Origin: an uncultured Rhodospirillales bacterium
GTDB taxonomy: Bacteria; Pseudomonadota; Alphaproteobacteria; Azospirillales; Azospirillaceae
DNA: 33,014 nucleotides
Assembly: GCA_903920145.1 (NCBI GenBank)
Contig: CAIXKV010000004.1
Location: 1-33,014, forward strand
Reading direction: 5' to 3'
Shown here: piece by piece, positions 1 to 33,014 of the stretch
Position numbering within the stretch: position 1 is the first letter of the stretch
How the letters are laid out: every line of letters starts with the position of its first letter
The notes under the pieces: generated by a model
What the model was told of the DNA's origin: nothing
Seen by the model: only the letters and a program-made list of their open reading frames with translations
Database searches by the model: none
Position numbers and translations under genes: made by a program

Positions 1-140
1 AGCTATAACGATGACACACTGCCGGTATCGGGCCGCGACGACGGCCCCGCGCGCCCATGCGCGCGAAGCCAAGGGCGCGGATGCGCCCGCCCGGCGTCTG
101 AGGGCAGACTTGATGAGTCACCATCAAGGCTCGATGGTTA
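1..140 (+). repeat. Palindromic repeat copy A, left end cut by window
   Basis: This is a member of the interspersed multi-hairpin family described under copy H. The core hairpins GGGCCGCG..., GGGCGCGGATGCGCCC and CTTGATG...CATCAAGG are present. The right end is GATGGTTA (one extra T compared with the usual GGTA), followed by TAA at 141-143. The left TACC end is not seen, so the element either begins before the window or is eroded. It lies just beyond the 3' end of the GT41 gene. Confidence 0.8.
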
Positions 141-195
141 TAACTCATTGAAAAAACGGAGGGACTGTGACCAGAACATTCGCGTCCCCATCACG

Positions 196-2592
196 TCAGC
201 TCGTGCCCCGTCCACCATCCAGCATCCCAAGGCATGCTGCCACGAAGTCCTGGACAAAGCGATCCTGATCACAGAGGGGCGAGGCCAGCAATCGCTGTCG
301 CAGTCCAGCCCGCCACGCGGCCAAACGCCCCCAGTCCGTCGCTAACGTCAACGCCCGCTCAACATACTGATCCTGGTCTTGGGCGATGCTGTCGGTCAAG
401 CCTACGGTGGTCAGGAACCCGAACGAGTGTCGGCTGGCGAAACTCTCTCCTGGATAAGTCACCACCGGAACCCCCATCCAAAGGCACTCCAGAGTGGTGG
501 TGCTGCCTGAGAATGGGAACGAATCCAACGCCAGATCGACACGCCCGATGGCCGCCAAATGGTCGGTATGCCCGGTTCGCCCCAGGAAACGCAGCCGATC
601 GGCGCTCACGCCCCGATGTTCGAATGCCGTTTCCAGGCGCCGTCGGCAGTCAGCATCCTCGAAGGCCCGTGCCTTCAGCACCAGTCGGGCTTGGGGCAAA
701 CCCCGCAAAATCCGGCTCCAGACATCGACCACCCCGTCATTGAGCTTGGCCAAAATATTGAACGAGCCGAAGGTGATATGCCCATTCGTGAAGGCTGGAA
801 GCGGGGTTACGGGTAAAGTCGCCATCGGCGGCTGGTAGCAAATGAAACTGTTGGGCAGACGCACGATCCGTTCGCGGTAATAGGGCTCGTGGCCCTCTGG
901 CACTTGATGTCGATCCGCCAGCAAAACATCCATGGTCTCGAGGCCCGTGGTGGCCATGTAACCGGCCCAACTCACCTGAATCGGCGCGGGTCGACGCGCG
1001 AAGGTCAAGAGCCGATTGCCTTCCATGTGGCCGGTCAGGTCGAACAGGATCTCGATCCGATCGGCGGCAATGGTGGCCGCCAACTCATCGTCAGAGCATC
1101 CATGCACCGATCGCCACAGCGTCGCCGCCGCCCGGAACCGAGCGGTGAGCCGGTCTTGGTCGTCGGGTTTTTCGGGGTGGTTGGCATAACACACCAGCTC
1201 GTACCCGGCCTGTCGCAGTCCCTCCAGCGTTCGGATGGTAAAGAAGCCGACCGGATGATCACGAAAGTCAGGAGACACGAAGCCCAGTCGGGGCAAAGCG
1301 GTTCCGCTCCCGACGGTTCCGCTCCCGACGGTCCCGCTCAAGGACGGTGCCGCCGGCCCTGTCCCGACAAAACGGGCGGCACAGGTCTCATTCCAGGCCC
1401 GATGAGCCGCCAGGATCTCCGGCAACCCCACCCCCGGCAGAAACATCTGAAGATAAACCCAATTGCCGTAGGCGCCGGGATGATCCGGTTGCAACGCCAA
1501 GGCCCGCCGGAAACAGGCTTCGGCATCCGCCAAACGCCCCTGTTCAACCAGCACATTGCCCAATCCATAATGATCATCGGCGTGGTCTGGCCGCTGCCCG
1601 AGCAATCGCCGATAACAGGCTTCGGCCTCGCTCAGGGCCCCTTGAGACAGCCAGGCCATCCCCAGATTGCCCAAGACGGCTTCATGGTAGGGGGGATGGT
1701 TTAACACCCTCGAGCCTTGATGGTGACTCGTCAAGGCTGCCTTCAGACGCCGGGCGGGCGCATCCGCGCCCTTGGCTTCGTGTCCACGAGGACGCAGGGC
1801 CGCCGTCGTGGCCCGATACCGGCGGTGTGTCGGTGTCAGGGCTTGCCGGTATAACACCTGCTGATAGCAGGCGATGGCCTCTACCACTCGCCCTTGGGCG
1901 AACAACGCGAGCCCCAAATTCCCGGTAGCCTCACCGTAATCGGGAGACTCGGCCAAGGCGTGCCGATATTCGGCCTCAGCCTCGACCAAACGGCCTTGAT
2001 TCAACAACACATTGCCAAGATTGCTGCGCGTCTGGACATCGGTCGGATCCAGAGCTAAGGCGCGTCGATAGTGAGTTTCGGCTTCGGCCAACCGCCCTTG
2101 ATGGAACAAGGTCGTGCCAAGATCGCCATAAATCCCAGCTTGTTCCGAGTTCTGGTCCAGCACCCACCGAAACGCCGCCTCCGCCTTGCTGGCCTCTCCC
2201 AGCCCTAACCAGGCGATGCCCAGATTTTTCCGGGCGTTCAGATGGTCCGGGGCTAAGTCCAAAGCCTGTTGATAGGCGGTCACGGCTTCGTTGATCCGAC
2301 CCAAAGCGAGCCGGGCGTTGCCCAAACTCATCCAGGCTTCGGCCCAGTCTGGCCGAACCTCCACCGCCCGCCCCAACAGACCTTCGGCCTCGTCAAAACG
2401 CCCCAGCCGGTGGGTGAGGACTCCCAGATAGTGCAAAGCCTCCCCCTGATCGGGGCGCTCGGCCAGAACGCCCCGATACAGCATTTCGGCCACGGCAAAA
2501 CGCTCGGCCCGGAGATGGCCCAACGCCCACGTCAACCGCTCGGCCACGGCCACGCCCCGAGTCGCCATCGACAGTAAGGAGTTTCGAACCAT
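196..2592 (-). CDS. TPR-repeat protein with GT41 (O-GlcNAc transferase-like, SPINDLY-type) catalytic domain, carrying an in-frame repeat insertion
   Basis: The N-terminal half is a run of 34-residue TPRs (motifs such as YRRALALDPTD and NLGNVLLNQGRL). The C-terminal half resembles the GT41 catalytic region: SPDFRDHPVGFF near its start, then FGSFNILAKLND, and DSFPFSGSTTTLECLWMGVP with the UDP-sugar-binding region. The family transfers a sugar from a nucleotide donor to protein Ser/Thr; the bacterial substrates are mostly unknown. I chose the ATG at 2592 (MVRNSLLS, 798 aa). A longer reading frame to 2751 runs into repeat copy C and its first about 50 residues are repeat-derived. MATRG at 2568 is another possible start. 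Residues about 248-297 are encoded by repeat copy B; without them the neighbouring TPRs align with normal spacing. The frame is open throughout, so the gene may still be functional. The family call is firm; the substrate is unknown. Confidence 0.9.
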   Translation of the reverse strand: MVRNSLLSMATRGVAVAERLTWALGHLRAERFAVAEMLYRGVLAERPDQGEALHYLGVLTHRLGRFDEAEGLLGRAVEVRPDWAEAWMSLGNARLALGRINEAVTAYQQALDLAPDHLNARKNLGIAWLGLGEASKAEAAFRWVLDQNSEQAGIYGDLGTTLFHQGRLAEAETHYRRALALDPTDVQTRSNLGNVLLNQGRLVEAEAEYRHALAESPDYGEATGNLGLALFAQGRVVEAIACYQQVLYRQALTPTHRRYRATTAALRPRGHEAKGADAPARRLKAALTSHHQGSRVLNHPPYHEAVLGNLGMAWLSQGALSEAEACYRRLLGQRPDHADDHYGLGNVLVEQGRLADAEACFRRALALQPDHPGAYGNWVYLQMFLPGVGLPEILAAHRAWNETCAARFVGTGPAAPSLSGTVGSGTVGSGTALPRLGFVSPDFRDHPVGFFTIRTLEGLRQAGYELVCYANHPEKPDDQDRLTARFRAAATLWRSVHGCSDDELAATIAADRIEILFDLTGHMEGNRLLTFARRPAPIQVSWAGYMATTGLETMDVLLADRHQVPEGHEPYYRERIVRLPNSFICYQPPMATLPVTPLPAFTNGHITFGSFNILAKLNDGVVDVWSRILRGLPQARLVLKARAFEDADCRRRLETAFEHRGVSADRLRFLGRTGHTDHLAAIGRVDLALDSFPFSGSTTTLECLWMGVPVVTYPGESFASRHSFGFLTTVGLTDSIAQDQDQYVERALTLATDWGRLAAWRAGLRQRLLASPLCDQDRFVQDFVAACLGMLDGGRGTS
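1705..1851 (-). repeat. Palindromic repeat copy B inserted in frame within the GT41/TPR gene
   Basis: The element reads right end to left end on the + strand, from CACCCTCGAGCC (1705, CACC in place of TACC) to GCCGGTA (ending 1851). It is flanked by TAA at 1702-1704 and 1852-1854. Direct repeats TAACACC at 1702-1708 and 1852-1858 are exactly 150 bp apart, which is 50 codons. Compared with other copies, the reading frame lacks the usual stop near the end (GTATAA is altered). Confidence 0.93.
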
Positions 2593-2634
2593 ATCCGCTC
2601 GCGATAAAGGCCATTTTCGAGAGTCGATGGTATA

Positions 2635-2728
2635 TACCAACGGCCCTAGACAATGATCCGTGCCGTTGGTATCGGCGGCGACCGCCGCCGCGCGCCCCAT
2701 GGCGCGAAGCCAAGGGCGCGGATGCGCC
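2635..2728 (+). repeat. Palindromic repeat copy C (variant-end subfamily, truncated on the right)
   Basis: The copy starts TACCAACGGC and forms the end hairpin ACCAACGGC/GCCGTTGGT, as in copy D. It then carries the core GGGCGCGGATGCGCC and stops at about 2728, lacking the right third. It lies between the divergent GT41 gene and the Sco gene, so it probably sits in or beside their promoters and creates artificial N-terminal extensions for both reading frames. Confidence 0.85.
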
Positions 2729-2769
2729 TTCCCCCTCACCAGTATGACCAAAAAAACGTGGATACCGTC

Positions 2770-3339
2770 ATGGATAAACGAGTCGTGCCCCTCGCTGGCG
2801 TGGTGGTTCTGGTGGTTCTGCTGTTCGCCAGCCTGGCTTGGGGACCAAGCGGACGGGGCGTCGGCATTAACAGCCGTTTTTCACTGGTGGATGATTCCGG
2901 TCATGCCGTCTCAGACACGGATTTTCGTGGCCGGTTCTTACTGGTCTTTTTCGGTTACACGCACTGTCCCGATGTCTGTCCGACCGAACTCCAAACCATG
3001 GCCGACGCCGTCCAGCGATTGGGGGCCGCCGGTGCCTCTGTTCAACCCATTTTCATCACCGTCGATCCCGAACGCGACACCAGCGCCGTTCTCCACGATT
3101 ATGTGGCCTTGTTCCCACCGCGCCTCGTTGGATTGACCGGCAGCCCGGAACAGATCGCCGCCGCCGCACGATCCTATCGCGTGTTCTACCGCCGTGCCCC
3201 ATCGGCCGATGGTGGGTATTCCATGGATCACTCGGGGCTGATCTATGTGATTGGCCCTGATGGTCGCTTTTGGACCGCTTTCGCTCCCAGCACTTCTGTG
3301 GATAGCATCGTGGCCACCCTTCGCCGCCGCTTGCAATGA
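2770..3339 (+). CDS. SCO1/SenC/PrrC-family copper chaperone or thiol-disulfide protein
   Basis: The 189-residue protein has an N-terminal membrane anchor (VVPLAGVVVLVVLLFASLAW), so its thioredoxin-like domain should face the periplasm. The Sco signature FFGYTHCPDVCPTEL gives the CxxxC copper-binding pair, and the expected distal histidine is in SMDHSGLIYVIG. The family delivers copper to the CuA site of cytochrome c oxidase or acts as a redox sensor. I chose the ATG at 2770 because the reading frame before it runs through repeat copy C and because the hydrophobic anchor follows it directly. No cytochrome oxidase genes are adjacent in the window, so the partner is not shown. Confidence 0.92.
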   Translation: MDKRVVPLAGVVVLVVLLFASLAWGPSGRGVGINSRFSLVDDSGHAVSDTDFRGRFLLVFFGYTHCPDVCPTELQTMADAVQRLGAAGASVQPIFITVDPERDTSAVLHDYVALFPPRLVGLTGSPEQIAAAARSYRVFYRRAPSADGGYSMDHSGLIYVIGPDGRFWTAFAPSTSVDSIVATLRRRLQ

Positions 3340-3403
3340 CCGCTCGATCCGTGGGGCGCGCTGGTTCAGCGTCGCCCTGATCGGATCGCTTCACCCTGCC
3401 GAA

Positions 3404-3715
3404 TCAAGCCGACAGCCGTACATAATGCCGAACCGGCAGCTTGCGCGGGCTGGTGGTGTCGGTTCGTTGAATGAACCACCAATCCCCCAACAGCGCCCCG
3501 GACGCTCCGCCAGCCAGAGTCCAGGCTGCCCCGCCCAACAAAGCATAAAGCCCAACCGCTCCGCCCAACATGCCCGCGCCAACAATCATGGCTTGGTCTG
3601 ATGTCAACCCAAAATGCGTCATCGCCTCATGTCCAGGCGAGACCGGCTGTGTTGGTTCGGCAATTCCTGCCAATGGCAGCGCCGCCACCAGGGCGACCAA
3701 GAAGAGTTTCCGCAT
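3404..3715 (-). CDS. Small hypothetical membrane protein with signal peptide
   Basis: The protein is about 103 residues. It has a signal-peptide-like start ([21 protein letters not shown]), a short polar stretch, and a Gly/Ala-rich hydrophobic segment ([28 protein letters not shown], which I split here only for reading) followed by [11 protein letters not shown] chose the ATG at 3715; a GTG directly upstream (3718) is equally possible, and GGAG lies about 8 bases before. It is convergent with the Sco gene. I do not recognise a named family; secretion followed by one or two glycine-zipper-like membrane segments is all that can be supported. Confidence 0.6.
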
Positions 3716-3955
3716 CACCTTACTCCGCGCCGTCCTTCCTTAACGCCAAGCCGCCCGAGCCCTCTGCCAGGGCCGCCATTTGCCTTTCAATCCCGGTATC
3801 ATTTCAATGGCCCAACCAAGAGTCAAATGCCTTGGAAAAAGAGCCTCCGTATTGATGCAGGCAGCCAAGCGGATTACCTTATCCCGCACTGTCCAAAGAT
3901 GCGGTATTTTCCTAGAAACGACGCCGCGACATTTCGACGCCAAGGACTCTATCTT

Positions 3956-4657
3956 ATGATCGATGAACACCAAGGGGCCTTGGTCCTGTTTTCCGGGGGG
4001 CAGGATTCTGCGAGCTGTCTGGCTTGGGCACTCGACCGTTTCGAGCGCGTCGAAACCGTTGGATTCGACTATGGCCAGCGCCATGTCGTCGAAATGGCCT
4101 GCCGGGACCGGGTGCGCGACGGTATTGCGGGGCTGAATCCGCTCTGGCGGCGCCGCTTGGGTCGTGACCATCGGGTGGACTTGGCGTCGTTGGGCGCCGT
4201 TGCCGAGTCTGCCCTGACCCGCGACACCGCCATTCACGTCCCCGACCATGGTTTGCCGACCACTTTTGTTCCCGGTCGTAATCTGGTCTTTCTGACCTTC
4301 GCCGCCATCGTCGCCCAGGCCTGCAACCTCCGCCGTCTGGTGGGGGGCATGTGTGAAACTGATTTCTCGGGTTATCCCGACTGCCGCGACGACACCATCA
4401 AGGCGATGCAGGTTGCGCTGAATCTGGGGATGGAGCGGCGTTTTGTCATCGATACGCCGCTGATGTGGCTGGATAAGGCCAGTTCATGGAGATTGGTCGA
4501 ACAGTTGGGCGGTGAGGCTTTGGTCGAGTGCATTCGCGTCGAGACCCACAGTTGCTATCAGGGCAACCGAGATATCCTGTATGCCTGGGGCTATGGCTGC
4601 GCGGCGTGCCCCGCCTGCCGGTTGCGGGCTGCGGGTTGGGCCGCGTATCGGGGGTAG
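3956..4657 (+). CDS. queC: 7-cyano-7-deazaguanine synthase
   Basis: QueC converts 7-carboxy-7-deazaguanine to preQ0 with ammonia and ATP, in the queuosine tRNA-modification pathway. The 233-residue product starts [18 protein letters not shown], giving the ATP-pyrophosphatase P-loop SGGQDS. The C-terminal zinc site is visible as SCYQGNRD...[11 protein letters not shown], with four cysteines. FVPGRNLVF and [15 protein letters not shown] are also typical of the family. I chose the ATG at 3956 because AAGGA lies 9 bases upstream and the family starts immediately before the P-loop; an open frame extending to 3614 has no family similarity. No other que genes are in the window. Confidence 0.95.
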
Positions 4658-4697
4658 GGTGGGGGGCTCTTGGTGGGCAAAGCCCACGAAGGCTTTA

Positions 4698-4765
4698 TAC
4701 CCTCGGGCCTTGATGGTGACTCATCAAGGCTGCCCTCAGACGCGTCAACGTCCAAGGCCATTGGA
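4698..4765. repeat. 68-bp hybrid mini-copy E of the palindromic repeat
   Basis: The left part (TACCCTCGGGCCTTGATGG...CATCAAGGCTGCCCTCAGACG) is the standard right end of the family in reverse. The right part (GTCAACGTCCAAGGCCATTGGA) matches the end of copy D. The central hairpins are missing. TTA flanks both sides (4695-4697 and 4766-4768). It lies between the convergent queC and recN genes. Confidence 0.82.
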
Positions 4766-4820
4766 TTACCCTAGGGCGTCTCGCCCGGCGCGAGGGGCAA
4801 AATCTCCGACTTTTTAGGAG

Positions 4821-6509
4821 CTAGGCCCGGCCCGCCGGTCGCGCAGCCCCGCCCTTGATCAACTGAGTCGCCGCCGCGCGAGCCTCGCGCGTAACTTGGG
4901 CCCCGGATAGCATCCGGGCGATCTCTTCGCGCCGTTCCTCGCCCTCCAGTTCGACCACATCCGTCACCACCGCCTCGCCCCTCTGATCCTTGCGGACCTG
5001 GAAGTGGCCCACGCCGCGCGCGGCAACCTGGGGGCTGTGAGTGACCACCAGAACCTGAACGTCCCGACCCAACCGCTCCAGACGCTCGCCCACCGCCGCC
5101 GCGACGGCACCACCGATGCCTGCGTCAACCTCATCGAAGACCAGAGTTGGCACAGTGCCGGTGCGAGCCAGAACCACCTTCAGGGCGAGCATGAAGCGAG
5201 CCAGTTCTCCGCCTGAAGCGATTCGGCTGAGAGGACCGGGAGGGGCTCCGGGATTGGTCGAAATGCGAAAGGTCACGCGGTCGATGCCCGAGGCGCCCCA
5301 GTCGTCTTCGGCAAGGTCTTCGGTGCTGGTGACAAAGCGGGCCCGCTCCAACTTCAGAGGCGGCAATTCCTGGGCTACGGCGGCATCCAGTGCCTCGGCG
5401 GCAACGCGGCGGTGCTCGCTCAAGGCTTGTGCTGCTTCCAGATAAAAGGTGCGGCAATGGGCTGCTTCCCGAGCCAGTCGGGTCAAAGCGTCCCCCTGGT
5501 CTTCAATCAAGGCCAGCCGTTGCACGAGGTCATCACGCAACCCAGCCAGCCCATCAACCGCTACACCATGTTTGCGGGCCGCCGCGCGCAGGGCGAACAG
5601 GCGTTCTTCCACCTGATCCAAGCCCCCGCCGTCGCTGCCCAGGTCCGACGACACTCGAGCCAGAGAGGCCGTTGCCTCGGCCAATTCGCTGGCAGCGCGA
5701 TCCAGGGCCGCCAAGGCCTCGTCCAGCCGACTGCCGGCTTTGTCGGCGGCCCGACCCAGTTGGCGCATAGCGCCCGCCACCGCCCGTTCGGCACCTCGTT
5801 CGCCACCCAGATCGGCAGCCGCGCCGTTGATCGCCTCCATCAGCCGTTCTCGGTGCATTAGGACCGCACGGGTCTCGGCCAGCGTCTCTTCTTCACCGGG
5901 CTCCGGCGCCAGCTCTTCCAGTTCGGTGGCGGCATGACGGAGATAGTCTTCTTCGGCCCGCGCTCGAATGATCTCCGATTCGGCGTGAGTGCGCGCCCGC
6001 TCTACTTGACGCCATGCCTGCCATGCCGCAGCGACTCGAGTTGCCTCGGCCTCGAGTCCAGCATAGGCATCCAGAACATCGCCATGGGTGCGCGAGTCCA
6101 AAAGGCCGTGGCTGTCAAACTGGCCGTGGACCTCGACCAACGCCTCTCCGAGTCGCCGTAGCAACGCGACACCGATCGGCTGGTCATTGACAAAGGCCCG
6201 CGAGCGACCATCGGTGGTGACCACCCGACGCAAGGTCAGGCCATCATTTCCATCAAGCCCTTGATCTCGCAGAAGAGCAAACACCGGGTGGCTGTCGGGA
6301 AGCTGGAACTCGGCGGTGACAACCGCCTGATCGACGCCCCGTCGAACCAGACCGCTATCCCCCCGCGCTCCTAACGCCAGCCCCAGGGCATCGAGCAGAA
6401 TCGATTTGCCGGCCCCGGTCTCCCCAGTCAACACACACAGCCCTGACCGAAACGACAGCACCAAACGCTCAATCAGCACCACGTCGCGGATGGTCAGAGA
6501 CACCAACAT
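4821..6509 (-). CDS. recN: DNA repair protein RecN (SMC-like ATPase)
   Basis: RecN is an SMC-family ATPase acting in double-strand-break repair. The 562-residue product begins MLVSLTIRDVVLIERL with Walker A GETGAGKS near residue 30. The middle is Ala/Glu/Arg-rich and coiled-coil-like. The C-terminal ABC signature region is RIASGGELARFMLALK, and Walker B is TLVFDEVDAGIGG, followed by the VLVVTHSPQVAA switch. Length matches the family. It starts 26 bp after the end of bamD on the same strand, and bamD-recN is a common alphaproteobacterial order (often with lpxC and ligA), so co-transcription is likely. Confidence 0.96.
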   Translation of the reverse strand: MLVSLTIRDVVLIERLVLSFRSGLCVLTGETGAGKSILLDALGLALGARGDSGLVRRGVDQAVVTAEFQLPDSHPVFALLRDQGLDGNDGLTLRRVVTTDGRSRAFVNDQPIGVALLRRLGEALVEVHGQFDSHGLLDSRTHGDVLDAYAGLEAEATRVAAAWQAWRQVERARTHAESEIIRARAEEDYLRHAATELEELAPEPGEEETLAETRAVLMHRERLMEAINGAAADLGGERGAERAVAGAMRQLGRAADKAGSRLDEALAALDRAASELAEATASLARVSSDLGSDGGGLDQVEERLFALRAAARKHGVAVDGLAGLRDDLVQRLALIEDQGDALTRLAREAAHCRTFYLEAAQALSEHRRVAAEALDAAVAQELPPLKLERARFVTSTEDLAEDDWGASGIDRVTFRISTNPGAPPGPLSRIASGGELARFMLALKVVLARTGTVPTLVFDEVDAGIGGAVAAAVGERLERLGRDVQVLVVTHSPQVAARGVGHFQVRKDQRGEAVVTDVVELEGEERREEIARMLSGAQVTREARAAATQLIKGGAARPAGRA

Positions 6510-6535
6510 GGGTGATCTCGGCCTTCGTTCGATCT

Positions 6536-7447
6536 TTAGAACAGAGAATCCCAGAACGACTCGCCACCCTTGGCGGTATCGGCTTTGTCACCATCGGCCT
6601 TGGCCCCTCCGGCAGTCGTATTTCCGGCCTTGTCGCTCAACGGCTTGACGCCAGCCTCAACCAACAGGCCGTAGCTATCTTGATACCAGTCGCTACCGGG
6701 GAAATTATGTCCGAGAATCGCCGCCGCCCGCTGCGCCTCTCCAATCAAACCGACCGACAGATAACACTCGACCAATCGATGCAAAGCCTCGGCGGTGTGG
6801 CTGGTGGTCTGGTAGGTATCGACCACGGTGCGGAAACGACCAATCGCGGCGGCATAATTCTGTTGGGTGATATAGAAGCGGCCAATGGCCATTTCTTTAC
6901 CGGCCAAATGATCGGTGGTCAGATCAATCTTCAGCTTGGCATCACGAGCATATTCTGTGGTGGGAAAGCGACGGACCACCTCGTTCAACGCTTCCAGGGC
7001 CTGCTTAGTGATCTTTTGATCTCGACCAACATCGGCGATCTGTTCGTAGTAACACAATGCCTTGAGATAATAGGCATAGGAGACCTGATCGCTGCCGGGA
7101 TGAAGCTGGATATACCGATCCAGTGCAACGATCGCATCGTCATATTTCAGGTTCTGATAATGAGCGAAGGCCGCCATTAACTGCGCCTTGGTTGCCCATT
7201 GGGAATAAGGGTGCTGCCGCTCGACCTCATCGAACAATTTAGCGGCTTGCTTATAGTTCTTATCCTCCATGGCCTTGGCGGCCTCGTCATAGATTTGCTC
7301 GGGCGGTCGCTCCACATAGGGGAGTTCGTCCTTGTCCGAGGAACAGGCCGAAAGCCCGAATGCCAGCAGTGGAGCCGCCAGCAGCACCGCCGCAACGGAC
7401 AGACGGAAGGCGGAGAGCATCGAAGGACGAATCAGGCGACGGAGCAT
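6536..7447 (-). CDS. bamD: Outer-membrane assembly lipoprotein BamD
   Basis: BamD is the essential TPR lipoprotein of the BAM complex that inserts beta-barrel proteins in the outer membrane. The product (303 aa from this start) has a signal peptide ending in the lipobox LSAC, with the lipidated Cys followed by SSDKDELPYVERPPEQIYDEA. TPR-like helices follow (NYKQAAKLFDEVERQHPYS and IVALDRYIQLHPGS). I chose the ATG at 7447; a TTG at 7474 extends it by nine residues and neither has a clear ribosome-binding site. It is the first gene of a bamD-recN pair. Confidence 0.93.
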   Translation of the reverse strand: MLRRLIRPSMLSAFRLSVAAVLLAAPLLAFGLSACSSDKDELPYVERPPEQIYDEAAKAMEDKNYKQAAKLFDEVERQHPYSQWATKAQLMAAFAHYQNLKYDDAIVALDRYIQLHPGSDQVSYAYYLKALCYYEQIADVGRDQKITKQALEALNEVVRRFPTTEYARDAKLKIDLTTDHLAGKEMAIGRFYITQQNYAAAIGRFRTVVDTYQTTSHTAEALHRLVECYLSVGLIGEAQRAAAILGHNFPGSDWYQDSYGLLVEAGVKPLSDKAGNTTAGGAKADGDKADTAKGGESFWDSLF

Positions 7448-7575
7448 GGCAAACCGTACAGACAGGGGGGCCAAAGCAAGACGGCGTTTTCACACCGCGT
7501 CCCTTATAGCACGTCATCGCCAGCTCGAGACAAGCCAGCAATTCACTTTTTGATCCATGTCGAAAGAACCGGAAC

Positions 7576-7729
7576 TTATGCTGACGAGTCGTGACAATGT
7601 GTCATCGTCGATCCTTGGGCTGCGACCGCAGCCTCGTGCCCCCGAGCGCGAAGCCAAAGGCATCGATGCGCCCGTTCGGCGTCCAAGGGCCAGCCTCAAG
7701 GGGGCAAGATCAAGGCCTGAGGACGGGTA
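7576..7729 (+). repeat. Degenerate palindromic repeat copy F
   Basis: The order of blocks matches the family: a TCATCGTCG block, CTTGGGCTGCG, GAGCGCGAAGCCAAAGGC, GATGCGCCCG, CGGCGTC, and a decayed GCCTCAAG...CAAGGC arm ending GGGTA. Many substitutions mark it as an old copy. The boundaries are approximate and no clear duplication is visible. Confidence 0.6.
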
Positions 7730-7740
7730 TCCGCCGCCGC

Positions 7741-7786
7741 GCTTTGGCGGCATTCGAGAATAAAAATCTCGGACACCGCCAAAGGC
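7741..7786. terminator. Nested hairpin beyond the degP stop codon
   Basis: The outer arms GCTTTGGCGG (7741-7750) and CCGCCAAAGGC (7776-7786) pair with one bulge. An inner CGAGA/TCTCG stem closes an A-rich loop. It begins about 10 bp past the degP stop. On the degP strand there is no good U-run after the stem, so it may be an RNA-stabilising 3' structure and not an intrinsic terminator. Confidence 0.45.
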
Positions 7787-7795
7787 TGTCTTTTC

Positions 7796-9430
7796 TTACG
7801 GCTTGGCAGGGGCGTCTTGAGTGGGCGCCTTGCCGGGGTCGGCATTGGGGGCTTGACCCGAACTGGTGCTTGGCGCCTTGGAGTCGGCATTGGGGGTCTT
7901 GCCAGGATCGGCGGCCAACGGGAGGGGCACGAAACGCAGATCCCCTTGGCGGTCGACCAACATCAAGACCGACTTCTTGCCGTCCTCGTGGGCCTTTTTG
8001 ATGGCAGCCGCCACATCCGCTGGGGCCGCCACGTCTTGTTGGTTGACCTCGGTAATGACATCGCCGGCATGAACGCCCTTATCCGCCGCGACTCCGGTGG
8101 CTTGAACGTCGCTAATCACGACGCCTTTGACATCTGGACCAATTTCGAACTGTTGACGCAGATCCGGGGTCAATGCCGCTAGTTTCAGCCCCAGCTCGTC
8201 AAAGTCTTTGGGTTCCGCCCCGGTTTTGGGTGCGGCATCGTCGGTGTTTGACGACAACAAGCCCGACTCTTCGGCCACTTCCAGTTCCCCGACCTTGGCT
8301 TGAACCGTTACCTGCTTTCCTTTGCGCCAAACCACCACCGGCGCAACCTTGTTGATCGGGGTATCCGCGACGATTCGCGGCAGCCGCCGCATCTCGCCGA
8401 CCTCTTTACCGTCAAACGAGATCACTACGTCGCCGGCCTGAATGCCCGCCGCCGCTGCGGGGCCACCGGGCGTCACCGAGGCCACCAGCGCCCCGTGAGG
8501 CTTCGCCATTCCCAAGCTTTCGGCAATCTCCGGCGTTACACCCTGGATGCGAACCCCCAGCCAACCGCGCTTGGTGTGGCCGAAATCCTCGATCTGGGCG
8601 ATCACCGGCTTTGCCAGATTGGACGGGATCGCAAAGCCAATTCCGACCGATCCGCCTGACGGCGAGAAGATGGCGGTGTTGATGCCGATCACCTCACCAT
8701 TGAGGTTGAACATCGGGCCGCCCGAGTTGCCGCGATTGATCGAGGCATCGGTTTGCAGAAAGTCATCATACGGGCCGGCATTGATATCGCGGGCACGGGC
8801 CGAAAGAATACCCGCCGTCACGGTGCCGCCCAGGCCAAAGGGATTGCCAATGGCCAGCACCCAATCTCCGACGCGAATCTTGTCGCTGTCACCGAAGGGA
8901 ACGGCCACGAGCGGATGATCGGTGGCGACTTTGAGCAGGGCAATATCGGTCTTGGTGTCGCGCCCCACCACTTCAGCCTTGAGGTTGGTGTCGTCGTGCA
9001 GAATGACGGTGATTTCGTCGGCGTCCTGGATGACGTGATTGTTGGTCACCACCCATCCTTTTTTGGCGTCGATGATGAAGCCCGAGCCCAGCGAAGTGGC
9101 ATGGCGCGGCTGGGCGTTCTGGTCCTTATTGCCCTGATGATCGAAGAAGTCCTTGAAAAAATCCTCGAAGGGCGTTCCCTGCGGCAATTGTGGCGCTTCG
9201 GGACCGTTGCCATGGCCGCCCTTGTGCTGAGAGACGGTCTGGGTGGTCGAGATATTGACCACGGCAGGCAACAGGCGATCGGCCAGATCGGCGAAACCCT
9301 GAGCCGGTGCGCCGGCACGAGGCGCCGCCGCATCGGTCTGAGCGGCGGCAACGGCGCCAGAGCCCACCACCACCCCAAAGACTAACAGGGCAGCGGAGAC
9401 GACGGCGCGGTAACGAGCACGATGATTCAC
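7796..9430 (-). CDS. degP: Periplasmic serine protease/chaperone, DegP/HtrA (Do) family
   Basis: DegP degrades or refolds damaged periplasmic and outer-membrane proteins. The 544-residue product has a signal peptide (cut near AQTDAAAP) and a trypsin-like domain with triad His in VVTNNHVIQDADE, Asp in TDIALLKV and Ser in NRGNSGGPMFN. Two PDZ domains follow (about residues 280-370, with GWLGVRIQGVTPE, and about 410-500). The C-terminal about 40 residues are a low-complexity Ala/Pro/Asp repeat (NADPGK, APNADPGKAP) that is not part of the core family. It starts with GTG at 9430, with AGGAG about 9 bases upstream. It lies downstream of hflK-hflC on the same strand, the common proteobacterial order, although an unrelated gene intervenes. 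Confidence 0.96.
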   Translation of the reverse strand: MNHRARYRAVVSAALLVFGVVVGSGAVAAAQTDAAAPRAGAPAQGFADLADRLLPAVVNISTTQTVSQHKGGHGNGPEAPQLPQGTPFEDFFKDFFDHQGNKDQNAQPRHATSLGSGFIIDAKKGWVVTNNHVIQDADEITVILHDDTNLKAEVVGRDTKTDIALLKVATDHPLVAVPFGDSDKIRVGDWVLAIGNPFGLGGTVTAGILSARARDINAGPYDDFLQTDASINRGNSGGPMFNLNGEVIGINTAIFSPSGGSVGIGFAIPSNLAKPVIAQIEDFGHTKRGWLGVRIQGVTPEIAESLGMAKPHGALVASVTPGGPAAAAGIQAGDVVISFDGKEVGEMRRLPRIVADTPINKVAPVVVWRKGKQVTVQAKVGELEVAEESGLLSSNTDDAAPKTGAEPKDFDELGLKLAALTPDLRQQFEIGPDVKGVVISDVQATGVAADKGVHAGDVITEVNQQDVAAPADVAAAIKKAHEDGKKSVLMLVDRQGDLRFVPLPLAADPGKTPNADSKAPSTSSGQAPNADPGKAPTQDAPAKP

Positions 9431-9639
9431 GGAAGCGGTCTCCTGACCTTGTTGACGTCCCGATACAGATTCCAGGTTCTACAGTGCCGGCAACCACAAA
9501 GAATGACGCAATCAAGGAGGCCTTGCCCCCGAACGACCTGCGGATCACTCACGGCAACGCTCACCGGCATGATAGGGTCTACGGCCTTCAATATCGCGCG
9601 AACCGCAGCCGGTACAAGCGCCGACCGCAGCGCCGGGGG

Positions 9640-10149
9640 TTATGTCCGTTTCGGGTCGGACGGCCCCAACACTCCGGACGTTTCGCACTTGGCCAGCGCC
9701 AGCGCTTCGCGATAGGCTTCATCAAACACGCTCTTCAATCGCCGATCCGATGCGGTCCCGTTGGCGAGTTGATGCTTCAGCACGGCGATATACGCTTTTC
9801 CAACCACATAAGTATGAACCTCTTCGGTTGGTGGCGCAGTGTCTGAGGGGCCGCACTGGGCCAGGATGGTGGCCTGCCGATAGGCTTCATCGAAAACATC
9901 CTTCAGCCGTCGGTTGGATGTCTCCCCTTTGGCCAATTGATGCTTCAGTACGGCGATGTAGGCTTTCCCTAAAAGGTAGGTGTCGACCTGTTCCGCCAGA
10001 TCGCTTCCTCTCTCTTTCACCGTTGGGTCGCCCGTCGCTGGGTTGCCGGTAGCCACCATCACCCCATCCCCTTTCGTCGCGCCCACCTCCTCCATAGCCT
10101 CACACCCAAGGCCGGAAGACCGGACACCGAAGATGGCCGACGGCACCAT
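9640..10149 (-). CDS. Hypothetical protein with two near-identical 45-residue repeats
   Basis: I do not recognise a family. The 169-residue product has an unstructured-looking N-terminus and then two copies of a helical unit, residues about 55-99 and 111-155. Each contains GKAYIAVLKHQLA..., RRLK and VFDEAYR and ends in Cys. I count 33 of 45 identical positions, so the duplication is recent or strongly conserved. No signal peptide or membrane segment is obvious. The ATG at 10149 is supported by AGGAAGGAGG at 10161-10170, 11 bases upstream. It sits between hflC (82 bp upstream) and degP (about 210 bp downstream), where many relatives carry a small DUF2065 gene; this is not that family. A role in the same quality-control pathway is only a guess from position. 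Confidence 0.8.
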   Translation of the reverse strand: MVPSAIFGVRSSGLGCEAMEEVGATKGDGVMVATGNPATGDPTVKERGSDLAEQVDTYLLGKAYIAVLKHQLAKGETSNRRLKDVFDEAYRQATILAQCGPSDTAPPTEEVHTYVVGKAYIAVLKHQLANGTASDRRLKSVFDEAYREALALAKCETSGVLGPSDPKRT

Positions 10150-10231
10150 TTTACCGCCGACCTCCTTCCTGTTGCCATCACAGGCTCATGTTAGCCTTAC
10201 ACGCACATGACAGCGTTCCCATTCGCCCCGC

Positions 10232-11131
10232 TTATTGGCCTGCCGGAGCCGGAGTTGAGGCCGGCACCGCTCCGGTGATGCTCCCAAAATACCGGAAGAA
10301 GTCACCCGTGGGCGACAAGACGAGGGTCGTGTCGTCACTATGCATGGCGTTACGGTAAGCTTCCAGCGACCGATAAAAGGCGTAGAACTGCGGATCCCGA
10401 TTGGTTGCATCGGAAATGATCCGCAATGCCTGATTGTCGCCTTCGCCCCGTGCCTTTTGAGCATCCCGCTGCGCATCGGCCAAAATCACCGTCCGTTCAC
10501 GATCCGCCCGTGACCGGATTTGTTGGGATTGTTCCTGACCTTGGGCCCGCGCCTCTGCCGCTTCACGCTCACGTTCCGAACGCATCCGAGCAAAGATTGA
10601 CTGGCTGGTCTCTTCAGGTAAATCCGCCCGCCGGATTCGGACGTCGACGATCTCGATGCCAAAGCCTTTAGCCTCTTCATTGACCTGGGCTTTGATGTCC
10701 GACATCACCTTGGTCCGCTCTTGGGACAACACCGCCAAGAGTGTAACATTACCCAGCACGCGGCGCAGTGCCGAATTGACCACGGACGCCAACCGCTGCT
10801 CTGCGACCACCTCGTTGCCGACCGATTGATAGAAGACATAAGGATCAGCAACCCGATAACGGGCGAAGGCATCGACATCGAGCCGTTTTTGGTCGGCCAA
10901 GATCACTTGCTCAACCGGCGGGTCCACATCCAAAACCCGACGATCGATCATCACCACATTCTGGATAAAGGGCAACTTGATCTTCAGGCCGGGGGTCTGA
11001 AGCACTTTGACCTTAGCCCCGAACTGGAGAACGACGGCTTGTTGTGTTTCGTTGATGGTGAACAGCGCATTTGACAGTAAAAAGGCGCCAACCACCAGAG
11101 AAAAGCCAACAATGATCAGTGTACGGTTCAT
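10232..11131 (-). CDS. hflC: HflC, SPFH/prohibitin-domain membrane protein
   Basis: HflC with HflK forms a periplasm-facing complex that encloses and modulates the FtsH protease. The 299-residue product has one N-terminal membrane segment (IIVGFSLVVGAFLLSNALF), the SPFH domain beginning INETQQAVVLQFG, the typical RVLDVDPPVEQVILADQKRL stretch (given here only in part: ILADQKRLDVDAFARYRV), and an Ala/Glu/Arg-rich coiled coil (RSEREREAAEARAQGQEQ). It starts 13 bp after hflK ends, with GGGGA upstream, so the two are co-transcribed and probably translationally linked. Confidence 0.96.
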   Translation of the reverse strand: MNRTLIIVGFSLVVGAFLLSNALFTINETQQAVVLQFGAKVKVLQTPGLKIKLPFIQNVVMIDRRVLDVDPPVEQVILADQKRLDVDAFARYRVADPYVFYQSVGNEVVAEQRLASVVNSALRRVLGNVTLLAVLSQERTKVMSDIKAQVNEEAKGFGIEIVDVRIRRADLPEETSQSIFARMRSEREREAAEARAQGQEQSQQIRSRADRERTVILADAQRDAQKARGEGDNQALRIISDATNRDPQFYAFYRSLEAYRNAMHSDDTTLVLSPTGDFFRYFGSITGAVPASTPAPAGQ

Positions 11132-11144
11132 GATGGATTTCCCC

Positions 11145-12332
11145 TCACCGGCGCTGCTGCTGGGACTGAACCGCCGACGTGGCGGCGGCGGCAGGCGAGT
11201 GGATCAGTTGCGGCAATGGCAGATAAGGAATGACACCCTGGGCACCCGCCGGAGTATCAACGATAACCTTATTCACGCCGCGCAACACCTGTTCCATGGT
11301 CTCCAGATACATCCGACGCGAAACGACCTCTTTGGCTTGGGTGTAGGCTTGGTAAATGGCTGTGAAGCGCGAGGCATCACCCGTTGCCAAACTTACCACC
11401 TGTTCGCGATAGGCCTGGGATTCCTGATTCAGTCGCTCGGCATCGCCGCGCGCCCGAGGAATAATGTCGTTACGATAGGCTTCAGCCTCGTTGCGAAGAC
11501 GTTCACGATCTGAGCGGGCTCGTTGGACATCATTGAAGGCATCAATCACTGGAGCCGGCGGATCGGCCTTCTGCAACTGAACCTGAGTCACCTGGATGCC
11601 GGTCTGATATTCATCCAGCATGGTCTGGAGCAGCGCCAGGGTACTGGTCTCGATTTGCTGGCGGGCTTCGGTTAAGGCCGGTTGCAATTCGGTACGACCG
11701 ATGACTTCGCGCATAGCACTTTCTGCCGCCTTCTTGACCGTCGATTCGGGGTCGCGAATGCGGAACAGATACTGGACCGGATCTTTGATGACCCAGAACA
11801 CGGTAAAGTCGATGTCGATGATGTTTTCATCGCCTGTCAGCATCAGACTTTCATCGGGAAGCTCACGATCGGCGGATACGCCCCGCCGGGTATCGCTGCC
11901 GCCCGACCGATAGCCGATTTCAATCCGATTGACCCGTGTTACCTTAGGGGTGAAAACCGTCTCGAACGGAGCCGGCAGGTGGTAACGCAAGCCCGGATTG
12001 GTCTTGTAGACGAATTCGCCGAAGCGCAGCACCACGCCCATCTCGTCGGGCGACACGCGATAGATGCCGGACGCCAACCACAAGCTGACCAGGATCACAC
12101 CGACCAGCGCGATTCCCTTGCCGCCGACCCCACCAGGCATCATCTTGCGTAGGCGGTCCTGGCTTTTACGCAGCAGTTCTTCGAGGTCGGGAGCCTGCGG
12201 CCCACCACCACCGCCACCGCCACCGCCCGGCGGACGCCCCCACGGGCTCGGCCCTCCGCCGCCACCGCTACCGCCCGGCGGGGAACCCCAGGGGCCGCCA
12301 CCGCCTCCCCCACCTTGATTGCTCCACGGCAT
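11145..12332 (-). CDS. hflK: HflK, SPFH/prohibitin-domain membrane protein
   Basis: The partner of HflC in the FtsH-regulating complex. The 395-residue product opens with a Gly/Pro-rich cytoplasmic tail (MPWSNQGGGG..., GPWGSPPGG), has a single membrane segment (GIALVGVILVSLWLASGIY), and then the SPFH domain starting VSPDEMGVVLRFGEFV. The motif VIDAFNDVQRARSDRERL is characteristic of HflK. I chose the ATG at 12332 because AAGGGA lies about 9 bases upstream and relatives begin at MPW; a frame start at 12362 adds ten residues without support. It is first in the hflK-hflC pair and divergent from mrp. Confidence 0.95.
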   Translation of the reverse strand: MPWSNQGGGGGGGPWGSPPGGSGGGGGPSPWGRPPGGGGGGGGGPQAPDLEELLRKSQDRLRKMMPGGVGGKGIALVGVILVSLWLASGIYRVSPDEMGVVLRFGEFVYKTNPGLRYHLPAPFETVFTPKVTRVNRIEIGYRSGGSDTRRGVSADRELPDESLMLTGDENIIDIDFTVFWVIKDPVQYLFRIRDPESTVKKAAESAMREVIGRTELQPALTEARQQIETSTLALLQTMLDEYQTGIQVTQVQLQKADPPAPVIDAFNDVQRARSDRERLRNEAEAYRNDIIPRARGDAERLNQESQAYREQVVSLATGDASRFTAIYQAYTQAKEVVSRRMYLETMEQVLRGVNKVIVDTPAGAQGVIPYLPLPQLIHSPAAAATSAVQSQQQRR

Positions 12333-12496
12333 TCGCTCGCATCCCTTTCGTCTGGTGGTCACAGCCTAGTTTAGGTCACACTCTAGCGCCCTTTTCAACC
12401 CGTCGGCTGCGCCCTATAGTCCACCGCCCGAGCCCACCCGTCCCCCAATGGCCGGCCCTCCGCCGCAATCGTGGAGAGGCGGCGGAGATTTCGACC

Positions 12497-13621
12497 ATGG
12501 CGCAGGTTACCGAAGATCAGGTCCTGACCGCTTTGCGAACCGTCACCGATTCGGAACGCGGCGCGGACATTGTTTCCCTCGGCATGATCGCGGGGCTCAC
12601 TATACAGGATGGCGCCGTCACCGTCGCCATCGAGGTTGACCCGCGCCGCGCCGCCCAGGCTGAACCCATACGCCATGCCGCCGAGAGCGCGGTCAAGCGT
12701 CTCGATGGCATCGAAGCTGTCACGGCGGTTCTGACAGCCCACCGCCCACCGCCCAACCGAAACGCTCCACAGGTTCACGACCATGGAGGCCACGGGCACG
12801 GGGGGCCGCCCCCGCGTGTCCGCCCGTCGCTATCCGGGATTCATGCGGTGGTCGCTGTGGCTTCGGGCAAGGGCGGCGTTGGCAAATCCACCACCGCTAT
12901 CAATCTGGCTTTGGCCTTGGTCGGCCAAGGGCTGCGGGTTGGTCTGTTGGATGCCGATGTTTACGGCCCTTCGCTCCCGCGCTTGCTGGGCATCACCGAA
13001 AAGCCCCAAGCCGATGGTGAGCGTTTGGCGCCGATCATGCGTTATGGTTTGGCCACCATGTCGATCGGCTTTTTGGTGGCCGAGGATACACCGATGATCT
13101 GGCGCGGCCCGATGGTCCAAAGCGCGCTCCAACAAATGCTGTTCGATGTCGCCTGGGGGCCATTGGATGTGCTGGTGGTTGACATGCCGCCTGGCACCGG
13201 CGACGCCCAATTGACCATGGCCCAACAAGTCCCGTTGGCCGGGGCGGTGATTGTCTCGACACCCCAGGATCTGGCCTTGCTCGATGCCCGGAAGGGATTG
13301 AACATGTTCCGTCGGGTGGATGTCCCGGTCCTCGGCATCATTGAAAATATGAGCTATTTCACTTGCCCCCACTGCGGCGGACGAAGCGACATTTTCAATC
13401 ATGGCGGCGCCCGGCGTGAGGCCGAACGGCTTGGCGTTGATTTTCTTGGAGAAATTCCCCTGGATATGGCGATTCGAGAGACATCGGACCAGGGCTGCCC
13501 CATTGTCGTCAGTGCTCCCGAAAGCGAGCACGCCCGCGCCTTCCGCACCATCGCGGCTGCGATTTGGCAGCGAGTCGCCACCCAGACCGCCAACCCGCCT
13601 CCCCGCATTGTGGTGGATTGA
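12497..13621 (+). CDS. mrp: Mrp/ApbC (NBP35-type) iron-sulfur cluster carrier ATPase
   Basis: The family binds and hands over Fe-S clusters to apo-proteins using a deviant Walker P-loop. The 374-residue product has an N-terminal MIP18/DUF59 domain (about residues 1-85), a His/Gly-rich linker (VHDHGGHGHGGPPP), then VASGKGGVGKSTTAINLA (P-loop), LLDADVYGPSLPRLLG, VVDMPPGTGDAQLT, and the cluster-bridging CPHC motif in YFTCPHCGG. The ATG at 12497 follows GGAG. The next gene begins 4 bp after its stop, so the two are probably one transcript. Confidence 0.95.
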   Translation: MAQVTEDQVLTALRTVTDSERGADIVSLGMIAGLTIQDGAVTVAIEVDPRRAAQAEPIRHAAESAVKRLDGIEAVTAVLTAHRPPPNRNAPQVHDHGGHGHGGPPPRVRPSLSGIHAVVAVASGKGGVGKSTTAINLALALVGQGLRVGLLDADVYGPSLPRLLGITEKPQADGERLAPIMRYGLATMSIGFLVAEDTPMIWRGPMVQSALQQMLFDVAWGPLDVLVVDMPPGTGDAQLTMAQQVPLAGAVIVSTPQDLALLDARKGLNMFRRVDVPVLGIIENMSYFTCPHCGGRSDIFNHGGARREAERLGVDFLGEIPLDMAIRETSDQGCPIVVSAPESEHARAFRTIAAAIWQRVATQTANPPPRIVVD

Positions 13622-13625
13622 TCCC

Positions 13626-13994
13626 ATGATCGAGTCGCTGATCTCGGAGATCTCCTGGCCGGTTTTTTGGGGATTGACGGTGGGACTGTTCGGCGGTTGC
13701 GCCTTTATGACCGGCCAGGCGGCGGCCTCGGCTTGGCGTCCCGTCGGCCTCATGTTGCTTTACGGTCCACTCTTGGGAGCCGGCGACCGTTTTTTGACCT
13801 ATGCCCTGTTTCAGGGGCCGCTTTGGTCGCTGCCCGGCTTTCTCGGCCACACCGTCTTGCTGACGGCCATCGCCCTTACGGGCTACCGCTTGACCCTGGT
13901 TCGCCGCATGGTCACGCAATATCCCTGGCTTTATCAGCGCGACGGCCTGTGGCGCTGGCAGGAGCGCGCCGCGCCAGACGAGGGAAGCCCGTAA
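13626..13994 (+). CDS. Small integral membrane protein (resembles the DUF6867 family)
   Basis: The 122-residue product has three probable membrane segments: WPVFWGLTVGLFGGCAFMTG, VGLMLLYGPLLGAGDRFLTY and FLGHTVLLTAIALTGYRL. It ends with MVTQYPWLYQRDG, matching from memory a small alphaproteobacterial membrane family (DUF6867) usually found beside branched-chain amino-acid ABC transporter genes. Those genes are absent here. The function is unknown. The ATG at 13626 lies 4 bp after mrp. The TAA stop is the first copy of the 3-bp duplication flanking repeat D, so the repeat begins immediately after the stop. Confidence 0.8.
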   Translation: MIESLISEISWPVFWGLTVGLFGGCAFMTGQAAASAWRPVGLMLLYGPLLGAGDRFLTYALFQGPLWSLPGFLGHTVLLTAIALTGYRLTLVRRMVTQYPWLYQRDGLWRWQERAAPDEGSP

Positions 13995-14139
13995 TACCAT
14001 GGCCCTGGACGTTGACACGTCCGCAGCGCCCTCAGACGCCGGGCATGCGCATCCGCGCCCTTGGCTGCGCGCCATGGGGCGCGCGGCGGTGGTCGCCGCC
14101 GATACCAACGGCACGGATCATTGTCTAGGGCCGTTGATA
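13995..14139 (-). repeat. Palindromic repeat copy D (variant-end subfamily), complete
   Basis: A 145-bp element running from TACCATGGCC to GTTGATA, flanked by TAA at 13992-13994 and 14140-14142. It shares the core (CTCAGACGCCGGGC and GCGCATCCGCGCCC) with the main family but has different end hairpins, GGAC/GTCC at one end and ACCAACGGC/GCCGTTG at the other. It is the complete partner of truncated copy C. Confidence 0.9.
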
Positions 14140-14318
14140 TAACTGCTCAATTGCACGCAAAAGGAGCGTCCGCACATGCCAGGGGGGCTCCGACCACGCC
14201 GGGCCGTCCAGACGCTCGCGATGGTGCGTCCACTGCCCCAGGGCCCTCAGGAGGCCGATACCGGCGCCCAATTGACGGATCCCCCGACATTTTAAGCAGG
14301 CGCCTATATCCTTCGGAG

Positions 14319-14347
14319 TTCACAAAAGGACTTTACACGAGTACTAT
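14319..14347 (+). promoter_or_regulatory. Putative sigma-70 promoter of the SulP gene
   Basis: TTCACA (14319-14324) and TACTAT (14342-14347) are separated by 17 bp and lie about 75 bp before the SulP start. The predicted leader is about 65 nt. This rests on the boxes alone. Confidence 0.5.
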
Positions 14348-14421
14348 GTGATACGGTGTCGTGAAGCTCACAGCGCTTACCGAGTGATGGCGCCCATAAT
14401 TAGAGAATGAAAGCCCAGTAG

Positions 14422-16092
14422 ATGTATCTACTTCCAAAATTCAAGCCGATGATCAGCACGGCACTAAGAGCGTATACTGTTAAAAAATTTACGTCAGACG
14501 TTTTTGCGGGTATTACTGTTGGTATTATTGCGCTTCCATTGGCAATAGCATTTGCTATCGCGTCTGGCATGCGTCCAGAGGCCGGCGTGTATACGGCAAT
14601 CATTGGCGGTTTCTTGGTATCTGCATTCGGTGGATCTACAGTTCAAATTGGCGGTCCAGCAGGTGCATTTATTGTAATAGTTTATGGTGTGATTGAGCAA
14701 TATGGAGTATTAAATCTTCAGTTAGCAACCATGCTTGCTGGAGTAATTTTATTGGTCATGGGTATATTTAAAGTTGGAGCTTTAATTAGGCACATTCCCG
14801 TCTCCATTGTGATTGGATTCACTAACGGTATCGCTATATTGATCGGACTCTCGCAGATAAAGGACTTCTTAGGTTTGCCAGGAAACGAAGCTCCAGCTGA
14901 ATTTATTTCCAAAATACAATATATAATTGCCAATATAAATAATCTAAATACGCAAGCAGTGTTTGTTGGGGTCTCATGTTTGTTTGCAATAATGCTTTGG
15001 CCTAAATCTAATGTACTGCACACTCGAAAAATAGTATCTATAATGTCGCGGGTGCCTGGAACCATTGTTGCTGTTGTTATTGGCGTTGTTATGGTGCGCT
15101 ACTTACATCTGAACATTGAGACAATTGGAACCAAATTTGGCGGCATACCCCACACCTTGCCAAGCATCACGATGCCATACACAGGCTGGCAGAATGTAAG
15201 GAATATTATACCGCCAGCGATAACGATAGCTTTGCTTTGTTCGATTGAATCATTGTTATGCGCGCGTGTGGCGGATAGCCTGACTGGTGAAAAGCATGAC
15301 TCCTCACAAGAACTCATTGGGCAAGGTATTGCTAACTTTGTTGTTCCTTTATTTGGTGGATTTTGTGTCACAGGCGCAATTGCACGAACAGTTGCAAATA
15401 TACGTTCTGGTGCGATTACGCCAGTATCGGGCATTGTTCATTCATTAACACTACTTTTCATCGTGCTGGTGGCAGCGCCATTGGCGAGTGATATTCCTAT
15501 GGCATCTTTAGCGGCTATTTTACTATTTGTTTCTTATAATATGGGAGAATGGCGAAAATTCCTAGAAATGCGTAGTTACTCGAACAACTATAAGGTAATA
15601 TTGCTTGCGGTATTCATTCTAACAGTTACAGTTGACTTATCTATCGCAGTCGAAATCGGCTTGGTATTGTCATGTATTTTCTTTATAACAAGGATATCAA
15701 GTTTAACAAATCTTGATATTCGTGATTTTTGTGGTGGAACTGTAAGTGTTGTTCGTATTCGCGGATCATTATTTTTTGGGTCTGTTGATAAATTGGACGC
15801 TGTCGCCGAGATTGATACTGATCGTGTTAAGGTAATGATAATTGATCTATCTGAATTATTAAATATTGATACAACAGGGTTAGAAGCCTTGGAAAATATA
15901 CACGCACGAATGGCTAAAATTGGAGGAAATATGATTTTATGCTGTGCCCCACCACAAGCGATGTCCTTATTCCGGCGATCTGGGTTCGATATTAAATTGG
16001 GTCACAATAATATTTATAGTACGCTCAATGAAGCCGTCAGTTACAGCTTTGATTTGGTGAGCGACCCCCCCGCAATACCGATTCATTCATAA
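14422..16092 (+). CDS. SulP-family anion transporter (sulfate or bicarbonate) with C-terminal STAS domain
   Basis: The 556-residue product fits full-length SulP permeases. The start (MYLLPKFKP) leads into the conserved FAGITVGIIALPLAIAFAIA and then GGPAGAFIVIVYG, with about 12-14 membrane segments to residue about 420. SIESLLCARVADSLTG is a family motif. The C-terminal STAS domain includes VMIIDLSELLNIDTTGLEAL. These are proton- or sodium-coupled importers of sulfate, bicarbonate or related anions; the substrate cannot be told from sequence. Codon use is strikingly AT-rich (many AAT, TTA and ATA codons) compared with every neighbour, so recent transfer is likely. It lies between repeats D and G and has its own likely promoter and a terminator-like hairpin. 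Confidence 0.93.
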   Translation: MYLLPKFKPMISTALRAYTVKKFTSDVFAGITVGIIALPLAIAFAIASGMRPEAGVYTAIIGGFLVSAFGGSTVQIGGPAGAFIVIVYGVIEQYGVLNLQLATMLAGVILLVMGIFKVGALIRHIPVSIVIGFTNGIAILIGLSQIKDFLGLPGNEAPAEFISKIQYIIANINNLNTQAVFVGVSCLFAIMLWPKSNVLHTRKIVSIMSRVPGTIVAVVIGVVMVRYLHLNIETIGTKFGGIPHTLPSITMPYTGWQNVRNIIPPAITIALLCSIESLLCARVADSLTGEKHDSSQELIGQGIANFVVPLFGGFCVTGAIARTVANIRSGAITPVSGIVHSLTLLFIVLVAAPLASDIPMASLAAILLFVSYNMGEWRKFLEMRSYSNNYKVILLAVFILTVTVDLSIAVEIGLVLSCIFFITRISSLTNLDIRDFCGGTVSVVRIRGSLFFGSVDKLDAVAEIDTDRVKVMIIDLSELLNIDTTGLEALENIHARMAKIGGNMILCCAPPQAMSLFRRSGFDIKLGHNNIYSTLNEAVSYSFDLVSDPPAIPIHS

Positions 16093-16159
16093 TGATTATT
16101 GATAATTTCCTATCGACTTTGAATCATCGTCCGATGAGCCACTAAACAAGTTTAAAAGA

Positions 16160-16187
16160 CACCAGCGCAGCAGTGCTGGTGCTTTGT
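16160..16187 (+). terminator. Putative terminator of the SulP gene
   Basis: A CACCAGC/GCTGGTG stem (16160-16166 and 16175-16181) with an 8-nt loop is followed by CTTTGTT. The stem is only 7 bp and the T-run is short, so it may be weak. It lies about 70 bp past the stop codon. Confidence 0.5.
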
Positions 16188-16210
16188 TGGCTATAACACT
16201 GTATAGAGGT

Positions 16211-16356
16211 CATAACTCTCGTGCCTTGATGTTGGCTCATCAAGGCTGCCCTCAGAGGCCAAGCGGGCCACACTGGGGCTTCGCATCCACAAGGACATGA
16301 GGCTGCTGTCACGGCCCAAGGGTCGGTGCTGTGTCATGGTTAGGGGATGCCGCCGG
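16211..16356 (-). repeat. Degenerate palindromic repeat copy G
   Basis: It is recognisable by GTGCCTTGATG...CTCATCAAGGCTGCCCTCAGA at the left and GGTCGGTGCTGTGTCATGG at the right, with an altered centre (CATCCACAAGGACATG). The ends are too eroded to show a duplication. Confidence 0.65.
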
Positions 16357-16462
16357 GCCATCCGGGCTCTGCTGCTTTATCTTCACCATAGCTACCATGT
16401 CGGCTTCGAACGTCTGGCCCGGATCGACGGCAAACTCCGAGGCACCGGGTGTTTCTCTCTGA

Positions 16463-16627
16463 TACCGGCGAGCCCTGATACTGACACATCGCCGGTCCTC
16501 GGGCCGCGACGGCGGCCCCGCGCGCCCATGCGCGCGAAGCCCCAGTGTGTGGACTCTAGGGGGCGCGGATGCGCCCGCCCGGCGTCTGAGGGCAGCCTTG
16601 ATGAGTCACCATCAAGGCCCGATGGTA
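16463..16627 (+). repeat. Palindromic repeat copy H, complete (type copy)
   Basis: A 165-bp element from TACCGGCGAGCCC to CCCGATGGTA, flanked by TGA at 16460-16462 and 16628-16630. It can form five hairpins in order: ACCGGCGA/TCGCCGGT, GGGCCGC/GCGGCCC, CGCGC/GCGCG, GGGCGC/GCGCCC and GCCTTGATG/CATCAAGGC. The two ends align as an imperfect inverted repeat of about 28 bp (about 21 matches). It shares with copy I a roughly 23-bp extra block containing GTGTGTGGACTCTAGGGG. Confidence 0.92.
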
Positions 16628-16763
16628 TGACTCTCCGTCGTCTTCCGCAGGGTTACAGGCGGCTTCCGATCCGAATGAGGCGCAAAAGTTTATGCCGGAT
16701 ACCGCCCCATGGAAAGCTCACCATCGCTTGAGAGAGCAAGCCCCAACCTCGTGAGCCATGACG

Positions 16764-16800
16764 AAAGGCCCGGCTTGGTTAGCAACCAAGCCGGGCCTTT
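16764..16800 (-). terminator. Strong intrinsic terminator of tRNA-Met
   Basis: A perfect 17-bp inverted repeat (AAAGGCCCGGCTTGGTT and its complement) with a 3-nt loop starts 4 bp beyond the tRNA CCA end. The stem ends in TTT on the tRNA strand. The long perfect stem makes it likely to stop transcription in either direction. Confidence 0.85.
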
Positions 16801-16804
16801 CAAA

Positions 16805-16881
16805 TGGTAGCGGAGGAGGGATTTGAACCCCCGACACAAGGATTATGATTCCTCTGCTCTGACCAGCTGAGCTACTCCGCC
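16805..16881 (-). tRNA. tRNA-Met (anticodon CAT), elongator type
   Basis: The 77-nt gene begins GGCGGAGTAGCTCAG and ends CTACCA, with the CCA encoded. The acceptor stem pairs GGCGGAG with CTCCGCT (one G-T pair), the D arm is GCTC...GAGC, the anticodon stem GAGGA/TCCTT closes the loop ATCATAA with anticodon CAT, and the T arm contains GGTTCAAATCC. Overall it matches elongator tRNA-Met of alphaproteobacteria and not the initiator, whose first base pair is mismatched. Confidence 0.95.
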
Positions 16882-16895
16882 GCAGGGCGTGGCGC

Positions 16896-16924
16896 TGTTT
16901 AGAGAAAACTGACCAACCTGTCAA
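16896..16924 (-). promoter_or_regulatory. Putative promoter of tRNA-Met
   Basis: A perfect TTGACA (16924-16919 on the minus strand) and TAAACA (16901-16896) are separated by 17 bp. The -10 box ends 14 bp before the tRNA, a normal distance for a stable-RNA promoter. Confidence 0.65.
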
Positions 16925-17333
16925 GCCCTAAATGACTGGAATTTGCTTGTCCGTGCAGAAGCCTTCTCGGGCAACAGTGTCGGGGGCGATCATTGTGTCG
17001 GGCCATTCGAGGGTCGCGTTTTGCCTCGTCCAGATCAACCGATTAGCGTTTGCAACAATAGTAACGGCGATTATCGTGATCAGTCGATGTAAATCTTGTT
17101 CGTATGGCTTTGAGGAAAGGCTCTATATTTGTGATGGTTGGGCAATTTGGACGCCAACTTTCTATAGTAGAGATATTAACGCCAATTAACAGCCCTGAAA
17201 ATCCAGAATTTCTTAACACATAACCAACCAGTCGTTGCTTTTCGAGCAACCTCAGAGTTCACAGGGAAAGTCCCCAAGCGATCAGGTCTGATGACATAGA
17301 TAGGGAAGGAAATAAAAGAAAGGCCGTAACTGA
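16925..17333. other. AT-richer stretch without a recognisable gene
   Basis: Between the tRNA promoter and repeat copy I the base composition is lower in GC than in the flanking genes. The only open frames (16932-17189 on + and 17043-17249 on -) are short, overlap each other, lack ribosome-binding sites and resemble nothing I know. It may be the decayed remains of acquired DNA. Confidence 0.55.
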
Positions 17334-17498
17334 TACCGGCGAGCCCTGATACTGACACATCGCCGGTCCTCGGGCCGCGATGGCGGCCCCACGTCCTCGT
17401 GGACGCGAAGCCCCCGTGTGTGGACTCTAGGGGGCGCGGATGCGCCCGCCCGGCGTCTGAGGGCAGCCTTGATGAGTCAACATCAAGGCCCGATGGTA
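17334..17498 (+). repeat. Palindromic repeat copy I, complete
   Basis: A 165-bp copy very close to H, including the extra GTGTGTGGACTCTAGGGG block. It is flanked by TGA (17331-17333) and TAA (17499-17501). The third hairpin differs from H (CCACGTCCTCGTGG in place of the CGCGC/GCGCG stem) yet still pairs. Confidence 0.92.
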
Positions 17499-17547
17499 TA
17501 AGATCAACGATTTCTCGGCTTTTTATCCCATTGCCTCTCAAATCCCG

Positions 17548-18669
17548 CTATTCAGCGGTGCTTCCGATGATCCAGCCGCCTCCCAACAGGCGATTGCCCT
17601 GATAAGCAACGCAGGCTTGGCCCGGAGCCACGCCATATTCGGGCTCGGCCAGCAGCACTTCGGCGTGGTCCCCGTCTAAAAAGAGCGTCGCAGCAACCGA
17701 AGGTTGGGCAGAGCGCAACTTGACTGTTACCGCCAGTCCTTCGGATGGAGGCGTTGCAGCCAGCCAGTTGACGTCGTGAATCTGGACCCGTCGGCGGGCC
17801 AGTGCCGTTCGGGGGCCAACCACCACCCGCCGTTCCTGGGCCTCCAAAGCCACCACAAACAGCGGCTCGCGGTCCTGGCCAGGGCGGGCGTTCAGGCCCA
17901 GACCGCGACGCTGACCAACGGTGTAATGGATGATGCCAGGATGACGGCCTAATACCCGCCCTTCCAGATCAACGATCTCCCCCGGTTGTACGGCTTCGGG
18001 TTGCCGGGCTGTGACCAGGGCGGCATAGGAACCTCCCGGAACGAAACAGATGTCCTGACTGTCTGGTTTGGCTGCTACCGGCAGGTCAAAGCGCCGCGCC
18101 AAGGCCCGTGTCTCGTCCTTGGTCATTGCGCCCAGTGGAAAGCGCAGAAATTCTAATTGCGGCTGCGTGGTGGCGAACAGGAAATAGCTTTGGTCGCGCG
18201 CTGCTTCGACGGCTCGATGGAGTTCGGCGCCGCCATCGCCCATCTGGCGTCGAACATAATGGCCGGTGGCCAAGGCGTCGGCGCCCAAATCCCGAGCCGT
18301 GGCGAGCAGGTCTCGGAATTTAACCGTCTGATTGCACCGGATGCAGGGAATCGGAGTTTCGCCCCGCAGATAGCCCGCGACAAAGGCGTCAATCACCGTC
18401 TCAGAGAAACGGCTTTCGAAATCAAGAACATAGTGAGGTATCTGCAAACGCTCGCTGACCCGCCGGGCGTCGTAGAGATCCTGGCCGGCGCAACACGAGC
18501 CCTCCCGGCCCACCGCTTGCCCGTGGTCATAAAGCTGAAGCGTGACGCCGACCACCTCGTAGCCCTGTTCCATCAGCAACGCTGCCGTCACCGATGAATC
18601 GACTCCGCCGGACATGGCCACCACCACCCGAGTCGCCGCTGGCGGTTTATCGAAACCCAACCCGTTCAT
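17548..18669 (-). CDS. mnmA: tRNA-specific 2-thiouridylase MnmA
   Basis: MnmA makes 2-thiouridine at the wobble position of Lys, Glu and Gln tRNAs, using ATP and a relayed persulfide. The 373-residue product has the PP-loop [18 protein letters not shown] near residue 20, the first catalytic Cys in [11 protein letters not shown], the second in [10 protein letters not shown], the tRNA-binding GHYVRR and a C-terminal beta domain with [10 protein letters not shown]. Length is normal. It starts at ATG 18669; no strong ribosome-binding site is seen. The hairpin-rich region upstream separates it from the carbonic-anhydrase-like gene on the same strand. Confidence 0.96.
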
Positions 18670-18704
18670 GTTGCGTTACACCGATAAGCCTTGCGCTTGA
18701 GGCC

Positions 18705-18795
18705 AGGGAGGCTGTGCCTCTCTGCGAGTACAAAAAACAGAGCCTCGCGCTTTTTGCGGGCTCCGCCACCCCCGCAAAGGGCCGGTCGGCCCTTT
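18705..18795. repeat. Cluster of three stem-loops upstream of mnmA (second repeat type)
   Basis: The hairpins are GAGGC/GCCTC, TTTGCGGG/CCCGCAAA and AAAGGGCCG/CGGCCCTTT, packed in about 90 bp. The minus strand of the right part reads AAGGGTTCAAAGGG, a 14-mer also present at 32877-32890. It resembles the intergenic hairpin repeats common in this group, though only one full copy lies in the window. A run of T after GCGAGGCTCTG on the minus strand could give termination before mnmA. Confidence 0.55.
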
Positions 18796-18819
18796 GAACC
18801 CTTAACGGGGATGCCACCG

Positions 18820-19335
18820 CTAACCGCGATAAGTCCGCCCTAACCCGACATAGTGTCGCGCGGATTCGGGGAAGAAGGCAATCTCTTCGGGGGTGAGGTC
18901 GCGCAGGTGACGCGCCGGGTTCCCGGCCCAAAGTTGCCCCCGCCGAACCCGTTTCCCTGGCGTGACCAAAGCTCCGGCGGCGACCATGGCATCGCTTTCG
19001 ACATAGGCGCCGTCCATCACACAGGCTTTCATCCCGATGAAGCAGCGGTCCTCTAGAGTGCAGGCGTGGAGCACCGCCATATGGCCAATGGTGATGTCGT
19101 CGCCGATGAAGGTGCCCTGACCTCGAGACGCGACATGGATGATGGTTCCATCCTGAATGTTGGTGCGTTTGCCGATGCGGATAACATTGACGTCACCGCG
19201 CACCACGCATCCGAACCAAATGCCGCTGTCTTCGCCAATCTCGGTGTCACCAATCACCACCGCAGAGGGCGCGATGAACGCCGTTGCGTGGATCGTCGGA
19301 AGAACGCCCTTGTACGGCAGGATCGTTCCGCTCAT
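18820..19335 (-). CDS. Gamma-carbonic-anhydrase-like protein (YrdA/PaaY type, left-handed beta helix)
   Basis: The 171-residue product is built of hexapeptide repeats (AVVIGDTEIGEDSGIWFGCV) that form a left-handed beta helix. The three metal-ligand histidines expected for gamma carbonic anhydrases are in GTIIHVAS, TIGHMAVLH (two). Members bind zinc or iron; many have low or no measured carbonic anhydrase activity. I chose the ATG at 19335 because AAGGAGG sits 7 bases upstream; a longer frame to 19416 overlaps the end of argC. It starts about 37 bp after argC on the same strand, so the two may be co-transcribed. Confidence 0.92.
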   Translation of the reverse strand: MSGTILPYKGVLPTIHATAFIAPSAVVIGDTEIGEDSGIWFGCVVRGDVNVIRIGKRTNIQDGTIIHVASRGQGTFIGDDITIGHMAVLHACTLEDRCFIGMKACVMDGAYVESDAMVAAGALVTPGKRVRRGQLWAGNPARHLRDLTPEEIAFFPESARHYVGLGRTYRG

Positions 19336-19372
19336 CGCCACTCCTCCTTGCTTGTGGGGCCGCATCTTTTGT

Positions 19373-20425
19373 TTAAGGAAACAGCGCCACCTGTTCCAAC
19401 CCAGTGGTCTCGGCAAGGCCGAGCATGACGTTCATATTCTGAATCGCCTGGCCCGAAGCCCCTTTGACCAGATTATCGATCACCGAAATCACAATGGCCG
19501 AGCGTGCGGGGCGGTCAGCAAACACGCCGATATGGCAATGGTTGGAGCCGCGCACATGGCGGGTGGCGGGCGCAACCCCAGCCGGAACCACCTTAACGAA
19601 CGGCTCATTCTGGTATTTTTGTGCCAATGCTGCCCGCAAGTCGTCGGCGGTGACGCCATCGGCTAACCGAACATAGGTTGTAACCAATTCCCCCCGGTTC
19701 ATCGGGATCAGGTGCGGCGTGAAGGATAGAGACACGGGCCGCCCGGCGGCGAGCCGCAATTCCTGCTCCATTTCGGGCATGTGGCGATGGTGGCCAACGC
19801 CGTAAGCGTTGATGCCTTCGCTGATTTCGGAGAACAGATTGGCTTGCTTGGCGTCCCGGCCTGCGCCCGAAACCCCCGACTTGGCATCGATGATCAGGCC
19901 ACCCGGCTCGATCAGATTGTCAAGAAGCAAGGGAATCAATGGCAGCATCGCCGCCGTGGGATAACAGCCAGGGTTAGCCACCAACCGGGCTTTGCGTACT
20001 CCCAGGCGGTTGAGTTCGGTCAGGCCATAGACCGCTTCCCGCTGCAAGTCCGGGGCGTGATGTTCGTGACCGTACCATTCGGCGTAAACGGCCGGATCAT
20101 GCAGCCGGAAATCCGCCGACAGGTCCACCACCTTGAGGCTGTGGGGCAGTCGGGCGATCACGTTCTGGGTGGTGCCGTGGGGTAAGGCGCAGAACACGAA
20201 GTCGAGCTGCGACCAGTCCACCTCTTCGATTTTGACCGGAGTCGGCAGGCCGAACGGCGCTAAATGCGGAAAAATCTCGGCCATCGGCTTGCCCGCTTGG
20301 CGTTCGGCGGTCAGCACCCGAAGCTCGGCAGCAGGATGGCGCAACAACAGCCGCAGCAATTCGGCGCCGGTATAACCACTGGCGCCAAGGACGCCGATGC
20401 GGATGGAAGGAGTGGCGGTGGGCAT
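19373..20425 (-). CDS. argC: N-acetyl-gamma-glutamyl-phosphate reductase
   Basis: ArgC carries out the third step of arginine synthesis, the NADPH-dependent reduction of N-acetylglutamyl phosphate. The 350-residue product starts MPTATPSIRIGVLGASGYTG (nucleotide-binding fold) and has the catalytic Cys in VANPGCYPTAAML. Further family motifs are ALPHGTTQ, DLSADFRL and HLIPMNRGE. I chose the ATG at 20425; the frame upstream reaches 20593, into the rpsI 3' end, and has no similarity to the family. It lies 92 bp after rpsI, with an intrinsic terminator in the gap, and rplM-rpsI-argC is a frequent order in the class. Confidence 0.96.
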   Translation of the reverse strand: MPTATPSIRIGVLGASGYTGAELLRLLLRHPAAELRVLTAERQAGKPMAEIFPHLAPFGLPTPVKIEEVDWSQLDFVFCALPHGTTQNVIARLPHSLKVVDLSADFRLHDPAVYAEWYGHEHHAPDLQREAVYGLTELNRLGVRKARLVANPGCYPTAAMLPLIPLLLDNLIEPGGLIIDAKSGVSGAGRDAKQANLFSEISEGINAYGVGHHRHMPEMEQELRLAAGRPVSLSFTPHLIPMNRGELVTTYVRLADGVTADDLRAALAQKYQNEPFVKVVPAGVAPATRHVRGSNHCHIGVFADRPARSAIVISVIDNLVKGASGQAIQNMNVMLGLAETTGLEQVALFP

Positions 20426-20457
20426 GGCAGAGCCTGAGCAGTCCGAGAGTGAAAACG

Positions 20458-20490
20458 AAAAAAGGCGGCCGGTCGATCTGACCGGCCGCC
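20458..20490 (-). terminator. Intrinsic terminator after rpsI
   Basis: An 11-bp perfect GC-rich stem (GGCGGCCGGTC and its complement, 20464-20474 and 20480-20490) with a 5-nt loop is followed on the minus strand by TTTTTTCG. It lies 27 bp after the rpsI stop and only about 33-38 bp before the argC start, so argC would need read-through or a promoter inside the terminator region. Confidence 0.9.
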
Positions 20491-20516
20491 ATTTCCCCAT
20501 CGAGACGTGGCGTCGA

Positions 20517-21023
20517 TCAGCGCTTCGAGAACTGGAAGCTGCGACGGGCTTTGGCCCGACCATACTTCTTGCGCTCGACCACGCGGCTATCACGGGTCAG
20601 GAAGCCCGCCGCCTTGAGCGGACCCCGCAACACCGGCTCGAAATAGGTCAACGCCTTGGAAATGCCATGACGTACCGCGCCAGCCTGACCGGACAGACCA
20701 CCGCCAACAACCGTCGCAACCACGTCATACTGGTCGACGCGGGCAACGATGCCGAAAGGCTGGCTGACGATCATCCGCAACACAGGGCGGGCGAAATAAA
20801 CGGTGCTGTCACGACCATTGACGGTCACGCGCCCAGAGCCGGGTTTGATCCAGACCCGAGCCACTGCGTTTTTGCGTTTGCCAGTGGCATAGGCCCGGCC
20901 CTGAGCGTCAATCTTGGGCTCGGGCAGATCGGTGCTCTCCGACGGAACGGCATCGACGGCAGTTGCCGAAGAACCGGGGAGATCCTTAAGGCTGGCGAAA
21001 GTTTGGGGGGTCGCGCTCGACAT
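20517..21023 (-). CDS. rpsI: Ribosomal protein S9 (uS9)
   Basis: A small-subunit ribosomal protein whose C-terminal tail reaches the P-site tRNA. The 168-residue product has the typical core ([37 protein letters not shown]) and the conserved end [16 protein letters not shown] with the terminal KR. The roughly 40-residue acidic N-terminal extension is normal for alphaproteobacteria. It starts 5 bp after rplM ends, as in the usual rplM-rpsI operon. Confidence 0.98.
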
Positions 21024-21028
21024 GGGCT

Positions 21029-21493
21029 TTAAGCGCTCCTCTTGTTCTTGGGGTTGCGCGACGCGATGTCGAGCACTTCGGGTTGTTGAGCGTCGTGGGG
21101 ATGGGCCGGGCCGGCGTAAACGCGCAAATTGCCCATCTGACGGCGACCAAGCGGGCCGCGCGGAACCATCCGTTCCACGGCCTTTTCAAGCACGCGCTCG
21201 GGATACCGACCGTCGAGAATCTGGCCCTTAGAACGGCCCTTGATGCCGCCGGGATAGCCGGTGTGCCAATAGAACACATCGTCCTTGCGCTTGTTGCCGG
21301 TCAGGCGAACTTTAGCGGCATTGATCACGACGATGTTATCACCGCAATCCATATGCGGCGTATAGGTCGGCTTGTGCTTGCCCCGTAGGATGGTGGCCAG
21401 AACACTGGCCAATCGTCCCAGGACCACACCATCGGCATCGACGACAAACCACTTCTTGTCGATGTCCGCTGGCTTAAGGTTATAGGTTTTCAT
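21029..21493 (-). CDS. rplM: Ribosomal protein L13 (uL13)
   Basis: A large-subunit assembly protein. The 154-residue product begins [20 protein letters not shown] and contains [34 protein letters not shown] and [20 protein letters not shown], all typical. I chose the ATG at 21493; the longer frame to 21577 encodes leader sequence (tandem GGATTCTCC repeats). It is first of the rplM-rpsI pair and is preceded by a good promoter at 21613-21641. Confidence 0.98.
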
Positions 21494-21612
21494 GGACTCT
21501 CTCGACGGATTCTCCCGACGGATTCTCCCGACGACGATCGTCAAGGAACCACGCGGCGGCAATTCGACGGCACCCACACAGGCGGCGGAAGACGCCGGAG
21601 GGACCCGGCGGC

Positions 21613-21641
21613 GTTGTAGGCTGGGGCATGCATCCTGTCAA
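21613..21641 (-). promoter_or_regulatory. Putative sigma-70 promoter of rplM-rpsI
   Basis: On the minus strand a perfect TTGACA (21641-21636) and TACAAC (21618-21613) are 17 bp apart. The predicted leader is about 110 nt. It holds a CGCCGG/CCGGCG stem near the start and a 13-bp tandem duplication (CGACGGATTCTCC at 21503-21515 and 21516-21528) close to the start codon. Autoregulation of this operon through the leader is plausible but not shown. Confidence 0.75.
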
Positions 21642-21727
21642 CCGAAAAGACGCAAGACCGGCAAGGTGTTGTCATGCGGTATCCAGATACCACACGAGCG
21701 CACTGCCGACCAACCCTTTGCTAAAAC

Positions 21728-22234
21728 TTAACTTTTTACGGCAGACTCGGAGCCTGTCGAGAGCATATGGCTGGGCGGGATGGCCACCGGGGCGTGGGGA
21801 GGAATCGAGTAGGTTCCGGTGACATGAGCAACCGGCTCCTCCTCTCCTTCGGACCACAGGGTGATTTCGCCATAGGCCAACCGCTTGCCGAGTTTGAGGA
21901 TCCGGGCTTCGGCCTCGATGGCCCGAAGCGTCGGGCGCCGCAAAAAGTTAATTGTCATGCTGGTGGTCACCGCCAGTTCGACCTGTCCGATCAGGCTGAG
22001 AACGGCTCCCCACAGCGCCACATCGGCCAGGGCAAACAGAACCGGCCCGGTCACGGTTCCGCCGGGGCGGACAAAGTCGGCGCGGTAGGGGAGGCGCAAA
22101 CGGATGAGGCCTGGTTCCAAGGCCTCGACCGTCACCCCCATATCGCCGACCAACGGCACGCCTTCGCGAATCACGCGCTCCAGGGCGTCCTTGGTCAGAG
22201 TGTCTTTGGGCGGTGTGGGTGACGGTGTTGGCAT
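21728..22234 (-). CDS. PaaI-type hotdog-fold acyl-CoA thioesterase
   Basis: The 168-residue product has the hotdog thioesterase pattern: FVRPGGTVTGPVLFALADVALWGAV covers the central helix with its conserved Asp, followed by AVTTSMTINFLRRPT and AEARILKLGKRLAYGEITLW. The family hydrolyses acyl-CoA thioesters; the substrate is not predictable. It starts with ATG at 22234, with GGGA about 10 bases upstream. It lies upstream of rplM in the same orientation, an arrangement I recall from Rhodospirillales, but rplM has its own promoter. Confidence 0.88.
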   Translation of the reverse strand: MPTPSPTPPKDTLTKDALERVIREGVPLVGDMGVTVEALEPGLIRLRLPYRADFVRPGGTVTGPVLFALADVALWGAVLSLIGQVELAVTTSMTINFLRRPTLRAIEAEARILKLGKRLAYGEITLWSEGEEEPVAHVTGTYSIPPHAPVAIPPSHMLSTGSESAVKS

Positions 22235-22263
22235 GATCGAGTCGTCCCTTTCCGGCGGTTCTC

Positions 22264-22331
22264 TATCGTCGAGCCTTGACGTTAAGGCCTTGAGTCTTGG
22301 GCGCTGGGTGGGCGCTCCTGCGCCCCGTCGT
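22264..22331 (-). repeat. Degenerate partial palindromic repeat copy J
   Basis: ATCGTCGAGCCTTGACG...AAGGCCTTGAG followed by GGGCGCTGGGTGGGCGCT and CTGCGCCCC parallels the right end and core of the family in reverse. It is short, diverged and lacks the left half. It lies between the divergent thioesterase and lytic transglycosylase genes. Confidence 0.45.
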
Positions 22332-22473
22332 AAAAAATTTCCGACCGTGGCTTTTTTTGTCTGTACGGTAAGGAAGCAGTAATGTTATTGCTAAAGTGAA
22401 ATCTGAAGATAATCGCGCAACTGATTTGTTTGGTGAGTGTATCGCTCAAGTTGCCGAGGGGGAGACGAGACCG

Positions 22474-23700
22474 ATGATGCGACGTGTTCGGCCAACAGCC
22501 CGTTGCCAACGACATCTCATTGTTACGCTATCGATCTTGTGCTCGCCCTGGATGCTGGAGGGCTGTGCTGAAGTCCCCGCACCCGCGCCGCAAATCACGG
22601 CGGCTCCAGCTCCGGCTCCCGCCGGAACTATAGACAGTTATATCCACGAAGCCTCGCAAAAATTCAATGTTCCTGAACGTTGGATCCGCGCCGTGATGCA
22701 GCAGGAAAGCGGGGGGCGGCCTCTTTTCCATGGCCAGCCGATTGTCAGCCCGAAGGGCGCCATGGGATTGATGCAGGTGATGCCGTCCACCTGGGCCGAT
22801 CTGAGCGCGGCTTACGGGCTTGGCAAGGATCCCTTTGATCTGCATGACAATATCATGGCGGGGACCGCCTATATCCGCGAGATGTATGACCAATACGGCA
22901 ACCCCGGTTTTCTGGCCGCTTACAACGCCGGGCCCGGACGGTACGAAGTCACGCTCAAGACTCACCGCCCGCTGCCGGACGAAACCAAGCATTACATGGC
23001 GGTGATTTCGCCCCAGATTGCGGGCATCGATCCGGTGGGAGCGTCTCCGACCCCGCGCATGACGGTGGTGGCATCGCTGCGAGTCGGCGATGGACCGGCT
23101 CATTCGGCTGTTGATGGCGATCCCGATGCCAAACCAGCGGCGATGGTCCTTGCGGCTCTATCGACTCCGACTCCGGTTCCTCCGAGCGTACCCAAGGGGC
23201 CAGATATTAAGGAGTCGAACGGAGACGCCGAGTCGTCGGCTTCTGCGCTGCCCGTAGCCAAGCCGGCACCCGTTCCTGTTCCTGCCCTGGCTCCCGTGGC
23301 AACGGCGGTTTCGTTGTCGGGCTCGACTCCGACAGGCCCGTCCGCCAAACCAGCCCCGCTGCTACAGCTTGCCAGCGCCGAAGTCGGAGACGGTCATCCG
23401 GCCTCCGTCGCCAATCGTCCGTCGGCTCCGGCCCCGACCTCCCATGGCGATCACCACGGCGACGCTCATAGTGATGCCCATGGCGACAACGCCCATGCTG
23501 CCCATAGTGAGGGAACCCATAGTGGCGACGCTCATAGCGATGCCCATGGTGGTAATGCCCATGCCGGCAGCACGGCTCATAGCGGCGACCGGGACGATAC
23601 CGTCATCAGCGACCATCACCTACCCAATGGATTGGTTTATGCCGACCACCGGGCCAATCTGCCTCCGGGATGGTATGTTCCGGTGGCGTATACGCACTGA
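22474..23700 (+). CDS. Lipoprotein lytic transglycosylase (SLT family 1) with a His-rich C-terminal repeat tail
   Basis: SLT enzymes cleave peptidoglycan to 1,6-anhydro products. The 408-residue product has a signal peptide with lipobox LEGC, a Pro/Ala linker, and an SLT domain at about residues 60-190. The catalytic Glu is in QQESGGRPL; GAMGLMQVMPSTW and AAYNAGPGRY are also conserved. After the domain lies about 120 residues of Pro/Ala/Ser linker, then a tail rich in His, Asp, Gly and Ala (GDAHSDAHGDNAHAAHS), tandemly duplicated with a 66-nt unit, and finally LPPGWYVPVAYTH. The ATG at 22474 follows GGGGGAGACG; a frame to 22396 puts 26 residues before the signal peptide and is unlikely. Confidence 0.92.
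   Translation: MMRRVRPTARCQRHLIVTLSILCSPWMLEGCAEVPAPAPQITAAPAPAPAGTIDSYIHEASQKFNVPERWIRAVMQQESGGRPLFHGQPIVSPKGAMGLMQVMPSTWADLSAAYGLGKDPFDLHDNIMAGTAYIREMYDQYGNPGFLAAYNAGPGRYEVTLKTHRPLPDETKHYMAVISPQIAGIDPVGASPTPRMTVVASLRVGDGPAHSAVDGDPDAKPAAMVLAALSTPTPVPPSVPKGPDIKESNGDAESSASALPVAKPAPVPVPALAPVATAVSLSGSTPTGPSAKPAPLLQLASAEVGDGHPASVANRPSAPAPTSHGDHHGDAHSDAHGDNAHAAHSEGTHSGDAHSDAHGGNAHAGSTAHSGDRDDTVISDHHLPNGLVYADHRANLPPGWYVPVAYTH
23458..23589 (+). repeat. 66-nt tandem repeat encoding a His-rich tail
   Basis: GGCGACGCTCATAG occurs at 23458 and again at 23524, and similarity extends through GATGCCCATGG and GCCCATGC. The frame is kept (22 codons per unit). A shorter CATAG/CCATGG motif recurs throughout. 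Confidence 0.85.
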
Positions 23701-23817
23701 TTGGGTGAGGTGGCGCTGGACAATCGGTTGACGGTCATGGACGCCGCCGGTCAGGGGCGCTAGTCTGGTCGGCCCGATTGCGGGTGAACCAACAGCAACG
23801 ACCGGATGATTGTCCTT

Positions 23818-24546
23818 ATGACCACGACCCAACGCCCTTCGGGCCGGGCCTTCGATGCCTTGCGTACCGTCAGCCTTGAGCCCGGCTTTGCCAAATACGC
23901 CGAAGGCTCGTGTCTGGTCCGCTTTGGCGATACCCACGTCCTTTGCACCGCCAGCGTCGACGAGCGGGTGCCTCCCTTCATGCGGAACAGCGGGTTAGGT
24001 TGGGTGACGGCAGAATACGGGATGCTGCCGCGATCGACTGCGACTCGCACGGATCGGGAGGCTGCGCGGGGGCGTCAGTCCGGGCGAACCCAGGAAATTC
24101 AACGCCTGATTGGTCGTGCTCTCCGGGCCATAACGGATCGCAAGGCGCTGGGGGAAATCCAGATTAAGATCGACTGCGATGTGCTCCAAGCCGATGGTGG
24201 AACGCGAACCGCTGCAATTACCGGCAGCTATGTTGCCCTGCATTTAGCCTTCCAACATCTGATCCGGGTTAAAGCGATCAAGACTCTGCCGCTGATCGAC
24301 TCGGTGGCGGCGGTGTCGTGTGGCCTGTATCAGGGAACTCCGGTGCTGGATCTGGATTATGCCGAGGACAGCAACGCCCAGGCTGACGCCAACTTCGTCC
24401 TGACCGGCAGCGGTGGCATTGTCGAGATTCAAGGCACAGCCGAAGAGCGCCCCTTTAGCGAGCCCCAATTCCTGGAGCTGCTGCGGTTGGCCCGTCAGGG
24501 AATTGCAGAGCTGACCGCGTTACAAAAGGCGGCGGTGGGCGGCTGA
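23818..24546 (+). CDS. rph: Ribonuclease PH
   Basis: RNase PH trims the 3' ends of tRNA precursors by phosphorolysis. The product (242 aa from this start) shows [37 protein letters not shown], the [14 protein letters not shown] arginine stretch, [18 protein letters not shown] and VDLD-type [21 protein letters not shown]. Length is normal. I prefer ATG 23818; ATG 23806 is 12 bases upstream and neither has a clear ribosome-binding site. The TGA stop (24544-24546) is the base triplet on which repeat K begins. Confidence 0.95.
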
Positions 24547-24722
24547 TACCATCGGGCCTTGATGGTGACTCATCAAGGCTGCCCTCAGACGCCGGGCGGG
24601 CGCATCCACGCCCTTGGCTTCGCGCGCATGGGCGCGCGGGGCCGCCGTCGCGGCCCGAGGGCCGGCGCTGTGTCAGTGTTAGGGCTTGCCCAGACGCCGG
24701 GCGGGCGCGTCCGCGCCCTCTC
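24547..24722 (-). repeat. Palindromic repeat copy K with a partial internal duplication
   Basis: It starts TACCATCGGGCC directly after the rph stop codon and runs to GGGCTTGCC, where the usual GGTA end should be. Instead a second copy of the core (CAGACGCCGGGCGGGCGC, then GCGCCC) follows at about 24691-24720. It fills the whole gap between the convergent rph and kdpE genes and may work as a bidirectional 3' structure. Confidence 0.9.
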
Positions 24723-25424
24723 CTAATCAGCCGGCTTGAACCGATACCCGACCGCTGGTTCGGTAATGATAAAATGAGGGCGGGCCGGTTCAGGCTCCAG
24801 CTTCTTGCGCAGCTTGCCCATATGAACGCGGAGATACTGGGTTTCATGGATATGAGCCGGTCCCCAGACTTCGCGAAGAATTTGCTGGTGTGTCAGAACC
24901 TTGCCTGCATGCTGGACCAAAAAGCGCAGGGTTTCGAACTCGCGGGCGGTGAGTGCAATGTCAAGGTCGCCCCGCGTGACCCGGTGTGTTTCGAGATCAA
25001 CCACCAGATCGGCGGTTCGGAACTCCCGGTTCGGCGCGTCGCCCAAGGCCGTCCGGTGGCGTAACGCAATATCAATGCGAGCCATTAACTCGCCGATACC
25101 AAACGGCTTGGTCACATAGTCGTCGGCGCCCCGATCCAGAGCCTCGATCTTGTCGGCCTCGCCGGTTCGCACGGTCAAGACGATGATCGCGGCCCGGCAG
25201 CAATCCCGCAGCCGGGATAGCGCCTCGTGGCCGTCCAGATCGGGCAAACCTAGGTCCAGGATGATCAGGTCCAGGGCCTGGGAACCCGCCAAGGCCACCG
25301 CCTCGCCCGCCGTGGCAGCCTCGAGGACGGCGTGCCCATGGGCGCCAAGGCTGATCCGCAAGAATTTTCGGATTTGCGGCTCGTCGTCGATCACCAGGAT
25401 CTTCTTCGCAGGGATATCGCCCAT
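24723..25424 (-). CDS. kdpE: KdpE response regulator (OmpR/PhoB type)
   Basis: KdpE activates the kdpFABC potassium-uptake operon when phosphorylated by KdpD. The 233-residue product has a receiver domain with acidic pocket DDEP near residue 15, the phospho-acceptor Asp in LIILDLGLPDLDG, and the conserved Lys in DYVTKPFGIGEL. The C-terminal winged helix includes LTAREFETLRFLVQHAGKVL and EVWGPAHIHETQYLRVHMG, typical of KdpE. I chose ATG 25424 (GTG at 25427 is also possible). It lies 87 bp downstream of kdpD on the same strand. Confidence 0.95.
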   Translation of the reverse strand: MGDIPAKKILVIDDEPQIRKFLRISLGAHGHAVLEAATAGEAVALAGSQALDLIILDLGLPDLDGHEALSRLRDCCRAAIIVLTVRTGEADKIEALDRGADDYVTKPFGIGELMARIDIALRHRTALGDAPNREFRTADLVVDLETHRVTRGDLDIALTAREFETLRFLVQHAGKVLTHQQILREVWGPAHIHETQYLRVHMGKLRKKLEPEPARPHFIITEPAVGYRFKPAD

Positions 25425-25511
25425 CACGTCATCCGCAGGGTTTTCAAAAAGATAACCGTTACCTCAGGATATGGGATCAGTCGGTCATCGCGTCACCTAT
25501 TTCATCGCGCT

Positions 25512-28286
25512 TTACTTCTGTACAGGATGAGAGTGTTCGGGCGGCAAGAGCAGGTCGGCAGGGTCCGGGGCCGGTGGTTCGTCTAGGTGGACCGGAAGGG
25601 GCGGTGCGTCGGCGATGGGGAGGCCAATGGTGATCACGGTGCCCCGGTTGGACGGGCCGGAATGGGCCGAGACCGTTCCGCCATGGGCTTCAACGATGCC
25701 CCGGCAGATGGCTAATCCCAGGCCGGTCCCCATGGTTTGCTGGCCGGTGGTTTTGACCCGATAGAACATATCGAACACCCGTTCGCGTTCGTCTTCGGGG
25801 ATGCCCGGTCCTTCATCCGTCACCGCCACCATCACGCGGCGGTCATCGCGGTGAGCCCGGATGGCGATCCGGCTGCCTGCCGGAGAGTATTTACAGGCAT
25901 TATCCAGGATATTAATCATGACCTGGGTGATCAGCACAAAATCCAGATGGAGCAGCGGCAAGCCGGGCTCGATGTCCAGATCCAGGGGGCGTTTCGAGAC
26001 GTGCTTTTTTAGCCGTTCCAAGGCCGCGCCGATGACATCTTGAATTTCCGCCCAATCGAGGCGCGGTTGTAGAGCCCCGGAGCCTAGGCGAGTCATGTCC
26101 AGCAGATTTTGGACGAAGCGGTTCAATCGCTCGGCTTCGTCCACCACGGTTTGCAACAGATCTTGACGAGTGCTGTCGTCGAAGGTTTTCCAATAACTGA
26201 GCAGGCTTGTCACCGAGCCGGTGATGGCTACCAGTGGCGTGCGGAGGTCATGGGAAATCGATGACAGCAACGCCGCGCGCAGTCGTTCGGTTTCAGCCAA
26301 AACCCGTTGTTGTTCGTAATCCGAAACCAGATTGGTCCGCTCGATGGCCACGGCCGCCTGACCGGCTAGGGCATCCAGCAATCGGGTTTGTTCGGGGGAG
26401 AGCAGTTTATCCGGCCCGCGCATGGCCACACCCAGCACTCCCACCGGCCCGCGTGCGGTGCGCAATGGCAGAAACAGCCACTCGGCGCCGGGCAACGTAC
26501 CCGACCCTCGACCGGCGGTTTTGCCGTGGTTCCAAGCCCAATTGGCGGCAGCGCCCGAGACCGTGTCTAACTGGTCTTCGGGAGGATAGCCGGCCACGAT
26601 CTCGAGCCCGACATCCTTGCGCATCAGGACTAGGGCTCGCCCTTCGATGGTGGAGGCCACATGGTGGACGACCGCCCATAGCACATCGTCGATCACGCCG
26701 GCTCCGGCGATCTTGCGGCTGAAGTCGTAGAGGGTGGCGGTGCGGCGGGCACTTTGTTTGGCGGCTTGTTCCCGTCGCCGCACGCCGGCTGTGTAGTTCC
26801 CGGTGACGACAGCGGCGGCCAGGAAGGCCGCAAACTCAAAAATCTCCTGGGAGTTATAAATCAGCAGGGTGTAGCGCGGTTCTTTGAAAAAGTAGGTGTA
26901 GGAGAAAAAACTAAATAGAGATACCACCAAAGATGGCATGATGCCGCCGCGAATGCCGGCGATCAGCACGGCCGCCATAAAAATCAGGGCCAGATTGGAA
27001 AAACCGAACACCGTATCGCCCAGAAAAGCTGCCCCCAAGGCAACGGCTGAGGCTTCCAGAGCGAACAGATAGTCTTTCCATGGGACCGACGCCGCGCGCC
27101 GGGCCGCAGCGGCGGCGACGGATTTGGGGCTGGTCGGGGATTCGTCACTGGTGATCACCAGCACGTCAAAGGTTTGACCGCGTGAAAGCAGGGCATCGGT
27201 CACGGTGCTGCGGAACAGTCGAGCCCAGGTTGGCCGATGCGACTTGCCGACAATGATTTGGCTGACATTGCGTTGCCGGGCGGCGGTGATGATCTCGTGG
27301 ATGACATCTTCGCCGCTCAGAACAGCGGTTTCGGCCCCCAATTGCTCGGCTAGGCGCAAGGCCGCCGAGATTTGGTCCTTGACCTCGTCCGGGAGGGTCT
27401 GGTGGTGGGAGGTTTCCACATAGACCACCACCCAAGGGGCCTGACGGCGTTCAGAAGCCCGCTTGCCGGTGCGGACCAGCCGGAATGCCACGGCATCGGT
27501 ACCGATGCAGACCATGATCCGTTCCCGAGTCGGCCAGGGTCCGGGGATGGCATGGGCGCGCATGTAGGACAGCATTTGCTCGTCTACACGCTCGGCGGCG
27601 TAGCGCAATGCCAGTTCACGCAGCGCCGTCAGATTGCCCGGAGAGAAGAAATTCTGCATCGCCCGGCGGGCTTGGTCGGGAATATAGACCTTGCCTTCGG
27701 ACATGCGTTGCATCAACTCCTGGGGCGGCAGATCGATGACCTCGATCTCGTCGGCCTTTTGGAGCACGCTGTCAGGAACGGTTTCGCGGACTTGGATGCC
27801 GGCGATGCGGATGATAACGTCGTTGAGGCTTTCCAAATGCTGGATATTCAAGGTCGAATAGACGTCGATCCCGGCATCCAGCAGTTCGGTCACGTCCTGG
27901 TGACGCTTAGGGTGACGGCTGCCAGGGACGTTGGTGTGGGCCAGCTCGTCCACCAGCACCAGCTTGGGCCGGCGACGCAGGATCGCGTCAATGTCCATTT
28001 CTTCGAAATGGAGGCCGCGATATTCGATCTTCTGGCGCGGAATGGTTTCCAAACCCCGCAAAAAGGCTTCGGTTTCGCGCCGTCCGTGGGTTTCAACCAC
28101 GCCAGCTACGATATCGACGCCCTCGCGCCGCCGGAATTGGGCGGTGCGCAACATGGCGTAGGTTTTCCCGACGCCGGGCGCGGCGCCCAGGAAGATTTTC
28201 AGCCGCCCACGATGCTCTCGATTGACCTGTTCCAGCAGGGCTTCTGGAGAGGGGCGGTCGCGGTCCTTGTCGTCGCGTTCAGCCAT
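25512..28286 (-). CDS. kdpD: KdpD osmosensitive potassium-channel sensor histidine kinase
   Basis: KdpD senses low potassium or osmotic stress and phosphorylates KdpE. The 924-residue product has all family parts: the N-terminal KdpD domain with Walker A GAAPGVGKTYAML near residue 33 and DELAHTNVPGSRHPKR, a universal-stress-protein-like domain (about 245-370), four membrane segments (about 405-510), a GAF-like region (about 530-670), the HisKA box SSISHDLRTPLVAITG, and an ATPase domain with NILDNACKYSP, DEGPGIPEDERERVFDMFYR and TGLGLAICRGIVEAHGG. No kdpFABC genes flank it; the upstream gene is a PhoD-like phosphatase. Confidence 0.97.
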   Translation of the reverse strand: MAERDDKDRDRPSPEALLEQVNREHRGRLKIFLGAAPGVGKTYAMLRTAQFRRREGVDIVAGVVETHGRRETEAFLRGLETIPRQKIEYRGLHFEEMDIDAILRRRPKLVLVDELAHTNVPGSRHPKRHQDVTELLDAGIDVYSTLNIQHLESLNDVIIRIAGIQVRETVPDSVLQKADEIEVIDLPPQELMQRMSEGKVYIPDQARRAMQNFFSPGNLTALRELALRYAAERVDEQMLSYMRAHAIPGPWPTRERIMVCIGTDAVAFRLVRTGKRASERRQAPWVVVYVETSHHQTLPDEVKDQISAALRLAEQLGAETAVLSGEDVIHEIITAARQRNVSQIIVGKSHRPTWARLFRSTVTDALLSRGQTFDVLVITSDESPTSPKSVAAAAARRAASVPWKDYLFALEASAVALGAAFLGDTVFGFSNLALIFMAAVLIAGIRGGIMPSLVVSLFSFFSYTYFFKEPRYTLLIYNSQEIFEFAAFLAAAVVTGNYTAGVRRREQAAKQSARRTATLYDFSRKIAGAGVIDDVLWAVVHHVASTIEGRALVLMRKDVGLEIVAGYPPEDQLDTVSGAAANWAWNHGKTAGRGSGTLPGAEWLFLPLRTARGPVGVLGVAMRGPDKLLSPEQTRLLDALAGQAAVAIERTNLVSDYEQQRVLAETERLRAALLSSISHDLRTPLVAITGSVTSLLSYWKTFDDSTRQDLLQTVVDEAERLNRFVQNLLDMTRLGSGALQPRLDWAEIQDVIGAALERLKKHVSKRPLDLDIEPGLPLLHLDFVLITQVMINILDNACKYSPAGSRIAIRAHRDDRRVMVAVTDEGPGIPEDERERVFDMFYRVKTTGQQTMGTGLGLAICRGIVEAHGGTVSAHSGPSNRGTVITIGLPIADAPPLPVHLDEPPAPDPADLLLPPEHSHPVQK

Positions 28287-28418
28287 GGGGATGGCCTTTG
28301 GCCTGGAAAAAAGAAGGAAAGAGGGAAGGTCCGCCAGATTGGCCAGGGACTCTCATCAGGTCACGGTTGCTCCGCAAACGCTTACAGATCATTCACCGAA
28401 CGCCCATCGAGACGGGGG

Positions 28419-29894
28419 TTAGATAATGAGATTATACTGATCCGGCGAGCGTTCCGAGTGCCAACGGGCCAGGACATGATTTTGCCGGTCAAAGCCCAGG
28501 CTCAGGAAATTACGGGCCCGGATGAAGCGCCGCCGGGTTTCGGCAAAACGCGGCAATTCCAAGGTGAATTCATCCGAAATCCGCTCCGAGTCCCGCGCCA
28601 ACCAGCGCAGGCCGCAGGTGGCTAGGGAGCCAAGCGGCGGATGGGCCACGCCGGAAGCGATCAGTTGCCATAGCTCCACGCCCTGCCCGTGAATCGACGC
28701 CGCCGCTCCCAAATGGACCTCGCCCGAGAGCGTCGTGATGCGGCAACGGTAGCGCAGGCTGAAATCTGCCAGCAGATGCAGGAGGCGTAACCATTCGTCC
28801 CGGTGGCTCGGGCTACGCCACTGGTCGCGGAGGTCGTCGTCGGCATGGGATCCCGGACGCAGGCGACTGACGAAGCTCTCGATCCCGCCAACGCCGACAA
28901 AGGCCAGGGGAACGCAGGACATGATCAGCAGGTTCTTGCAGCCAGCGAATCGGGTCAACCAGTTCGGCAGCTCTTTCCAGGTGGCCTCGCCCAGGATGCC
29001 GCTTCGGCTGCGTTCCGAGCGCAGATCGAGGGCTAGAATCCCCAGATCGCCAACCCGGAAGCCTTGGCTGAAGGTTGCGGTTTCGGCGCCCCACACTTGC
29101 TCCAGCGGATCGCGGATGCCGGCGCCCAATTGAAACAACGAGAATTGCCGGCGGGCCACGGCGAACAGGCCACGATAGACTTGGCATTGGTGTTCGGGGT
29201 CTGGGCGCGAGCCCCAACCATCAAAAATGTCGTGGTCATCCCACATCATCACCGACGGAATCGAGGCCATGGCGCGAGCATAGGCCGGTTGGGCCAGAGT
29301 CGCGCAATAGGCATCGAAGAAGTAATCCATGGCCTGGTCGGCCATAGCGCGGGTAAAGGGTTGAGCATAGCGGCTAGGGGCAGGGTGTCGCCACCATTCG
29401 GCCAGCGCCGCACATTCGCGCCACAAATTGTCAGCGTGGAGCTGGTCGCCGCCTTGAAGCAAAAGGTGGTAAGGTCGTTCGGTGTGCTGCCGCAACAGGG
29501 GCGCCCACATACCATCGGCACCGTTGGGCAGCGAAGCCACTTGGTCGGCATCATGAATGCCGTTAGAGGACGTGTAAGCCAGGCGCAGGGAAACGAACTG
29601 GCCGGGCACCGTGACGGCCCATTTGGCGTTCCGTTGGGGGAAGCCATAGCTTATGCGCTGATCATGTTGGCCGCGCGGCAGTGAAAACACAAAGCGCCAG
29701 ATATGGCGGCCTCGCCAGACGAAGACATGGCGCGGAGGGATTGGCAGGCCAATGCCCTCGACGATCAGGTCATCGGGTTCGGTGGCGCCCTCAAAGACGA
29801 ACAGCGCGGAGAGCCGCCATCGGTCGTTGCCTTCGCCTCGGAAATGCAGGATCGGGCCGACAATGGGCTTTGGGACCGGCTTTTCGCTCGCCAT
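28419..29894 (-). CDS. PhoD-like (alkaline phosphatase D-related) metallophosphatase
   Basis: The 491-residue product contains the metal-binding motifs of the PhoD-like group: LLQGGDQLHADN, MMWDDHDIFDGWGS and TLSGEVHLGAA. Between them lie ALDLRSERS and a long helical segment. Members hydrolyse phosphomonoesters or diesters; many are annotated only as alkaline phosphatase family. I see no signal peptide (the start is MASEKPVPKPIVGPILHFRG), which suggests a cytoplasmic location, unlike Tat-exported PhoD. The gene lies upstream of kdpD on the same strand with a 132-bp gap. Confidence 0.85.
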   Translation of the reverse strand: MASEKPVPKPIVGPILHFRGEGNDRWRLSALFVFEGATEPDDLIVEGIGLPIPPRHVFVWRGRHIWRFVFSLPRGQHDQRISYGFPQRNAKWAVTVPGQFVSLRLAYTSSNGIHDADQVASLPNGADGMWAPLLRQHTERPYHLLLQGGDQLHADNLWRECAALAEWWRHPAPSRYAQPFTRAMADQAMDYFFDAYCATLAQPAYARAMASIPSVMMWDDHDIFDGWGSRPDPEHQCQVYRGLFAVARRQFSLFQLGAGIRDPLEQVWGAETATFSQGFRVGDLGILALDLRSERSRSGILGEATWKELPNWLTRFAGCKNLLIMSCVPLAFVGVGGIESFVSRLRPGSHADDDLRDQWRSPSHRDEWLRLLHLLADFSLRYRCRITTLSGEVHLGAAASIHGQGVELWQLIASGVAHPPLGSLATCGLRWLARDSERISDEFTLELPRFAETRRRFIRARNFLSLGFDRQNHVLARWHSERSPDQYNLII

Positions 29895-30125
29895 GGCGTC
29901 ATCCTCCCCTTAGATCCTACGGCCTTTGGGCGGCCTTTGGGTGCGGCCTCTGATACGTCGCTGCCGGTTGGGTCTGGTCAGTGGACATGGATCCTGGACT
30001 CGTCGAGACCATGGGCGGCGCGTGACCAAGGGCATAGCACAAACGGGCCGATTCGACCGCTTAAAATGAAGCGTTGAGGGCTGCTTTAGTCCGGTTTAAC
30101 CGGCTGTATTCGGGGGCAATTCTCT

Positions 30126-30803
30126 TCAGCCCGCCTCAACTCGCCAGACTGTGGTCGCTTTGGTGGCGCTGTCCTCGACGTCGGCGACCGTAGGGACCAC
30201 ATAGCGGGCAAGGGCGGTCAAACCGGAGCAGGGCAGGTAGCTGCGGCCAGGATCTCCGATGATCACCGTTAATCCGGCTCGGGCCAGAGTTCGCAGCCAT
30301 AGGATGACAGCCTCGGCCATGGGGCGTTCGTAGCAGACGTCGCCGGCTAGCACCACGTCGACTCCGGGAAGGAGGTGCCCCACCATGTCTTCGGCGGACA
30401 TGCGGACCCTTTCGTTTGGGTCAGCGGCATTGAGTGCGAGATTCAAGGCGATGGCGGTTTGAGCAAAGGGATCGATATCAACCGCCGTGACGGCTTTGGC
30501 TCCGGCGCGGATGGCCGCCAGACTGATCAGGCCACAGCCGGCGGCAAAATCGAGCACCGTGCGTCCTGCCACCAGCTCCGGGTGATCGAGAATGTGGCGC
30601 GCCACGGCCTGGCCGCCGACCCAGGCAAAGGCCCAATAGGGAGGTGGGAGCCCAATCTGACTCAGGCTGTTTTCGGTGGCTTGCCAAAGGGGGGTGATTT
30701 CGGTGGCGAGGTGAAGCTGGAACTCGGGAACAAGCGGAGCGCGGATGGTTGCGGTGTGTTCCAGGATGAAGGCACGTCGTGCGACGTCGTCGCGATGGAT
30801 CAA
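30126..30803 (-). CDS. Class I SAM-dependent methyltransferase, ETF-beta lysine methyltransferase (METTL20)-like
   Basis: The sequence matches the bacterial relatives of ETFB lysine methyltransferase: FQLHLATEITPLWQATE, GLPPPYWAFAWVGGQAVARH, then the SAM site VLDFAAGCGLISLAAIRAGA and the acidic loop TAVDIDPFAQTAIALN. GDVCYERPMAE and VIIGDPGRSYLPCSGL complete the fold. Family members methylate lysines of the electron-transfer flavoprotein beta subunit, or ribosomal protein. I chose TTG at 30803 because GAGGAG lies about 9 bases upstream and relatives begin close to AFILEHT; an ATG at 30869 adds 22 residues but has no ribosome-binding site. No ETF genes are in the window. Confidence 0.8.
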   Translation of the reverse strand: MIHRDDVARRAFILEHTATIRAPLVPEFQLHLATEITPLWQATENSLSQIGLPPPYWAFAWVGGQAVARHILDHPELVAGRTVLDFAAGCGLISLAAIRAGAKAVTAVDIDPFAQTAIALNLALNAADPNERVRMSAEDMVGHLLPGVDVVLAGDVCYERPMAEAVILWLRTLARAGLTVIIGDPGRSYLPCSGLTALARYVVPTVADVEDSATKATTVWRVEAG

Positions 30804-31019
30804 TCGGGAGACTCCTCGTGGCGGTCTATCGGCTGGCTTATCAAGGCGTTGCAACGATCCAGCAGGCATAATCGGTCTGCGACGAGCTGTCGCATTGCCT
30901 TCTTAATAATTCCTTTATGCCATTTCGTGGCAAAAAAATCGCATCGGAAGCAATTCTTTGCCTAGACATAACATCCCTGACATGTTAGGCAGGCTATGTT
31001 CGGAATGGGGGGATGGAAA

Positions 31020-31835
31020 ATGCGTCGTTTGGCCATTCATCTTTGTGTTTTTGTTTTTAGTTTATCATTCTTAGGAATAATCTCATCCACTCCTGCTCAA
31101 GCGCAAATGTGCGTGCATTATGCCCGCATGTTGACCAATTTCCAAATCCAGGGAGACGCCTGGACATGGTGGCAAGGTGCGGTTGGTCATTATCAGCGTG
31201 GTGTTCGGCCAGCGGTGGGCTCGGTTCTGGTGTTCCGGCGGACGGATCGTCTTGAATCGGGGCATGTTTCCGTGGTCAGCCGGGTGATCGATAACCGGAC
31301 CATTTTGGTTGATCATAGTTGGTTGGAAGGCAGCGGGTTGCACCGGGGCATGAAGGTGGTCGACACTTCGTCCGGCAATAACTGGTCGGCGGTTCGGGTT
31401 TGGTATGAACCGTCGGATAATTTGGGATTGCGGACGTATCCGACCTTTGGCTTCATTTATCCCCATGATGCTGGTCCTGGCGATCGCTCCGCTCCGCTTA
31501 CGGTGGCAGCGTTGGGGGATCGTGATGACGATGGCGACAATGACCGGGATGGTGCGCATCAGCCGCGCAGCCGGATTGTTCTAACTCATGGCGGTTCCGA
31601 ACATCTGACGGTGGCTTTCCATCCCGGACACAAGCCGTTGATGATGTTGGCTCGTGCCGCAGCGGCGCCGTTGGCGGCGACTGGGGCGCACCGTCCGTCC
31701 ACCGCCCCGGTCGAGTCCAGTGCGGCACCGGGAGCGATTCCCTCTCACAAGCCGGGCGCCCACGCGCATGGGGGGGCCCAGGTTGCTGATGCCAGCCATG
31801 TTCGCGGCCATGACGGCTTGGAGATTGGTGATTGA
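31020..31835 (+). CDS. Secreted CHAP-domain (NlpC/P60-like) putative peptidoglycan amidase
   Basis: The 271-residue product has a signal peptide (MRRLAIHLCVFVFSLSFLG, then cleavage near AQAQM). A CHAP domain follows at about residues 30-150, with the nucleophile Cys in QMCVHYARMLT, the His in ESGHVSVVSRV and the polar residue in LVDHSWLEG. CHAP enzymes cut peptidoglycan peptide or amide bonds. The C-terminal about 100 residues are Ala/Pro/His-rich and probably disordered. I chose ATG 31020 because GGGGGG precedes it by about 8 bases and the signal peptide begins there; ATG 30996 is possible. Its TGA stop is the first copy of the duplication flanking repeat L. Confidence 0.88.
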   Translation: MRRLAIHLCVFVFSLSFLGIISSTPAQAQMCVHYARMLTNFQIQGDAWTWWQGAVGHYQRGVRPAVGSVLVFRRTDRLESGHVSVVSRVIDNRTILVDHSWLEGSGLHRGMKVVDTSSGNNWSAVRVWYEPSDNLGLRTYPTFGFIYPHDAGPGDRSAPLTVAALGDRDDDGDNDRDGAHQPRSRIVLTHGGSEHLTVAFHPGHKPLMMLARAAAAPLAATGAHRPSTAPVESSAAPGAIPSHKPGAHAHGGAQVADASHVRGHDGLEIGD

Positions 31836-31977
31836 TACCGGCGAGCTTACGGATTGACGCATCGTCGGTCCTCGGGCTGCGGCTCCGCGCGCCCATGCGC
31901 GCGAAGCCAAGGGCGCGGATGCGCCCGCCCGGCGTCTGAGGGCAGCCTTGATGAGTCAACATCAAGGCTCGAGGGTA
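31836..31977 (+). repeat. Palindromic repeat copy L, complete, bridging two genes
   Basis: A 142-bp copy from TACCGGCGAG to GAGGGTA, flanked by TGA at 31833-31835 and 31978-31980. The first TGA is the stop of the CHAP gene, and the last A of the element plus TG of the second TGA makes the ATG of the DUF455 gene. The hairpins GGGCGC/GCGCCC and GCCTTGATG/CATCAAGGC are intact. Confidence 0.93.
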
Positions 31978-32780
31978 TGACCCTGGCTGAAGCGGCGGTG
32001 GCCGTTCTGACCACGGCTTCCCCCACGGACAAAGTAGAATTAACCCGGCAGACGGCGGCGGCGTGGCGTGAAGGGCGTTTCGCTGCCGTTGGGCGTTCGG
32101 TGCCCCCGGATCGTCCGGCCCGTCCCGAGCATCCGGCCTTGTTGCCGCCTCGGGACATGGCCAAGCGCAGTCGAGCCACCAGCCTCAAGGGCCGTATTGC
32201 GTTGCTGCACGCATTGGCCCATATCGAACTGAACGCGATTGATCTGGCTTGGGACATCATCGCCCGCTATCCCGATGAAGCCATGCCGGTGGCGTTTTTC
32301 GATGATTGGGTGACGGTGGCCAGCGACGAGGCCCGCCATTTCGAGTTGCTGGCGGTTCGATTGGCCGAACTTGGCGCTCGTTATGGGGATTTGCCGGCTC
32401 ATGACGGTTTGTGGCGGGCGGCCTTGGATACCGCCGATGATCTGGCGGCCCGATTGGCGGTTGTGCCGATGGTTCTGGAGGCGCGCGGTCTGGACGTGAC
32501 GCCACGAACCATTGTCGAACTCACCGCCCATGGTGATGGCGCCAGCGCCGCGTTACTTCAGGTGATTTACGACGATGAAATTACGCATGTTGCGGCGGGT
32601 TGCCGTTGGTTTGAAACCCTGTGTGCCCGCCGTGGTGTCGAGCCGGTGACGACATGGCAGGCTCTGATCGCTCGTTATTTCGGCGGACGAATGAAACCGC
32701 CGTTCAATCGGGACGGACGAGGACGGGCGGGAATGGCGGCCGCTTATTATGATCAGGGGGAGGGGGGCGAAGGTCCATAG
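31977..32780 (+). CDS. DUF455 (COG2833) ferritin-like protein
   Basis: The 267-residue product matches the DUF455 ferritin-like family. Helices carry di-metal ligand candidates: LLHALAHIELNAIDLAWD, SDEARHFELLAVRL and IYDDEITHVAAGCRWFE, the E..H/E..EExxH-type pattern of ferritin-like and RNR-R2-like proteins. The C-terminal KPPFNRDGRGRAGM is typical of the family. Its function is not known. I chose ATG 31977 because upstream codons are purely repeat sequence; an open frame from 31854 would add 41 repeat-derived residues. The start codon is formed by the end of repeat L. Confidence 0.9.
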   Translation: MTLAEAAVAVLTTASPTDKVELTRQTAAAWREGRFAAVGRSVPPDRPARPEHPALLPPRDMAKRSRATSLKGRIALLHALAHIELNAIDLAWDIIARYPDEAMPVAFFDDWVTVASDEARHFELLAVRLAELGARYGDLPAHDGLWRAALDTADDLAARLAVVPMVLEARGLDVTPRTIVELTAHGDGASAALLQVIYDDEITHVAAGCRWFETLCARRGVEPVTTWQALIARYFGGRMKPPFNRDGRGRAGMAAAYYDQGEGGEGP

Positions 32781-32876
32781 GCGCTGGGGTCGGGTTTTTT
32801 CCTTGGCTTTCCCACCCCACACCTCGCAAGGAGGCGCGCAGTTTCCTTGACCTCGAGACCTTGTGGCGAAAACGTC

Positions 32877-32890
32877 AAGGGTTCAAAGGG
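32877..32890 (+). repeat. 14-bp match to the hairpin repeat upstream of mnmA
   Basis: AAGGGTTCAAAGGG here equals the minus strand of the repeat arm near 18785-18805. Similarity stops after GGG, where a T-rich run begins, which could mark the edge of the inserted element to the right. Confidence 0.45.
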
Positions 32891-32906
32891 TTTTTAACAG
32901 AGTGTA

Positions 32907-32935
32907 TTGACATTGCGTAAACATGCTCATACATT
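32907..32935 (+). promoter_or_regulatory. Putative sigma-70 promoter for the right-edge gene
   Basis: A perfect TTGACA (32907-32912) and TACATT (32930-32935) are 17 bp apart. The expected start of transcription is at or within a base or two of the ATG at 32942, which would make the mRNA leaderless. Confidence 0.65.
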
Positions 32936-32941
32936 ACCGAA

Positions 32942-33014
32942 ATGAGCAGATTAGTGACGATAGGTGAGGCGGCGGACGCCCTTGGAGTCTCGGTGCAGAC
33001 GTTGCGCCGCTGGG
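32942..33014 (+). CDS. Partial MerR-type HTH gene, probably the resolvase (TnpA) of an IS607-like element
   Basis: Only 24 codons are visible before the window ends. They encode MSRLVTIGEAADALGVSVQT, then LRRW, the MerR-type helix-turn-helix that opens the serine recombinase of IS607-family elements (typically IGEAAKxLGVSxxTLRRWE). A MerR-type regulator with the same fold is the main alternative. The catalytic domain and any tnpB lie outside the window. Confidence 0.65.
   Translation, partial: MSRLVTIGEAADALGVSVQTLRRW

Follow-up and report, generated by a model that had tools for sequence, protein, structure and literature searches.

The question raised by positions 13992-14142 of the 33,014-bp stretch analysed here (the window, which is contig C4 of a 4.26-Mb genome in 269 contigs) is whether this short segment is a mobile element and, if so, of what kind and moved by what. 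The original prediction had read it as a MITE with TNA target duplications, possibly mobilised by a transposase of the IS1031 group of the IS5 family. The segment comprises exactly one copy of a repeated element (copy F) and both of its target triplets, in the layout TAA-TACCATGGCC...GGGCCGTTGATA-TAA. The element itself is 145 bp long (13995-14139, plus strand) and belongs to a subfamily with the right end TACCAACGGCACGG..GGGCCGTTGATA. Its left and right triplets, both TAA, lie at 13992-13994 and 14140-14142 on the plus strand, and its core, with limits set by comparison with other cores, at 14028-14100 (plus). As inverted repeats the ends of copy F are weak, with only 10 of 34 positions matching in an ungapped comparison.

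The window holds 11 copies or remnants in total. Copy A (1-140, minus strand) is cut by the contig start and has its left end at 140; copy C (2635-2733, minus) lacks the left end and has the right end of the F subfamily. Copy B (1705-1851, plus) is 147 bp long with TAA on both sides, and copy D (4698-4765, plus) is a short form of 68 bp, flanked by TTA/TTA, with the right end TTGGA in place of GGTA. Copies E (7571-7720, minus) and G (16219-16336, plus) are decayed. Copies H (16463-16627, minus; TGA/TGA) and I (17334-17498, minus; TGA/TAA) are both 165 bp long, and copy K (31836-31977, minus; TGA/TGA) is 142 bp long. Copy J (24547-24690, plus) has lost its right end and is followed by a second core fragment at 24691-24721. 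Of the six window copies in which both limits can be read, five (B, D, F, H and K) have identical TNA flanks and one (I) has unequal ones. This count leaves out A, C, E, G and J, each of which lacks a readable end; the TNA-flanked copies listed earlier, under other letters, agree with it. The ends of copy H match as inverted repeats at 23 of 34 positions, which none of 10,000 shuffles equalled.

Flanks were counted in a sample of 100 stretches plus the window (1,465,993 bases, about one third of the genome); some stretches were chosen for holding copies, and the others were contigs C1-C44, up to 20 kb of each, minus C4, C14, C20 and C29. The scan for terminal inverted repeat (TIR) pairs used the pattern TA(C/T)C...G(A/G)TA with at least 12 of 20 end bases matching. 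At spacings of 26-260 bp it found 385 pairs; since shuffled sequence gave 322, chance accounts for most of them. TNA stood on both sides of 84 of the real pairs and of none of the 322 shuffled ones. The two triplets were identical in 55 of these 84 (permutation mean 22.8; none of 10,000 permutations reached 55), and the duplication expected over a large set of copies was thus found. Without three that are nested duplicates, 52 of the 55 remain, and the 29 pairs with unequal triplets count against duplication. A scan for palindromic hairpins gave 29 places, compared with one in shuffled sequence; only two of the 29 had equal flanks, and many of them are parts of larger copies. A nested insertion is seen at L070 (16680-16841), where the right hairpin of one copy is interrupted at TGA by a second element. 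At L046, at L060 and twice at L068 the right flank TCAGACGCC... runs on as the core of another copy and the left flank is unrelated; both L068 cases have unequal triplets, TGA on the left and TCA on the right. These flanks could have arisen by insertion at the TCA of the core and a subsequent deletion or recombination event between repeated stretches.

The core with related ends is also present on plasmids of Azospirillum and Niveispirillum, and empty sites, another check proposed with the original prediction, were read for copies of these relatives at two loci. At the mmsB locus A. argentinense Az39 is occupied (CCCTTTCA-element-TCACGCC), while MTCC4035, MTCC4039 and MTCC4038 are empty and read CCCTTTCACGCC, with an exact single TCA (three of the four records read); the fourth, TSH58 (L282), is without the element and has a small extra stretch just past the site. 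The mmsB query matched 23 records, eight of which hold most of it, and seven of the eight are without the element by coverage. Read on the other strand, the TCA of this site is the TGA stop codon of mmsB. The second locus carries the element in A. brasilense MTCC4038 and one TCA alone in TSH58. Both of the copies found at these loci have decayed at their outermost bases, with left ends TTCA and CACA as against TACC. The element family is polymorphic between Azospirillum strains. An empty site for a window copy was sought in the stretch beside mnmA in G001-G004, which gave no match, and a genome scan with the mnmA-like protein returned 80 loci with the core in none. The flank statistics, the nested insertion and the single-triplet empty sites in Azospirillum together sustain the original reading of a MITE with TNA target duplication.

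Lengths of 147-148 and 162-165 bp are frequent; shorter forms measure 68-103 bp, and the left and right hairpins occur alone at 42 and 35 bp. Forms with equal TNA flanks span 35-213 bp; they are short, carry no transposase gene and are present in many copies, which places them among the MITEs. The 12-mer TACCATCGGGCC occurs 118 times in the genome and not at all in the reversed control. Core places numbered 11 in the window, 86 in 723 kb, 86 in the 412 kb of C1-C44 and 75 in 298 kb, which scale to 1420, 507, 889 and 1072 per genome, respectively; the 412-kb set is the least selected of these, though biased to short contigs. Other filters gave 207 or 253 core places in the same sample. The genome accordingly holds several hundred to about 900 copies. 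Copies lay at 44 of 73 contig starts over all sets (some of them chosen for hits) versus 159 of 2880 inner stretches, and in the C1-C44 set, taken regardless of copies, at 19 of 40 starts versus 112 of 1750 inner stretches. The element seems to break the assembly.

The family very probably consists of non-autonomous DNA transposons of the MITE type with a 3-bp TNA doubling, whose transposase is supplied from elsewhere. Each element has two hairpin-forming ends beginning TA(C/T)C, which are diverged inverted repeats of each other, and between them a core of about 75 bp with the capacity to form three hairpins and a short helix around them. A transposase, presumably of the DDE type, would recognise the ends, cut the TNA triplet with a 3-bp stagger and insert the element, whereby the triplet would be doubled. 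The core may aid mobility rather than the host.

The genome was searched for a source of this transposase. PF01609 matched five times, never between TACC ends; two of the matches, both open, look ISAs1-like. PF13340 and PF13359 gave no matches in the genome. One PF13586 fragment with an internal stop, one partial PF13358 match and one PF07592 match below the cut-off and with a stop were found, none between TACC ends. Among 30 PF13340 loci in relatives, three (L174, L180 and L183) had equal TNA flanks and inverted ends beginning GAG, and the others were without a convincing end pair. Long TIR pairs (261-4000 bp) had equal TNA in 19 of 2753 cases, compared with 0 of 3892 in shuffled sequence. 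In 15 of the 19 a core copy is found no more than 130 bp from one end or both, and these pairs therefore join separate short copies. The remaining four, together with L254 and L221, were rejected as full elements: by eye their ORFs look like ordinary genes (methyltransferase, cyclase, leuA-like, RNase J-like, mannose-1-phosphate guanylyltransferase-like, alaS and OmpA-like), none transposase-like. The pattern TNA-TAYCRATCYGC occurred at 14 places in G015 and G021, four of them copies already known; the other ten, in nine regions, yielded L316 as an additional short copy, and partner ends in these regions matched at 10 of 18 at most. A full insertion sequence with matching ends, as proposed earlier, was not found in the 1.466 Mb sampled, about one third of the genome. 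Multi-copy elements can be absent from a 269-contig draft, so the partner is not shown to be absent.

Among the explanations that differ from the general one above, one has the MITE moved specifically by an IS1031-group IS5 transposase that has disappeared from this genome or escaped the searches in it. Such a source is conceivable because a TNA target with a 3-bp repeat is what the available part of PMC12016507 gives for the IS1031 group, and IS1031-type elements with TNA flanks do exist in the relatives (the three loci named above). Their ends, however, start GAG and those of the MITE TACC; the searches with PF13340, PF13359 and PF13586 left only the PF13586 fragment in this genome, and the sampled third held no long element with TACC ends. 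This lack of an intact IS5-type transposase and the GAG ends leave the specific attribution made by the original prediction unsupported, and it is regarded as rather unlikely.

Several copies touch genes. Copy B adds 147 + 3 bases, about 50 codons, in frame to the ORF at 196-2751 (minus strand, 851 codons), which carries a GT41 domain and, to either side of the insert, TPR repeats. This ORF is O-GlcNAc transferase-like, and the insertion is of the sort described for Rickettsia palindromic elements. The triplet of copy B also ends an ORF at 889-1704, which has no Pfam match, overlaps the TPR gene on the other strand and is probably not a gene. Target triplets are the stop codons of three Pfam-bearing ORFs in the window: the left TAA of copy F ends the DUF6867 ORF (13401-13994), the left TGA of copy J the RNase PH gene (23806-24546), and the TGA at 31833-31835 beside copy K the CHAP-domain ORF (30996-31835). 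Copies F and J point in the direction of the upstream gene and K against it. In the sample, 6 of 253 core places are 60 codons or more within a called gene, and those apart from copy B may represent extended false ORFs. Called stop codons were hit by 7 of 46 insertions not inside called genes, versus 6.0% of comparable TNA sites (p 0.019; home-made gene caller, with six interior insertions left out); with a plain ORF length of 100 codons the figures were 13 of 55 versus 6.2%. Targeting of stop codons was considered and set aside, as the excess is modest and can be explained by tolerance of insertions between genes. The element thus duplicates stop codons and is able to lengthen a reading frame by about 50 codons. 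On contig C13 (L223, 4236) a decayed copy starts directly after the TGA stop of an ORF at 3336-4235. Other repeats occur in the window as well. A short one at 18752-18814, upstream of the mnmA-like gene, accounts for most of the matches obtained in G003 and G001 (same genus), at about 84-95% identity, and looks like a second high-copy family. A direct repeat of 116 nt at 9710-9993 is present in two copies (72% identical, spacing 168), and one of 41 nt at 23458-23564 (66 bp apart, 88% identical) lies inside the ORF at 22396-23700 (SLT domain).

The core lies between the ends in the order GCCCTCAGACGCCGGGC-hairpin 2-TTGGCTT-hairpin 3-hairpin 4. Its three hairpins and enclosing helix are common to Azospirillum, Niveispirillum and this genome, under different ends. 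Sixteen cores were compared: three out of the 141 distinct cores of this genome, single ones from G001, G020 and G021, four labelled Niveispirillum, of which two were traced to G015 by equal coordinates, and six representing five species of Azospirillum. The longer Azospirillum-type forms (L159, L162, L163, L201), poor matches (L164, L165, L272, L279) and near-duplicates (L167, L169, L275, L276) were left out. Standard pairs filled 350 of 364 cells (shuffle mean 269, maximum 292 in 2000 shuffles), in a register set by hand and leaning towards the fold, and 15 of 23 core pairs had changed on both sides (relatedness not controlled). In P1, a three-pair helix enclosing hairpin 2, C-G is flipped to G-C in five of six Azospirillum rows. 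RNAalifold on a MAFFT alignment of the cores did not find hairpin 3. Compared with 200 shuffles, single-strand folding gave z -4.3 for copy H (0 of 200 as good), z -2.3 for copy F (5 of 200) and z -9.2 for an A. ramasamyi copy (0 of 200). Among the forms left out, L162 and L163 (probably Azospirillum) are core copies without TACC ends in which hairpin 3 is swapped for a longer stretch, that is, a stand-alone form.

Stems that covary and loops that are conserved across genera, together with the copies directly after a stop codon, would also be expected if the core were an RNA of use to the host, for instance one that terminates transcription or stabilises mRNA, and its mobility incidental. The 177 copies examined in this genome hold 78 G-T and 100 A-C mispairs; G-T is not above A-C, so the resident copies carry no RNA-strand bias, and no strand-specific RNA selection is seen. 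The mixed orientation of F, J and K to the upstream gene (window only) speaks against such a role as well. In Rfam the element had no match above the gathering score, the window giving only a tRNA, and a permissive search of five loci returned a tRNA and one chance-level match. A host RNA is therefore an improbable account of the core. In our reading, selection acts on the copies while they move; alternatively, concerted change of palindrome arms by template switching could produce the covariation.

Two Y1_Tnp (PF01797) matches are present in the genome, of which the one read looks IS200-like by eye; neither lies between TACC ends or has an element copy in the stretch examined around it. The family had no matches in four of the six genomes searched (G001, G003, G015 and G022), and G001, G015 and G022 carry the element or core. 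That these are REP/BIME-like repeats moved as single strands by a RAYT (Y1) transposase, with the TNA flanks as target preference only, is very improbable: the hairpin-rich make-up, the high copy number, the stand-alone 35- and 42-bp hairpins and some Azospirillum and Niveispirillum cores without TACC ends would suit it, but REP/RAYT systems are not known to make a target duplication, whereas here left and right triplets match far beyond preference, empty sites hold one triplet, and Y1_Tnp is distributed as just described.

Recognition of MITEs usually rests on the ends of the parent element, the middle being free to vary. In this MITE family the middle is shared, with compensatory changes in the stems, and the ends differ, which makes structure-aided mobility of a non-autonomous element testable. 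The unusual part is the conserved folded core beneath changing ends. As a tentative proposal, the core might be a mobility module, a single-stranded DNA or RNA structure required in cis by the transposition machinery and kept for the age of the bacterial family while the transposase-binding ends were exchanged for different transposases. If so, the MITE family would be defined by its conserved folded core and not by its ends.

The element is a real MITE family of Azospirillaceae with TNA targets; its link to IS5 is unproven. The accessible text of the literature searched, including PMC10969869, PMC3899980, PMC12016507 and PMC2229807, held nothing naming this repeat in Azospirillaceae. The IS1031 group of IS5, as far as described in the available part of PMC12016507, shares the TNA target and the 3-bp doubling; it differs in encoding a transposase and in ends that start GAG (in the relatives) or GAA (ISLrh), and the PF13340, PF13359, PF13586 and PF01609 searches found no intact member in this genome. 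Rickettsia palindromic elements (RPE), in the excerpts of PMC2229807 at hand, are likewise hairpin-rich and inserted in frame in protein genes; unlike them, the present element has a clear TNA doubling, and copy B is its sole clear insertion within a gene. Caulobacter intergenic repeats (CIR) are described in the same excerpts of PMC2229807 as alphaproteobacterial, about 110 bp long, with stem-loops and TA at the termini, and are similar in these respects; they carry conserved GANTC sites and are set apart here by description rather than sequence. Correia/NEMIS, ERIC and RUP are bacterial MITE-type repeats according to the available parts of PMC2229807 and PMC10969869, where up to 711 copies of ERIC are reported in Photorhabdus. 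The element resembles them in being short, with inverted-repeat ends, TA at the termini, target duplication and high copy number. Unlike them, as far as the same parts describe them, it is GC-rich, has a TNA target with a 3-bp doubling, and keeps a conserved, covarying middle across genera while its ends change.
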